Positions 1 to 54,411 of a stretch of 54,411 bases of DNA are shown here, piece after piece (within the stretch, counting starts at the first letter, position 1; each line of letters begins with the position of its first letter). The DNA comes from Rhodohalobacter sulfatireducens (GTDB lineage: Bacteria > Bacteroidota > Rhodothermia > Balneolales > Balneolaceae). A model generated the notes under the pieces. It did not search any database and was not told the origin of the DNA. It worked only from the letters and a program-made list of their open reading frames with translations. The position numbers were made by a program, and so were the translations under genes. The stretch is from NCBI RefSeq assembly GCF_022012475.1, contig NZ_JAKLWS010000030.1, positions 1 to 54,411 of the forward strand. Reading direction: 5' to 3'.

Positions 1-429
1 GATCTGTTTGCAAAAGTCTCGGTAGAATGGGGATTTACCAATCCTGAGGGTGGAGATACCCATTATTCCAGCCTCCGGGGAACAAACGCAAATCTCGTTG
101 TACGCCAAAATGTAGAACAAAATTTCCAGGCAACGTTATATGTTGAACCGAAAAGCAATTCCGAATCGGTAGAATTTGAGGAAATTTTATTGAATTCACT
201 TGATGAATTGAGGGATCGTTTTCCGGGTCTTACAGCCGAACAAACAGATTTTGGTTGGAAAATTAACGTGCCGGAAGAGCTTACAGAAACTCATGAAGAA
301 CATTTTACCAGGGTAACTGAAAATTATCTGGATGCTCTTGAAGAAGGACAACTACCAGAATGGGAGCGAACCAATCTTCTTACAAAATATTATATAACGA
401 CTCAGGCATATGAGTTGAGTCGTGATTGA
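1..429 (+). CDS. Gfo/Idh/MocA-type oxidoreductase, C-terminal fragment (5' end outside window)
   Basis: The frame is open from the first base to the TGA at 427, so this is the last 142 residues of a longer protein. The visible part contains DLFAKVSVEWGF, then GGDTHYSSLRGTNANLVVRQ, then a predicted strand ending in LYVEP. I recognise this pattern from the putative oxidoreductase C-terminal domain attached to Gfo/Idh/MocA dehydrogenases of Bacteroidota. The N-terminal NAD(P)-binding Rossmann fold should lie upstream of the window. The tail is acidic and helical. Its position beside other Gfo/Idh and DUF1080 genes fits a role in oxidising or reducing sugars, but the substrate is unknown. A TTG at 190 could be called as a start; I reject it because the upstream codons read as conserved domain. 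The family call is fairly confident, the function is not. Confidence 0.72.
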   Translation, partial: DLFAKVSVEWGFTNPEGGDTHYSSLRGTNANLVVRQNVEQNFQATLYVEPKSNSESVEFEEILLNSLDELRDRFPGLTAEQTDFGWKINVPEELTETHEEHFTRVTENYLDALEEGQLPEWERTNLLTKYYITTQAYELSRD

Positions 430-482
430 GATGAAGTACATAAACCTGCAAATAATAAGAAAAATCTCTGCTCTTAAATGAT

Positions 483-3400
483 TTGAATATAGTGATTAGA
501 TTTCGGTACATACATATAACGATTCCAGTCATTTTCATCTTCATATTTGGAATATTGCTATCTGGTTGCAATAAATCTACTGAACTGAATTGGAAAAACG
601 AAGATGGTTATCGATGGTCAAATATTTCAACCGAAATATTTGGAAGTACGGGGTTTAAATCCCTTCCATCGTCGCATACAGGAATCGGTTTTATCAACAT
701 TATCAAGCGAAGTGCAATAGATAAGAACCGACACTATCTGAATGGTTCAGGGGTAGCAGCAGGGGACGTGGATGGAGACGGGCTGACAGATCTATATTTC
801 TCAGGGTTAAGTAACCCCAACAAGTTATATAAGAATGTAGGGGGCATGAAATTTGAAGATATTACAGCTCAGGCGGGAGTTACACATGAGGGGGTTTACT
901 CTACTGGAGCTACTTTTGCCGATGTAAATGGAAATGGGCATCTCGATCTACTAGTAACAGCAATGCATGGGAATAATACCCTCTATATCAACGACGGTAC
1001 AGGAAAGTTTACCCTTTCTGAGGAAAGTGGACTCGGAGCAGCAAAGGGCAGTAACACCATGGCACTAGCTGATATTTCCGGAAATGGCTACCCTGATCTA
1101 TATATTACACGATATAAAGAACAAAGTGTAAAAGACATATATACAACTGAGGAATTGGCATGGGAGAATATCCTTAAAGAACCATTTCATAAACCAACAG
1201 ATTCTTATACGTTAGTCCCCCCTTTTGATAAGCATTATGAATTGGTAAGACAGGACGGCGAGCTGGTTGGAATAACAGAATTAGGTGAGGTTGATGAACT
1301 CTATTACAACAATGGGGGGGAATTTGAAAAGGTTTTGGACACGGCTAAAGTGTTTTTAGATGAAGATGGGAAACCATTCGGCTTGCAACCAGATTGGGGC
1401 TTAACAGCTAAATTTCATGATTTGAATAGCGATGGATTAGAAGATTTATATGTTTGTAATGATTTTCACACACCGGATCGGATATGGATTAACCAGGGTG
1501 ATGGTACATTCAAAGCAATTGGCTGGCAGGCTATACGGAACTTAAGTTACTCTTGCATGGCGGTCGATTTTTCAGATGTCAACAGAGATGAGCGAGTTGA
1601 TATATTCACCACTGAGATGCTTGATACAGAACATCACCGAAGACTCAGCCAAGCAAGTTCGGAAGATCATGTTGCTATTCCAATTGGGGATATCCAATCA
1701 AGGCCTATGCATAACAGAAATTCAATGTATATCCAAAGAGAGGACGAAACATTTGCTGAAACTTCCTGGATCAGTGGAGTACCCGCAACTGGTTGGTCTT
1801 GGGCAACCAGGTTCATGGATATTGATTTGGATGGATTTGAAGACCTGATCGTTGCTACGGGCTATTTATACAATATTTTGGATATAGATGCTCAATACAC
1901 CATGATTCGGAACCGTCGAAATATGGATGAGCATTTCATGGAATTTGTGGATCTGGTGGAACCATTAGAACTCAGGAATCAATTTTTAAGGAATAATGGG
2001 ATCTCTTCCGATCCTAAATTCGCGTCAACATTTACTAATGTCAGCGATGAGTGGGGATTTAAGGATCAAGATATATCACAAGGAATGGCCCTGGTAGATC
2101 TGAATAATGATGGGGCACTTGATATTGTAATGAATAGAATGAATAAGGAAGTTGCAATCTATGAAAATACTACAAAAGCTTCGCGCATAGCGGTCAGATT
2201 AAAAGGGAGTGCTCCTAATACGCAGGCCTTGGGTTCCAAAGTAAGCATCAAAGGAGGTCCTGTAGTGCAAGAAAAACAGATATCAGCAGGTGGTGACTAT
2301 GCATCTGGGTCAGATTTGATGATAATGTTTGCTGCTGATCCGAATAATTCCAATCATCAAATAAATATTATATGGCCTGACGGTAGTATAAGTAAGCTGG
2401 ATAATGTAAAGGCGAATCGTATTTATGAAATAAGCGAATCAGAGATCGAGATACTTCCATCTTCTGAGAATCATAATAGTAGTACACCTGCGACCTCTTT
2501 ATTTAAAGATATAAGTGAAAATATAGGGCACAGTCATCATGAAGATTATTTTGAGGATTTTTATTATCAACCATTACTACCCTTTAAATTGAGTCAACAG
2601 GGCCCCGGCCTTGCATGGTTGGACATATTTAAAAACAACGTTGACGATCTTTTAATTAGTTCAGGGAAAGGCGGAAGTTTGGCGATTTATGAAAACTTGG
2701 GAGACGGAGAGTTTCGACAAAGAAATTTAGAAGGGTTAACTGAATTAGCGAAAGGAGATCAAACTGCCATAGTCGGTTGGGAAGAAGAAAATTTTACCAG
2801 AGTATTTGTAGGTAGTTCCAATTATGAACGAGGTACCTCATATGCTCCATCTGTTTACAATTTCAAAATTTATGAGGATGGGACTGTTTTAAAAGATTCT
2901 GTCAGGGGTAGTTTTTCGACTACAGGGCCTGTAACAGCTGCAGACATAACGGAGAATGGATATCCTGATCTATTTATCGGAGGTAATTTCAAGCCTGGAC
3001 AATATCCCGCAAATGCTAATTCCCGATTTATCAGAAATCAACAAGGCAAATTTGAGTCTAACTTTACAAATTCGCAATTAATTGAGGACTTGGGACTGGT
3101 AACGGGAGCGGTATTCTCAGATTTCAATAGAGATGGGAAGCAAGAATTATTGATCAGTAGAGAATGGGGAAGTTTGAAATTATTGGAGTCTAAAGATGGT
3201 ACGTTTATTGACAAAACAAAGGAGATGGACCTTGATAAATATACTGGAGTTTGGAAAGGTGTTTCAACCGGAGATTTTAACAATGATGGTTTACCAGATA
3301 TTGTTGCTGCCAACATTGGGCTGAATACACCCTATCAAATTCACCAGGATTTTCCGATAAGGATATATTATCAAAATTTGATTGCGAATAGAAGGATGGA

Positions 3401-4238
3401 AATAATTGAATCTTACGCCGATGAAGAGGGAAATTATTTGCCAAGAAGAAGACTATACAATTTCCTAGAACAACAGATTATGCTTAATAAGATGGAAAAC
3501 CATGAAGAGTTTTCATCGTCTACATTGCAGGAGATTTTCGGAAATGGATATCAAAATATTCCTTTTAAAACGGTCAATACCTTACAGAGTATGGTATTCA
3601 TAAATACAAGTGAAGGTTTTGAAGCACATCCGCTTCCGCAGGTTGCTCAATTTACAATGGCTTTTCACCCGGCAATCGGAGATTTCAACAATGACGGAAA
3701 TGAAGATCTATTTTTAAGCCAAAATTTTTTTGCTGTGAATAACTCAATACCAAGAATGGATTCTGGTAGGGGCTTACTTTTGAATGGCGATGGGAAGGGT
3801 AATTTTTATCCGATTCCGGGAAGTGAAAGTGGAATAAAAATGTATGGTGAACAACGAGGTGCAGCTATTAGTGATATTAATGCAGATGGAAGAGCTGATC
3901 TTGTAGTTTCACAAAATGGAGCTCAAACAAAGTTGTTTCTTAATCAAGCAAAAAGAGCTGGATATACTGTTAAATTACATGGCCCTGCAACAAACCGTGA
4001 TGCAATTGGGTCAAGCATTCGGCTTGTCTATCAAAATGGAACAAAGGGACCTCGTAGGGAAGTACAAAGTGGAGGTGGATATTGGGCTCAAAACAGTTAT
4101 ACGCAAATTTTAGGCGCCTCTAATCAGGTTAAAGAAATTGAAATCAACTGGTTTGATAATACCAATCAAACCATTCCAATTACAGATGGAGAAAGAACAT
4201 ACAATATTTACCATCAATCCAATGATGAACCGATATGA
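483..4238 (+). CDS. FG-GAP/VCBS repeat lipoprotein with two ASPIC/UnbV domains (CRTAC1 type)
   Basis: This large (about 1250 aa) exported protein begins with a hydrophobic stretch ending in the lipobox LLSGC near residue 29, so it is predicted to be a surface or periplasmic lipoprotein. At least twelve calcium-loop-like FG-GAP motifs are visible, for example GDVDGDGLTDLYFSG, MDIDLDGFEDLIVATG and GDFNNDGLPDIVAANI, which predict beta-propeller blades. ASPIC/UnbV-like segments occur twice, at about residues 577-655 (ALGSKVSIKGG...IIWPDGS) and 1170-1240 (AIGSSIRLVYQNG...INWFDN), so the protein looks like a tandem duplication of a propeller plus ASPIC unit. There is no good ATG: TTG at 483 or GTG at 492 are the candidate starts, both keeping the signal peptide. 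In Bacteroidota such proteins often accompany polysaccharide-use loci; ligand binding or surface adhesion is an inference. It lies 53 bases after the oxidoreductase fragment. Confidence 0.85.
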   Translation: MNIVIRFRYIHITIPVIFIFIFGILLSGCNKSTELNWKNEDGYRWSNISTEIFGSTGFKSLPSSHTGIGFINIIKRSAIDKNRHYLNGSGVAAGDVDGDGLTDLYFSGLSNPNKLYKNVGGMKFEDITAQAGVTHEGVYSTGATFADVNGNGHLDLLVTAMHGNNTLYINDGTGKFTLSEESGLGAAKGSNTMALADISGNGYPDLYITRYKEQSVKDIYTTEELAWENILKEPFHKPTDSYTLVPPFDKHYELVRQDGELVGITELGEVDELYYNNGGEFEKVLDTAKVFLDEDGKPFGLQPDWGLTAKFHDLNSDGLEDLYVCNDFHTPDRIWINQGDGTFKAIGWQAIRNLSYSCMAVDFSDVNRDERVDIFTTEMLDTEHHRRLSQASSEDHVAIPIGDIQSRPMHNRNSMYIQREDETFAETSWISGVPATGWSWATRFMDIDLDGFEDLIVATGYLYNILDIDAQYTMIRNRRNMDEHFMEFVDLVEPLELRNQFLRNNGISSDPKFASTFTNVSDEWGFKDQDISQGMALVDLNNDGALDIVMNRMNKEVAIYENTTKASRIAVRLKGSAPNTQALGSKVSIKGGPVVQEKQISAGGDYASGSDLMIMFAADPNNSNHQINIIWPDGSISKLDNVKANRIYEISESEIEILPSSENHNSSTPATSLFKDISENIGHSHHEDYFEDFYYQPLLPFKLSQQGPGLAWLDIFKNNVDDLLISSGKGGSLAIYENLGDGEFRQRNLEGLTELAKGDQTAIVGWEEENFTRVFVGSSNYERGTSYAPSVYNFKIYEDGTVLKDSVRGSFSTTGPVTAADITENGYPDLFIGGNFKPGQYPANANSRFIRNQQGKFESNFTNSQLIEDLGLVTGAVFSDFNRDGKQELLISREWGSLKLLESKDGTFIDKTKEMDLDKYTGVWKGVSTGDFNNDGLPDIVAANIGLNTPYQIHQDFPIRIYYQNLIANRRMEIIESYADEEGNYLPRRRLYNFLEQQIMLNKMENHEEFSSSTLQEIFGNGYQNIPFKTVNTLQSMVFINTSEGFEAHPLPQVAQFTMAFHPAIGDFNNDGNEDLFLSQNFFAVNNSIPRMDSGRGLLLNGDGKGNFYPIPGSESGIKMYGEQRGAAISDINADGRADLVVSQNGAQTKLFLNQAKRAGYTVKLHGPATNRDAIGSSIRLVYQNGTKGPRREVQSGGGYWAQNSYTQILGASNQVKEIEINWFDNTNQTIPITDGERTYNIYHQSNDEPI

Positions 4239-4386
4239 TTTGGAAACAAATATTAGATTCTGATGAATATGGATTTAGCCACTAGTAAGGGATTAATATG
4301 CAGATATTCCAATGTAGAATAATAGAATATCAATTGTATGAAGGACTGTTTGTAAATGTAAACGATAACTATTAAAATGAGACCCA

Positions 4387-4400
4387 CTTAACCGGTTACT
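4387..4400. promoter_or_regulatory. LacI-type operator before the TRAP/hexuronate operon
   Basis: The sequence CTTAACCGGTTACT matches 12 of 14 positions of the perfect palindrome found at 15844. The core TAACCGGTTA is itself a perfect 10-bp palindrome with a central CG, typical of LacI-family operators. It ends 30 bases before the dctP ATG, a position suited to repression. Binding by the LacI-type regulator at 18814 is an inference. Confidence 0.7.
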
Positions 4401-4430
4401 TTAGGGGTTTAAACTGCTTAATTTTATTAA

Positions 4431-5414
4431 ATGCGAAGATCCGTTGTCATTTATTTAATCGCTATTTTTCTGTTTGCAAGCTCCTGTGGGGGTGAAAACA
4501 GCGTAACAGTCCTGAAACTCGGCCATGGCCTTGATTCCAGTCACTCGGTTCATAAGGCAATGGTATTTATGGCCGAGCGGGTAGAGGAGGAATCAAACGG
4601 GAAAATGCGGATTGATATCTATCCTTCCCAACAGCTTGGTTCTGAACGGGAACTCTTAGAGCTTCTTCAAATCGGAAGTTTGGATATTACGAAAGTTTCA
4701 TCAAGTGTACTTGAAGGGTTTGAACCATTGTATAAGATTTTCAGTGTGCCCTTTCTGTTTCAGAACGAGGAGCATCGCTTTTCTGTGTATGATGGGCAAA
4801 TAGGCCGAGAACTCCTGGATGCCGGACAAAGTATTCGGCTGGTTGGGTTAACCTATTATGATGCGGGAACCCGTAGTTTTTACACAAAAGATCGTCCTAT
4901 ACTTCATCCTGATGATCTCCAGGGGATGAAAATTCGAGTTCAGGAAAGTCCGGCCTCTCTGCAAATGGTAAATATGCTGGGAGGCTCTGCAACCCCGATC
5001 TCTTTCGGAGAACTGTACACCGCACTTCAACAGAGAATTGTGGATGGAGCCGAGAATAATCCTCCAAGCCTCTACCTGACAAGACATTACGAAGTAGTTG
5101 ATTACTACAGTTTGGATGAGCACACAGCCGTACCGGATATGCTGTTTGCCAGCCAGTTTACATGGGAACGTCTGACGGATGGAGAGAAAGAGATTCTGCG
5201 AAACGCAGCCCAGGAATCAGCAATTTACCAACGAAAACTGTGGGAAGAATCCACAAACGAAGCAATGGAAGCTGTGCAGGAAGCTGGCATCGAAGTGGTT
5301 CGTCCTGATAAAGAGCCCTTTCGAGAAAAACTTCAGCCAATGTATGATGAGTATGCACAGAATGAGGAGTTGAACTCATATATCCAGCGAATAGAGGAGT
5401 TAGCCAATGAATAA
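4431..5414 (+). CDS. dctP: TRAP transporter substrate-binding lipoprotein (DctP family)
   Basis: This is the extracytoplasmic solute receptor of a TRAP transporter, which captures an organic acid and passes it to the DctQ/DctM membrane pair. The N-terminus has a short signal ending in the lipobox FASSC, so the receptor is probably lipid-anchored. Family landmarks are GHGLDSSHSVHKAM, YPSQQLGSERELLELLQ and GMKIRVQESP followed by GELYTALQQRIVDGAENNP. Arg169 in KIRVQE corresponds to the conserved arginine that pairs with the substrate carboxylate in this family. Length (327 aa) is typical. It starts the operon behind the operator at 4387 and overlaps dctQ by 8 bases. Given the downstream genes, a hexuronate such as glucuronate or galacturonate is the likely ligand; this is inferred from context. 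Confidence 0.92.
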   Translation: MRRSVVIYLIAIFLFASSCGGENSVTVLKLGHGLDSSHSVHKAMVFMAERVEEESNGKMRIDIYPSQQLGSERELLELLQIGSLDITKVSSSVLEGFEPLYKIFSVPFLFQNEEHRFSVYDGQIGRELLDAGQSIRLVGLTYYDAGTRSFYTKDRPILHPDDLQGMKIRVQESPASLQMVNMLGGSATPISFGELYTALQQRIVDGAENNPPSLYLTRHYEVVDYYSLDEHTAVPDMLFASQFTWERLTDGEKEILRNAAQESAIYQRKLWEESTNEAMEAVQEAGIEVVRPDKEPFREKLQPMYDEYAQNEELNSYIQRIEELANE

Positions 5415-5916
5415 AATTATCATCATAATAGATCGATGCCTCGAATGGATAATGGTCAGCTTAATGGCGGTTTTGGTTGTAGATGTTACCTGGCAGGTTA
5501 TATCGCGATATCTGCTGGGAGAGGCCAGTTCTTTTTCCGAAGAGGTGGCGAGATATCTTCTGATATGGATCGGACTTTTGGGTTCGTCCTATGCATATCG
5601 TAAAAAGATGCATTTGGCATTCGATCTATTTACTGATAAAGCAAAGGGACGAGTGAAATTCTGGATGGAGTTGGTCATTCATGCCTTTATTATCTGTTTC
5701 TCTGTTGTTGTTCTTGTATTTGGCGGGTGGTATCTCGTACAGTTAACGTGGGAACTCAATCAGTTATCAGCCTCCCTTCAAATTTCACTTGCCTACGTCT
5801 ATTTCGCATTGCCACTGAGCGGAGTTTTAATGGTGATTTACGCTGTAAATTTCATCAAACAGATTATTATCGAAGGGCCGCAAGAAGTTGAACATCATGT
5901 AGACGGGGTGGCCTGA
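5407..5916 (+). CDS. dctQ: TRAP transporter small permease (DctQ family)
   Basis: A 169-residue membrane protein with four predicted transmembrane helices, including IMVSLMAVLVVDVTWQVISR, YLLIWIGLLGSSYAYRK and the paired helices after residue 90. The stretch EEVARYLLIWIGLLGSSYAYRK is the usual DctQ signature. It is the small subunit that associates with DctM in the inner membrane to form the sodium-driven carboxylate importer. The ATG lies inside the end of dctP (8-base overlap, ATGAATAA) and its TGA overlaps the ATG of dctM by one base, so the three genes are almost certainly translated together. Confident by sequence pattern and by position between receptor and large permease. Confidence 0.92.
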   Translation: MNKIIIIIDRCLEWIMVSLMAVLVVDVTWQVISRYLLGEASSFSEEVARYLLIWIGLLGSSYAYRKKMHLAFDLFTDKAKGRVKFWMELVIHAFIICFSVVVLVFGGWYLVQLTWELNQLSASLQISLAYVYFALPLSGVLMVIYAVNFIKQIIIEGPQEVEHHVDGVA

Positions 5917-7211
5917 TGGAGATTGTTGGAATCTTAGTTTTAATTCTCAGTTTTGTATTTCTGCTTTTAATCGGTGTCCCGATTGCTTTCTGTATCGGTA
6001 TCTCTACACTTCTCACCATGCTGGTGAGTATCCCGTTTGATCCGGCGATCACAACCGTTGCGCAGCGAATGGCAACAGGCCTCGACAGTTTTGCGTTGCT
6101 GGCAATACCGTTTTTTATTCTTGCCGGTCAGATAATGAACCAGGGTGGAATTGCCCGTCGACTCATTGATTTCGCAAAATCGGTAGTGGGAATGCTGCCA
6201 GGCGGACTTGCGTACGTTCAAATTATTGCTGCTATGCTTTTCGCTTCCATCTCAGGGTCAGCGGTGGCTACAGCCTCAGCTATCGGTGGTTTTATGGGGC
6301 CTCAGATGAAAAAAGAAGGTTACGATATCGAGTTTACGACTGCACTCAACATTACATCTTCCACAACCGGCTTGATCATACCGCCCAGTAATATTCTCAT
6401 TGTATATTCGCTGGCCAGTGGAGGAGCTTCGATTGCGGCTCTATTTCTTGCTGGATACTTGCCCGGAATATTAGTCGGGCTGTCTTTGATGTTTGTCTCT
6501 GGTTATTTCGCGATCAAACGGAAATATCCTATTAGTGGAAAAGTACCGCTGAGTGTAGCGTTTCGAAAATTTATAGATGCCCTTCCAAGTCTTTTCCTAG
6601 TGATATTGGTTATTGGTGGTATTGTGGCAGGAATTTTCACAGCGACGGAAGCTTCTGCAATAGCTGTCGTCTACGCGTTGATTTTATCTTTCTTCTACAA
6701 AGGTGTGAATATCAAAGAGCTCAAAGAAGTATTCCTCTCGAGCTGTAACGTAACGGCAATTGTCGCACTTTTGATTGCAACATCGATGGCGATGTCGTGG
6801 ATTATGAGCTATGAAAACATCCCTGTTATTATCAGTGAAAGCCTGATTGCTTTGAGCGATAATCCCTTCATTATCCTGATTATCATTAACATAATTTTAT
6901 TGGGAGTGGGAATTTTCATGGATATGACACCTGCAGTCCTGATTTTTACACCGATCTTTTTACCGCTTGTTGTTGAGATGGGAATTGACCCGGTTCACTT
7001 TGGTATCATCATGATTTTGAATCTCTGTATTGGTGCTTGTACTCCACCCGTGGGCAGTGTGCTTTTCGTGGGTTGTGGAATATCAAATATCTCAATCACA
7101 AGAGTCATCAAACCGCTCATCCCGCTGTTCATAGCTATGATTATCTCTCTGCTGATTGTTACCTATGTACCCGAAATAACCATGTTTTTGCCAGATCTGT
7201 TTGGCTACTAA
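5916..7211 (+). CDS. dctM: TRAP transporter large permease (DctM family)
   Basis: The transport-catalysing subunit: 431 residues, hydrophobic throughout, with about twelve predicted membrane helices, as expected for DctM. Recognisable segments are GVPIAFCIGISTLL near the N-terminus, FASISGSAVATASAIGGFM, TSSTTGLIIPPSNILIVYS and, near the C-terminus, CIGACTPPVGSVLFVGCGI, all characteristic of the family. Translation begins in the stop codon of dctQ. The gene ends 15 bases before uxaE, which ties the transporter to hexuronate catabolism. Substrate specificity cannot be read from the permease itself. Confidence 0.93.
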   Translation: MEIVGILVLILSFVFLLLIGVPIAFCIGISTLLTMLVSIPFDPAITTVAQRMATGLDSFALLAIPFFILAGQIMNQGGIARRLIDFAKSVVGMLPGGLAYVQIIAAMLFASISGSAVATASAIGGFMGPQMKKEGYDIEFTTALNITSSTTGLIIPPSNILIVYSLASGGASIAALFLAGYLPGILVGLSLMFVSGYFAIKRKYPISGKVPLSVAFRKFIDALPSLFLVILVIGGIVAGIFTATEASAIAVVYALILSFFYKGVNIKELKEVFLSSCNVTAIVALLIATSMAMSWIMSYENIPVIISESLIALSDNPFIILIIINIILLGVGIFMDMTPAVLIFTPIFLPLVVEMGIDPVHFGIIMILNLCIGACTPPVGSVLFVGCGISNISITRVIKPLIPLFIAMIISLLIVTYVPEITMFLPDLFGY

Positions 7212-7226
7212 TCAATCATTGAAAAA

Positions 7227-8753
7227 GTGAGTAATAACAAAATTCATAAAAATAAGATCAACGAGTGCAAAGATTTATTCGATTTTTTTAAGAACGTCCA
7301 TATTTATGATAACTCCTTAAACGACACGGATGGTTTCTGCTTCTTTATGATCAAGGATGGACTGGATAAATTCCTAATCTTAATGAGTGAATCAGCCAAT
7401 CTAAATGATTCCGGATTTGAAGGTGAAATTATTGAGATCAATTCACAACCATTTTTGAAATGTGAACTAACTCATAAAAATGCAGAGGCTTTACGCTCGA
7501 CGTTTGATTTCACAAATCCGGTTTTAATTGGAAAAGTAGATTCATACGGTTTGGGAGATCGCCTTGGTAATGCAGGCCCGGCTCACCTAAAAGCGATTTG
7601 GGATTCAGGGTTTAAACCGGTTCTCGCCCAGCAATCTATTCGTGAGCTTGAGAGAACAAATCGCAGTGCCGAGGAGGTTCTGGATGCCGCTAGTTGGTCT
7701 GTTTTCCAGGAAGGATATACCAATGGTTTTGGGGCTGATGCCGATCATCTGAAAACAACAGATGATATAGACAGAATGGTGAAAGCCGGTTATACCATGT
7801 TCACGATCGACCCGAGTGAATTTGTTGTGAACGAGGCGATGAACATGGATTTGGATGAACTTGAGGTTAATTATAACAAACTTCCCTGGTCCGATCTTGA
7901 TGCACAACCGGAAGTGCAAAGAGCTCATTACAGTAAAACATCATCACCACTTAGTAATGGGTCGATATTGAATCCATCTGAGAAAGAAGTGTTGACCGGG
8001 ATGGTGAAGTATGGAAAGGTAATTAATCACACGAAGAAGTTAGTTGATTATTTGAAAGGGGAATATCCCGATCACCCTGCAGAAATTGAACTTTCAGTAG
8101 ATGAAACAGATCAGCCTACAACACCTTTCGAGCATTATTTGATAGCGGCTGAAATGCAGCGTTTGAGAATTGATTTGGTCAGCCTAGCTCCGCGATTTTG
8201 TGGTGATTTCGAAAAAGGTATTGATTTCAAAGGAGACCTCGAACAGTTTAGGGAAGAGTATGAATTGCATCTGGCGATCGCCGAAAAATTCGGAGGATAT
8301 AAGCTGAGTATCCACTCAGGAAGTGATAAGTTTTCGGTGTATGAAGTGATTGGTTCTCTTGATTCGGGAGCGGTTCATGTTAAAACGGCCGGAACCAGTT
8401 ATCTCGAAGCGCTTAGAACAATAGCAGAGGTAAATCCAGATCTGTTCAGGGAAATTATGAAGTTTTCTCTGACCCGATTTGAAGAAGACAAAAAGACATA
8501 TCACATTTCAGCAGATGTAAATCAAATTCCCAATCCGTATGAACTTGAAGACAATCAGTTGGTAGAGCTCCTAGACGATAATCACGCCCGCCAGGTTTTG
8601 CATGTAGCGTATGGATCCGTTTTGGCAGGCGCTGCATCGAAAGAGAATAAATATAAAGAGCGTTTGATGAAATCACTTGCCGAACATGAAGAGATTTATG
8701 AACAGAATTTGGAGAAACATTTTATCAAACATTTGAAACCTTTTAATCAGTAG
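7227..8753 (+). CDS. uxaE: tagaturonate epimerase family protein
   Basis: A 508-residue cytoplasmic protein that I recognise as UxaE-like. UxaE, described in Thermotoga, interconverts D-tagaturonate and D-fructuronate and so joins galacturonate catabolism to the glucuronate branch. Recognised segments are KVDSYGLGDRLGNAGPAHLK, GFKPVLAQQSIRELERTNR, FGADADHLKT and SIHSGSDKFSVYEVIGS; histidines and acidic residues in these could bind a metal. The start is a GTG 15 bases after dctM with no strong Shine-Dalgarno, so the exact N-terminus is uncertain. With uxaC, a mannonate dehydrogenase and uxuA in the same cluster, and no uxaA/uxaB seen, this gene would explain how galacturonate enters the pathway. 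Confidence 0.82.
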   Translation: MSNNKIHKNKINECKDLFDFFKNVHIYDNSLNDTDGFCFFMIKDGLDKFLILMSESANLNDSGFEGEIIEINSQPFLKCELTHKNAEALRSTFDFTNPVLIGKVDSYGLGDRLGNAGPAHLKAIWDSGFKPVLAQQSIRELERTNRSAEEVLDAASWSVFQEGYTNGFGADADHLKTTDDIDRMVKAGYTMFTIDPSEFVVNEAMNMDLDELEVNYNKLPWSDLDAQPEVQRAHYSKTSSPLSNGSILNPSEKEVLTGMVKYGKVINHTKKLVDYLKGEYPDHPAEIELSVDETDQPTTPFEHYLIAAEMQRLRIDLVSLAPRFCGDFEKGIDFKGDLEQFREEYELHLAIAEKFGGYKLSIHSGSDKFSVYEVIGSLDSGAVHVKTAGTSYLEALRTIAEVNPDLFREIMKFSLTRFEEDKKTYHISADVNQIPNPYELEDNQLVELLDDNHARQVLHVAYGSVLAGAASKENKYKERLMKSLAEHEEIYEQNLEKHFIKHLKPFNQ

Positions 8754-8761
8754 TAAAAAGA

Positions 8762-9544
8762 ATGAGTTACATAAACGAGCTGTTTAGCCTTCAGGGAAAA
8801 GTGGCCGCAGTGATAGGTGGAAGCGGGGTGTTGGGCGGAGAGATGGCCCAGGCGCTTTCTGAAGCCGGTGCAAAAACGGCTGTAATGTATGGCAGCAGTA
8901 AAGATGATGCCGGGGAAAGGGCAAAACAAATCCAAGATGCAGGCGGTACGGCAATGATTACCAAAGCAGATGTACGGGATGAATCTTCCCTCAGGAAAGC
9001 TTTTAAAGAAATTAATGATCAGTGGGGAAGGATTGATATCCTGGTGAATGCACCGGGAGTAAATTCCACGACTGATTTGATGGAGATCACCGAAGAGGAG
9101 TGGTACAAAATCTTGGATATTAATATGAAGGGAGTATTCCTTGCGAGCCGGATTGCGGCTGAATATATGATCGACAAAGGTGAGGGCGGAAGCATTATAA
9201 ATATTACATCGGCGTCATCTGAGATTCCACTTACGCGTGTATTTACATATAGTATATCCAAAGCTGGAATTGATACGATGACCCGGTACATGGCCCGTGA
9301 ATGGGCCCCTCACAATATTCGCGTGAATGCTATCAAACCCGGTTTTTTCCCGGCTCAGCAAAACAGGGATATTTTAGATGAAGAAAGGGTAGAATCGATC
9401 ATGAGGCATACACCCGTTAAGCGATTTGGCCGGCCCGAAGAGCTCTCTGGTACAATTGTTTGGCTTGCATCAGAAAAAGCAGCTTCATTTGTAACCGGAG
9501 CAATCGTAGCCGTGGATGGCGGCTTTACAGCGATGTCAATTTAA
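8762..9544 (+). CDS. SDR-family D-mannonate dehydrogenase (fructuronate reductase) candidate
   Basis: A classical short-chain dehydrogenase of 260 residues. The cofactor loop reads GGSGVLGG (residues 19-26), a variant of TGxxxGxG; VNAPG (95-99) replaces the usual NNAG; Ser150, Tyr163 and Lys167 (YSISK) form the catalytic set. Its position between uxaE and the KDPG aldolase is where a D-mannonate:NAD oxidoreductase belongs. Firmicutes and Bacteroidota often use an SDR for this step instead of the long-chain UxuB of E. coli. The expected reaction is reduction of D-fructuronate to D-mannonate. Enzyme class is certain; substrate is inferred from the cluster, and a KDG/DKI-type or gluconate 5-dehydrogenase activity is the main alternative. 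Starts 8 bases after uxaE. Confidence 0.82.
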   Translation: MSYINELFSLQGKVAAVIGGSGVLGGEMAQALSEAGAKTAVMYGSSKDDAGERAKQIQDAGGTAMITKADVRDESSLRKAFKEINDQWGRIDILVNAPGVNSTTDLMEITEEEWYKILDINMKGVFLASRIAAEYMIDKGEGGSIINITSASSEIPLTRVFTYSISKAGIDTMTRYMAREWAPHNIRVNAIKPGFFPAQQNRDILDEERVESIMRHTPVKRFGRPEELSGTIVWLASEKAASFVTGAIVAVDGGFTAMSI

Positions 9545-9560
9545 ATCAAAACAAGATACT

Positions 9561-10199
9561 GTGAACAGAAAAGAAATTGTATCGACCATAGAGAAGCAAA
9601 AAGCAGTTGCTGTGATCCGAATACCGGATTCGAATCTGTATGAGGCGGTTGCGGAAGCGATGTACGAGGGTGGAATTCGGGTTTCCGAAATCACAATGAC
9701 GGTTCCAAACGCGATTTCACTCATCAAAAAAGCCGTTGCAAACAGCCCGGATGATGCCATTATCGGGGTTGGATCTGTGACAAATGCGGAGATGACAGAA
9801 AAAGCGGTAGAGGCAGGGGCGAAGTTCGTGGTAAGCCCAATAATGAAGAAAGAGATCATCGATAAGGCAAATGAACTGGATGTACCCGTGATGCCCGGAG
9901 CATTTACACCAACTGAAATTCAGCAGGCGTGGGATTGGGGAGCTGATATCATAAAAGTTTTCCCTGCTAATATTGTGGGAATGAATTTTTTCAAAGCGGT
10001 GAAAGCACCACTCCCGCATCTCAAGCTGATGCCCACGGGTGGTGTGAGTCTCACAAACGGTGGCGAGTGGATCAAAGCCGGAGCCTGTGCAGTGGGAGTT
10101 GGAAGTGCTTTGTTGAATAAGGAAGCGATTAAACGAGGAGATTTCGATACCATCAGGAATAATGCACAAATATTACTTTCAAATTTAGGAGTTGAATAG
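9561..10199 (+). CDS. kdgA: 2-keto-3-deoxy-6-phosphogluconate aldolase
   Basis: A class I aldolase that splits KDPG into pyruvate and glyceraldehyde-3-phosphate, the last step of the hexuronate route. The family pattern is clear: AVIRIPDSN at the N-terminus, Glu43 in VSEITMTVPN, then MPGAFTPTEI, Lys132 in IIKVFPAN as the Schiff-base lysine, and MPTGGVSLTN plus VGVGSALL in the phosphate-binding end. I choose the GTG at 9561 (212 residues, normal for the family). An in-frame ATG at 9516 would add 15 residues that overlap the preceding SDR gene and do not look like the family. The kinase gene starts 5 bases later, so the pair is translationally close. Confidence 0.92.
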   Translation: MNRKEIVSTIEKQKAVAVIRIPDSNLYEAVAEAMYEGGIRVSEITMTVPNAISLIKKAVANSPDDAIIGVGSVTNAEMTEKAVEAGAKFVVSPIMKKEIIDKANELDVPVMPGAFTPTEIQQAWDWGADIIKVFPANIVGMNFFKAVKAPLPHLKLMPTGGVSLTNGGEWIKAGACAVGVGSALLNKEAIKRGDFDTIRNNAQILLSNLGVE

Positions 10200-10204
10200 A
10201 AATT

Positions 10205-11236
10205 ATGGGACAGATTGTAACTTTTGGAGAGATCATGCTTCGGCTATCTACGCCGGAACATTCGAGAATTTTGCAAACCGATATATTTGAAGCCCGATAT
10301 GCAGGGGGTGAAGCGAATGTAGCTGTGTCACTGGCTATGTTTGGCCACCAGGCTCATTTCGTAACCCGTTTACCTGAGAATGAAGTTGGAGAAGCAGCAC
10401 TTCAATCCGTTCGAAGATATGGTGTAAGTACGGATTATATCCTGCGTGGTGGTGATCGCTTGGGAATCTATTTTTTGGAGAGTGGGGCGAGTCAGCGTCC
10501 GTCGAAAGTGATTTATGATCGTGCGGATTCGGCCGTTAGCCAGATGGAATCGAATATGGTTGACTGGGATGCAATCTTCGATGGAAAAGACTGGTTTCAT
10601 TGGACGGGAATAACACCGGCTTTGGGTGAAAAACCCCGGAAAGCTGTGATCGCTGCCTGCAAAGCAGCGAAAAATGCAGGGGTGACTGTGAGTTGTGATC
10701 TCAATTTCCGATCCAAACTATGGACGGAAGAAGAAGCACAGGCAACAATGAATCCGCTTATGGAATACGTTGATGTGTGCATTGCCAATGAGGAAGACGC
10801 TCAAAAAAGTCTCGGTTTTGAAGCCGGCGATACCGATGTGGAAGGTGCCGAATTAGATGACGAAGGGTATTCAACCCTGGCTCGATCTCTCAAAAAAGAA
10901 TACGGTTTTGATACAGTTGCAATTACGCTTCGGGAAAGTTTTTCAGCCAGTATGAACGGGTGGAGTGCCATGCTTCATGACGATAAAGATTGCAAGGAAC
11001 CGGTTCGATCCACTCGTTATGAAATTGATATTGTAGACCGGGTTGGCGGTGGCGACTCATTTGCTGCCGGGCTGATCCACGGACTCCTGACCAAAGACAA
11101 CACGCAAGATGCCCTTGAATATGCCGTCGCTTCATCTTGTCTGAAGCACAGCATTCCGGGTGATTTCAACCTGACAAGCGAAGAAGAAGTTGAGAAACTT
11201 GTGAAGAGCGGTGGTTCCGGACGAGTTGAACGGTAA
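10205..11236 (+). CDS. kdgK: 2-keto-3-deoxygluconate kinase (PfkB family)
   Basis: A PfkB/ribokinase-type sugar kinase of 343 residues. It starts with VTFGEIMLRLSTPEH, has the sugar-binding GGEANVAVSLAMFG motif and the C-terminal DRVGGGDSFAAGLIHGLL signature with Asp284 as the probable catalytic base. EIMLRL at the N-terminus and the position next to the KDPG aldolase point to KDG as substrate, giving KDPG. The tail GSGRVER is glycine-rich and probably disordered. It closes the central block uxaE-SDR-kdgA-kdgK; a 155-base repeat-bearing gap separates it from uxaC on the same strand. Confidence 0.9.
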   Translation: MGQIVTFGEIMLRLSTPEHSRILQTDIFEARYAGGEANVAVSLAMFGHQAHFVTRLPENEVGEAALQSVRRYGVSTDYILRGGDRLGIYFLESGASQRPSKVIYDRADSAVSQMESNMVDWDAIFDGKDWFHWTGITPALGEKPRKAVIAACKAAKNAGVTVSCDLNFRSKLWTEEEAQATMNPLMEYVDVCIANEEDAQKSLGFEAGDTDVEGAELDDEGYSTLARSLKKEYGFDTVAITLRESFSASMNGWSAMLHDDKDCKEPVRSTRYEIDIVDRVGGGDSFAAGLIHGLLTKDNTQDALEYAVASSCLKHSIPGDFNLTSEEEVEKLVKSGGSGRVER

Positions 11237-11248
11237 TTGACTTGCGAC

Positions 11249-11376
11249 CTGTCAGAGTGCGCAGCGATGCGGAGCTCCTGACAGAGTCACGGATTCGAAA
11301 ACCGAACTCTGCGAGGACCTACCGGACTCTCGCAGGTTCTCAATTAGAAAATAGCGCGAGCGTATCGCTTGTGCTT
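11249..11376. repeat. hairpin-forming intergenic repeat cluster
   Basis: The gap between kdgK and uxaC holds a CTGTCAG/CTGACAG inverted pair (11249-11255 with 11278-11284), a near-repeat of CTCTGCGAGG and CTCTCGCAGG around 11307-11336, and a 10-bp hairpin AGCGCGAGCG-TAT-CGCTTGTGCT at 11353-11375. The last hairpin resembles, in inverted orientation, elements at 50729 and 50855. It looks like a dispersed REP-like family rather than a gene. Confidence 0.55.
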
Positions 11377-11391
11377 CAATAATTGATTTCT

Positions 11392-12807
11392 ATGCCCAAA
11401 CAATTTATCAGTAAAGATTTTTTATTGCAGAGTCAATCGGCAGAAGAGCTGTATCATCACTATGCCGCACATCTGCCTATCATCGATTATCATTGTCACC
11501 TACCGCCCGGTGAGATCGCGAATGATATTAATTTCAGGAACCTGACTCATATCTGGCTGGATGGTGATCACTACAAATGGCGAGCACTTCGGGCATGCGG
11601 AGTTGATGAGAAGTTTATTACGGGTGATGCTTCAGATAAACAGAAATTCCTGAAATGGGCGGAGACGGTTCCAAAAACGATCAAAAATCCACTTTACCAC
11701 TGGACACAGATGGAGTTGAAGAATCCGTTTGGGATTACTGATTTATTGGATTCTGAGTCCGCCGAATCGATTTGGGAAGCGTGCAATGAAATGCTTCAGA
11801 AACCCGAATTTTCTACCCGGGGACTTATTAAAAGAAATAAAGTGGAGGTAGTTGCAACCACAGATGATCCCACCGATAGTCTTGAACATCACAAAAAAAT
11901 GAAAGGGGAAGAAGATGTTGGATTTCAGATGGTTCCCACATTTCGTCCTGATCGGGGAATGCAGATTGAAAAGGGAACAGATTTTATATCGTGGGTTAAT
12001 AAACTGGAAAAGGTTGCTGATCAATCCATTTCAACATTCCGGGATTTTTTGGATGCGTTAAAAAGCCGACACGATCTGTTTAATGAACTTGGTTGTCGTG
12101 CATCCGACCATGGAGCAAACGAACCATTTTCTGAACCCTTTACCGATCAGCAGATTGAGGGTATATTTTCAAAAGCGATGAGTGGAAATTCGGTAAGTGA
12201 GGGGGAATCAAGAGTTTTTAAATCGGCATTTCTCTATTACTGCGGGTTGATGGATCATGAGAAGGAGTGGGTGTTCCAGCTTCATGTCGGGGCGCTCCGA
12301 AATAACAGCTCCAGGAAGGTGAAGAACCTCGGCCCGGATACAGGGTTTGATTCCATCGGTGATTTTGAGATGGCGCGTCCACTTTCAAGATTATTGGATC
12401 GATTGGATGCTGAGGACAATTTGCCACGGGTATCTCTCTACAATAATAATCCGAGAGACAACGAACTGTTTGCCACGATGATTGGAAACTTTCAGGATGG
12501 AACTATTCCCGGTAAATTACAACATGGGCCGCCATGGTGGTTTATGGATCAGAAAGATGGAATAGAGCGACAGGTAGAGTCGCTTTCCAACATGGGAGTT
12601 TTGAGTGAATTTATTGGTATGACGACCGATTCCAGGAGTTTTCTGTCTTATTCCCGTCACGATTATTTCCGTCGGATTATTTGTAATATTCTTGGCGATG
12701 ATATGGAAAAAGGCTTGATTCCATCTGACATGGAGCTGATTGGTGGGATTGTAGAGAAGATATGTTATCAGAATGCGGCTGATTTCTTTAGATTTAAATC
12801 GATCTGA
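11392..12807 (+). CDS. uxaC: uronate isomerase
   Basis: An amidohydrolase-fold uronate isomerase of 471 residues, which converts D-glucuronate to D-fructuronate and D-galacturonate to D-tagaturonate. The metal-binding HxH motif is in IIDYHCHLPPGEIA (His34, His36). Other family stretches are IWLDGDHYKWRALRACGV, EVVATTDDPTDSLEHH, LQHGPPWWFMDQKDG and TTDSRSFLSYSRHDYFRR. I start at the ATG at 11392, which gives MPKQFISKDFLLQ; a TTG three codons upstream is also open. It is the likely last gene of the operon beginning at 4431, although the repeat-rich gap before it could give it separate mRNA processing. It is followed at once by a 16-bp inverted repeat. Confidence 0.93.
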   Translation: MPKQFISKDFLLQSQSAEELYHHYAAHLPIIDYHCHLPPGEIANDINFRNLTHIWLDGDHYKWRALRACGVDEKFITGDASDKQKFLKWAETVPKTIKNPLYHWTQMELKNPFGITDLLDSESAESIWEACNEMLQKPEFSTRGLIKRNKVEVVATTDDPTDSLEHHKKMKGEEDVGFQMVPTFRPDRGMQIEKGTDFISWVNKLEKVADQSISTFRDFLDALKSRHDLFNELGCRASDHGANEPFSEPFTDQQIEGIFSKAMSGNSVSEGESRVFKSAFLYYCGLMDHEKEWVFQLHVGALRNNSSRKVKNLGPDTGFDSIGDFEMARPLSRLLDRLDAEDNLPRVSLYNNNPRDNELFATMIGNFQDGTIPGKLQHGPPWWFMDQKDGIERQVESLSNMGVLSEFIGMTTDSRSFLSYSRHDYFRRIICNILGDDMEKGLIPSDMELIGGIVEKICYQNAADFFRFKSI

Positions 12808-12868
12808 GTCATCGGATCAGTGAATAATCTGACAACTGGTTTTTAACTTAAACACTGATCCGATGACT
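12807..12868. terminator. 16-bp perfect inverted repeat after uxaC
   Basis: AGTCATCGGATCAGTG (12807-12822) is exactly complementary to CACTGATCCGATGACT (12853-12868), with a 30-base AT-rich loop. The left arm starts in the uxaC stop codon. No T-run follows the right arm, so it may be a factor-dependent terminator, an mRNA-stabilising stem or the paired ends of a tiny insertion. Confidence 0.5.
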
Positions 12869-12910
12869 ATGAGTTTTGAGTAGCAAAATTGCGTTATTTT
12901 TATATATTGA

Positions 12911-12924
12911 AGTTACCGGTTAAG
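12911..12924. promoter_or_regulatory. LacI-type operator before Gfo/Idh oxidoreductase
   Basis: AGTTACCGGTTAAG matches 11 of 14 bases of the palindrome at 15844; the right half-site GGTTAAG is perfect and the left is diverged. It lies 32 bases before the ATG at 12957. The same site class before dctP and between uxuA and the second oxidoreductase suggests shared control. Confidence 0.58.
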
Positions 12925-12956
12925 TAAGTGTTTTACGGCCTGGTTAAATTGTTTAA

Positions 12957-14408
12957 ATGTCACCAAAAAGTCAGCGAACTATGAAAAAAGATAAATTCAC
13001 ACGAAAGCAATTCATTAAATCAACCGGAGCAGCCGTTGGGGGAGCTTTGATAGCTGGACCCGCTTTTTCACAAATCAGCAGATCCCCAAGAATTTTCAAT
13101 AAGAGAAGAGTAGCACTGGTTGGAACCGGCATACGAGGTATTACATTTTGGGGTCGCCGTATTCAGGAAAGATATGGAGATGTGGTTGAATTTGTTGGGC
13201 TTTGTGATATCAACCCGGGCCGGTTGGAGTATGGTAAAGAATTTATTGGTGCCGATTGCCCCACTTTTACAGAATTTGATGAGATGATGGATACTACCAA
13301 TCCAGATTTGCTAATCGTTACAACAGTAGATGCAACTCATCATCAGTTTATCATTAAAGGGCTTCAGCGAAATATTGATGTAATTACCGAAAAGCCGATG
13401 ACCACTGACGAGTTCAAATGCCAGGCTATTTTGGATGCAGAAAAAGAATCGGATGGAGAGCTGATCGTTGGGTTTAATTATCGTTACAGCCCGCACCATA
13501 CCAGGCTCAAAGAGTTGTTGATGAATCAACGGGTAGGGAAAATTACATCAGTAGATTTTCATTGGTATCTGAATGTGTATCATGGTGCATCTTATTTCCG
13601 CAGGTGGCATGGAATTGAAGCAAGCGGAGGAACCCTTTTAGTGCACAAAGCCACCCATCATTTCGATTTGCTGAATTGGTGGCTGAATTCTGACCCGGTT
13701 GAAGTTTATGCCAAAGGCTCACTGGAGCATTACGGGAGCAATAACTCTTTCAGAGGCAACAAGTGTCGTACATGTCCGCACCAGGACAGTTGTGATTTTT
13801 ATTGGGATATCACCGATAACGACACATATATGGATCTCTATGTGGCCAATGAACACCACGATGGATACATTCGGGATAACTGCCTTTGGAGACATGAAAT
13901 TGATATTTATGATAAAATGTCTGTCCAGGTTAAATATGCGAATGACGTTCAAGTGAACTATTCATTGACAACTTATTCACCCTACGAAGGGATGAAGATC
14001 GGTTTCAATGGATTTGATGGCCGGATTGATGCATGGCATGGTATTCCATGGAGAGAACGGGAAAAAATTGATCAAAGTGAATTGCATGCCCAGGAGATGT
14101 CGCAGGGCGAGATTGATGAGGCCACCGATTTCGAAGAGATTATGGTGATGGACAATTTTTCCGAGGATTATGAGCAGATCAAAGTGTATCAAAGTGGTGG
14201 TGGCCACGGCGGGGGAGATGAACGTCTGCAGAATCAAATATTCCGTGAATCAGATGCAGAAGATCCATTGAACTTGGCTGCGGGAAGCCGCGATGGAGCC
14301 ATGTCGATTTTGATTGGAATTGCGGCCCGAAACAGTATTGAATCCGGGAAACCCGTTCGTATTGAAGATTTGACATCACTTAAACCGCATCCTACGAGGA
14401 CTCTATAA
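12957..14408 (+). CDS. exported Gfo/Idh/MocA oxidoreductase with cysteine motif
   Basis: A 483-residue oxidoreductase. The N-terminus carries a Tat-like signal (FTRKQFIKSTGAAVGGALIAG), with RK instead of RR. The Rossmann segment starts at VALVGTGIRGI, and the family motif TEKPM with Lys146 is present. Unusual for the family is a four-cysteine pattern, C270-x2-C273-x5-C279 in KCRTCPHQDSC and C309 in RDNCLW, which could bind zinc or an iron-sulphur centre. The ATG at 12957 is the first start; an ATG at 12981 gives a more conventional Tat n-region. It has its own putative operator and lies downstream of uxaC. The function is probably NAD(P)-dependent sugar oxidation in the periplasm; substrate unknown. 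Confidence 0.85.
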   Translation: MSPKSQRTMKKDKFTRKQFIKSTGAAVGGALIAGPAFSQISRSPRIFNKRRVALVGTGIRGITFWGRRIQERYGDVVEFVGLCDINPGRLEYGKEFIGADCPTFTEFDEMMDTTNPDLLIVTTVDATHHQFIIKGLQRNIDVITEKPMTTDEFKCQAILDAEKESDGELIVGFNYRYSPHHTRLKELLMNQRVGKITSVDFHWYLNVYHGASYFRRWHGIEASGGTLLVHKATHHFDLLNWWLNSDPVEVYAKGSLEHYGSNNSFRGNKCRTCPHQDSCDFYWDITDNDTYMDLYVANEHHDGYIRDNCLWRHEIDIYDKMSVQVKYANDVQVNYSLTTYSPYEGMKIGFNGFDGRIDAWHGIPWREREKIDQSELHAQEMSQGEIDEATDFEEIMVMDNFSEDYEQIKVYQSGGGHGGGDERLQNQIFRESDAEDPLNLAAGSRDGAMSILIGIAARNSIESGKPVRIEDLTSLKPHPTRTL

Positions 14409-14544
14409 CTTCGGTAATTTATCGGATGAGTATTTTAGCTATTAGAATTATGAAGCTGTATCCACTCTTCAGATGAATAGTTAAGCTTATTCAGAATGAC
14501 ATGCCCAGTATGATAAATGGTGGATAAAGAATTTGGTTTCATAA

Positions 14545-14579
14545 TACCCGTCAGACCGCTTAGAGCGGTCTGACGGGTA
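14545..14579. terminator. bidirectional terminator hairpin
   Basis: TACCCGTCAGACCGCT (14545-14560), loop TAG, then the exact complement AGCGGTCTGACGGGTA (14564-14579): a 16-bp perfect GC-rich stem between two convergent genes. The plus-strand side is followed by CTGTTTTC. It probably ends transcription of the Gfo/Idh gene and uxuA. Confidence 0.75.
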
Positions 14580-14586
14580 ACTGTTT

Positions 14587-15780
14587 TCATATCTCTGAAT
14601 TCAACTCAGATCTAAGCCCCACCTCAACACCGCGAAGTTCTGCTAAACCCCTCATTCGCCCAATACAGGAATAACCGGGAAACGTTTCTTTTTTGAGATC
14701 ATCGAGCATTTGGTGGCCATGGTCGGGTCGGAAAGGTATGTTAAGATCGGTTCGCCCTTCCTCTTTTCGACGGTACTGTTCTCTGATTAATGCTTTCATT
14801 ACTTCAACTAAATTTCCATCCCCTTCGAGATGATTGGCCTCATGAAAAGACCGCCCCGATTCCCGTTTTACACTTCTGAGGTGAACAAAGTTAACCCGAT
14901 ATCCTAAAGATTCAACCATCGTTGGAAGGTCGTTATCAGCTCTGGCTCCGTAAGATCCAGTACAAAAAGTGAGTCCGTTATATGGCGAATCAACAGCTTC
15001 AATAATTGCCTTGGCATCTTCTTCCGTACTTACAACACGAGGCAATCCAAAAAGCGGGAAAGGCGGATCATCCGGGTGAATAGCCATTCGGACCCCTTCC
15101 TCTTCAGCCACCGGTATAATCTCTTTCAAAAAGTAGATCAGGTTTGATTGCAGATCTTTAGCCGTAATTCCATCATAGGTACTCAACATCTCACGAAACT
15201 CTTCATAGGAATAACCTTCTTCAGAACCGGGTAGACCGGCGAGAATTGTTTCCGTCAGTTTATTATTCTCCTGGTTGCTCAATTTTTCAACATATTTTTC
15301 AGCTTCTTTCAAGATCTGGTCTTCATATTCACCTTCTGCATCTTTTCTTTTTAAAATAAATACGTCAAAAGCGGCGAGGGCAATTTCATCAAATCGAAGT
15401 CCGGTTGAACCATCGCCCATAGGGTGTTCCAGACTCGTTCGGGTCCAGTCCAACACAGGCATAAAATTGTAGCAGATCGTATCGATACCGCACTCACTTA
15501 AATTCCGGATTGATTGCTTGTAATTTTCGATCCAGGTTTGAAAATCACCAAGCTGCCGTTTTACATCTTCATGAATGGGAACACTTTCGACGACAGACCA
15601 TCGAAAACCGGCATCCTCAATTCTCTTTTTGTGTTCATTAATTTTGTCAACAGGCCATACAGTACCGATCGGGATTTCATGAAGTGCACTAACGATTCCG
15701 GTTGCACCTGTTTGATATATTTCTGCAAGTGATGTGGTGTCGTATGGTCCGAACCACCGCCAGGTTTGTTCAAAATTCAT
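14587..15780 (-). CDS. uxuA: D-mannonate dehydratase
   Basis: Converts D-mannonate to 2-keto-3-deoxygluconate, the substrate of the kdgK product. The 397-residue protein has the UxuA pattern from the start: QTWRWFGPYDTTSLAEI, TGIVSALHEIPIGTVWP, then CGIDTICYNFMPVLDWTRT, MAIHPDDPPFPLFGLPRVV, TFCTGSYGARADND, VNFVHLRSVKR and FRPDHGHQMLDD; histidines and a cysteine in these stretches form the metal site in the family. It is the only minus-strand gene in the hexuronate island and is read away from the 15883 oxidoreductase. The perfect palindrome at 15844 sits in the shared promoter gap and can control both. It ends just upstream of a strong hairpin terminator. Confidence 0.94.
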   Translation of the reverse strand: MNFEQTWRWFGPYDTTSLAEIYQTGATGIVSALHEIPIGTVWPVDKINEHKKRIEDAGFRWSVVESVPIHEDVKRQLGDFQTWIENYKQSIRNLSECGIDTICYNFMPVLDWTRTSLEHPMGDGSTGLRFDEIALAAFDVFILKRKDAEGEYEDQILKEAEKYVEKLSNQENNKLTETILAGLPGSEEGYSYEEFREMLSTYDGITAKDLQSNLIYFLKEIIPVAEEEGVRMAIHPDDPPFPLFGLPRVVSTEEDAKAIIEAVDSPYNGLTFCTGSYGARADNDLPTMVESLGYRVNFVHLRSVKRESGRSFHEANHLEGDGNLVEVMKALIREQYRRKEEGRTDLNIPFRPDHGHQMLDDLKKETFPGYSCIGRMRGLAELRGVEVGLRSELNSEI

Positions 15781-15843
15781 TGTCTTTTATTACTATTTTT
15801 TTGGTTTCTTGACCGTTCCATTCCGGTTCATTAGATTGCTGTT

Positions 15844-15857
15844 CTTAACCGGTTAAG
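15844..15857. promoter_or_regulatory. perfect LacI-type operator between uxuA and an oxidoreductase
   Basis: CTTAACCGGTTAAG is a perfect 14-bp palindrome with central CG, the classic form of a LacI-family operator. It is 63 bases before the uxuA start codon (minus strand) and 25 bases before the ATG at 15883 (plus strand), so one site can serve two divergent units. It is the best of the three sites in the window. Confidence 0.75.
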
Positions 15858-15882
15858 TATCACTTAATATAATTGAAAAAAT

Positions 15883-17214
15883 ATGACTTCTCTCAACAGA
15901 CGTGAATTTATAAAAACATCAGCGTTGGCCACAGGAGGCCTTGCGCTCGGTCTATCAGCAAAAAGTTATGGAAGGGTTTTAGGAGCCAATGATCGAATTA
16001 ATGTAGTATTCATGGGATGCGGCCGTCGTGTTCCCGCTTATTACAATAGTATAGGTGATGCTCAAAATACCCGTCTCTCATATATTTGTGATGTGAAAAA
16101 GAGTCAGCGAGATCGGGTTTTTGCTGATCTGGGTGAGAGTTTATCATACAATCCGGAAGGCATAGAAGATATTCGTGTAGCTTTGGATGACAGCGAGGTG
16201 GATGCTGTTTTTATTGCTACTCCCGATCACTGGCACGCTCCCGCTGCCTGGATGGCGATGGAAGCTGGAAAACATGTATATGTTGAGAAACCTCTCACAC
16301 ATAACTCTGCCGAGAATGAGTATTTGATCAAATTCCAGGAAAAATATGACAGAGTTTTACAGATGGGGAATCAACAGCGGTCCTCCTCTCATACCAAAAA
16401 AATTATCAATGAAATTCATAATGGCGTGATTGGCCGAGCTTACAAAGCTGTAGCCTTTTACAGTAATCAACGGGGAGAAGTACTCAATCAAACCCGGCAG
16501 GCTCCGCCTGAAGATTTGAACTGGGACCTGTTCCAGGGGCCGGCCCCACGACGAGCTTACACACATAATACATGGAATTATAACTGGCACTGGTACGGCT
16601 GGGATTATGGTACGGCCGAAAGTGGTAATAATGCCCTTCATGAGTTGGATGTTGCAAGATGGGCACTGCAAGCTGATTATCCTGACCGAGTGCATGTTGA
16701 AGCATTTAAAAACCATTACCCGGACGATGGCTGGGAGATGTACGACACTATGTATGCTACTTATTACTTCCCTGGTGACCTTGTGATAAACTGGGACGGA
16801 AAAAGCCGCAATGGTTTTAATACATACGATGGCGGACGGGGAACAGTAATTTATGGAACCGAGGGAACTGTTTGGGTTGACCGGTCTCTTTATAAACTGT
16901 TTGACAGGAGTGGAAATTTGGTCAGAGCTGAATCATCCGGGGGCGGAGAATCCGGCATAGCACTTGGGGGTGGCGGTGATATGTCGACCACTCATGTTGC
17001 CAATTTCTTAGATGCAATTCGAGGCCAGGCCGATCCCGTATCACCGGTAGACGAAGCCGTGAAAAGTACCCAGTTGTGCCACCTGGCGAATATGGCATAT
17101 CGCTCGGGAAGTAACTTTGAAGTGGATCCTTCTAATGGCCGAATTCTGAATAACCGAAATGCAATGCAATACTGGGGTCGAGAATATGAGCCAGGCTGGG
17201 AGCCGAGTGTTTGA
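15883..17214 (+). CDS. Tat-exported Gfo/Idh/MocA oxidoreductase
   Basis: A 443-residue oxidoreductase with a clear twin-arginine signal (LNRREFIKTSALATGGLALG), so it should be folded with its nicotinamide cofactor in the cytoplasm and then exported. The Rossmann fold starts at INVVFMGCGRR, followed by AVFIATPDHWHAPAAWMAM and the catalytic-lysine motif VEKPLT (Glu135-Lys136-Pro137). Downstream are QMGNQQRSS and the aromatic NYNWHWYGWDYGT segment, common in the Bacteroidota and Planctomycetota branch of this family. It shares the operator at 15844 with uxuA and is followed by a DUF1080 protein on the same strand. That pairing suggests oxidation of sugars or glycosides to keto forms outside the cytoplasm; the exact substrate is not visible. 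Confidence 0.88.
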   Translation: MTSLNRREFIKTSALATGGLALGLSAKSYGRVLGANDRINVVFMGCGRRVPAYYNSIGDAQNTRLSYICDVKKSQRDRVFADLGESLSYNPEGIEDIRVALDDSEVDAVFIATPDHWHAPAAWMAMEAGKHVYVEKPLTHNSAENEYLIKFQEKYDRVLQMGNQQRSSSHTKKIINEIHNGVIGRAYKAVAFYSNQRGEVLNQTRQAPPEDLNWDLFQGPAPRRAYTHNTWNYNWHWYGWDYGTAESGNNALHELDVARWALQADYPDRVHVEAFKNHYPDDGWEMYDTMYATYYFPGDLVINWDGKSRNGFNTYDGGRGTVIYGTEGTVWVDRSLYKLFDRSGNLVRAESSGGGESGIALGGGGDMSTTHVANFLDAIRGQADPVSPVDEAVKSTQLCHLANMAYRSGSNFEVDPSNGRILNNRNAMQYWGREYEPGWEPSV

Positions 17215-17220
17215 CTATAA

Positions 17221-17330
17221 AATTTTCCCTTGAAGGGAATGCCCAGATACTTCGGGGCGAGGGGTGTCATCCCCTGGTCTTCGACGCTTTCCCCTTCTCC
17301 CAAAGGGATCCCTTCGGGGAAAGGGGGACT
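17221..17330. repeat. G/C-block intergenic repeat
   Basis: The 184-base gap after the oxidoreductase is packed with short inverted blocks such as CCCTTGAAGGG, CTTTCCCC paired with GGGGAAAG, and GGGATCCC, plus the phrase GAGGGGTGTCATCCCCT. A related AGGGGTGT phrase with CCCC/GGGG hairpins recurs at 32999 and 53744. There is no coding signal. Confidence 0.5.
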
Positions 17331-17398
17331 AACGATCCCTCTTTTAAAATGAATAGACTTCTAAAAGCTTAAATCTTATTGTTTAACATTTATATATC

Positions 17399-18781
17399 AT
17401 GAAGAAAACTACCATAATTCTATTGTCAATATTTATTGGAATGCTGATGCTTCCTGTTCAAGTGCTGTCGCAGAATTGGCAACCTATGTTCGAAGGTGAG
17501 AGCTTCGACGGCTGGACAAAGCTGAATGGCGATGCTGAGTACCAAATTGAGGGAAATGTAATTACCGGAATTGCTAAGCTGAATACGCCGAATACGTTTC
17601 TTGCCACGGATCGAAATTACAGTGATTTTATCGTGGAGTTTGACGTAAAAGTTGATCCCAGGTTGAATTCCGGAGTTCAAATTAGAAGTGAAAGCCGGGA
17701 TGATTACATGGATGGCCGAGTCCACGGTTACCAGGTTGAAATTGACCCGTCCAAGAGGGCCTGGAGCGGAGGTATTTATGATGAGGCAAGAAGAGGCTGG
17801 CTTTACCCGATTACAAAGAATGAAGCCTGCAGCGATGCATTTCAAAATGGTTTGTGGAATTCGTACCGGATTGAAGCGGTCGGAAATGAGATTAAGACCT
17901 GGATAAATGGTTTTCAATGTTCGAACCTTTATGATAACATGACTTCCGAGGGTTTTATCGCCCTGCAGGTACACAGCATAAATGATGAAGATCAGGATGG
18001 TGCGACCGTGCAGTGGAGAGATGTTAAGATTTTGACAGAAAACCTTTCTGATCATCGAATGAAAGATGATCCGGATGCAGAAGTTATTAATTGGGTTCCA
18101 AACACCCTCACCGAAAGTGAAAAACGACATGGCTGGCGACTCCTTTGGGATGGTGAAACTACTGATGGTTGGAGAGGGGCTAACGCCGAAACTTTCCCTG
18201 ACAGAGGATGGGTGATTGAAGATGAGACGCTTTCTGTGATTGAGTCGGATGGCACGGAATCTCCTTTTGGTGATATTGTGACTGAACAGGAGTTCAGTGA
18301 TTTTATATTTGAGGTTGAGTTCAAGATTACGGAAGGGGCAAACAGTGGCATCAAATATTTTGTGATTGAAGGTTTGAACCCGGGAAGCGGATCCGAAATC
18401 GGGCCGGAATACCAAATTTTGGATAATGAAAATCATCCGGATGCAAACCAGGGAGTTGCCGGAAACAGAACAGTTGCATCTCTTTACGATATGATTACTG
18501 CTGAAAATTTATCAGAAGAAAATCGCGATGATATTCGCTTTAAAGGTAACGGAGAGTGGAATAAAGCACGTATTGTGGCGGAAGGTAATTCTGTAGAGCA
18601 TTGGCTCAATAATGTAAAAGTCGTAGAATATGAGCGTGGTTCACAGATCTATCGAAACCTGGTTCAGAAAAGTAAATACAATGTGTATGAAAACTTTGGA
18701 GAAGCTGAAGCAGGTCACATTCTCTTACAGGATCACGGCAACCGTGTGTCATTCCGAAGTATTAAGATTCGGGAGTTGTAG
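17399..18781 (+). CDS. secreted double DUF1080 (3-keto-disaccharide hydrolase-like) protein
   Basis: A 460-residue exported protein with a cleavable signal peptide (IILLSIFIGMLMLPVQVLSQ, about 25 residues). Two DUF1080 (LamG-like beta-sandwich) domains follow: residues about 27-215, starting WQPMFEGESFDGW and containing NSGVQIRSESR, and about 245-458, starting WRLLWDGETTDGW and containing NSGIKYFVIEG. DUF1080 domains are linked to hydrolysis of 3-keto-glycosides and are common in Bacteroidota and Planctomycetota. Its place after a Tat-exported Gfo/Idh enzyme fits a two-step path in which a glycoside is oxidised at C3 and then split. A role in releasing glucuronate from glycosides is an inference. 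It is followed 32 bases later by the regulator. Confidence 0.86.
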   Translation: MKKTTIILLSIFIGMLMLPVQVLSQNWQPMFEGESFDGWTKLNGDAEYQIEGNVITGIAKLNTPNTFLATDRNYSDFIVEFDVKVDPRLNSGVQIRSESRDDYMDGRVHGYQVEIDPSKRAWSGGIYDEARRGWLYPITKNEACSDAFQNGLWNSYRIEAVGNEIKTWINGFQCSNLYDNMTSEGFIALQVHSINDEDQDGATVQWRDVKILTENLSDHRMKDDPDAEVINWVPNTLTESEKRHGWRLLWDGETTDGWRGANAETFPDRGWVIEDETLSVIESDGTESPFGDIVTEQEFSDFIFEVEFKITEGANSGIKYFVIEGLNPGSGSEIGPEYQILDNENHPDANQGVAGNRTVASLYDMITAENLSEENRDDIRFKGNGEWNKARIVAEGNSVEHWLNNVKVVEYERGSQIYRNLVQKSKYNVYENFGEAEAGHILLQDHGNRVSFRSIKIREL

Positions 18782-18788
18782 TCAGTTT

Positions 18789-18811
18789 GATCACATTCAT
18801 TTAAAGTGATC
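18789..18811. promoter_or_regulatory. inverted repeat over the lacI ribosome-binding region
   Basis: GATCAC (18789-18794) and GTGATC (18806-18811) form a 6-bp inverted repeat with an 11-base spacer, ending two bases before the regulator's ATG. It may limit translation by sequestering the start region or serve as a protein-binding site. It differs from the CTTAACCGGTTAAG sites. Confidence 0.35.
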
Positions 18812-18813
18812 GC

Positions 18814-19806
18814 ATGAAAAAAAATGTTCGCTTAGTCGATATCGCGGAGAAGCTGGATCTCACAAAGGTGAGTGTATCGAAGGCTCTTCGCGACCATCCC
18901 GATATCTCATCAGAAACCCGGAAGAGGGTAAAAAAAGTTGCGCGTGAAATGGGCTATCGTCCTAACCTGGTAGCCCGTTCACTCACATCTAAAAAATCAC
19001 AGACGATTGGTGTAATCATTCCAAAAATGGCCAACTACTTTTTTGCACCTGTAATTGACGGGATTTACAATGCCGCCAATAACAGCGATTACGAGGTAGT
19101 TTTGGGAATCTCTCTGGAGGATGAGAAACTGGAAAAAAAGCATATTGAATCGATGCTCAATATGCGTGTAGACGGATTGTTGGTATCTATCACCGAACAG
19201 ACCAAAAATGCTGCAAGGTTTAAGATTGTTCGTGAGATGGGAATTGATTTAGTTTTTTTTGACCGTGGATTTTCTGATGCTGGTTTCACGTACATCAAAG
19301 TAGATGATCGAAATAGTGCGAAAACAGGAGTGAAGTACTTGATTGATCGGGGGTGTAAAAAGATTGCCCACCTGGCGGGCTACGATAGTGTAGAGATCGG
19401 TAAAGAACGAAAAGCCGGATATCTTGAAGCTTTGTCTGAAGCTTCTGAAGAAATGTCGGGCCCTGCTATCGTTTATGGTGGATATAGTGAAAAAGATGGG
19501 TATTTGGGATTTGAAAAAATCTTGAATCAGTATGGAAAACCCGAAGCGATTTTTGCTGTGACATACCCGGTAGGTTTGGGGGCTCTTGAATACATGAACG
19601 ATCACAAAATAAATCCAAATGATATAACCATTCTTACATTTGGCGGAAGTGAATTCAACAAACATCTTGTGAACCCTTTTATCTGTATTGAACAACCTAC
19701 CTATGAACTGGGCACGGTAGCATTCAGACAGATCGAAAAAGAGATGAATTCTGAGATTCAGCCTACTCCCAAAATTATTGAGCTTACAGCTAAGTTGAAC
19801 AGATGA
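18814..19806 (+). CDS. LacI-family transcriptional regulator of the hexuronate island
   Basis: A 330-residue repressor-type protein. The N-terminal helix-turn-helix and hinge are clear: VRLVDIAEKLDLTKVSVSKA, then RVKKVAREMGYRPNLVARSL. The effector domain, a periplasmic-binding-protein fold, begins at TIGVIIPKMANYFFAPVIDG and includes YLIDRGCKKIAHLAG and CIEQPTYELGTVAFRQI. LacI proteins bind palindromes with a central CG, matching the three CTTAACCGGTTAAG-like sites in this window, and usually respond to a sugar or sugar acid. The most economical model is that it represses the TRAP/uxa/uxu genes until a hexuronate or pathway intermediate is present. The effector is not known. It converges with the next gene with a single-base gap. 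Confidence 0.92.
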   Translation: MKKNVRLVDIAEKLDLTKVSVSKALRDHPDISSETRKRVKKVAREMGYRPNLVARSLTSKKSQTIGVIIPKMANYFFAPVIDGIYNAANNSDYEVVLGISLEDEKLEKKHIESMLNMRVDGLLVSITEQTKNAARFKIVREMGIDLVFFDRGFSDAGFTYIKVDDRNSAKTGVKYLIDRGCKKIAHLAGYDSVEIGKERKAGYLEALSEASEEMSGPAIVYGGYSEKDGYLGFEKILNQYGKPEAIFAVTYPVGLGALEYMNDHKINPNDITILTFGGSEFNKHLVNPFICIEQPTYELGTVAFRQIEKEMNSEIQPTPKIIELTAKLNR

Positions 19807-19807
19807 T

Positions 19808-20377
19808 TCAGTTTATAACTTTGGCCTCTGCAGCCTGGAGCGAAGGACTACCGGCTTTAATCCACTCATAACTTCCAAACAACACAGCAGAATAAACTAC
19901 ATTTCCGGCAATTGTGTAATGGAAAAATGGAATAGCAGCAGTATAGCAGGAGATCAACCCTTCTACAGATAGTGGATACATTGTACCGCTGACCCAAACT
20001 CCAAAATTGCTCACAATAAAGAATACAAGTGATGCTCCCAGTGCTCCTCCCAAAACTCTTCCGATAGTAATTTTTTTGAGAAGGTAATAACCAAGGACGA
20101 CAATCATTGCAATACTTCCATATGTGTACAGCATACCACTTGTAAACCATGTGAATCCATCGTAGTAGGCAGCATAAGAAATATTATTTAATAAAAGGTC
20201 ACTCCCCCAGAATGCCAATAATGGAACTATAAGTGCCCATTTTTTATCTGTGAAGTAAGCTGCTCCAAAAAGTGCAATTGCCCCAAGAGGTGTGAAATTG
20301 TAAGCGTGTGGAAGCAGTCGGGTGAGTACTGCAAGAACAATAAAACCCGTAATAATAAGTATTGACTTCTTATTCAT
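19808..20377 (-). CDS. DUF6580-like integral membrane protein
   Basis: A membrane protein of 189 residues with about five to six predicted helices, for example SILIITGFIVLAVLTRLLP and GALGASLVFFIVSNFGVWV. The segment PHAYNFTPLGAIALFGAAYF and the ending ...FHYTIAGNVVYSAVLFGSYEW recall the DUF6580 family, thought to be transport-related and similar to ECF-type S components. The function is not established. I start at the ATG at 20377 (MNKKSILIITG). Upstream in-frame codons up to 20479 would add 34 residues that read like non-coding sequence and run into the terminator of the upstream gene. It is convergent with the LacI gene. Confidence 0.68.
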   Translation of the reverse strand: MNKKSILIITGFIVLAVLTRLLPHAYNFTPLGAIALFGAAYFTDKKWALIVPLLAFWGSDLLLNNISYAAYYDGFTWFTSGMLYTYGSIAMIVVLGYYLLKKITIGRVLGGALGASLVFFIVSNFGVWVSGTMYPLSVEGLISCYTAAIPFFHYTIAGNVVYSAVLFGSYEWIKAGSPSLQAAEAKVIN

Positions 20378-20464
20378 TGACTCACTGATAGTCGTTAATA
20401 TTAACTCCTTAAATATAACAGAACATTTGCAAAAGTGTGAGTCAGAAATAAGATTTATGGTATA

Positions 20465-20502
20465 TAAAAAAAGCCACACCTCCTGGTATGGAAATGTGGC
20501 TT
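20465..20502 (-). terminator. rho-independent terminator of yceI-like gene
   Basis: Read on the minus strand: AAGCCACA (20502-20495), a 16-base loop region, TGTGGCTT (20478-20471), then a run of T residues from 20472 to 20466. This is an 8-bp stem with U-tail, 19 bases after the stop of the YceI gene. Confidence 0.82.
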
Positions 20503-20520
20503 ACATCTACCTTAAACAAA

Positions 20521-21156
20521 TTAGTTTGAGGCCATATCGTCCTTAGGAGCAGTTAACTCGAGGTTCAACTGAATATTTACTTCATCTCCTACTACAGCGG
20601 TTGCGGCCCAGTCTCCAACACCAACACCATAGTCAGTCCGATTGAGCTGAGCACTTGCAGTAATGCCGGCTACTTTTTTCCCTTCCTGCATTGGATGATC
20701 CATCACACCGAGAAGCTCAAAAGGCAATTCAAACTCTCGGGTTACATCTCTGATTGTGAGTTCGCCATGTGCCACAAATTGATTGTCGCCGGTTTGTTCA
20801 ATTTCATTGCTTTCAAATTGAATATTTGGCCATTCTGAAGCATTAAAGAAATCTTCAGATTTCAAGTGGTTATCTCTTCGTTCATTTTCAGTATTAATAC
20901 TGGAAACTGGGATGGTCACATTTATACTACTGTTTTCGAGATCGCTCGGATCGAAATTGATCTCAGAACTGTACTCTTCAAAGCTCCCGTCAACAGGAGT
21001 AAAAAAATGGGTAATTGTGAAATTGATATTGCTGTGAGCAGTATCAATATTCCATTCATCTACTAAAATAGAGTTCCCATCGGTTGCAAATGCCTGGCTA
21101 GCTGCAAGCATTAAGATGGCAAATAAAGTGATGATTGTTTTCTGAACTACTTTCAT
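20521..21156 (-). CDS. YceI family periplasmic lipid-binding-like protein
   Basis: A 211-residue secreted protein with a typical signal peptide (TIITLFAILMLAASQAFA, cleavage near residue 24). The mature part follows the YceI lipocalin-like pattern: WNIDTAHSNINFTITHFFTP, then INVTIPVSSINTENERRDNH, LKSEDFFNASEWPNIQFES, and GELTIRDVTREFELPFELLG ending in NRTDYGVG. Members bind polyisoprenoid-like lipids or act in stress and acid tolerance; the exact role here is open. It is monocistronic by its own terminator (20465) and a 155-base gap upstream. Confidence 0.92.
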   Translation of the reverse strand: MKVVQKTIITLFAILMLAASQAFATDGNSILVDEWNIDTAHSNINFTITHFFTPVDGSFEEYSSEINFDPSDLENSSINVTIPVSSINTENERRDNHLKSEDFFNASEWPNIQFESNEIEQTGDNQFVAHGELTIRDVTREFELPFELLGVMDHPMQEGKKVAGITASAQLNRTDYGVGVGDWAATAVVGDEVNIQLNLELTAPKDDMASN

Positions 21157-21311
21157 TTTGATGATTATTGGTTTATGAATAATTAGTTTAACATTAAATC
21201 AAATGATTTCTAAAAACAGATCGTTCCAAGAATTTTCAATTATTTCGATTACATAATACTTACCGATTCTGTGGCAAGTTTGAATGAAACCTGAAGGAAT
21301 GTTGAATTTTT

Positions 21312-21917
21312 TTAAATATTGAGATTGGTTTCATTCAATAAAAAACGCCAGGGCTTATTTGCATCTTCTCCGGCGTAATCAATCCCAATTCTCGGCGAAC
21401 TGTGGATCTCTTTTATCTTGATGGAAATACCACGATCTTCAATCCAAAGGGGTGGTTCTGAAAGGACTGTTTTGTTTAGATCTCTCGTTACTCCCAGGGC
21501 CTGGGTAAGTTTTCCGGGCCCGTCTGATACGATATTCAGTTTACTTGTGCCGCGTCTCTCTTTCATTATTTCTATACCGTCAAGTGGCCGAATAGCTCGG
21601 ATCAAGACAGCATCAGCTAATCCCTCTCGGTTTGTTACAACATTCAACAAATGATGAATGCCATAACAGAGATAGATATATGCGTGTCCCGGTTCGTCAT
21701 ACATCACTTCTGTACGTTCGGTTCGTAAACCATTGTTGGCATGGCATGCTTTGTCATTTCGTCCACAGTAGGCTTCTGTCTCTGTTATATATCCGGCTGT
21801 AAATACAGAATTAATCGTAGTACAGATGACCTTTCCCAGTAAATTTCGGCTGACCTCAACCACGTCAGGATTTTCATAAAACGATTTAGGAAGAAGCTTG
21901 GATCGATCGAAACTCAC
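21312..21917 (-). CDS. mpg: 3-methyladenine DNA glycosylase (MPG/AAG family)
   Basis: A 201-residue base-excision repair enzyme that removes alkylated purines. The family pattern is plain: FYENPDVVEVSRNLLGKVIC, ITETEAYCGRNDKACHA with the catalytic Glu in TETEAY, GHAYIYLCYGIHHLLNVVTN, AVLIRAIRPLDG, and SDGPGKLTQALGVTRDLN near the C-terminus. Length fits the bacterial family. The start codon ATG overlaps the stop of the upstream yihY-like gene by four bases, so the two are translationally coupled, although no functional link is evident. Confidence 0.93.
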   Translation of the reverse strand: MSFDRSKLLPKSFYENPDVVEVSRNLLGKVICTTINSVFTAGYITETEAYCGRNDKACHANNGLRTERTEVMYDEPGHAYIYLCYGIHHLLNVVTNREGLADAVLIRAIRPLDGIEIMKERRGTSKLNIVSDGPGKLTQALGVTRDLNKTVLSEPPLWIEDRGISIKIKEIHSSPRIGIDYAGEDANKPWRFLLNETNLNI

Positions 21918-22837
21918 GAAATTGCGGTATAAGGATTTTTTTCAATGGAGGGTGCTCGTTCAAGGTAAACTTCTTGATATGACCTGGCGAGAATAGCGGT
22001 AAATACAAATAAAGCTGCTGTATAAAATGCCCATAAACCGATAATCAACAGCGCTGCGTATCCCTGGTAATAAAACCGATATGCAGTAAATGCATACTCC
22101 AGGTAGACAGAAACACCATATTTAGCCAATTCAAACAAAAATGTGTAGAGAATTGCTGCAACAAGTGCCACTTTTGTATTCATCCGTCGTTCACTGATAA
22201 AACGGTAGATTACATAAAACAGTGCAAAGGTAAACAGGATAGGCAAAAAACCGGTCAACCAATCCGAGAGCCATGAAAATTCAATAACAATTTCGGTGTA
22301 TGGAATTGCATACCGATCAAATGAAAATAGAGAGATGAAGGAAACCGCCATCGTAAAAAAAATAAAAACTCCGCCCACAACTCCAAAAGCAAAGAAATTG
22401 TAGATTAGCTCCATTGCGGCACTTTTTCGGTCTTTGATGTCAAACACATCAAAAAGTACATGCTTGAGGGTATGAAAAAGTCCCTGTGCAAAGATCATGA
22501 GGACAATAATACCGACAATTCCAAAAATTTGGCGAGCGCCTACAAGTGGTTGTATTAAAGCCTCGATGGTAACAGCACCTTCAAAAACATCACCGCTTTG
22601 TGTTTCAAAACTGAATTGCGGGAGAAGTTCCCGGCCATATCGCACTAATTCATTAAAGGCTGCATCGATGGAGAGTACATATCCCAAAATTGAGATAATA
22701 ATGAGTGTAAATGGGATTGCGCAGGTAAATAGGTTGAACGTAATAGCAGATGCATTGAAGAAAACATCTTTCTTCACGCTGAGATCTAAAACCAGCTTCC
22801 AGAATCGCTTGAATTTATTTTTTTCGAATTTAAACAT
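21914..22837 (-). CDS. YihY/virulence factor BrkB family membrane protein
   Basis: An inner-membrane protein of about 307 residues with six predicted helices, including FTLIIISILGYVLSI, IFGIVGIIVLMIFAQGLF, VVGGVFIFFTMAVSFISLF and LLIIGLWAFYTAALFVFTAI. The order (charged N-terminal helix, FNASAITFNLFTCAIPF, YVIYRFISERRMNTKVAL, GYAALLIIGLWAFY) is that of the BrkB/YihY family. Older annotations call it ribonuclease BN, which is not supported. I choose ATG 22837 (MFKFEKNKFKRFW); a TTG at 22876 adds 13 residues. It precedes mpg with a 4-base overlap and is divergent from the Nudix regulator. Confidence 0.9.
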   Translation of the reverse strand: MFKFEKNKFKRFWKLVLDLSVKKDVFFNASAITFNLFTCAIPFTLIIISILGYVLSIDAAFNELVRYGRELLPQFSFETQSGDVFEGAVTIEALIQPLVGARQIFGIVGIIVLMIFAQGLFHTLKHVLFDVFDIKDRKSAAMELIYNFFAFGVVGGVFIFFTMAVSFISLFSFDRYAIPYTEIVIEFSWLSDWLTGFLPILFTFALFYVIYRFISERRMNTKVALVAAILYTFLFELAKYGVSVYLEYAFTAYRFYYQGYAALLIIGLWAFYTAALFVFTAILARSYQEVYLERAPSIEKNPYTAIS

Positions 22838-23066
22838 CCTAAATTTGAAAATAAGCCGATCCCCGTTTAAACCCAAAAAGGGTGAACTTTCTAATCTAAT
22901 TGATTATACGAATTTACTGTTCAGTTAATTTGATCAATTCGTGAAATTGGCTAAACTCGGATTGTATTTTTACCTTTCTCGAGGTTCAAGTGAAGTGTCG
23001 GTTTAATTTCTGTTGTTGCCGCTTTAAAATTCACAGATAAAAACGGTGAAAATCTAAAAAGATAGT

Positions 23067-23807
23067 ATGGGGCAAGAAAAAGAGGAATACAAGAACAAAG
23101 CGAATTGGGATAAATTTTTACCAGGATTAGCTATTGACTGTGTGATTGTCGGGTACCATGAAAGGGAGTTGAAGATCCTGATAATGGAATACGAAAATAC
23201 CGATCTCTATGCTCTGCCAGGTGGGTTTATTGAAAAGGATGAAGACCTGGATAAAGCAGCTTCAAAAGTTTTGAAGGAAAGGACCGGTTTGAAAGACATC
23301 TACCTGAGCCAATTTCACACATTCGGCAGACATGATCGAAGTGATACCGATGCGATGAAGATCGTGATGGAGAATAACGATATAAAATATGACGAGAATC
23401 ACTGGCTGTTACGAAGGTTTGTATCTGTCGGGTATGTGGCACTGGTAGATTATAAAGCGGTAGCTCCAACGCCGGGAATTATGTCGAGCAAGTGCACCTG
23501 GTTTGACTTAGACTCCATTCCAACACTGATACAGGACCATAGGGAGATAATCGATGAAGCACTTCTTTATCTCAGAAACCATGTGGATAATAAGCTTTTA
23601 GGAGCCAATCTTTTGGTTGATACATTTACAATGAAAGACCTCCAAAAACTGCACGAAACTATTTTAGGAGAGAAACTGCACCGTACAGGTTTCCACCGAA
23701 AAATGATGGATTCAGGCCACTTGAAACGCCTGGGAAAAAAGAAGACCGGCAAAGCTCACCGATCGCCCTATTTGTATCGGTTCGTGACTGAAAATGATAT
23801 GGATTAA
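23067..23807 (+). CDS. Nudix-domain transcriptional regulator (NrtR-like), catalytic box decayed
   Basis: 246 residues: a Nudix fold (about 20-155) followed by a winged-helix C-terminus (about 165-240, with DLQKLHETILGEKLHRTGFH). The N-terminal part reads DCVIVGYHERELKILIMEY and LYALPGGFIEKDEDLDKAA. The Nudix box should read Gx5Ex7REUXEExGU, but here the REUXEE stretch is KVLKER, so essential glutamates and the arginine are replaced and hydrolase activity is unlikely. This is the layout of NrtR/AraR-type regulators of Bacteroidota, in which the Nudix fold senses a nucleotide or sugar derivative. The target genes are not visible; mutS lies downstream and yihY is divergent. Effector unknown. 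Confidence 0.85.
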   Translation: MGQEKEEYKNKANWDKFLPGLAIDCVIVGYHERELKILIMEYENTDLYALPGGFIEKDEDLDKAASKVLKERTGLKDIYLSQFHTFGRHDRSDTDAMKIVMENNDIKYDENHWLLRRFVSVGYVALVDYKAVAPTPGIMSSKCTWFDLDSIPTLIQDHREIIDEALLYLRNHVDNKLLGANLLVDTFTMKDLQKLHETILGEKLHRTGFHRKMMDSGHLKRLGKKKTGKAHRSPYLYRFVTENDMD

Positions 23808-23916
23808 TTCCTCAAAAATCCGGCTCGGAATTTGACAATGATGCACAGTTGTTAGTATAAAGTGTAGCATATTCACTACCATCGAAAATGCCGGATATTA
23901 AGTGTACATTTCTTAA

Positions 23917-26592
23917 ATGAGTAAAAAGAGCAAGAAAAAACAGACGCCGTTAATGCGGCAATATTTTGATATAAAGGAGAAACACCCCGGAACCATCTTA
24001 CTTTTTCGGGTCGGAGATTTTTATGAGACATTTTCTGATGATGCCGAACTGATCAGCAAAGAGTTGGGTATTACTCTCACAAAACGAAATAATGGGGGAG
24101 ACCAAACGCCCCTTGCTGGTTTTCCATATCATTCGCTGGATACGTATCTGCCCAAGCTGGTAAAGCGTGGATACCGGGTGGCCATCTGTGAGCAGACCGA
24201 AGATCCGGACTCAGCAAAAAAGGCTGGCCGGAAAGTTGTTCAGCGGGAAGTCACGGAGATTACCACACCGGGGGTAACGATGTCCGAAAAACTCCTGGAT
24301 CACAAAAGAAATAATTTCATCGCTTCTATCCACTGGGCAGGCGGAACTGCAGGGATCGCTTTTTCGGATATTTCAACAGGTGAGTTTGCTTTGAGCCAGG
24401 TTTCAAAAGGAGAACTGGATTCGATGCTGCAATCCATACAACCTTCCGAGGTTCTTCTTCAAAAAAAATATAAAAATAAACTCCCGGATGAAGTTGCCCG
24501 GTACAATATCACTTACATAGAAGATTGGGTGTACCAGGGTGATTACGGTTACAATTTGCTGACCGACCATTTCAGTACGCATTCTCTTAAGGGATTTGGA
24601 GTTGAGGAGTTGGAGATTGCACATCAGGCAGCCGGTTCACTGCTTCACTACATGCAGGAAACTCAAAAATCATCCCTGGGTCATCTTCGCCGACTCTATG
24701 CATATGAGAATACCGATTATATGGCTCTGGATTCCTCAACAAAACGAAACCTGGAGTTGACCACTGCCATGCAGGAGGGCGGTACTGATGGCACGCTTGT
24801 GTCTATTTTGGACGATACGGTAACTGCCATGGGCGGACGATTGTTGAGAAAGTGGATCATGCGACCTCTGAAGAAAGTAAAACAGATTCAAAAGCGTCTC
24901 GAAGCTGTCGATTGGTTGTACAAAGAGCATGACAGAAGGCATGAACTGCGGGAAGATCTCGGGCAAATCGGTGATCTTGAACGATTGATTAGCCGAATCA
25001 GTGTAGGCAGAACCAATGCCCGAGATTTGAAACAGCTACAACTTTCACTGGCACAAATTCCACGGGTTAAGACTCAAATTGCACAATCTGATAATGAGCT
25101 TTTGGATTCTGTTAATGATCGATTGAAGTTGATGGTGGACGTTCAGGAGAGAATTGAACGGGCTCTTGTGGAAGATCCCCCGGCCAGTATTAGAGACGGA
25201 GGAATTTTTGCCGACGGCTTTGATGAAGACCTGGATGAGCTTCGGGATATCGCAAGAAACGGTAAAGATTATATCGCGAAGATTAAGAACGACCTGGCGA
25301 AGGAGACTGGGATTTCTTCTCTGAAGATTGGCTATAACAAGGTTTTTGGGTATTACATAGAAGTTACAAATACTCATAAAGATAAAGTGCCGGAGCATTT
25401 TATTCGAAAGCAGACCCTGGTCAACTCCGAAAGATATATTACACCAGAGTTGAAAGAGGTGGAGGAGAAAGTCCTCTCATCCGAGGAAAAAAGTAAAACG
25501 CTGGAAGGTGAGCTGTTTGAAGAATTGAGATTGTATGTGGCTGAGTTTGCAGATGACATTCAACAAATAGCCGCTGCTCTAGCACAACTTGATTGCCTGC
25601 AGTGTTTTGCCGAGGTCTCCTTTAGAAACAACTATGTTCGGCCTGAAGTGAATGACAAGGATGTTGTGGATGTGAAAAAAGGCCGCCACCCGGTAGTTGA
25701 AAAAACACTTCCGGCCGGTGAGCCTTTCATTCCCAATGATATCTATCTTGATAATTCCGAATATCAAATTTTGATGATTACCGGTCCGAACATGGCAGGA
25801 AAGAGTATCATTTTGCGTCAAACGGGGCTTCTTGTGCTGATGGCCCAGCTGGGATGTTTTGTCCCGGCAAAGGAAGCGACCATCGGTTTAGTGGATAAGA
25901 TCTTTACACGAGTTGGGGCATCCGATAACCTTGCCGCCGGGGAAAGTACGTTTTTAGTTGAGATGAATGAGGCGGCTAATATACTCAACAATGCCACGCC
26001 AAAATCACTTATTTTGCTGGATGAAGTTGGACGCGGAACGAGTACGTTTGATGGCTTGAGTATAGCCTGGGCACTTTCAGAATATCTTCATAACAAACCG
26101 GAAGTTGCAGCAAAAACACTGTTTGCCACGCACTATCACGAGTTGAATGAGCTGGAAAGCCGGTACGAACGGATTAAAAATTTCAACATTAAAGTCAAAG
26201 AGCATGATGGAAAAGTGATCTTCATGCGGAAGTTGGTCAGGGGAGGAACCGATCACAGTTACGGTATTCAAGTAGCAAATATGGCTGGTTTGCCGCAAGT
26301 TGTAATTGAACGGGCAAAAGAGATTTTATCAAACCTGGAGAGCCATTCGTTGGATGTGAGTCATGACGGAAACGGAGCTATCAAAAAAACTGCAGCGAAG
26401 AAACAGGCTGCCAAGAAGACAACTCAAGAAGTTCAAAACCAGGAGCAAATTCCACAAATGACTCTTTTTGATACTCATGTGGATCCAAGAATAGAAACGG
26501 TTATGGATAAACTTGAAGCAAGTGATCCTGAAAGAATGACCCCGATAGAGGCCCTTATATTACTCAGTGAACTGAAAAAGATTGTGAAATAA
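23917..26592 (+). CDS. mutS: DNA mismatch repair protein MutS
   Basis: The mismatch-recognition ATPase, 891 residues, full length. The N-terminal mismatch-binding domain starts TPLMRQYFDIKEKHPGTILL with the DNA-contacting FRVGDFYETF (Phe-x-Glu motif). The ATPase carries Walker A TGPNMAGKS at 622-630, ANLAAGESTFLVEM-type signature (DNLAAGESTFLVEMNEAANI), Walker B SLILLDEVGRGTSTFDG and the ATHYHEL switch. A lysine/alanine-rich linker (AIKKTAAKKQAAKKT) precedes the C-terminal dimerisation segment MTLFDTHVDPRIETVMDKLE. It stands alone in its own unit, with a 109-base gap upstream. Confidence 0.97.
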   Translation: MSKKSKKKQTPLMRQYFDIKEKHPGTILLFRVGDFYETFSDDAELISKELGITLTKRNNGGDQTPLAGFPYHSLDTYLPKLVKRGYRVAICEQTEDPDSAKKAGRKVVQREVTEITTPGVTMSEKLLDHKRNNFIASIHWAGGTAGIAFSDISTGEFALSQVSKGELDSMLQSIQPSEVLLQKKYKNKLPDEVARYNITYIEDWVYQGDYGYNLLTDHFSTHSLKGFGVEELEIAHQAAGSLLHYMQETQKSSLGHLRRLYAYENTDYMALDSSTKRNLELTTAMQEGGTDGTLVSILDDTVTAMGGRLLRKWIMRPLKKVKQIQKRLEAVDWLYKEHDRRHELREDLGQIGDLERLISRISVGRTNARDLKQLQLSLAQIPRVKTQIAQSDNELLDSVNDRLKLMVDVQERIERALVEDPPASIRDGGIFADGFDEDLDELRDIARNGKDYIAKIKNDLAKETGISSLKIGYNKVFGYYIEVTNTHKDKVPEHFIRKQTLVNSERYITPELKEVEEKVLSSEEKSKTLEGELFEELRLYVAEFADDIQQIAAALAQLDCLQCFAEVSFRNNYVRPEVNDKDVVDVKKGRHPVVEKTLPAGEPFIPNDIYLDNSEYQILMITGPNMAGKSIILRQTGLLVLMAQLGCFVPAKEATIGLVDKIFTRVGASDNLAAGESTFLVEMNEAANILNNATPKSLILLDEVGRGTSTFDGLSIAWALSEYLHNKPEVAAKTLFATHYHELNELESRYERIKNFNIKVKEHDGKVIFMRKLVRGGTDHSYGIQVANMAGLPQVVIERAKEILSNLESHSLDVSHDGNGAIKKTAAKKQAAKKTTQEVQNQEQIPQMTLFDTHVDPRIETVMDKLEASDPERMTPIEALILLSELKKIVK

Positions 26593-26764
26593 GCTTTTTA
26601 TCAAAATTGTTAATTCTTACTTCTTACATTTTTTGATGATATCTTGATTGATGGTATAGTTTTTCTTCTGTATTCTAATTGTATGATGGGTGAAAAAATT
26701 TAAGGATGCGGAAGGTAATAATTCACCAATCAGCCAAAACAACAGATAACTAAATAAAATAAAT

Positions 26765-27640
26765 ATGGACTTTTCACGTCGTTCTTTTCTAAAAAAATCC
26801 GGACTTCTTGCCGGCGGGGCCGCTTTAACCAGTTTGTCTTTTTTACAGTCTTGTGCTTCATCAGATTCAGAAGAAAATTCAGAAGTCACAAATCCATTTG
26901 GTATACAGCTTTATACATTAAGAGATATCATTGGAGAAGATCCGCGAGGCGTAATTTCGAGTCTTGCCGAATTCGGGTATCAACAAATTGAAAGTTACGA
27001 AGGCTCGATGGGAATTTTTTGGGGAATGAGCAATACCGAATTCAAACAGTTCCTGGATGATCAAGGTTTGAGCATGGTTTCCACTCATGCCAATGTATTC
27101 GAAAACTTCGAAGAAAAAGTAAATCAACTTGCTGAAATTGGAGTGCCTTACATTACCTGTCCTTACGTGGGTCCCCAAGAGTCAATTGATGATTTCTATC
27201 AACTGGCGGAACAGTTCAATGAACTGGGAGAGATCGCGAACAATGCAGGAATCAATTTTGCATATCACAATCATGCTTACTCTTTTGAAGAGCTGGATGG
27301 CGAGATTCCACAAGTCGTAATGATGGATAACACAGATCCTGAACTGGTTGATTATCAAATGGATATCTATTGGGTAGTTGCAGCCGGCGAGGATCCTGCA
27401 GAATGGTTTAGAAGATATAATGGTCGATTTACCAGTGGCCATGTCAAAGATTACTCCGGCGGAGAAGAACCTGAGTCTGTAGTTGTTGGAACAGGTACGA
27501 TTGATTATCCACCACTACTAAACGTTGCTGAGATGAATGGCATGGAATACTTCATTATTGAGCAGGAGGCATATACAGATACGACACCTCTGGATGCAGC
27601 CCGTGCAAATGCTGAATACATGAAAAATCTGAGCATTTAA
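26765..27640 (+). CDS. exported sugar phosphate isomerase/epimerase (TIM barrel), Tat lipoprotein
   Basis: A 291-residue protein with both a Tat motif (SRRSFLKKSGLLAGG) and a lipobox (SFLQSC), so it is predicted to be a folded, lipid-anchored periplasmic enzyme. The body is an AP-endonuclease-2/xylose isomerase-like TIM barrel: FGIQLYTLRDIIGEDPRGVI, GYQQIESYEGSM, STHANVFENFEEK, then INFAYHNHAYSFEEL, VDYQMDIYWVVAAGEDP, TSGHVKDYSGG and EYFIIEQEAYTDTTPLDAAR. Histidines and acidic residues in those stretches match the metal site of the family. In Bacteroidota such genes accompany Gfo/Idh and DUF1080 proteins in keto-sugar metabolism. Here it stands 7 kb from that cluster, so participation is an inference. 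It starts 172 bases after mutS. Confidence 0.85.
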   Translation: MDFSRRSFLKKSGLLAGGAALTSLSFLQSCASSDSEENSEVTNPFGIQLYTLRDIIGEDPRGVISSLAEFGYQQIESYEGSMGIFWGMSNTEFKQFLDDQGLSMVSTHANVFENFEEKVNQLAEIGVPYITCPYVGPQESIDDFYQLAEQFNELGEIANNAGINFAYHNHAYSFEELDGEIPQVVMMDNTDPELVDYQMDIYWVVAAGEDPAEWFRRYNGRFTSGHVKDYSGGEEPESVVVGTGTIDYPPLLNVAEMNGMEYFIIEQEAYTDTTPLDAARANAEYMKNLSI

Positions 27641-27680
27641 ATTGACTAAACATTTCTTTGAATAAAATTGATTCCGGTTT

Positions 27681-28712
27681 ATGAAAGCAATGCTGTTAAA
27701 TAGTGTTGAAGACTTAAGCCGGAATCATTCTCCATTAGAATTGACTGATATCGAAAAGCCAAAACCGGCAAAGGGAGAACTGCTTATCAGAGTGTCGGTT
27801 TGTGGAGTTTGCCATACCGAATTGGATGAAATTGAAGGCAGAACTCCGCCCGAATCTTATCCTGTAGTTCCGGGCCACCAGGTGGTTGGAATTGTTGATG
27901 AACTTGGAGGGGGTGTTGATCAGTTTCATGTGGGCGACCGATTAGGAGTTGCCTGGATCTACTCTGCTTGTGGGAAATGCTATCACTGTAAAGAAGGGGA
28001 AGAAAACTTATGCGAGGAATTTACGGCAACCGGCCGTGATAAAAATGGTGGGTATGCCGAGTACATAACTGTTCCTGCCGATTTTTCTTTCGCAATTCCC
28101 GATGAACTGAATGATGATGAGACGGCTCCGCTTCTGTGTGCCGGTGCGATTGGTTACAGGTCTCTTTCGCTGACAAATATTTCTGATGGAAAAAGGCTCG
28201 GCCTTACCGGATTTGGCGCTTCAGGTCATCTGGTCTTAAGAATGGCAGAATATCTATACCCAAATACTGATGTTTATGTGTTTGCTAGAAATCCCAATGA
28301 GCGTGAATTTGCACTGGAACTTGGTGCCGTTTGGGCCGGTGACACGGAGGATACAGCACCTGAACCACTTCATGCGATTATAGATACAACTCCTGCCTGG
28401 AAGCCGGATGTGGAGGCGCTAAGAAACCTGGCTCCGGGTGGAAGATTAGTGATCAATGCAATTCGTAAACAGGATTCTGATATCGATTATCTCCAAAAAA
28501 TCGACTACTCTACTCATCTTTGGATGGAAAAGGAGATCAAATCCGTTGCAAATGTTACCCGGAAAGATGTTCAGATGATGCTCAAAATTGCCGCCGAGGC
28601 CGGGATTAGACCCGATGTTCAACTCTTTCCGTTAGAGAAAGCAAACGAGGCTCTGATGGAGATCAAAGAAGGAAACATAAAAGGTGGTAAGGTTTTAAAA
28701 ATTAATGAATGA
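27681..28712 (+). CDS. zinc-dependent alcohol dehydrogenase (MDR family)
   Basis: A 343-residue medium-chain dehydrogenase. The catalytic zinc site is formed by Cys44 (CGVCHTEL), His66 (PGHQVVG) and probably Cys153 (LLCAGAIGY); the usual GHE glutamate is Gln67. Structural zinc cysteines are Cys97, Cys100, Cys103 and Cys111 (SACGKCYHC, NLC). The nucleotide-binding segment LGLTGFGASGHLVLRMAEYL follows. The protein resembles AdhP/zinc-binding alcohol dehydrogenases that oxidise primary alcohols with NAD. It lies 40 bases behind the TIM-barrel gene on the same strand, so the two may be co-transcribed. The substrate cannot be read from the sequence. Confidence 0.92.
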   Translation: MKAMLLNSVEDLSRNHSPLELTDIEKPKPAKGELLIRVSVCGVCHTELDEIEGRTPPESYPVVPGHQVVGIVDELGGGVDQFHVGDRLGVAWIYSACGKCYHCKEGEENLCEEFTATGRDKNGGYAEYITVPADFSFAIPDELNDDETAPLLCAGAIGYRSLSLTNISDGKRLGLTGFGASGHLVLRMAEYLYPNTDVYVFARNPNEREFALELGAVWAGDTEDTAPEPLHAIIDTTPAWKPDVEALRNLAPGGRLVINAIRKQDSDIDYLQKIDYSTHLWMEKEIKSVANVTRKDVQMMLKIAAEAGIRPDVQLFPLEKANEALMEIKEGNIKGGKVLKINE

Positions 28713-28737
28713 AAGACATTGTATTTTTCTTGCCCTT

Positions 28738-28768
28738 AAAAAGTATAAAGTCAAGCTTTTTACTTTTT
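28738..28768 (+). terminator. AT-rich hairpin after alcohol dehydrogenase
   Basis: AAAAAGTA (28738-28745) pairs with TACTTTTT (28761-28768), extended inward by AAAG/CTTT around a TCAAG loop. The right arm ends in a T-run. It is AT-rich but placed 25 bases after the stop codon, so it is a plausible terminator. Confidence 0.5.
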
Positions 28769-28834
28769 CTGATTTCAACATGTCGGCTTGGTTCAAAAAA
28801 ATGCAATTTCTAACTGTAACTTGAATCCTGATAC

Positions 28835-29728
28835 TTGCAACATTCCGCCAAACATATCGCAGACCGCATCCGGTTGATGATTACCACCAAGCAGTTCCAG
28901 GTGGGAGAGATGTTGCCGTCTACCCGTGAATTGGGAAAGCAGTTAGGAGCCAGTTTTCATACCGTGCGAAAAGCCTATCAGCAACTGGCTGATGAAGGAT
29001 TGATTGAAAGTGAACAGGGACGAGGTTTTTTGGTCAGGCAACAAAGTACAACTCTTGATAAATCCGAACGACTTGAGTTGGCTGCTGAGAAGTTTCAGAT
29101 GCTTCTCGAAGAGTTGATAGGATACGGGTTGGATGAATCGGAGGTGGAGGCCATTTTTGAAGAGCAGATCAGTTTCATGGAGTGGCCGGACCGCATTCAA
29201 AGCATTGCCACTGTTGGTGAAACGATTGAACTTGCCAAGTTGCTTTCCGATTCGATCAAAAATCAGATAGGAGTAAAAAGCTCTGTCATCAAATCGGCTG
29301 ACTACGATGATTTAGTTCGATATGATGCCCTTTTTGTACCGATCTACTTAGTCAATGAATTTAGAAATCTGAGTGATGCAATTCGCCTGCTGCCTGTTGT
29401 CTTTCATTACGATGCGGACGTTTTACTCTCTATCATCGACCGGTCCGGCATAGAAGCTATTGGGTTAGTTACAGCAGAAGAAGACAGTATCCCTAAAATT
29501 ATTGACGAGCTCAAAACACTCATCAAGTTTGAAGGAGCATTTGTTGCAGGTGCTACTTACGGAAAATCATTGCCGTTATTTGTTAGAAATACAGATTTAA
29601 TTGTCTACACCCCTGCCAGCGCAAGATTGGTAGAAGCCAAAATTCCAGAAAAGAGCCGGATCAAATTGGAGTATATCATCTCAGAAAAAAGTGCAGAAAT
29701 GATTCGGGCCGAGTTGTGGGATCAATGA
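28835..29728 (+). CDS. GntR-family regulator with unrecognised C-terminal domain
   Basis: The N-terminus is a clear GntR winged helix: HIADRIRLMITTKQFQVGEM, LPSTRELGKQLGASFHTVRK, then LADEGLIESEQGRGFLV (residues 5-68). A short helical linker follows. The remaining 200 residues do not resemble UTRA, FCD or an aminotransferase domain. They hold alternating beta and helix segments (DALFVPIYLVNEF, GIEAIGLVTAEEDSIPKII, GAFVAGATYGKSLPLFV) that look like a small two-lobed sensor. The only start possible before the helix-turn-helix is TTG at 28835, since a stop lies two codons upstream. Target and ligand are unknown. It is followed by a short terminator and precedes the helicase gene by 245 bases of repeat. 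Confidence 0.8.
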   Translation: MQHSAKHIADRIRLMITTKQFQVGEMLPSTRELGKQLGASFHTVRKAYQQLADEGLIESEQGRGFLVRQQSTTLDKSERLELAAEKFQMLLEELIGYGLDESEVEAIFEEQISFMEWPDRIQSIATVGETIELAKLLSDSIKNQIGVKSSVIKSADYDDLVRYDALFVPIYLVNEFRNLSDAIRLLPVVFHYDADVLLSIIDRSGIEAIGLVTAEEDSIPKIIDELKTLIKFEGAFVAGATYGKSLPLFVRNTDLIVYTPASARLVEAKIPEKSRIKLEYIISEKSAEMIRAELWDQ

Positions 29729-29729
29729 C

Positions 29730-29747
29730 AGACGCAAAGCGTCTTTT
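29730..29747 (+). terminator. short terminator after GntR gene
   Basis: AGACGC-AAA-GCGTCT (29730-29744) followed by TTTT. The stem is 6 bp and begins two bases after the TGA, a compact intrinsic-terminator shape. Confidence 0.5.
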
Positions 29748-29748
29748 G

Positions 29749-29778
29749 TCAGTTGTTTGTAGTTAGTTGTCTGTTGTA
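29749..29778. repeat. inverted partner of the AACTAACTACAAAC repeat
   Basis: The stretch around TTGTTTGTAGTTAGTTGT is the reverse complement of the unit ACAACTAACTACAAACAA that is tandemly repeated at 29810-29880. With that array it could fold into a long AT-rich stem. Confidence 0.55.
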
Positions 29779-29809
29779 ATAGTTCAAAACAAAACACTAA
29801 CGACTAACC

Positions 29810-29880
29810 ACAAACAACAAACAACTAACTACAAACAACAAACAACTAACTACAAACAACAAACAACTAACTACAAACCA
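29810..29880. repeat. three perfect 21-bp tandem repeats
   Basis: The unit starts with ACAAACAACAAACAACTAAC and is 21 bases long. Copies occupy 29810-29830, 29831-29851 and 29852-29872 without mismatch, then a partial copy of about 8 bases. Spacing equals two helical turns. No coding signal; it sits between the GntR and helicase genes. Confidence 0.85.
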
Positions 29881-29973
29881 CACTTTTTTCATTTCATTTG
29901 CCTTGCAAGCTGAGTACCTTTCCATTCGAAATCACACTTAAGACTTTTCAACTTTGCCTTTTCACCACACACA

Positions 29974-31893
29974 ATGAATATTGAGGAACTGATTCGTCAA
30001 GCGAAGTCGGCTCTGGAATCGGAGATCGAAACGGTTCGCGAAAAGCCATCAACAGAGATTCTATTTAGTGGGGAGCTTGTAAATAGTGGAGTCGGTGAAA
30101 CTGCAGATTATAGTTTTGAATGTCATCAACCCTCCATTCGATTTGCAGAGGAGATTAAAGCCACAATCAAAGACGAAGTCTGGATGGTGCATCCGGTATC
30201 CTTTGAAGATAAAACAGTTGTTCTGAGATTTCCTGAAAAGGTCGGCTTATCTATTGATAAAGTGGACCTGGAGTGGGAGAACGATTTTGTTCTAAAACGA
30301 ACACTTTCAGAAATAGAAAACCTGTTAGACAGGAAAGAGGAGGCTTCAAAACGGCTGGAGAGATTGTTTAATCCGGAAGAGGAGGTGATACCTTCCAATG
30401 GGGAAATCATACAGGATGAGAAGAGAAACGAGGCTCAATCCGATGCCATTCAAAAGGCGATGAAGTGCAGGTCGTTGTTTATCTGGGGACCGCCCGGAAC
30501 CGGGAAAACAGATACGCTGGGATATATCATTGCGAACTACCTGGCCCAGGGGAAGAAAGTACTGTTTGCGTCAAATACCAATCGCGCTGTGGACGTGGGA
30601 CTATTAAGTTCTCTTCATGCGTTAGATGAGATCGAAATTGATATCAATCCAAATAAAATTACTCGATTTGGAGATGCGGTTTTGGATCACGATACACTCG
30701 ATTCTTACCAGTTTTCTGTTCAAATTGAAAAAGCGATTCAGAATCGAAAAGAGGAAGCCGGTGAGTGGGTAGATCTGCTAAGCCGAAGAGAGCAAGCATT
30801 GAAAGCTGTAGAGAAACGTTTTAAGAATGGCAAACAGCCCACACCCAACCAGGAATTGGAGTTGAAGCTGATCGAACAAAAAATGAAGAATGCCGGTGGA
30901 ATCGAAGAGCTTGAGACTAAAATTGAGGAGCTCACACAGGTTAGCGAGAGAAAGGAACTTTGGAGGAAGCAGTTAATTGCTACGACACTGGCGAAAGTTT
31001 GTACCTCTGACTTGTTCCACGATCTCGAATTCGATGCAGTTGTGGTTGATGAGGGCTCGATGGCGAATTTGCCCTATTTAATGGTGCTGGCCTCTCATGC
31101 CAAATGGCATATGGTGGTTGTGGGTGATCCTATGCAGTTACCGCCCATAGCATTGACATCAGATCGAGACTCTCGTGATTTTTTGGAGCAGGATATTTTT
31201 ACGACGGTTTCCGGTGCGGACAGCAGTGAAGATCTGTTCATATGGCATGATGAAAATCCCGAATTTACCTCCTTTTTTGATACACAGTATCGGTTGGAAT
31301 CTTCTCTCGCAGATATCATTAGCACCGTTTTTTATGAAGGCCGTCTAAAAACCGGAAAACTGGAAGAGGCGTCATTGAATTCACTTTCCGGTCGGGCCTT
31401 TCATCTTGTGGATACCTCAAAATACAAGCCGGTATTGGAGCAGAAATCAGGTGAGAGAGGGTTTAAACCGGTGAATATAGTTCATCAAAGTGTGATTGAA
31501 CGGCTCGTCTCAAATATGGAGGGACGGGGAATTTTTATGGAGCAGGTTGGGGTGATTGTCCCATTCCGAAGTGCCGTCTATGATTTGAGAAATCGCCTCT
31601 ATGATGCCGGAATCCGAAATGTGGAAGTGGGGACGATTCACACCTTTCAGGGGAGGGAAAAAGATTACATCATTTTTGATACGGTGATGAGTGGTGAAGA
31701 GCAGAGAGGCAGAACGCGTCACTATTCCGTGAGGCCGTTTGATGAAGAGAAAAACGGCTTAAGTGTTCCGCGCCTTTTAAACGTGGCCTTTTCCCGAAGC
31801 CGAAAAGAGTTGGTTGTAATTGCCGATATGAGTCACATCAACAAAATATACGGAAATAAGTTTTTGGGTAGATTATTGAAAAGGATGGTTTGA
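29974..31893 (+). CDS. standalone Upf1-like superfamily 1 helicase
   Basis: A 639-residue ATP-dependent DNA/RNA helicase of the IGHMBP2/Upf1 type. After a beta-rich N-terminal domain (residues 1-140), motif I is GPPGTGKT at 172-179, motif II VVVDEGSMANLP, motif III VVGDPMQLPP, motif IV around DTQYRLESSLADI, motif V VGTIHTFQGREKDYIIFD and motif VI NVAFSRSRKELVVI. Between motifs Ia and II there is a long charged coiled-coil-like region (about 250-330) typical of a stalk. It has no fused nuclease. Standalone helicases of this group are found beside various genes in Bacteroidota; a role in RNA or DNA metabolism is likely, a defence role possible. Repeats bracket it on both sides. Confidence 0.9.
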   Translation: MNIEELIRQAKSALESEIETVREKPSTEILFSGELVNSGVGETADYSFECHQPSIRFAEEIKATIKDEVWMVHPVSFEDKTVVLRFPEKVGLSIDKVDLEWENDFVLKRTLSEIENLLDRKEEASKRLERLFNPEEEVIPSNGEIIQDEKRNEAQSDAIQKAMKCRSLFIWGPPGTGKTDTLGYIIANYLAQGKKVLFASNTNRAVDVGLLSSLHALDEIEIDINPNKITRFGDAVLDHDTLDSYQFSVQIEKAIQNRKEEAGEWVDLLSRREQALKAVEKRFKNGKQPTPNQELELKLIEQKMKNAGGIEELETKIEELTQVSERKELWRKQLIATTLAKVCTSDLFHDLEFDAVVVDEGSMANLPYLMVLASHAKWHMVVVGDPMQLPPIALTSDRDSRDFLEQDIFTTVSGADSSEDLFIWHDENPEFTSFFDTQYRLESSLADIISTVFYEGRLKTGKLEEASLNSLSGRAFHLVDTSKYKPVLEQKSGERGFKPVNIVHQSVIERLVSNMEGRGIFMEQVGVIVPFRSAVYDLRNRLYDAGIRNVEVGTIHTFQGREKDYIIFDTVMSGEEQRGRTRHYSVRPFDEEKNGLSVPRLLNVAFSRSRKELVVIADMSHINKIYGNKFLGRLLKRMV

Positions 31894-31904
31894 TTTGGAT
31901 ATTG

Positions 31905-31941
31905 TTTGTTGTCCGTTGTCCGTTGTCCGTTGTTAGTTGTC
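31905..31941. repeat. TTGTCCG tandem repeat after helicase
   Basis: Three copies of the 7-base unit TTGTCCG followed by TTGTTAGTTGTC. The last part matches the inverted copy of the array before the helicase (29749), so the gene is flanked by related low-complexity sequence in opposite orientation to the 29810 array. Confidence 0.6.
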
Positions 31942-32065
31942 ATGGTCAGAAACAGGAAAAAGTCATGGTATGTCTGAATGTAGCAAAAACTACATATCAG
32001 TTAGTTATTTGATTGTATCGACTCGTTTTGTTTCAGAGAGTAGACATACCATGTCTCATTGTGTC

Positions 32066-32983
32066 TCAAACCCACTCCCTCGGCTCCTTCAAAACCTCAA
32101 GCAATTTCGCTTCCCGGCTTCCCTTTTCCGGCTTGAAATCATAGTCCCATCGAACTTCAGGCGGAAGGCTCATCAATATAGATTCAATTCGGCCGTTTGT
32201 TTTTAAACCGAAAAGCGTTCCCCGATCATGAATGAGGTTAAATTCAACATATCGCCCGCGACGAATCTCCTGCCAGTATCGTTCTTCTTCGCCATAAGTT
32301 TCATCCTTTCGTCTCTCAACGATCGGCATGTATGAATCCAGGAAAACTTTGCCGGTATCCTCAGCAAAGGCGTGCCAATCATCTAAGCTCCGTTTGTCGT
32401 CTGCACGAAGATAATCGAAAAATAGTCCGCCGATTCCCCTCGCTTCATTTCGGTGTGAGTTGTAGAAATATTCATCGCACTGTTTTTTGAAATCGGGGTA
32501 AAGGTCTTCGCCATGTTTTTCGCAGACATCTTTAAATACTTGATGGAAGTGGCGGGCATCCTCCTCATAAAGATAGTAGGGGGTCAAATCAGCCCCTCCT
32601 CCAAACCAGCCGTCAACCGGATGCATCATCTCCTCGTCATCATACAGTTCGAAATAGCGAAAGTTGGCGTGAACCGTCGGAATCATCGGGCTTTTGGGAT
32701 GAACAACAAGTGAAATTCCACCCGCCCAAAACCAGCCGTCTTCTACATTAAAATGTTTTTTAATGGGTTCAGGAAGCTCGCCGTGAACCGTTGAGATATT
32801 GACACCGCCTTTTTCAAAAACATCGCCTTTTGAAATGACACGGGTTTTACCACCGCCTCCTCCTTCACGATCCCAATCATCTTCCCGAAACGAAGATTTT
32901 CCATCAATCTCTTCGAGTGAAGAGCAGATTTCGTTCTGAAGATTTTGAATGTATGTTGCGAATTCTTTTTTCATGGATGACAT
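32066..32983 (-). CDS. hemF: oxygen-dependent coproporphyrinogen III oxidase
   Basis: Catalyses two oxygen-dependent decarboxylations that turn coproporphyrinogen III into protoporphyrinogen IX. The 305-residue sequence shows the HemF landmarks: EGGGGGKTRVISKGDVFEKG, VSTVHGEL-type ISTVHGELPEP, WFGGGADLTPYYLYEEDARH, then EARGIGGLFFDYL and RYVEFNLIHDRGTLFGLKTN. Its presence indicates aerobic life and the protoporphyrin-dependent haem route. It is the last gene of the haem unit, separated from hemE by about 190 bases of inverted repeats, so it may need its own promoter. Start at ATG 32983; a second in-frame ATG is three codons later. Confidence 0.96.
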   Translation of the reverse strand: MSSMKKEFATYIQNLQNEICSSLEEIDGKSSFREDDWDREGGGGGKTRVISKGDVFEKGGVNISTVHGELPEPIKKHFNVEDGWFWAGGISLVVHPKSPMIPTVHANFRYFELYDDEEMMHPVDGWFGGGADLTPYYLYEEDARHFHQVFKDVCEKHGEDLYPDFKKQCDEYFYNSHRNEARGIGGLFFDYLRADDKRSLDDWHAFAEDTGKVFLDSYMPIVERRKDETYGEEERYWQEIRRGRYVEFNLIHDRGTLFGLKTNGRIESILMSLPPEVRWDYDFKPEKGSREAKLLEVLKEPREWV

Positions 32984-32998
32984 TTTTGAATTGATTTA

Positions 32999-33170
32999 AA
33001 CCTCCTCTCTCGAGAGGGGAAAGTGAAACAAAAAAGCGAAGCTTTATTTGTTGAACAAGGGGTGTGTTTAATGTTGTTCAAGATATAGCTGACTCCAAAG
33101 TGAACACACCCCTGATGCTTCCACTGGACGTTCCAGCATCTGTCCCCTCTCAAGAGGGGAGGCTCACGTT
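32999..33170. repeat. nested inverted repeat between hemE and hemF
   Basis: The gap carries CTCTCGAGAGGGGAAAGTGAAAC near 33006 with its rough inverse at the hemE end (CCCCTCTCAAGAGGGG and GTTTCAC), enclosing AGGGGTGTGTT (33058) and AACACACCCCT (33103). This gives a two-level stem. It resembles a small non-autonomous element with paired ends; no coding potential. Confidence 0.55.
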
Positions 33171-34220
33171 TCACTTTTTCCCTTCATAATTCTTCACCGT
33201 ATCAATAAACGCCCTTGCGTGATCTACCGGAACGTTTGGCAGAATACCATGGCCCAGGTTTGCGATATATCGCTGAGTGCCAAATCGGTCGATCATTCGC
33301 TTGGTTTTCATCTCAATATCTTGAATTGGACCGAGCAAATGAGTCGGATCGAAATTTCCCTGAAGCGTGATATTATTTCTGGTTTTCTCCCGTCCAAATT
33401 CCGGTGAGATGGTCCAGTCGAGTCCAAGAGCGGAAGCACCGCTTTTGAAACTCATTCGTTCCAATCCATACCATGCACCTTTTGCAAACAGAATCACAGG
33501 CACTTCTTTGATGGCCTTTGTGATCTCTATCAAGTAGGGCAGCGACCATTCGTTAAAATCATCGGGACTGAGAATTCCGGCCCAGGAATCAAACAATTGA
33601 ATAACTTGCGCTCCGGCATCTACTTGTGCTTTCAGGTAGTCAATCGTGGCTTTTGTGAGCTCTTTCATCACATGCCTTGATGCATCGGGATGTTGAGTTA
33701 AAAAAGCTTTTGCTTTATCGAAGTTGCGGGATCCTTCACCCTGAACCATATAACAAAAAAGCGTCCAGGGCGCGCCACCGAATCCAATTAGCGGGACCCG
33801 TCCGTTTAGTTCATTCCGTGTGAGGGTGATCGCATCCATTACGTGCTGCAGCTTTTCCGGCACATCTTCCGCAAGGATTGCAAATGCATCATCCACGTTT
33901 CGAATGGGATTACCCATCACAGGGCCTTTACCGGGAACCAGGTCCACATCAATTCCCAGTGCCTGGGGAATGGTTAATATATCTGAGAAGATAATAGCGG
34001 CATCCGGTTCTAACTCATCAATAGGCTGGAGGGTGATCTCACAAGCAAGCTCGGGCGTCTCAACCCGCTCAAAGAAGCTATACTTTTTTCTCAATTTCAT
34101 GTATTGAGGGAGATAGCGTCCGGCCTGTCTCATCATCCACACAGGTGGACGCTCAACCTCCTCACCCTTTAAAGCCCGAAGTAATAGATCATTTTTTAAT
34201 GAAGGAAATGATTGATTCAT
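33171..34220 (-). CDS. hemE: uroporphyrinogen decarboxylase
   Basis: Removes four carboxyl groups from uroporphyrinogen III to give coproporphyrinogen III. The 349-residue protein has the N-terminal signature PPVWMMRQAGRYLPQYMKLR with the active-site arginines, AAIIFSDILTIPQALGIDV, GFGGAPWTLFCYMVQGEGSR, VQLFDSWAGILSPDDF and the C-terminal ANLGHGILPNVPVDHARAFI. It is full length. It follows hemD by 19 bases and is probably co-transcribed. A long repeat gap then precedes hemF. Confidence 0.97.
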   Translation of the reverse strand: MNQSFPSLKNDLLLRALKGEEVERPPVWMMRQAGRYLPQYMKLRKKYSFFERVETPELACEITLQPIDELEPDAAIIFSDILTIPQALGIDVDLVPGKGPVMGNPIRNVDDAFAILAEDVPEKLQHVMDAITLTRNELNGRVPLIGFGGAPWTLFCYMVQGEGSRNFDKAKAFLTQHPDASRHVMKELTKATIDYLKAQVDAGAQVIQLFDSWAGILSPDDFNEWSLPYLIEITKAIKEVPVILFAKGAWYGLERMSFKSGASALGLDWTISPEFGREKTRNNITLQGNFDPTHLLGPIQDIEMKTKRMIDRFGTQRYIANLGHGILPNVPVDHARAFIDTVKNYEGKK

Positions 34221-34239
34221 TCAGGTGTTTCTCGACTCC

Positions 34240-34998
34240 TTAGGTAAGAACTTCCTTTTTCTCTTCACGATTCAGAACCTCAGATACGTGCTGTAAAAGA
34301 TGTTCAGTACTTGGTTCCGGTGAAACATGAACGTGTCGTCCGGCTTCAATGCTGAGTTCTTCGGCGGTTGTTTCGCCAATTGCAAACAGTTCGGGTAGGT
34401 TTTTGTTTCTGAATCCGCCGCTGTCTCGAAATGCGTGAACAGCGCTTGGACTGTAGAAAAGTATTCCGTCTGTCTTGTGCGTTGGCAGTCTCATACTTTT
34501 AAGGATTGTATTGTACACAACCATGTCTCGTACATGGATATCAGCATCGCTTAAAAACTGTCGGAATTCGTCTCGTCGTTTATCTCCGCAGAAATGGAGT
34601 ACTGTTGGTTTATCAGAATCGTCTTTCTTAGCAAAATCATTTTTAATTTTTTTAGCCAATCCGATGGCATCCTGTTGCTCGGGTGATGCTGCATCAAAAC
34701 CTAAACGCTCTTTAACGGCTGCTGCTGTTTTTTTACCGACAGCATAAAATGTTGCTTTTTCAGGAATCTCTTTTCCTGAACTTTGATAGAATTCCAGTGC
34801 CTTCACTGCGTTATAGCTTGTGACGGCAATAATTGGTTCTTTATTGGATTTGAAAAGCATTTCAATTGCAAACCAGTCTTCCCGAAATTCAATTTCAATA
34901 GCGGGTTCGATTACGACGTTTAATCCCAGATCTTCAGCCTGCTCTATCTGATTGTCGTCAAGTTCTCGTGTTACAAAAATATCAAGTAGTTGATTCAT
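34240..34998 (-). CDS. hemD: uroporphyrinogen-III synthase
   Basis: Cyclises hydroxymethylbilane with inversion of ring D. HemD sequences are poorly conserved, but the two-domain layout is visible: FVTRELDDNQIEQAEDLGLN at the start, IIAVTSYNAVKALEFYQSSG in the first hinge region, TFYAVGKKTAAAVKERLGF, then LHFCGDKRRDEFRQFLSDAD and GILFYSPSAVHAFRDSGG with LFAIGETTAEELSIEAG. Length 252 is normal. Position between hemC and hemE supports the call strongly. Confidence 0.9.
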   Translation of the reverse strand: MNQLLDIFVTRELDDNQIEQAEDLGLNVVIEPAIEIEFREDWFAIEMLFKSNKEPIIAVTSYNAVKALEFYQSSGKEIPEKATFYAVGKKTAAAVKERLGFDAASPEQQDAIGLAKKIKNDFAKKDDSDKPTVLHFCGDKRRDEFRQFLSDADIHVRDMVVYNTILKSMRLPTHKTDGILFYSPSAVHAFRDSGGFRNKNLPELFAIGETTAEELSIEAGRHVHVSPEPSTEHLLQHVSEVLNREEKKEVLT

Positions 34999-35058
34999 TT
35001 GTAGTGTTATTCGTCAAAAATTATGTTCGTTTTACTGTTTATTATGATGAGGTACGAA

Positions 35059-35973
35059 CTATTCCTTTACTTCTTGTACCAATTCATCAGCGCCCTGTTC
35101 CAAAAGCTTGCGGGCGGCTTGTCTTCCCAGACCTTCGGCCTGAGTGGAGAGGGTTTTAAGTTCTATATCATACTGTAATGTCCCATCCGTTTTTAATGCA
35201 ACAGCATGCAGGACAAGATCATTTCCATCCAGCCATGCAAATGCTCCAACCGGTGCACTGCACCCGGCTTCCATTTCGTTTAGCAACTCTCGTTCAATAT
35301 TTGTACAGAGAGCTGTTTCAGAATGATTGAGTTGCTCTACTACAGATTCAATCTCGTGATCACCTTCACGAATCATGACGGCCATGGCTCCCTGTGCAGG
35401 TGCCGGAACCATCCAATCGAGGTATTCCGAAATATGGTGATCCAGGTCAATTCGTTTTAACCCTGCCGCTGCAAAAATGGCTCCATGCCACTTATTATCC
35501 TCAACTTTATTGAGACGTGTATTCACGTTTCCGCGAATATTTGTGATGCTGTGGTTTGGATACCTGTGCAGCCACTGGGCTTTCCTGCGGTTACTGCTGG
35601 TTGCAATCACAGCTTCAATGGTTTCATCATCCAAAAAATCAGTCCCTGAAGGAGCAACTAACGAATCTCGCGGATCTTCACGTTCAAGGATAGCTGCCAC
35701 TTTCAACGGCAGCGGATTATCTGTTGGCAGATCTTTATAAGAATGGACAGCCAGGTCAATCTCATCATTCAGTAGTGAGTCGTCCAGAGCTTTTGTGAAA
35801 ACACCCTTTCCACCCATCTCCGGCAACGGTGTCGTTAAATCGAGATCTCCCTGGGATTTCACAAAGATAATCTCAGTAGAATGTCCGGCTTCTTCTAATT
35901 TTTTTGATACGGTTTTTGCTTGCCAAGTTGCAAGTTGGCTGTCCCTCGTACCTATTCGGATAGGTTTATTCAT
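35059..35973 (-). CDS. hemC: porphobilinogen deaminase (hydroxymethylbilane synthase)
   Basis: Polymerises four porphobilinogens. The N-terminus reads PIRIGTRDSQLATWQAK; SQGDLDLTTPLPEMGGKGVF, AVHSYKDLPTDNPL and RRKAQWLHRYP follow. Cys238 in MEAGCSAPVGAF carries the dipyrromethane cofactor in this family. I use the ATG at 35973, giving MNKPIRIGTR and an 8-base overlap with hemA (ATGAATAA, the same coupling seen at dctP/dctQ). An ATG at 35991 adds six residues and would overlap more. A 60-base gap separates it from hemD. Confidence 0.95.
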   Translation of the reverse strand: MNKPIRIGTRDSQLATWQAKTVSKKLEEAGHSTEIIFVKSQGDLDLTTPLPEMGGKGVFTKALDDSLLNDEIDLAVHSYKDLPTDNPLPLKVAAILEREDPRDSLVAPSGTDFLDDETIEAVIATSSNRRKAQWLHRYPNHSITNIRGNVNTRLNKVEDNKWHGAIFAAAGLKRIDLDHHISEYLDWMVPAPAQGAMAVMIREGDHEIESVVEQLNHSETALCTNIERELLNEMEAGCSAPVGAFAWLDGNDLVLHAVALKTDGTLQYDIELKTLSTQAEGLGRQAARKLLEQGADELVQEVKE

Positions 35974-37225
35974 GCCCGTTTTTTGCTTCAAGTTTGAACA
36001 TCTCTTTCACCATTTCGGAAACTTCGTCCGATTGATGATGATTTCGCAGATGTTCGATGCTGTAAGCGGCCAGTTTATTAACAATTCGGCGGGTCAGATT
36101 TTCAACTTTATCAAAGTCGTCCGTTACAATTTTATTTTTAAAGAAATCGAGTTCGTCTTCACGGATATTATCAAACTTTTGAGTCAAGGCTTTAATCGTT
36201 GGGACGACTCTTTGCTCATCAAGCCAGAGTTTATAGTTAGACAACTCATCTTCAATAATATTTTTTACAAGTGGAATTTCTTCTTCTCGTTTCTTGTATG
36301 CTTCGTCAGTTACGTCGCTTAACATATCCATATTGGCAACATCTACAAAATCGAGAGAGGAAACTTCCGGGTCAATATTTCTAGGAACGGACAGATCCAG
36401 CATCACCTTAAATTTCCGTTGACCGATGGACGGTTTCATATGCTCCATTTTAATCACCGGATCACTTGCCCCTGTAGCTACAATCACAAGATCAGAATCG
36501 GCGATCTGTTCTGCGAGATTTTCCATGTCGGCCACTTCGAGGTTGAATTTCTCGGCTATAAATTCAGCACGATCCCGCGTTCGGTTTATGAGAGTCAATT
36601 TGCCTGCACCGAGGTTTACGAGATTTTTGCACGTTACCTTCCCAATTTTGCCTGTTCCAACGAGCAGAATATTTTTGTCAGTCAGGTTATCAAATGTACG
36701 CGTTGCAAATTTAACGGCAGCATAAGCAACTGTTGCTGCGCCTTGTCCCAAAGATGTTTCGTTCCGGGAGCGTTTATGAGCCCGAAATATATGCTGGATG
36801 AGCCGGTGAAGTTCGCCGGAAATCATATCCTGAGAAGCTGAATATTCATACCCCTCTTTTACCTGTTTTACAATCTGCAAATCACCCAAAATCTGTGAGT
36901 CGAGACCGGTTGCTACTTTAAAAAGGTGTTGAATTGCGCGTTCTCCTTCAAGTTCGAACCCATATTTATGGAATTCATCAAGATTACCATAACTATAGGT
37001 GGTAAGCAGGCGAATCAATTCATTAGCAGTGGCATTTTGTGCAAAAACCTCTGTACGATTACAGGTAGATACGATAAACATGCTTTCAATACCCTCGCGA
37101 CGTGCACCATGCAACATCAATTCTTTTTTCTCATCAGCGAGGCTAAATTTCTCCCGTATCTCAACAGGAGCATCCCAATGATTGATTCCAATAGCAATAA
37201 AATCCTGTACGGTTGGATGAACCAT
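35966..37225 (-). CDS. hemA: glutamyl-tRNA reductase
   Basis: Reduces glutamyl-tRNA to glutamate-1-semialdehyde, the committed step of the C5 tetrapyrrole route. The sequence of 419 residues has FIAIGINHWDAPVEIREKF, catalytic Cys55 in IVSTCNRTEVFA, QILGDLQIVKQVKEGYEYS, the NADPH fold ILLVGTGKIGKVTCKNLVNL and the C-terminal dimerisation helix. This shows the organism makes aminolevulinate from glutamate. It begins two bases after hemH and its end overlaps hemC. Confidence 0.97.
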   Translation of the reverse strand: MVHPTVQDFIAIGINHWDAPVEIREKFSLADEKKELMLHGARREGIESMFIVSTCNRTEVFAQNATANELIRLLTTYSYGNLDEFHKYGFELEGERAIQHLFKVATGLDSQILGDLQIVKQVKEGYEYSASQDMISGELHRLIQHIFRAHKRSRNETSLGQGAATVAYAAVKFATRTFDNLTDKNILLVGTGKIGKVTCKNLVNLGAGKLTLINRTRDRAEFIAEKFNLEVADMENLAEQIADSDLVIVATGASDPVIKMEHMKPSIGQRKFKVMLDLSVPRNIDPEVSSLDFVDVANMDMLSDVTDEAYKKREEEIPLVKNIIEDELSNYKLWLDEQRVVPTIKALTQKFDNIREDELDFFKNKIVTDDFDKVENLTRRIVNKLAAYSIEHLRNHHQSDEVSEMVKEMFKLEAKNGHE

Positions 37226-37227
37226 AT

Positions 37228-38346
37228 TTATGCGTTCACTACTTTTTTTGACTCTTTACTATCTGATTGGAGTTCTTTAAGATCTATTTCATGCCGCAGG
37301 CAATGGACAGCTTCCTCAGCCAACGCCTTGATAAAATCGGGGTGATCGTTGAGTCCCTCCATTACCTTCATATTCTCAAATTCAAATCCCTCTTCCTCTA
37401 AATCTTCAACGAGCTCAACACCCAATTCATATAAAGTTTCAATATGATCGGTAACAAATGCAATAGGGATCATCAAAAAGTTTTTAATTCCATATTCCAG
37501 GTGACGCCGTACCAGATCTTCAGTATTCGGTTGGGTCCATTTCTGTGGGCCTACACGCGACTGAAAACTAAGCCAGTATGAATTTTTCTCTTCACGGCGT
37601 TCCATCACAGCTTCCATAGATTCTTTGATCTCAACGGTGTAAGGATCCCCGCTTCGAACTTCCAGAAGAGGTGTACCGTGAGCACTGAATATAAAATGTG
37701 TTTTGTGGCGTGTATCCTCATCCATCTCAGCGAGAGCTTCATCAATCCGATCATTTATCGCTTTCAGGTAACTCTCGTTTCGGTGATAGTTCTTTACATG
37801 AAATTCTTTCCAGGGAGTTTCTCCATCGGGAAATTTCTCTTTTGCAACGGTTTCCCAGTCACGGAAACTGCTTCCGGATGTAGTCCATGAAAATTGTGGA
37901 TACAAAGGAAGTAAAACAGTATGCGTGATCTCATCTTCCACCATCTCATCCATAATAGTATCGGCAAATGGCAGCCAGTATCTCATGCAAGTGTAAACTT
38001 TTATGTCGTGCTCAGGAAGATTCTTTTTGAAGTATTTTTCGAGACTTCTTCTCTGAGATTCCGTCAATCCATTAATGGGAGAACAGCAGTCTGATACCAC
38101 TTTATTTTGACGGTTAAAGCAATATTTACTCCCGGTACACCCTTTCGGGCATCCATTAATTTCTTTGTAATCTTCTGCTACGTTTGGGGCTCGAAATTTA
38201 GAGATTATGTTCGCAAAAATGTTTTGTGTAGTTCCACCCCCCAACTTGATAATATCTTCGTCACTAAACAGGTTTTTCAGGAAGATACGCACATTATCTT
38301 CATGCGTGGGTCCTCCAAGATTCATTAAGACGACACCAATTTTCAT
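37228..38346 (-). CDS. hemH: ferrochelatase with cysteine-rich insertion
   Basis: Inserts iron into the porphyrin ring, the last haem step. Family segments are KIGVVLMNLGGPTHEDNVR, VYTCMRYWLPFADTIM, LLPLYPQFSWTTSGSSFRDW, FSAHGTPLLEV with the catalytic His, and FLMIPIAFVTDHIETLYELG with the metal-binding Glu. The 372-residue length is slightly long. The extra part is a cysteine-rich loop at residues 66-88 (Cys66, 70, 76, 87, 88, in NGCPKGCTGSKYCFNR and SDCCSPING) placed where most homologues have a plain GGGSP segment. It could bind an iron-sulphur cluster or iron. It is the first gene of the haem operon, so the promoter should lie in 38347-38507. Confidence 0.94.
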   Translation of the reverse strand: MKIGVVLMNLGGPTHEDNVRIFLKNLFSDEDIIKLGGGTTQNIFANIISKFRAPNVAEDYKEINGCPKGCTGSKYCFNRQNKVVSDCCSPINGLTESQRRSLEKYFKKNLPEHDIKVYTCMRYWLPFADTIMDEMVEDEITHTVLLPLYPQFSWTTSGSSFRDWETVAKEKFPDGETPWKEFHVKNYHRNESYLKAINDRIDEALAEMDEDTRHKTHFIFSAHGTPLLEVRSGDPYTVEIKESMEAVMERREEKNSYWLSFQSRVGPQKWTQPNTEDLVRRHLEYGIKNFLMIPIAFVTDHIETLYELGVELVEDLEEEGFEFENMKVMEGLNDHPDFIKALAEEAVHCLRHEIDLKELQSDSKESKKVVNA

Positions 38347-38507
38347 ATACTGCTATAAATTAAATAAACGCGGTTCCTTTGCAATTAACAAAACAACCAT
38401 TTTTTTATGAAGGAAAAGTGAAGAGATGCTTATGTAGACTTGTTCTAATTAAGTATCAAAATCTTTGCAATAAGTGTGTAATTTTGACGGAAATGATACT
38501 ATTTCAT

Positions 38508-39899
38508 TCAAACTTTATCCAGTTTAAACCAGAATTTAGACCCCTTACCGGGTTCACTCTCAACATGTATTTCTGTTCCGTGAGCGTTTAGAATACTTTT
38601 TACTACGGCCAGGCCAAGTCCTGTTCCGCCCTTATCTCTCGAGCGTGCTTTGTCCGTTCTGTAGAATCGATCAAACAACCTTTCGAGGTGTTCTTTTGAT
38701 ATACCAATTCCGGTATCTTCAATTTCAATAATTACAGAATCTGTTTTCTCTTTAGTATTGAGCCGAATATGACCGTTGTTGGTAAATTTTATAGCGTTCG
38801 AAATTAGATTCTCCAGTACCTGTTCAATCTTATTGGGATCACCCAGTACGCGAATGGGTTCCGTTTCACAAATCAATGATAGTCCTTTGTCTTCTGCATC
38901 GGGTTCGAGTAGTTCTTGAAGAGTGTGGATTAAAAGCTGCAGGTCAAAGGGTTTTTTCTCTATAAAATGATCGTCAGAATCATACCGCTGCAACGTTACA
39001 AGATCTTTAAACAGTCGATTGATCCGGTGTGTTTGACGAGAAGCCGTTTTGATATATTTTATCTTTTGATCTTCATCCAGATCATGCATCTCAAGCATTT
39101 CCAATGCACCGGAAATGGTATGTAATGGATTTCGAATTTCGTGCGTGATATCTGCAAAAAACTGGCTTTGCTTCTGGTACATACGCTTCATTTCAAGATT
39201 ATCAGCACGGAGCCGATCTGCCATCTGGTTAAGCGAATCAGCAAGTTGCCCGAACTCGTCCTTACGATCGAGATTAATGGTTCTATTGGTATTCCCATGG
39301 GCAATATCTCGAGCAGTTGCTTCCAGTTCAAGAATAGGACGGGATATGTATCGGGAGAACAGAATGCTTACTATAATTACAAGTCCAATGGAGATAAACA
39401 TCCCGGTATAGATAATCCATCGAATCGTTCTTATGGGGGCGTACACCTGGTCCTTAAAAATGCTGACTCGAAGGTATCTCGCCGGATTTTCAGTGCTTTC
39501 AATATTGGTGAAAGTGATGAGCTGTTCAGAGTCGGAAGAGTTTTTAAGCAATACCTCATTTTGCTGTTCAATCTCCTGAATTAACGAATCGCTCAGCATC
39601 TCCACGGCCTGAATCTGACGATTATATGGCACTTCAGCAAACAGAGCCCCCTCATCATCATAGATAGCCATTCGATAACCGGATGTCCGAGCAGCTTCAT
39701 TGAGATTGGTTTCAAAGTTTCCATCAACCCGAAGATTCTGAATCGTAATGGCCAACCACTCTGAATCATGAATAAGCTGCTCTTCGCCCTGTTCGAGAAG
39801 GTAGTTCCTGATAAAAAGAATAGAGTAACTGCTGATAGCCGTAATGCCGAAAATTAGTAAGAGGATAAAGGTCCAGGCCAGTTTCGAGCGAATACTCAT
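38508..39899 (-). CDS. HAMP-domain sensor histidine kinase
   Basis: A membrane kinase of 463 residues. Two transmembrane helices (about 8-30 and 161-183) enclose a 130-residue extracytoplasmic sensor. A HAMP linker follows (RYISRPILELEATARDIAHG), then the phosphoacceptor motif FFADITHEIRNPLH with His253. The ATPase domain shows VLENLISNAIKFTNNG (N-box), IEDTGIGISKEHLERLFDRF (G1/F boxes) and GGTGLGLAVVKSI (G2). It lies downstream of the response regulator at 40090 on the same strand, with a 190-base repeat-bearing gap, and is separated from hemH by about 160 bases. The signal is unknown. Confidence 0.94.
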   Translation of the reverse strand: MSIRSKLAWTFILLLIFGITAISSYSILFIRNYLLEQGEEQLIHDSEWLAITIQNLRVDGNFETNLNEAARTSGYRMAIYDDEGALFAEVPYNRQIQAVEMLSDSLIQEIEQQNEVLLKNSSDSEQLITFTNIESTENPARYLRVSIFKDQVYAPIRTIRWIIYTGMFISIGLVIIVSILFSRYISRPILELEATARDIAHGNTNRTINLDRKDEFGQLADSLNQMADRLRADNLEMKRMYQKQSQFFADITHEIRNPLHTISGALEMLEMHDLDEDQKIKYIKTASRQTHRINRLFKDLVTLQRYDSDDHFIEKKPFDLQLLIHTLQELLEPDAEDKGLSLICETEPIRVLGDPNKIEQVLENLISNAIKFTNNGHIRLNTKEKTDSVIIEIEDTGIGISKEHLERLFDRFYRTDKARSRDKGGTGLGLAVVKSILNAHGTEIHVESEPGKGSKFWFKLDKV

Positions 39900-39907
39900 T
39901 ATTATCC

Positions 39908-39936
39908 TTTGTTGTCAGTTGATAGTTGTTTGTTAG
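39908..39936. repeat. TTGTTGTCAGTTGATAGTTGT-type low-complexity repeat
   Basis: The 190-base gap between the kinase and response regulator genes begins with GTTGTCAGTTGATAGTTGTT, a diverged relative of the repeats around the helicase. The rest of the gap (to 40089) contains GC-rich phrases such as CCCTGATATTTCGGGG, and no gene. Confidence 0.4.
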
Positions 39937-40089
39937 CTCTCAAATGATTGGTTCTAATTTCACGCAAAACGTCTGACCGCTTCCTCCAACTGGTTCGAGT
40001 TTGCTCCGCAAGGGATCTCTTCGAGGTAACTTGGACCCTCGTCGCACCCTGATATTTCGGGGCGCTAGTCAGATGGCTAAAATCATGCT

Positions 40090-40791
40090 TTAAACACTTT
40101 GCAGATCCCGGTTCAATCCATAACCGATTCCTCGATAGGTTTTTATCATATCAGAGGCATCACCCAGTTTTAGCCGAAGGTTTTTAATGTGCACATCCAC
40201 TGTTCGGTCGAAAACAAATTTATCATCACCGCCGATATGTTCCAGGATCTCTTGTCGGCTGTATACACGTTTTGGATTCTGGAAAAATAGTTCAATCAGG
40301 GCATATTCTGTGGAAGTGAGTTCAATTCGTTCGTCATTGTGGTAAAGATCTTTTCCATTGGTATCCAGCAGCAGGTCACCGTGGTGAATCCACTTACTGT
40401 TTTGAGGAAGTTGTCTGCGCAGTAGAGATTCGATGTGGGCTTTGACCAACTTAAGGCTCGCAGGTTTTGAAATATAATCATCTGCGCCGAGCTCAAGGCC
40501 CTCAATTTCGTCTTTCTCTTTGTCTTTAGCGGTGAGAAAAATGACGGGAATGTCACTCAAAACCGGGTGTTTCCGAATCACGCTGCAGATCTCCTTTCCG
40601 TTAACGTATGGAACCATAATATCGAGCACGGCCAGGTGAATGTCACTTGCGTGTTTTTCGATCAGATCGAGCGCCTCCCGGCCGTCGTTTGCCAAGAGCA
40701 CATTATAGTCTCCCATTTCAAGATAATTGGCCAACATTTCTGCCGGTTCTTCTTCATCTTCAACCAGCAATATGGTATGTTTGGGAATCAT
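40090..40791 (-). CDS. OmpR/PhoB-type response regulator
   Basis: A 233-residue two-domain regulator. The receiver domain has the acidic pocket in ILLVEDEEEPAEML, the phosphorylation site Asp57 in LAVLDIMVP and Lys89 in FLTAKDKE. The DNA-binding winged helix begins near residue 135 and contains LTSTEYALIELFFQNPKRVY, SRQEILEHIGGDDKF, then RTVDVHIKNLRLKLGDASDM and YRGIGYGLNRD. It is presumably phosphorylated by the kinase encoded next to it. Its target genes cannot be inferred; the haem operon lies beyond the kinase. Confidence 0.95.
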   Translation of the reverse strand: MIPKHTILLVEDEEEPAEMLANYLEMGDYNVLLANDGREALDLIEKHASDIHLAVLDIMVPYVNGKEICSVIRKHPVLSDIPVIFLTAKDKEKDEIEGLELGADDYISKPASLKLVKAHIESLLRRQLPQNSKWIHHGDLLLDTNGKDLYHNDERIELTSTEYALIELFFQNPKRVYSRQEILEHIGGDDKFVFDRTVDVHIKNLRLKLGDASDMIKTYRGIGYGLNRDLQSV

Positions 40792-40943
40792 ATAATCAAT
40801 ATTCTGTTATGGATATCTGCAATTTTTATGAATATAAAATAATCATTTGTTTGGAAGATTCTTTATCAACCTTAAAAATCGAATCTGCTGTTCTTAAATA
40901 CTATATTGGTAAAAGATTTGATACAACAATAAAATAATACTCG

Positions 40944-41738
40944 ATGGATTTACCCAAAAAAGTAGTATGGATTACAGGTGCTTCATCCGGTATCGGGGAA
41001 GCGTTAGCTTATGAGTTCAACAAAAAGGGAGCATATGTAATCCTCTCAGCTCGCCGGACAGAAGAGTTGGATAGAGTTAAAGAAAATTGTGAGAATGCCG
41101 AAGAAACCGTTCGAATTCTGCCACTCGACCTTACCGAGCAATCGACATTCCCGGAAAAAGTGGAAGAAGCCAAAGCATTTTTTGGAACGGTTGATATGTT
41201 AATCAACAATGGGGGAGTGAGTCAGAGGGCGTACGCTGTGAACTCTACGATGGAATCGATTCGAAGATTGATGGAGGTAAACTTTTTTGGATCTGTTGCA
41301 CTCACAAAAGCACTTTTGCCCACATTAATAGACCAGAAGAGTGGCCATATCGTGGTTATCAGCAGTGTGATGGGAAAGCTCGGCACCAAATATCGGTCGG
41401 CCTACGCCGCCTCGAAACATGCATTGCACGGCTGGTTCGACTGCCTGCGGCAAGAGGTCTATGATGATAATATTGACGTGACGCTGGTTTGCCCGGGGTA
41501 TATAAAGACAAATATCACATACAATGCACTCACGGCAGAAGGGAAGAAGTACAAGCAGATGGGAGATGCCCACAAAAAAGCGATGACCCCCCAAGAGTTT
41601 GCTCAAAAACTATTACCAAAACTGGCTAAGAGGAAAGAGGAAGTTTATATCGGCGGGACTGAGATTTTATCTATTTATGTGAAGCGTTTGTCGCTAACGC
41701 TGTTGAATAAAATTTTGAGACGGGTTAAAGTAACGTGA
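40944..41738 (+). CDS. SDR-family oxidoreductase (DHRS7-like)
   Basis: A 264-residue classical short-chain dehydrogenase: cofactor motif TGASSGIG (11-18), INNGG (87-91), Ser140/141, Tyr154 and Lys158 (SAYAASKHAL). The arginine pair in LSARRTEEL suggests NADP preference. The sequence resembles the DHRS7/acetoin-like group that acts on ketones, retinal-like or fatty carbonyl substrates; nothing around it fixes the substrate. It is divergent from the response regulator, with a 152-base gap holding both promoters. Confidence 0.9.
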   Translation: MDLPKKVVWITGASSGIGEALAYEFNKKGAYVILSARRTEELDRVKENCENAEETVRILPLDLTEQSTFPEKVEEAKAFFGTVDMLINNGGVSQRAYAVNSTMESIRRLMEVNFFGSVALTKALLPTLIDQKSGHIVVISSVMGKLGTKYRSAYAASKHALHGWFDCLRQEVYDDNIDVTLVCPGYIKTNITYNALTAEGKKYKQMGDAHKKAMTPQEFAQKLLPKLAKRKEEVYIGGTEILSIYVKRLSLTLLNKILRRVKVT

Positions 41739-41853
41739 CTTATATCTGACTTTACTTCATAATGGATGAATAATCTCAGAAATGTGCGAAGAGCCAGTGT
41801 CTGAACCATTTGGATTTAGAGAGCCATCTGTAATCGATTAAAATTCAATTGTC

Positions 41854-42366
41854 ATGAAATTTTCTCAGGTTATAATTCTACTACTTATCGTACTTTTTAC
41901 TGGATGTATTGCCAATAACGACGATTCAAGACCTGAATTCATCGAAGATCTCTATCAAAGAGAGCAACTGCCGGACAGTGTTGGCCTTGAGGCACGAATT
42001 GAAATAAGGAAAGCTCAAAACGACAGTATCCATTTTGAGTTTTTTATAGCCAATGAAAAAGAGACGGATCAGGTGATTATCCATTCTGGAAGTTTTGCGA
42101 GTATTGCAATTTATAAAGACTCCAAACTTATCTTTCCCAATTTCGATCCGAGTAAGATAGTGTACTCTGATGATTATAATGAGTCTGTAATTCCAGCCCA
42201 GGATCGAATTCAGGTCAGCACAATAAAGTTGCGTGTGTCTGAATTCACAGGCGCAAAGGCTTTGGGGTTTGCACCTTTAAAAATTAAACCGAAGCACCTC
42301 AAAGGTACGGGGCCACACAACAGCACAGTAAGTCTTAAGGAATACTGGCTTTTAACACCCCCATAG
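41854..42366 (+). CDS. small lipoprotein of unknown function
   Basis: A 170-residue protein with a short signal and lipobox (LLIVLFTGCIANN), so it is probably membrane-anchored. The mature part is beta-rich (IEIRKAQNDSIHFEFFIAN, SFASIAIYKDSKLIFPN), which could be an immunoglobulin-like fold. I do not recognise a family. It stands alone, convergent with the DUF58 gene, 115 bases behind the SDR gene on the same strand. Confidence 0.6.
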   Translation: MKFSQVIILLLIVLFTGCIANNDDSRPEFIEDLYQREQLPDSVGLEARIEIRKAQNDSIHFEFFIANEKETDQVIIHSGSFASIAIYKDSKLIFPNFDPSKIVYSDDYNESVIPAQDRIQVSTIKLRVSEFTGAKALGFAPLKIKPKHLKGTGPHNSTVSLKEYWLLTPP

Positions 42367-42413
42367 CGTTAGAGTGAGTAGTGGTAAGCTGTACTTAAAA
42401 AAGAGGTGGAGTT

Positions 42414-43334
42414 CTAAGACAGCCGTTTTCTTTTGTTCAGATATGCTAAAAGTGCCAGATCAAAAGGACTTTGGGTATCGATCTCTTCAAAGTCTACACC
42501 GGCCTCGCTGCAGGCAATTTTAAATTTTTGAGTATACTCGGCTACTTTTTTCTTGTAATCTTCTTTTACCTGGGCTGGAATTACCTCCAATTCAGACCCT
42601 GTTTCCATATCTTCAAACAGGAATTTTCCATCCGGGAAATCGAGTTCACGTTCGCTTTTCTTTTCCAACACATTCAGAAGCAGGACTTCGTGCTTTTGAT
42701 GTTTCAGATGCCGGAGGGATGAGATCAGGTCCTCATGTCCCTGGACATTTTCAAAAAGATCGCTCACGATGATGACAAGACTTCTTCGTTTAAGTGTCTC
42801 CGCCAGTTTGTGCAGAGCTTTTGCCGAGGCGGATGCTCTTTGTTGTTTAGATTTTTTCTGCTCACCATTCAAAAGCTTTTCTAATTCGCTGAACAGCAAT
42901 CGAACATGGCTGTATGACGAACGAGCCGGAAAATTCTGGATGATATCCTCATCAAACGTAACAAGTCCGGTGGCATCGCGCTGACGGTGCATCATATGAA
43001 TGAGGGCAGCCACGTAATGGATGGAATATCGAAGTTTGCTCCACTCCGCAAAGTGTTTGAAGTACATGGAGCTGCTCACATCCAACACAATATGAGCACG
43101 CAGGTTGGTTTCAGCCTCGTAACGCTTTACGTAAAAACGCTCGGTTTTTCCATACACCTTCCAGTCGATATGCTTGAAATCATCACCCTGGTTGTAGGGA
43201 CGGTGTTCCGCAAATTCCACGCTGAATCCGTGGTAGGGACTTCGGTGCAAACCCGCAATAAAACCCTCCACAATGGTTCGGGCTTTGAGGTCGAGCGGGG
43301 CGAGTTGTGTTAACAGATCCGGATCTAAAAGCAT
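42414..43334 (-). CDS. DUF58 domain protein (vWA-like)
   Basis: A cytoplasmic protein of 306 residues matching DUF58: HRSPYHGFSVEFAEHRPYNQ, GDDFKHIDWKVYGKTERFYV, then a von Willebrand A-like fold with the metal-ion-site motif LDVSSSMYF and IIVSDLFENVQGHEDLI. DUF58 proteins commonly occur with MoxR AAA ATPases and BatA-like proteins in a module thought to chaperone or assemble exported complexes. No MoxR gene is seen here, so this copy is detached from the usual partners in this window. It ends 48 bases from the small lipoprotein gene. Confidence 0.9.
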   Translation of the reverse strand: MLLDPDLLTQLAPLDLKARTIVEGFIAGLHRSPYHGFSVEFAEHRPYNQGDDFKHIDWKVYGKTERFYVKRYEAETNLRAHIVLDVSSSMYFKHFAEWSKLRYSIHYVAALIHMMHRQRDATGLVTFDEDIIQNFPARSSYSHVRLLFSELEKLLNGEQKKSKQQRASASAKALHKLAETLKRRSLVIIVSDLFENVQGHEDLISSLRHLKHQKHEVLLLNVLEKKSERELDFPDGKFLFEDMETGSELEVIPAQVKEDYKKKVAEYTQKFKIACSEAGVDFEEIDTQSPFDLALLAYLNKRKRLS

Positions 43335-43479
43335 GTTTGAAGCTAACGGTTTCCTGAAGATTCACCAAGTGTGAACAGAAACGTGTGAATTGTTTAAAAG
43401 ATTGCAGAGGCTTTTTTTTGGAAGGAAATCAATGTTGGAGAAAAGGAGAGTTAGTGTGATGATTAGTACTTGAATATTT

Positions 43480-43566
43480 AACCCCTCCGGGGTTTTGGGA
43501 CACTCACCATATCAACCCCCGCATTTCATGCGGGGCTATTCATGTTTGATCCTGTCGGGTCAGTTT
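43480..43566. repeat. double-hairpin repeat, left copy (direct)
   Basis: Two hairpins: AACCCC-TCC-GGGGTT (43480-43494) and CCCCGCAT-TTC-ATGCGGGG (43517-43535), then the tail CTATTCATGTTTGATCCTGT. A similar copy in the same order is at 44368, and an inverted copy at 43741. This 577-base gap before the transposase (43335-43911) otherwise contains no gene I can support. Confidence 0.75.
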
Positions 43567-43740
43567 CAATTACGCATTTTAAAAAGCTTGAACCATTTTT
43601 TGTTTTGTTCCTCTTAAGATTTAAAGATTTATCAGCTGGGCATATTCAAAAAGGATAAAGCAGGTCATGAAATTTATATCTCAATAGGTGCATTTCCTCG
43701 TAGTTTGTTGCGTTGAGATTTATTCGATAGCCTTTTCTCA

Positions 43741-43825
43741 ATCCGCAATGCGGATGAATACGAATAGCCCCACATGCAATGTGGGGATGGAAGATGATAA
43801 GAATTAAGAACCCCGAAGTGGGTTC
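43741..43825. repeat. double-hairpin repeat, inverted middle copy
   Basis: ATCCGCA-A-TGCGGAT (43741-43755), then CCCCACAT-GCA-ATGTGGGG (43768-43786) and AACCC...GGGTT (43809-43824). In reverse complement the order is AACCC hairpin, CCCC hairpin, CTATTCGTATTCATCC, which matches the flanking copies but in opposite direction. Confidence 0.68.
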
Positions 43826-43911
43826 AATCAAAACGTCGATTCAAGAATAATCTGTAAGGGAGATGCAATTCCTGGTTCATATAGGTAGAAGGATTAATAA
43901 AAATCAGGATT

Positions 43912-44358
43912 ATGAGTACCCACACGCAGATTATGTATCATATAGTTTTTGGAACTAAACTCAGGACACCATCCTTAGTCAAGAAAAACAGAACAGTTTT
44001 ATTCAAATATTTCTGGGGAGTTTTGAAGAATAAAAAATGTCATCTGTACCGAATCAATGGAGTGGAAGACCATGTGCATATTCTTACTCATATCCACCCT
44101 TCAGTTGCGCTATCCGATCTGATTAAGGATTTAAAGCTGGCAAGTAGCGCCTTTATCAAAGAAAAAAAGTTATTTCCTGCATTTAGAGGTTGGCAAAAAG
44201 GCTACGCTGCGTTTTCCCATCATTACAATGATAAAGATCGGTTGGTTAACTATATCAAGGATCAGGAAAATCATCATAAATATGTAACTTGGTCTGAAGA
44301 ATTGGAAGCTCTTTTAAAGGAGCATAAAATTGAATTTGATGAGAGGTATTTGCTCTGA
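43912..44358 (+). CDS. REP-associated (RAYT-like) Y1 transposase, IS200/IS605 superfamily
   Basis: A 148-residue single-strand HUH transposase. The metal-binding HxH motif is H54-V-H56 in EDHVHILTH, and the probable nucleophile is Tyr114 in LVNYIKDQENHHK; a central helix (LSDLIKDLKLASSAFIKEKK) and GWQKGYAAFSHHYND are typical. Flanking double-hairpin repeats on both sides plus one inverted copy upstream suggest a REP-associated tyrosine transposase that recognises those hairpins. Length is normal, and the reading frame is intact, so it may be active. The start at 43912 follows a purine-rich stretch. Confidence 0.9.
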   Translation: MSTHTQIMYHIVFGTKLRTPSLVKKNRTVLFKYFWGVLKNKKCHLYRINGVEDHVHILTHIHPSVALSDLIKDLKLASSAFIKEKKLFPAFRGWQKGYAAFSHHYNDKDRLVNYIKDQENHHKYVTWSEELEALLKEHKIEFDERYLL

Positions 44359-44367
44359 TGAGAATGT

Positions 44368-44453
44368 TAAACCCTTTCAGGGTTTGGAGATAATTGCCAT
44401 CGGGAACCCCGCATTTCATACGGGGTTATTCATATTTGATCCTGTCGGATCGG
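44368..44453. repeat. double-hairpin repeat, right copy (direct)
   Basis: AACCC...GGGTT (44370-44384), then CCCCGCAT-TTC-ATACGGGG (44407-44425), followed by TTATTCATATTTGATCCTGT. It aligns over about 86 bases with the copy at 43480 and lies directly after the transposase stop codon. Confidence 0.75.
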
Positions 44454-44592
44454 ATATAGAATAAGCCATAGATGTGAATTGTATTTGATAATGGACTGCC
44501 TCGGAATTCATATAAATTTGCACGAATAAAACGTATATTTGAGCCAGAAAAAGTCTGAAAAGGAATGTCAGCACATCTTAAAGAATTTTTAC

Positions 44593-45489
44593 ATGAGTAG
44601 AGTTTATACATCTGTTGATCAAATTGATTTTAATATTTCCGACTTACCAACCATGCCGGTTCCTTCAAAAGTTCTGATGGTCAAACCGACCTATTTTGAT
44701 GTTGAATATGTCATCAACCCGCATATGAAGGGGCAGATTGGGGATGTGGATAAAATGCAGGCTCAAAATGAGTGGAATCACCTGGCCGAAGGATTTAAAG
44801 AGCTCGGCCTGAACGTTGAAATACTGGAAGGAAAAGAGGGACTGCCCGACATGGTGTTTTGTGCAAATCAAAGTCTGCCGTTTATAGGCCGGGAGGGCAC
44901 TAAAAAAGCAGTGATGGGAATTATGAAAACGACCCAGAGGAAACCTGAGGTTGAAGCTATTGAGAATTGGTTTCGAACTCAGGGTTATGAAATCCTGCAC
45001 CTGGATGAGAATAAAATACAAACGTTTGAAGGGATGGGGGATGCCATCTGGCACTTTAAACGTCAACTGTTATGGGGTGGGCATGGTTTTCGTTCATCTC
45101 TGAATGCATACGAACAAATCTCCGATAAGCTTGAAGTTCCTGTCATTGCACTCCCGCTTACGGATGAAACCTTTTACCACCTGGATACATGTATGTGTAT
45201 ACTGAATGAATCTTCCGCGTTGATCTACCCGTCGGCTTTTTCGGATGAAGGACTTGAAATGATCCGGGCAATGTTTGAAAATGTAATAACCGCTACAAAA
45301 TACGAGGCAGAGAAATTACTGGCAGTCAATGCAGTTTGTCCGGATGGAAAAAATGTATTCATTCAGCAGGGTTCTACCGATGTTAACAAGAAACTTAGAG
45401 ATGCCGGTTTTTCCGTTCATGAATTCAGTACGTATGAATTTTTAAAGAGCGGTGGCAGCGTATTTTGTATGAAATTGCTTTACTGGTAA
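44593..45489 (+). CDS. amidinotransferase/DDAH-like hydrolase
   Basis: A 298-residue protein of the arginine-modifying pentein superfamily. The catalytic set is present: PDMVFCANQSLPF with Asp86, FEGMGDAIW with Glu146 and Asp150, YHLDTCMCIL with His196 and the nucleophile Cys292 in GGSVFCMKLLYW. This matches dimethylarginine dimethylaminohydrolase-like or arginine deiminase-related enzymes that act on guanidino groups; peptidyl substrates are not indicated. I start at ATG 44593 (MSRVYTSVDQ); an in-frame TTG at 44539 would add 18 residues. It is flanked upstream by the repeat-transposase region. Which guanidino compound is the substrate cannot be told from the sequence. Confidence 0.87.
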   Translation: MSRVYTSVDQIDFNISDLPTMPVPSKVLMVKPTYFDVEYVINPHMKGQIGDVDKMQAQNEWNHLAEGFKELGLNVEILEGKEGLPDMVFCANQSLPFIGREGTKKAVMGIMKTTQRKPEVEAIENWFRTQGYEILHLDENKIQTFEGMGDAIWHFKRQLLWGGHGFRSSLNAYEQISDKLEVPVIALPLTDETFYHLDTCMCILNESSALIYPSAFSDEGLEMIRAMFENVITATKYEAEKLLAVNAVCPDGKNVFIQQGSTDVNKKLRDAGFSVHEFSTYEFLKSGGSVFCMKLLYW

Positions 45490-45526
45490 TGGAATAACAC
45501 AGAGGCACTAATCAATCGATTCAACT

Positions 45527-46300
45527 ATGAGTTTTTTTAAATCTTTTGCGGGAACTGTTTTTGCTGCATCCACTCTTTTTTTTGCCGATGCATCTGCTCA
45601 AATATTAAATGTTGAGAGAGTAAGGAGTGGAGCTGACTCAACAGGTTGGGGTGGAGAGATAGGGCTCGACCTTACAATCGAGAAATACGACGACCGTGTA
45701 ACAACCGCCGAAAATGAATCTGCACTGTTCTATACATCAAAAAATCACAACTATATTCTTCTTAGCAGCTTAGAGTTTGTGGATGTTGAAGGATCCTCGA
45801 TAATTAACAGCGGGTACGTTCATGCCCGCTCCACATTCCGGAGTAAGAAAAAGTTTTCACCGGAGCTGTTTTTGCAGTACCAATACAACAATAATCTTAG
45901 ATTGGCTAAGCGCCAACTTGTCGGTACAGGAATACGGTACCGGTTTTTATCAAAAGGCCGTCTTTCAGGGACCTTTTCAACCGGTTTTATGGCAGAAAAT
46001 GAGGAGTGGAACCCAAAAGAAGGAACAAATATAGAAAATACGTTTATTAAATCGACAAGTAATGTTGCTCTTCGCGGATCCATCAACGAAGCCACCTCTC
46101 TTTTGCTGATTGGTTACTACCAGGCTCGACCGGATCTCTTTTTTGAGCCTCGTTCTACACTTGAAAGCCAGCTCGGAGTAAAGCTGAGCAGACATATAAC
46201 CCTGGCGATCAGTTTCGTTATGACGAATGATGCCAGACCGATTATCGATATTCCAAAAGTAACATATGAACTGGAAAACAGCCTCATTTTTACATTTTAG
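45527..46300 (+). CDS. DUF481 outer-membrane-like protein
   Basis: A 257-residue secreted protein with a signal peptide (AGTVFAASTLFFADASAQ) and a beta-rich mature part that matches DUF481: GGEIGLDLTIEKYDDRV, HNYILLSSLEFVDVEG, ELFLQYQYNNNLRLAKRQ, LVGTGIRYRF, LLIGYYQARPDLFFEPRS and the C-terminal strand ELENSLIFTF ending in Phe, a common outer-membrane barrel signature. The protein is probably an outer-membrane beta barrel of unknown role. It lies 37 bases behind the DDAH-like gene. Confidence 0.82.
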   Translation: MSFFKSFAGTVFAASTLFFADASAQILNVERVRSGADSTGWGGEIGLDLTIEKYDDRVTTAENESALFYTSKNHNYILLSSLEFVDVEGSSIINSGYVHARSTFRSKKKFSPELFLQYQYNNNLRLAKRQLVGTGIRYRFLSKGRLSGTFSTGFMAENEEWNPKEGTNIENTFIKSTSNVALRGSINEATSLLLIGYYQARPDLFFEPRSTLESQLGVKLSRHITLAISFVMTNDARPIIDIPKVTYELENSLIFTF

Positions 46301-46380
46301 AGCTTTAAAAAGGTTCTTGTTCTCTCTGTTTGACTGAAATTTTTCTATTTTATTTTATTCTTTTAAACTAACCATGAACG

Positions 46381-48804
46381 ATGACTCGTAAAGTACAACT
46401 ACTGATTGCAGTCCTGTTTCTGGGAGCAGTCATCTATGTTTACTCTATTCCGCTTGGATCTCTCCCGCCGGTCGGCAACTTCTTTCACCCTATTAAAGGC
46501 TTCTGGGGAAATGCAGAAACCCGGGAGCTCAACGGATCTATTACACTGAATTTGGATGGTTTACAGGAACCTGTTGAAATCTATTTCGATGAGCGAAGGG
46601 TCCCGCACATTTTCGCAAAAAATGATCATGACCTCTACTTTGCACAAGGCTACATTGTTGCGAGAGACCGCCTGTTTCAAATGGAGTTGCAGGCATATGA
46701 TGCGGGTGGACGTTTAGCCGAGATCATTGGCCCTGCTATGCTAAATAGAGATCGCAATACCCGGCGATGGGGAATGCCCTATGGAGCTGAGAAAGCCATT
46801 GAAGTGATCAAAAAAGATGAACAGATGTGGGCAACGTTGAATGCGTATTCTGATGGTGTAAACGCCTATATCGAAGGACTCAGTCCGGCAAAATATCCTT
46901 TGGAATATAAAATTCTGAACCTTGCCCCGGAGGAGTGGAAGCCCCTGAAAACAGCTCTCTTGCTCAAAAATATGACTCGCACGCTGGCAGCCGGAAACAG
47001 CGATAATCAAACCAGCAATACGCAAAAATATTTTGGCAAACAGTTCATAGATAAATGGTTTACAACCAAACCTGAACTGAATGATCCGATCATTCCGCCA
47101 ACCAGGGAGTGGAATTTCCAGGCAGACATCCCGCTCGCACCCGACTCACTTTTTGTGCCGACCCTTGCAAATGCTTTGTCTCCGTTTGAACAAGCCGAAG
47201 GTGTTGGAAGCAACAATTGGGCGGTAAGTGGCGAGAAAACACAATCCGGGAATCCTATTCTTGCAAATGACCCGCACCTTGAGTTAACTCTGCCCTCCAT
47301 CTGGTATGAGGTTCAACTTCATGCTCCAGGTATAAATACTTATGGAGCTACCCTCCAGGGAGCACCGGGAGTAATTATAGGATTCAATGAAAATGTGGCA
47401 TGGGGAGTGACGAATGTAAGTGCAGATGTAATGGATTGGTACGAAATTCAGTTTAGAGATGAATCAAAACAGGAATACCGGCATGATGGCCGGTGGAAAG
47501 AAACCAACTTCAGGATTGAAGAGATAAAAGTTCGGGGCCGGGAAACCGTCATTGATACCGTTGTTTATACACATCACGGCCCGGTAACAGAAGTCAGGTC
47601 CTCTTTTACGGAAGGCAGCGAGCCTGTATATCACGCCCAGCGCTGGATTGCACACGACGGTTCTAACGACTTGAAAGCATTTTACGGGTTGAACAGGGCG
47701 GAAAATTACGATGATTATGTAGAAGCTTTAAAACATTTTGACGCCCCGGCACAAAATTTTGTGTTCGCAAGCAATGAAGGAGACATAGCTCTTTGGGTGA
47801 ATGGAAAATTTCCTAAAAAGTGGGAGTTCCAGGGACGTACAGTGAGCGACGGTACCGATCCCGATTACGACTGGCAGGGCTGGATTCCAAGAGATCATGT
47901 GCCCCATATTAAAAATCCGGAGCGCGGTTTTGTGAGTTCAGCCAATCAAGAGTCTGCTGCGCCCGATTACCCATATTATCTTGATGATGATTTTGCTCCA
48001 TTCGAAAGGGGGCGCCGAATCAATGATTTGCTGGACCGGATGGAGAATATTACCGTGGAAGATATACAGCAGATGCAATTAGACACCTACAGCTACTACG
48101 GTGAAGTATTGCTTCCTTCACTCCTGGAATGGGTTGAGACTGACAGTCTAAACAGCCGGGAGATGGAGATCTACAACCTGTTGACAGAATGGAATTATCA
48201 TATGGATGCCGAAATGATCGCTCCATCGGTGTTTAGAAGTTGGAGAGGTCAATTCTATCAATCCATTTTTTTGGATGAATATGAATCTACACCTGCAACT
48301 CTCCGGTATCCGGCTCGAGATCGTTTTGCAGAGGTCATAAAAAATGAACCGGACTGGCCGTTTATTGATGATGTGGAAACTGATATGGTAGAAACCCGGT
48401 CGTACCAGGCTACAAATTCATTCAAAACAGCAATTTCTGAACTTACGGATGAGTATGGAGATTTCGGTGATAACTGGAAATGGGGTTTTGTGATTGATAA
48501 CGACATTAATCATATGGCGTTTATTCCCGGGATGGGTGAGCAGGATCTTTTCAGCAGCGGTTCGTCGGAAGCGATTAATGCTACGCGCGGTACACACGGT
48601 CCGTCATGGAGAATGGTTGTTGAGGTAGGACCGGAAGTTCGCGGGTATGGAGTTTATCCCGGCGGACAATCAGGAAATCCCGGTTCAGCGTCTTATACGG
48701 ATTTTCTTGAACCCTGGAGGACCGGTGAATTGTTTGAACTGCAGTTTTTGAGTGAAAAACCACAACTCTCAGACAAATTCCCCTTGAAGGTCACCCTGGA
48801 ATAG
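46381..48804 (+). CDS. penicillin acylase family N-terminal nucleophile hydrolase
   Basis: An 807-residue Ntn hydrolase with an N-terminal membrane anchor or signal (VQLLIAVLFLGAVIYVYSI), so it acts in the periplasm. The enzyme is expected to be processed into alpha and beta chains, with the beta chain starting at Ser277 in GVGSNNWAVSGEKT. Other marks are VPHIFAKNDHDLYFAQGYI, ARDRLFQMELQAYDAGGRLA, NDPHLELTLPSIWYEVQLHA, PGVIIGFNENVAWGVTN and GVYPGGQSGNPGSASY. Family members cleave amides such as acyl-homoserine lactones, beta-lactams or acylated peptides. It is followed by an amidoligase/C26 pair, which may be more than chance. An out-of-frame ATG lies at 46374; I use 46381. Confidence 0.93.
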   Translation: MTRKVQLLIAVLFLGAVIYVYSIPLGSLPPVGNFFHPIKGFWGNAETRELNGSITLNLDGLQEPVEIYFDERRVPHIFAKNDHDLYFAQGYIVARDRLFQMELQAYDAGGRLAEIIGPAMLNRDRNTRRWGMPYGAEKAIEVIKKDEQMWATLNAYSDGVNAYIEGLSPAKYPLEYKILNLAPEEWKPLKTALLLKNMTRTLAAGNSDNQTSNTQKYFGKQFIDKWFTTKPELNDPIIPPTREWNFQADIPLAPDSLFVPTLANALSPFEQAEGVGSNNWAVSGEKTQSGNPILANDPHLELTLPSIWYEVQLHAPGINTYGATLQGAPGVIIGFNENVAWGVTNVSADVMDWYEIQFRDESKQEYRHDGRWKETNFRIEEIKVRGRETVIDTVVYTHHGPVTEVRSSFTEGSEPVYHAQRWIAHDGSNDLKAFYGLNRAENYDDYVEALKHFDAPAQNFVFASNEGDIALWVNGKFPKKWEFQGRTVSDGTDPDYDWQGWIPRDHVPHIKNPERGFVSSANQESAAPDYPYYLDDDFAPFERGRRINDLLDRMENITVEDIQQMQLDTYSYYGEVLLPSLLEWVETDSLNSREMEIYNLLTEWNYHMDAEMIAPSVFRSWRGQFYQSIFLDEYESTPATLRYPARDRFAEVIKNEPDWPFIDDVETDMVETRSYQATNSFKTAISELTDEYGDFGDNWKWGFVIDNDINHMAFIPGMGEQDLFSSGSSEAINATRGTHGPSWRMVVEVGPEVRGYGVYPGGQSGNPGSASYTDFLEPWRTGELFELQFLSEKPQLSDKFPLKVTLE

Positions 48805-48850
48805 TTGTACCTAAGATTAGTTCTGATCGATCGAACGAATTTTTAAGAAT

Positions 48851-49852
48851 ATGAATCAAGAGTTTTTAAAGCCCCAGCGAGCAACCAATGAATCTGGAGA
48901 GGAACGAAGAGTAGGGGTTGAATTTGAGTTTACCGGGGTTGAGATGGAGGATATAGCTTCCTTGCTGTCTATGCTCTATGGAGGTAAAATTGAGCAGCTC
49001 TCCACATTTGAGTTCAAAATAGTGAAAACAAGGTTCGGAGATTTCGGGTTGGAACTGGATGCCCAGCTGATTCGTGATAAGAAGTATGAGAAATTCCTGA
49101 GGAGTATTGGTATTGATCTCTCCGAGTATGAGGGACAGTATGTTGTAGAAGATTCTCTCAAAGACCTGGCTTCCTCCGTTGTTCCTTACGAGATTATCAC
49201 ACCGCCAATTCCTCTGTCGAAAATGGGTGAGCTCACATCGCTGGTTGACGGGTTGAGAACGTTGAAAGCAAAGGGTACGGGGAGTTCTTTTGTCTATGCG
49301 TTTGGCCTCCACCTGAACCCTGAGATACCCGACGAATCTACAGCAACATTGCTGAACTATTTGCGGGCGTATGTACTGCTGGATCCCTGGATCCGAAAGG
49401 ATATTAGTGTAGATGTGAGCCGGCGCTTAACACCATTCATAAACCGGTTTGAAGACGATTACATGGAGCATATACTGAATCCGGATTACCAGCCGAATCA
49501 AACCGAATTTATTAAAGACTATTTTGAGTTTGGAAATTCAAGAAATCGCCCGTTGGATATGCAGCCGTTGTTTATGTATTTGAATGAGGAGTTAACCTCA
49601 AAGCTGGTGGAGGATACATTGACTTCGAGCCGACCTGCATTTCACTACCGGTTGCCAAATTGTTCTCTCGAGGATGAAGCCTGGACGCTTGCGGGGGAGT
49701 GGAACCGGTGGGTGTTGGTGGAAACCTTGGCTGAGGATGATGAATCGCTCTTGCAATATTGCAATGCCTATTTAAAAATGCGGAGGGAGACGGTAATTCG
49801 ATTCGAGGCCAAATGGATTGAATTGATGGATAGATGGGTGAAAAATGTTTGA
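48851..49852 (+). CDS. amidoligase family protein (Amidoligase_2)
   Basis: A 333-residue member of the amidoligase family, a glutamine-synthetase-like carboxylate-amine ligase fold. Landmarks are RRVGVEFEFTGVE at the N-terminus (the metal-binding Glu-x-Glu motif), FGDFGLELDAQL, VPYEIITPPIPL, FVYAFGLHLNPEIP with a conserved His, and RPAFHYRLPNCS with a conserved Arg. Such proteins are predicted to form amide or peptide bonds on small molecules or proteins and often pair with a glutamine amidotransferase or peptidase. The downstream C26 gene starts inside its last codons (8-base overlap), so the two are a unit. The substrate is unknown. Confidence 0.88.
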   Translation: MNQEFLKPQRATNESGEERRVGVEFEFTGVEMEDIASLLSMLYGGKIEQLSTFEFKIVKTRFGDFGLELDAQLIRDKKYEKFLRSIGIDLSEYEGQYVVEDSLKDLASSVVPYEIITPPIPLSKMGELTSLVDGLRTLKAKGTGSSFVYAFGLHLNPEIPDESTATLLNYLRAYVLLDPWIRKDISVDVSRRLTPFINRFEDDYMEHILNPDYQPNQTEFIKDYFEFGNSRNRPLDMQPLFMYLNEELTSKLVEDTLTSSRPAFHYRLPNCSLEDEAWTLAGEWNRWVLVETLAEDDESLLQYCNAYLKMRRETVIRFEAKWIELMDRWVKNV

Positions 49853-50624
49853 TAAAAGGAAACCTGTCATAGGTGTTTGTGGCCCGGATGAGGGTGGAGG
49901 TTTCGCATGGATCTGTACGGCCGTTTCAGTTTGGCTGGCAGGAGGGAAGCCGAGACGAATTCGTCCTTCGGCACCAATTTCAGTTAACGAACTGGATGGT
50001 TTGATTCTCGGGGGCGGGGCAGATATTGAACCGAAAAAATATGGACAGGAGAGAAATGTAAAAGCATACCTTCATAAAAATAAGAGGACAATTTTTGAAT
50101 GGGTTCTGTCTATCATCTTTTTCCCGGTCTATTGGGTTTTCCGATATTTTCAACACACAAAAAAGTACCCGGTTGACCTTGAAAGGGATAAACTTGAGTT
50201 CCATCTCCTGAAAAAAGCCCTTGAACAACATAAACCTGTTTTGGGTGTGTGCAGAGGAATGCAGTTAATTAATGTACATTTTGGAGGAACTCTCCACCAG
50301 GATATCAGTGCGTTTTATGCTGAGGAGCCCCAGGTTGCAACAATTTTTCCGAAAAAGAGAATTTCCATTGAAAAAGGATCGAAGATGGAGAGTCTGCTTC
50401 AGACAGATATTTGTAATGTTAATGGGTTGCACTATCAGGCCATAGATAAGCCGGGAACCGGTATCAAAAAATCAGCCAGTGAACTCCATACAGATATTTG
50501 GCAGGCGTTAGAGCATACCGATTTTCCATTTGTGATTGGTGTTCAGTGGCACCCGGAATACCTGTTACAGATCGCCCGTCAGAGAAATATTTTCAAGGAG
50601 TTGGTGAAAGAAGCTCGCAGTTAA
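49845..50624 (+). CDS. peptidase C26/gamma-glutamyl hydrolase-like protein
   Basis: A 259-residue class I glutamine amidotransferase-like protein. Catalytic nucleophile Cys136 is in LGVCRGMQLINVHFGG, and His236/Glu238 in GVQWHPEYL complete the triad. LGGGADIEPKKYGQ is the family loop. Between residues 82 and 105 is an unusual hydrophobic stretch (TIFEWVLSIIFFPVYWVFRY) that could be membrane-associated. The family includes gamma-glutamyl-GABA hydrolase, but with an overlapping amidoligase gene upstream, a role in removing or supplying an amide group in the same pathway is more likely. Confidence 0.87.
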   Translation: MFDKRKPVIGVCGPDEGGGFAWICTAVSVWLAGGKPRRIRPSAPISVNELDGLILGGGADIEPKKYGQERNVKAYLHKNKRTIFEWVLSIIFFPVYWVFRYFQHTKKYPVDLERDKLEFHLLKKALEQHKPVLGVCRGMQLINVHFGGTLHQDISAFYAEEPQVATIFPKKRISIEKGSKMESLLQTDICNVNGLHYQAIDKPGTGIKKSASELHTDIWQALEHTDFPFVIGVQWHPEYLLQIARQRNIFKELVKEARS

Positions 50625-50626
50625 CG

Positions 50627-50922
50627 TACGCCGGACAGCTTGTCCGGCATTGAGATGATGGTGCGATTATACATAGTCAAAGATGTCATTGGCGTAGTAG
50701 ACTCACTCGTGCTCGAAGTGGGGTAGGGCACAAGCGAGGAGGCTTGCGCCATTTGAGGGTATACAAATGTACGCCGGACAGCTTGTCCGGCACCACCAAA
50801 CCGGAAATCTGCTTCTGGTTGATTGATTGAGTGTGTATTTGATGGGTGGCAGGTCACAAGCGAGGATGCTTGCGCTATATGCCAGAATTAATATCAGTTA
50901 GTAACGGGCAAGCTGCCCGTTG
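50627..50922. repeat. REP-like array of five hairpins
   Basis: The 306-base gap after the C26 gene holds no ORF of note but several palindromes: GCCGGACA-GCT-TGTCCGGC twice (50630-50648, 50773-50791); CACAAGCG...GCTTGCGC twice (50729-50750, 50855-50876); and ACGGGCA-AGC-TGCCCGT once (50904-50920). The first two types alternate, so the array is a duplicated pair. The second type recurs inverted at 11353. It looks like a bacterial interspersed mosaic element. Confidence 0.8.
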
Positions 50923-50930
50923 CACATTAA

Positions 50931-51725
50931 TCAAAACTTAGATCTTATCGCCCATAAATCAGGGAAAATGGGATTATTGAGCGTTTTATGCAGATATTTG
51001 GCACCCTCTGAACCACCCGTTCCACTCTTCGTGCCGATGGTCCGCTCCACCATTTTTACATGTCGATAACGCCACTCCATGAGCCCTTCGTCATAATCCA
51101 CAAAAAGTTCGCAGAGCAGTGCAGCTTCCGGATCATCTTTCATGATCTCAACCAGTTTGTCCTGGTTATGTTGTGACGGTTCATGAACCAATCCCTGATC
51201 GTTAACCCGTTCCGGTATCTCTATATTGTAGCCTCTTTTTTGAAGGTATCTGCAAAAACTTTCCCAAAGAGTGCTTTCCTCTTCCCGATCCAGAAGATTC
51301 TGCTGAAGTTCAGGTTGGGATTCATGAACGTCGATGATATGCTGTGAACGCATGCCGCAGATAATTTCCATCTCCCGGAACTGCACCGATTGAAATCCGC
51401 TGGCATTTTGCAGGAATCCCCGAAAACTGTTGAATTCAAGCGGTGTCATCGTTTCCAGGATATCAATTTGCGATACCATCGTTTTCAGTATGGTGAGAAC
51501 CCGCCGCATTGTTTTGGCAGACGACCATGTTTCACCGGCTTCTAACTCTTCCCTAAGCTTGTCGAACTCGTGTAGAATCTGCTTAAACCACAACTCATAC
51601 ACCTGGTGGATGATGATAAACAACATTTCATCGTGTTCCTCCGGGTCCGATTCCGGGTGCTGCAGATCCAGTAACTCCTTTACTTTCAGGTACGATGTAT
51701 AGGTTAAGCTTTTGGATTGATCCAT
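50931..51725 (-). CDS. kynA: tryptophan 2,3-dioxygenase
   Basis: A haem enzyme that opens the indole ring of tryptophan to N-formylkynurenine. The 264-residue protein shows the family pattern: LTYTSYLKVKELLDLQHP, DEMLFIIIHQVYELWFKQIL with the proximal/distal His region, TPLEFNSFRGFLQNASGFQS, VQFREMEIICGMRSQH and EGLMEWRYRHVKMVERTIG with the haem-ligand His, ending TGGSEGAKYLHKTL. No kynureninase, formamidase or kynurenine monooxygenase is seen nearby, so the gene is isolated from its pathway in this window. Confidence 0.95.
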   Translation of the reverse strand: MDQSKSLTYTSYLKVKELLDLQHPESDPEEHDEMLFIIIHQVYELWFKQILHEFDKLREELEAGETWSSAKTMRRVLTILKTMVSQIDILETMTPLEFNSFRGFLQNASGFQSVQFREMEIICGMRSQHIIDVHESQPELQQNLLDREEESTLWESFCRYLQKRGYNIEIPERVNDQGLVHEPSQHNQDKLVEIMKDDPEAALLCELFVDYDEGLMEWRYRHVKMVERTIGTKSGTGGSEGAKYLHKTLNNPIFPDLWAIRSKF

Positions 51726-51790
51726 GGTGATTAAGTTTAGATTATGATACTAACAGTCAAATTCCAGTTTCATGAGACTATTAACTTAAA

Positions 51791-51912
51791 ATCGCTGTGG
51801 ACGCTGAGGAACGCAGAGGAAGTAAAAACCAATATGTTTGGCGAAAAACCGCGATCCCCGCGCCCCCTGCGGTTAACTCCAGATCGTTGTGGAAACTGAA
51901 GAACTCAGAGGG
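51791..51912. repeat. 30-base imperfect direct repeat
   Basis: ATCGCTGTGGACGCTGAGGA... (51791-51820) and ATCGTTGTGGAAACTGAAGA... (51883-51912) agree at 24 of 30 positions, 92 bases apart, in the 239-base gap between kynA and polX. A small open frame crosses it but lacks support. Confidence 0.45.
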
Positions 51913-51964
51913 CTTATGCCGCAAATCTGTGAGGAATGAGAATATTTGTAATAACAATTCTTGT

Positions 51965-53737
51965 TCACAACTCTTCTTTTAACCACTGCTCAAACTGATC
52001 GGAACTCTTTGTATTCAAAACGCGATCAGGGCTATATTTTCCTTTTCTTGCGATCATCACACCATAGCGAATATCGTCAATGCCGTCGGTTGTGTGAGCA
52101 TCGGGATTGATGGATGTCATTAAACCAACTTCTTGGGCTTTATTCCCATATCTCCAGTCAAGATCTAAGCGTCTTGGGTTGGCATTAATTTCAATCGCTG
52201 TGTTTTCCCGGGCGGCAAGTTCAATCAATTTGTTCAGGTCAAGATTTCCCTCCTCACGCCGCAGTAAAAGTCGTCCGGTTGGGTGACCTAAAATTCGAGT
52301 AAATGGATTCTTTATGGCGTTTTCGAATCGTTTCATCATCTTGTCGAGAGGCAATTCAAGGCTACTGTGAACGCTTGCAATCACAAAATCGAAACCCTCT
52401 AAAATTTCAACCGGGTAGTCGAGCGAGCCATCGGCCAGAATATCCGATTCAATCCCTTTAAAGATTTTGAAATTATTACCGGCGCTTAAAAACTCTTCAT
52501 TGAGTTGATCGATTTCATCCCACTGCTGCTTAACTTCATCAACCGAAAGTCCGCCGGCATAAGCTGCAGTCTTGGAGTGATCAGAAATACCCAGGTATTC
52601 GTAGCCACGTTCCATACTGGCCTCGGCCATCTGTTTGATGGAATACTTGCCGTCACTCCATGTACTGTGGGCATGAACAACTCCTCTGATGTCCGATTCC
52701 TGAACCAGCTCCATCTCTTCATTATCCTCATAATATTTAAACTCATTTCGATCTTCGCGATGTTCGGGGATAATAAAATTGAGTCCCAGCTTCTGGTAGA
52801 TTTCTGATTCAGAATTGCTTTCTACGGGTTGGTCAAAATCGGTATCTTTATCATCGGTGAGTTTAAACAAGCCATATTCATTGAGGGCCATGCCCCGATC
52901 ACGCGCACGCTGCCGGAGTACAATGTTATGTTCCTTGCTGCCCGTGAAATACATGAGTGCAGCGGGATATTCATCTGGTTTTACGATACGGAGGTCGACC
53001 TGTCGGCCCGTTTCTGATCGGACAGAGCTTTTTGTGTCGCCACGCCCCAGTATTTCAACCACCAATTCGTGATTCACGAATGCATCAAAAATATCTTCGG
53101 TATTCTTCGGTTCAGCGGCTACCAGGATGTCAATGTCACCGATGGTTTCACGGGATCGGCGCAGTGAGCCTGCAATTTCAGCTTCAATTACACCGTCTAA
53201 ATTTCTGACGAATTTAAAAATTGGCTCTGCTATTTCAAGAGCTTCATTCAGCAGGCATCGCTCACCATACTGTTCCAGGTATTCTATGGATTTAATGATC
53301 TTCTCGGCTGATTTTTTTCCCAGTCCCGGAAGGTCCGCTACGGCCCCGCTCTGGCAGGCTTCCCTGAGCTCTGAAATGGTGGTTATCCCCAGCTCTTTGT
53401 GAATTTTAACGATATTTTTGGGTCCCAAACCTGAGATGTTGGTCCACTCAATGAGTCCTTTTGGAACCCGTTTTTTCAGGTCCTCCAAAACCGGCATGGT
53501 TCCGGTTTCATGAAAAGTTTTAATATCCTCCGCGATAGATTTTCCAATCCCTTTAATATCGGTAAGAGAATCTTCTTTGATGTATGTCAGGATTTCGTCA
53601 TTTAATCCTTCAATAGTCTGTGCAGCTCGGTCAAAGGCGATGGCCCGAAACCGGTTCTCACCGGCAAGCTGCATCAGGTTATATACTTCGCGGAGTTTCT
53701 TAGCTACTTCCTGGTTAGTCATGTTTGATTGCTCCAA
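51965..53737 (-). CDS. polX: PolX family DNA polymerase/3'-5' exonuclease
   Basis: A 590-residue bacterial family X polymerase. The N-terminal 8-kDa helix-hairpin-helix regions are visible (TDIKGIGKSIAEDIKTFHET, NISGLGPKNIVKIHKELG and VADLPGLGKKSAEKIIKSIE). The polymerase active site has Asp201 and Asp203 in TIGDIDILVAAEP and a third Asp in GRQVDLRIVKPDE. The C-terminal PHP domain contains VVHAHSTWSDGKYS, LGISDHSKTAAYAGGL and DFVIASVHSSLELP, the metal-binding histidines of the exonuclease. It acts in DNA repair and gap filling. The gene is monocistronic; upstream there is a hairpin cluster and downstream the kynA gap. Confidence 0.96.
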   Translation of the reverse strand: MEQSNMTNQEVAKKLREVYNLMQLAGENRFRAIAFDRAAQTIEGLNDEILTYIKEDSLTDIKGIGKSIAEDIKTFHETGTMPVLEDLKKRVPKGLIEWTNISGLGPKNIVKIHKELGITTISELREACQSGAVADLPGLGKKSAEKIIKSIEYLEQYGERCLLNEALEIAEPIFKFVRNLDGVIEAEIAGSLRRSRETIGDIDILVAAEPKNTEDIFDAFVNHELVVEILGRGDTKSSVRSETGRQVDLRIVKPDEYPAALMYFTGSKEHNIVLRQRARDRGMALNEYGLFKLTDDKDTDFDQPVESNSESEIYQKLGLNFIIPEHREDRNEFKYYEDNEEMELVQESDIRGVVHAHSTWSDGKYSIKQMAEASMERGYEYLGISDHSKTAAYAGGLSVDEVKQQWDEIDQLNEEFLSAGNNFKIFKGIESDILADGSLDYPVEILEGFDFVIASVHSSLELPLDKMMKRFENAIKNPFTRILGHPTGRLLLRREEGNLDLNKLIELAARENTAIEINANPRRLDLDWRYGNKAQEVGLMTSINPDAHTTDGIDDIRYGVMIARKGKYSPDRVLNTKSSDQFEQWLKEEL

Positions 53738-53743
53738 CTTAAT

Positions 53744-53776
53744 CTCCCCTAGAGGGGAGTCCCCGATTTATCGGGG
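53744..53776. repeat. paired CCCC/GGGG hairpins upstream of polX
   Basis: CTCCCC-TAGA-GGGGAG (53744-53759) and CCCCGAT-TT-ATCGGGG (53761-53776) lie just before the polX start, followed by AGGGGTGTCTGCACCCT. It is related to the repeats at 17221 and 32999. The rest of the gap to 54025 is AT-rich and carries no gene. Confidence 0.6.
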
Positions 53777-53983
53777 GAGGGGTGTCTGCACCCTGATTAA
53801 TAATTCAATGTGTAAGTAGACAAACTACAAAAAACCGATTCATGCGTCATACAAAAAATTATCGTAGAGAATATCGAATATTGAAGAAGGAATTATGAAT
53901 TTTGATGTATGCCTTTCATTCTTGACTATTCAATTTCTAAAATTTCCTTGTTATAAAACTTTCTTTTTAGATTGAAAATCCCC

Positions 53984-53991
53984 TATCTTTG
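53984..53991 (+). promoter_or_regulatory. candidate -7 element of tRNA promoter (TATCTTTG)
   Basis: TATCTTTG agrees fully with the Bacteroidota primary-sigma -7 consensus TAnnTTTG. The -33 region is T-rich but has no clear TTTG. It is 35 bases before the tRNA-like remnant and about 145 bases before tRNA-Leu, so it may drive both. Confidence 0.4.
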
Positions 53992-54025
53992 AAAGCTCTA
54001 AAACAAACGGTTTTTATTGTTTTTT

Positions 54026-54106
54026 GTGTCTGATGCTGTAGATCAGAATCGCTCCCCTGCTAAGGGAGTGCACCACCATAAAAAGTTCAAATCCAGCCCG
54101 GGCACA
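54026..54106 (+). pseudogene. tRNA-like remnant with GCT anticodon-like loop
   Basis: GTGTCTG (54026-54032) can pair with CGGGCAC (54099-54105) as an acceptor stem, with three G-T pairs. CTCCC-CTGCTAA-GGGAG (54052-54068) forms a 5-bp anticodon-like arm showing GCT (54059-54061), which would be serine. The end GTTCAAATCCAGCCCGGGCA resembles a T-loop and acceptor end and aligns with the end of the tRNA-Leu just downstream. The D arm has only three pairs, and the T stem is broken (AAAAG against CCAGC), so a functional tRNA is unlikely. Confidence 0.4.
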
Positions 54107-54135
54107 ACAAAGATTAACTTATTGATTTTCCCCTC

Positions 54136-54219
54136 GCCCTGGTGGCGGAATTGGTAGACGCGCTGTCTTGAGGGGGCAGTTCGCTTCGGCGAGTGCTGGT
54201 TCGACTCCAGTCCAGGGCA
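54136..54219 (+). tRNA. tRNA-Leu (anticodon GAG)
   Basis: An 84-base class II tRNA. The acceptor arm GCCCTGG (54136-54142) pairs exactly with CCAGGGC (54212-54218); the discriminator is A. The anticodon stem CTGTC/GGCAG (54163-54167, 54175-54179) encloses TTGAGGG with anticodon GAG at 54170-54172, reading CUC/CUU leucine codons. A long variable arm GTTCGCTTCGGCGAGT and T arm CTGG-TTCGACT-CCAG are in place. CCA is not encoded. A terminator follows directly. Confidence 0.96.
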
Positions 54220-54224
54220 CTTAA

Positions 54225-54263
54225 AGCTCGCAATTTAATTATTGCGGGCTTTTTCTTTTTTTA
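54225..54263 (+). terminator. rho-independent terminator of tRNA-Leu
   Basis: AGCTCGCAAT (54225-54234), loop TTAATT, ATTGCGGGCT (54241-54250), then TTTTCTTTTTTT. Ten base pairs including one G-T pair, with a long U tail. Confidence 0.92.
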
Positions 54264-54267
54264 GGGT

Positions 54268-54411
54268 ATGATTTATGTCTATGCCATCGAGAGTAAGGAG
54301 AGAAATTATATCTACGTAGGTATGACGAATGATCTTCGTCGGCGTATTTCTGAACACCAAAATGGATATGAAAGAACGACAAAACCCTATCGACCTTTTA
54401 AACTTATCTAT
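54268..54411 (+). CDS. GIY-YIG nuclease family protein (3' end outside window)
   Basis: The first 48 codons of a small single-domain GIY-YIG protein. The motif is VYAIES...YIYVGMTNDLRRRISEHQ, with the second tyrosine-containing strand (YVG), the catalytic Arg in DLRRRI and the histidine in SEHQNG; the following ERTTKPYRPFKLIY is also typical. The ATG is preceded by TTAGGGT, five bases after the end of the tRNA terminator. Such proteins are usually 80-100 residues and of uncertain role, related to UvrC N-terminal and homing-endonuclease nucleases. The position directly behind a tRNA gene is notable. Confidence 0.88.
   Translation, partial: MIYVYAIESKERNYIYVGMTNDLRRRISEHQNGYERTTKPYRPFKLIY

Follow-up and report, generated by a model that had tools for sequence, protein, structure and literature searches.

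In the PuuA-PuuD gamma-glutamyl-putrescine pathway a ligase of the glutamine synthetase (GS) fold is paired with a hydrolase of the C26 type, and PuuD, like SpuA, is a gamma-glutamyl-amide hydrolase. Gamma-glutamyl amides are also known to be cut by gamma-glutamyl cyclotransferases (GGCTs), whose fold is unrelated to that of the C26 enzymes. GatD-MurT combines a class-I amidotransferase with a ligase, MurT, which is a Mur ligase and not of the GS fold. A gene neighbourhood of a ligase and a thiol peptidase was reported by Iyer, Burroughs and Aravind (2008; PMC2588565); in the accessible parts of that paper the peptidase is given as the partner in proteobacteria and a cyclotransferase as the partner in firmicutes, and a GhExE signature is described in the first core strand of GS/GCS2 ligases. 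Moreover, phage modules of an amidoligase and a GGCT (phiEco32, LUZ24-like phages, a Terrisporobacter prophage and Phage-ZRK32) have been proposed, according to the excerpts available, to modify cell walls (PMC11253131, PMC11945000, PMC11318856) or, in one case, to aid nitrogen metabolism (PMC10945688). With the pair reported in 2008 and the phage amidoligase/GGCT modules described, the pairing as such is known, and the initial annotation, which had suggested an undescribed pathway, was wrong about the pair (PMC2588565, as far as its accessible text goes). What appears new relative to those parts of the literature is a hydrophobic insert in the hydrolase and the exchange of C26 for GGCT inside one bacterial ligase subgroup. 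In the portions of the literature on the family, its partner and the insert that were covered, neither a tested substrate nor a mention of the insert was found; a 2009 follow-up (10.1039/b917682a) lies outside this set and may hold more.

The window analysed here is a whole stretch of 54,411 nucleotides from Rhodohalobacter sulfatireducens (contig NZ_JAKLWS010000030.1). It contains an Amidoligase_2 gene (termed AL) that overlaps a Peptidase_C26 gene (termed C26) and is preceded by a penicillin acylase gene (termed PA); the features are listed in Table 1, and L-numbers label individual loci. AL matches PF12224 with 202.2 bits (cut-off 22), covering profile positions 1-244 of 245, and C26 matches PF07722 with 148.6 bits (cut-off 20.5). 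We take PF12224, the present Amidoligase_2 family of Pfam, to be the second carboxylate-amine ligase family of the 2008 study. A profile search of the window's own genome recovered AL as the sole PF12224 match, and no close second copy of C26 was found there, the remaining PF07722 matches being weak (best E 6.4e-9). Residues G22, E24 and E26 of AL are invariant across 40 aligned sequences, as is the C136, H236 and E238 triad of C26 across 44. The overlap of the two genes, the Cys-His-Glu nature of C26 and its hydrophobic insertion had all been noted in the initial annotation and were borne out, by the 8 shared bp, the invariant triad and the position of the protein's most hydrophobic 18-mer at residues 82-99, within or next to the predicted helix 83-103, respectively. 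The N-terminal nucleophile amidase placed upstream is indeed a penicillin acylase (PF01804), but the gap is 46 bases, not 47.

Table 1. Coordinates of features in the window.
Feature	Position	Strand	Basis or remark
AL, Amidoligase_2 protein, 333 aa	48851..49852	+	ORF; PF12224 E 1.6e-59; invariant residues; model
C26, Peptidase_C26 protein, 259 aa, predicted gamma-glutamyl-amide hydrolase	49845..50624	+	ORF; PF07722 E 3e-43
AL/C26 8-bp overlap	49845..49852	+	C26 start codon within AL end; AL stop TGA 49850-49852
AL GhExE signature, residues 22-26 G-V-E-F-E, predicted Mg/ATP site	48914..48928	+	invariance; PMC2588565
C26 predicted hydrophobic helix, residues 83-103	50091..50153	+	part of the ~36-residue insert (between GGGAD and CRG)
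C26 catalytic Cys136 codon, GVCRG motif	50250..50252	+	invariant in 44 sequences
C26 codons 236-238 His-Pro-Glu, catalytic His236 and Glu238	50550..50558	+	invariant in 44 sequences
PA, PF01804 E 7.2e-207	46381-48804		ends 46 bp upstream of AL
DUF481-like gene	45527-46300
Dimethylargininase/arginine-dihydrolase-like gene	44539-45489		below NCBI cut-offs
Y1_Tnp (IS200-like) transposase	43912-44358
REP-like palindrome, 19 bp, perfect, first copy	50630-50648		just 3' of C26
REP-like palindrome, 19 bp, perfect, second copy	50773-50791		just 3' of C26

By its structure model (pLDDT 90.2), AL has a GS-type fold. The best match in VIA was the glutamine synthetase 5dm3 (Z 12.7, 211 residues, rmsd 3.5), followed by the plant glutamate cysteine ligase 2gwc (Z 10.8) and YbdK 1r8g (Z 9.6); Foldseek matches were weak (best E 4.6e-3). 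A search of the AL sequence against solved structures gave nothing useful (best E 0.016) and returned neither PuuA nor any other GS entry at E values up to 1. AL is predicted to be an ATP-dependent carboxylate-amine ligase of the glutamine synthetase/GCS2 fold. The solved folds nearest to the C26 model (pLDDT 87.5) are Lin1909, PuuD of E. coli and SpuA of P. aeruginosa, and a sequence-profile search identified the same relatives. The pair resembles the PuuA-PuuD and SpuA systems in combining a GS-fold ligase with a C26 hydrolase whose closest solved relatives include PuuD and SpuA themselves; it differs from PuuA-PuuD in that AL has no match to PuuA and that no recurring operon with an oxidase or dehydrogenase was seen. 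With GatD-MurT it shares the coupling of a protein of the class-I amidotransferase fold to an ATP-dependent amide-forming enzyme (here a predicted one), whereas C26 has a complete Cys-His-Glu triad and a PuuD-like fold, and AL has the GS fold.

We then surveyed how far the two genes travel together. PF12224 was detected by profile search in 48 of the 92 genomes of the window's family, and a protein search with the window's C26 at E 1e-20 returned the identical 48 (lists matched by eye). The regions round the AL matches were extracted, giving a family set of 49 loci including the window. In 48 of these 49 loci AL is followed directly by C26 on the same strand; in the exception (L077) the contig ends inside AL. 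C26 overlaps AL in 47 of the 48, a count that uses the longest reading frame and may overstate overlap, and is separated from it by a 21-base gap in L034. In a sample of the phylum PF12224 was present in 28 of 296 genomes, 22 of which belong to the window's family. A scan of a contig collection, with a Balneolales MAG as the query, identified at least 577 AL relatives. The best 80 of them, which come from Balneolota, Verrucomicrobiota, Pseudomonadota, Thermodesulfobacteriota and others, were kept for wider neighbourhood counts, and 71 of these best 80 of at least 577 have a same-strand C26 no more than 3 kb downstream (tblastn). Across 130 two-gene loci, comprising 119 distinct ones, C26 starts no more than 10 nt from the AL stop or overlaps AL in 120, and overlaps it in 108.

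The coupling of AL and C26 is far beyond chance. The initial annotation had proposed that a ligase forming amides and a hydrolase breaking them are coupled, and had named a separation of the genes in most relatives as one finding that would speak against its reading; co-occurrence and adjacency (48/49 and 71/80) instead support a conserved two-gene unit. Since the gene surroundings vary among the genera of the family, the pair appears to move as such a unit. The neighbourhood is the same as that of the 2008 family, of whose conserved enzyme couple these 48 of 49 family loci and 71 of 80 best relatives provide a clear case. Relative to the accessible parts of that study (PMC2588565), the pair now also extends to Balneolota, Verrucomicrobiota and Thermodesulfobacteriota, both partners, C26 and GGCT, occur within one AL subgroup, and C26 has a hydrophobic insert, which those parts do not mention.

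There are two kinds of C26: a long one, in which some 36 additional residues, as a rule with a hydrophobic stretch, come between the motifs GGGAD and CRG, and a short one without them. A script classed 92 long and 30 short proteins among the 130 C26 loci, and of the eight leftovers six were classed by eye (L073 and L086 long; L128, L132, L157 and L163 short) and two are truncated. Counted as distinct classifiable loci, 84 of 117 are long and 33 short, with 48 of 48 long inside the family and 36 of 69 outside it. In the window's C26 the 18-mer at residues 82-99 has a mean hydrophobicity of 0.79 and a moment of 0.24; this stretch is strongly hydrophobic but not clearly amphipathic. The moment of the helix is low in general (mean 0.29 over 92 long C26 proteins), and the model confidence for the helix is moderate (block means 75, 73 and 59). 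The best 18-mer averages below 0.4 in 6 of 94 long loci, among them L164, where at -0.02 the insert is not hydrophobic. L164, with AL and a C26 assigned to the long kind, lies on a contig binned as Euryarchaeota, which may reflect a transfer or an error in binning.

In a tree of AL, the 52 rows labelled as long are all found within a single group of 54 rows, which also includes L150 (short) and L088 (no C26) and whose support of 92/92 is below the tool's mark of 95. The tree labels stem from the first script, which left 31 rows unlabelled owing to a motif variant; these rows (29 short, two truncated) fall in the other large AL group, together with four GGCT rows, and three Rhodobacterales rows with a short C26 lie outside both large groups. 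As all rows labelled long fall in one AL group, presence of the insert goes with the type of ligase, whatever the phylum; short C26 proteins and the alphaproteobacterial pairs do without it. The insert may be a membrane anchor; a helix lying on the membrane surface, a buried interface and a helix that docks, for example onto AL, are all possible. If it is an anchor, the search for the amine narrows to molecules of the membrane or envelope. Many hosts of long C26 proteins bear names that refer to saline or alkaline habitats (Ectothiorhodospira haloalkaliphila, Thioalkalivibrio, Desulfobulbus alkaliphilus); the scan behind this list used a Balneolales MAG as its query. Two AL loci, one from each main AL group, occur in Ectothiorhodospira magna strain B7-7 (L138 and L170).

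Nine of the 80 best relatives have no adjoining C26 (L119, L122, L139, L145, L155, L161, L166, L171 and L174). In three of them (L119, L122 and L145) a GGCT of the GGACT type overlaps the end of AL downstream, and in L139, also without C26, a GGCT lies just upstream of AL. PF06094 was confirmed for the GGCTs of L119, L139 and L145, and that of L122 was assigned by clustering with them; by reading of their sequences, these cyclotransferases next to AL begin with a hydrophobic segment. A single change on the AL tree is enough to account for the four labelled GGCT rows. GGCT and C26 also occur together, with GGCT upstream and C26 downstream of AL in L142 and L151, and with GGCT on the opposite strand in L158. 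The other five of the nine loci have no GGCT either: in L161, L166, L171 and L174 both C26 and GGCT are absent from the extracted stretches, and L155 is an AL copy with stops inside the matched stretch, in a Marinobacter halophilus genome that carries an AL-C26 pair elsewhere (L190).

The genomes of L122, L139, L166 and L174, some C26-less genomes being drafts or MAGs, showed weak similarity at most when searched with the C26 model (best E 2.5e-8), which indicates that AL can exist without this C26. The genomes of L119, L145, L155, L161 and L171 hold a C26-type gene elsewhere, so that the exchange of C26 for GGCT is clean for L122 and L139 only. The same arrangement, with the adjoining C26 absent and a C26-type gene elsewhere in the genome, is seen in L088, a relative from the same phylum. 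The genome of L161 also contains a long C26 (L186, 1501-2262, minus strand) with no AL alongside within its 3.8-kb stretch; L186 and L161 represent either a separated pair or a binning mix. Through the exchange in these few loci, two unrelated folds known to cut gamma-glutamyl amides occupy one position, which makes a gamma-glutamyl amide the likeliest product of AL.

In the reading to which we give about even chances, the two genes by themselves make up a cycle of gamma-glutamyl-amide formation and cleavage. With ATP, AL would link an amine to a carboxylate, most likely the one at the gamma position of glutamate. C26, to judge from its fold and residues, would hydrolyse the gamma-glutamyl amide with its Cys-His-Glu triad through a glutamyl-thioester, in the manner of SpuA and PuuD. 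The overlap of the genes would keep ligase and hydrolase together, and the predicted helix in the insert would tether C26 to the cytoplasmic side of the membrane. The conjugate may accordingly be formed in the cytosol and broken down at the membrane. Such a cycle could serve to carry, protect or regulate an amine that is exported or associated with the membrane. An enzyme that writes and one that erases would work to no purpose side by side in an operon unless they act at different places or times, and we infer such a separation. To our knowledge, no substrate or activity is known for any close member of AL or C26, and among the neighbours called in the 80 best relatives, by an ORF caller that misses genes, no third gene recurs that would hint at one. 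Loci with AL only, with AL-C26 or with AL-GGCT, and those with and without the insert, offer natural controls, and cultured hosts (Salinivibrio, Marinobacter and Ectothiorhodospira species) make deletion combined with metabolomics feasible.

Other readings of the pair were also weighed. C26 might be a glutaminase subunit that feeds ammonia to AL, which would then amidate a carboxylate, perhaps that of a lipid-linked precursor, in a manner comparable to GatD-MurT. C26 does belong to the class-I amidotransferase superfamily (PF00117, 58 bits), the tight translational overlap suits a two-subunit enzyme, and a membrane helix would suit a lipid-linked substrate. However, the GATase score is far below the 148.6 bits for Peptidase_C26, and the nearest named folds include two gamma-glutamyl-amide hydrolases, PuuD and SpuA. 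Moreover, AL occurs without C26, as in L122, L139, L166 and L174, whose genomes hold nothing better than the E 2.5e-8 match, and a cyclotransferase standing in for C26 would be an unusual source of ammonia. We therefore consider glutamine-dependent amidation unlikely.

Somewhat more doubtful is a catabolic glutamylation in the style of PuuA-PuuD, in which AL would tag an amine, dehydrogenases would oxidise it and C26 would release the product. The PuuD/SpuA type of C26 fits such a route, and aldehyde dehydrogenase genes are found near AL in L082 and L090. Yet these two proteins look unalike, and we dropped aldehyde dehydrogenase as a common neighbour. No oxidase or dehydrogenase was seen to recur: beyond AL and C26 there is no neighbour cluster common to more than 7 of the 80 loci (best of at least 577), although the neighbours are partly annotated and such enzymes could act from elsewhere in the genome. 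The greedy ORF caller showed no AL ORF in 12 of these 80 loci and loses genes in G+C-rich ones, for which reason C26 was counted by tblastn and the absence of a third gene is provisional. Finally, the pair moves as a two-gene unit through differing surroundings, which also argues against a catabolic operon.

A more specific form of the cycle, which we regard as quite improbable, has AL glutamylating an amine of the membrane or envelope through the gamma-carboxylate, for example the head group of a phospholipid or cell-wall precursor, and the membrane-docked C26 removing the glutamate. It would constitute a reversible switch of membrane charge or export that has spread laterally across phyla. 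We know of no such lipid or envelope glutamylation system.

A conjugation system like that of Pup, in which AL would ligate a peptide or protein tag and C26 would remove it, seems very improbable. The substrates cleaved by structurally known C26-type enzymes are small gamma-glutamyl amides. PafA also has the GS fold and the GhExE signature, but the accessible text of Iyer et al. (2008; PMC2588565) reports no Pup-like small ORF near the ligase family.

The initial annotation had also drawn PA into a three-gene pathway. The three genes are collinear in the window, and PA directly precedes the pair in 12 of the 16 loci from the window's genus in which the contig includes an upstream gene. By the same count, however, PA adjoins the pair in 1 of 3 loci of the genus g17, and in the other genera of the family it does so in 0 of 24. 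Among the 80 best of at least 577 relatives, a PA relative was found in one, L156, which is a copy of a family locus; G+C-rich loci, whose genes the ORF caller misses, are under-called in this count. Furthermore, there are three PA paralogues in the window's own genome, and the hydrophobic segment at the N terminus of PA makes export probable for this protein, in contrast to AL. The proposal thus fails, PA adjoining the pair only in the window's genus and g17, and we rejected PA as a third member on the neighbourhood counts, a pathway of all three genes being extremely unlikely.

Upstream, PA forms a genus-level block with a DUF481-like gene and a dimethylargininase/arginine-dihydrolase-like gene (Table 1). 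In four loci (L144, L146, L157 and L163) a small membrane protein is encoded directly 3' of a short C26; that of L157 is a VTT-domain (DedA-like) protein, and the others look similar. A bPH_2 (bacterial PH-domain) protein overlaps the end of a long C26 in L134, where the domain was tested, and in L136, where it was assigned by look.

At the protein level, AL relatives were found in 11 plasmid records, all from Alphaproteobacteria; no plasmid match was found at the DNA level. Eight of the plasmid regions were inspected. Three, all from Rhodobacterales, contain the pair, four have AL without an annotated adjoining C26 and the eighth is unannotated; in these five remaining regions tblastn revealed no C26. 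In one plasmid locus, L096 from Azospirillum, genes for a response regulator and a sensor kinase come after a solo AL.

The phage modules described above resemble the AL-GGCT loci in combining an amidoligase with a gamma-glutamyl cyclotransferase. They differ in that no record of a phage collection matched AL (tblastn, E 1e-5); moreover, several of them carry ATP-grasp or other ligases, going by the available parts of the reports, and none of these recurs beside the bacterial pair in the 80 best relatives. PHROG contained no match for AL, PADLOC none for AL, C26 or PA, and 0 of 24 viral-contig stretches could be confirmed as relatives. C26 matches the phage glutamine-amidotransferase family phrog_7218 (E 4e-19). 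A phage or defence origin of the pair was rejected, there being no support from phages, viral contigs or PADLOC.

Just 3' of C26 the window holds a perfect 19-bp REP-like palindrome in two copies, and a Y1_Tnp transposase gene lies further upstream of the pair (Table 1). The palindrome has 14 perfect matches genome-wide, compared with 0 for a reversed control. Together with the transposase, the palindromes make a REP/RAYT-type element possible.
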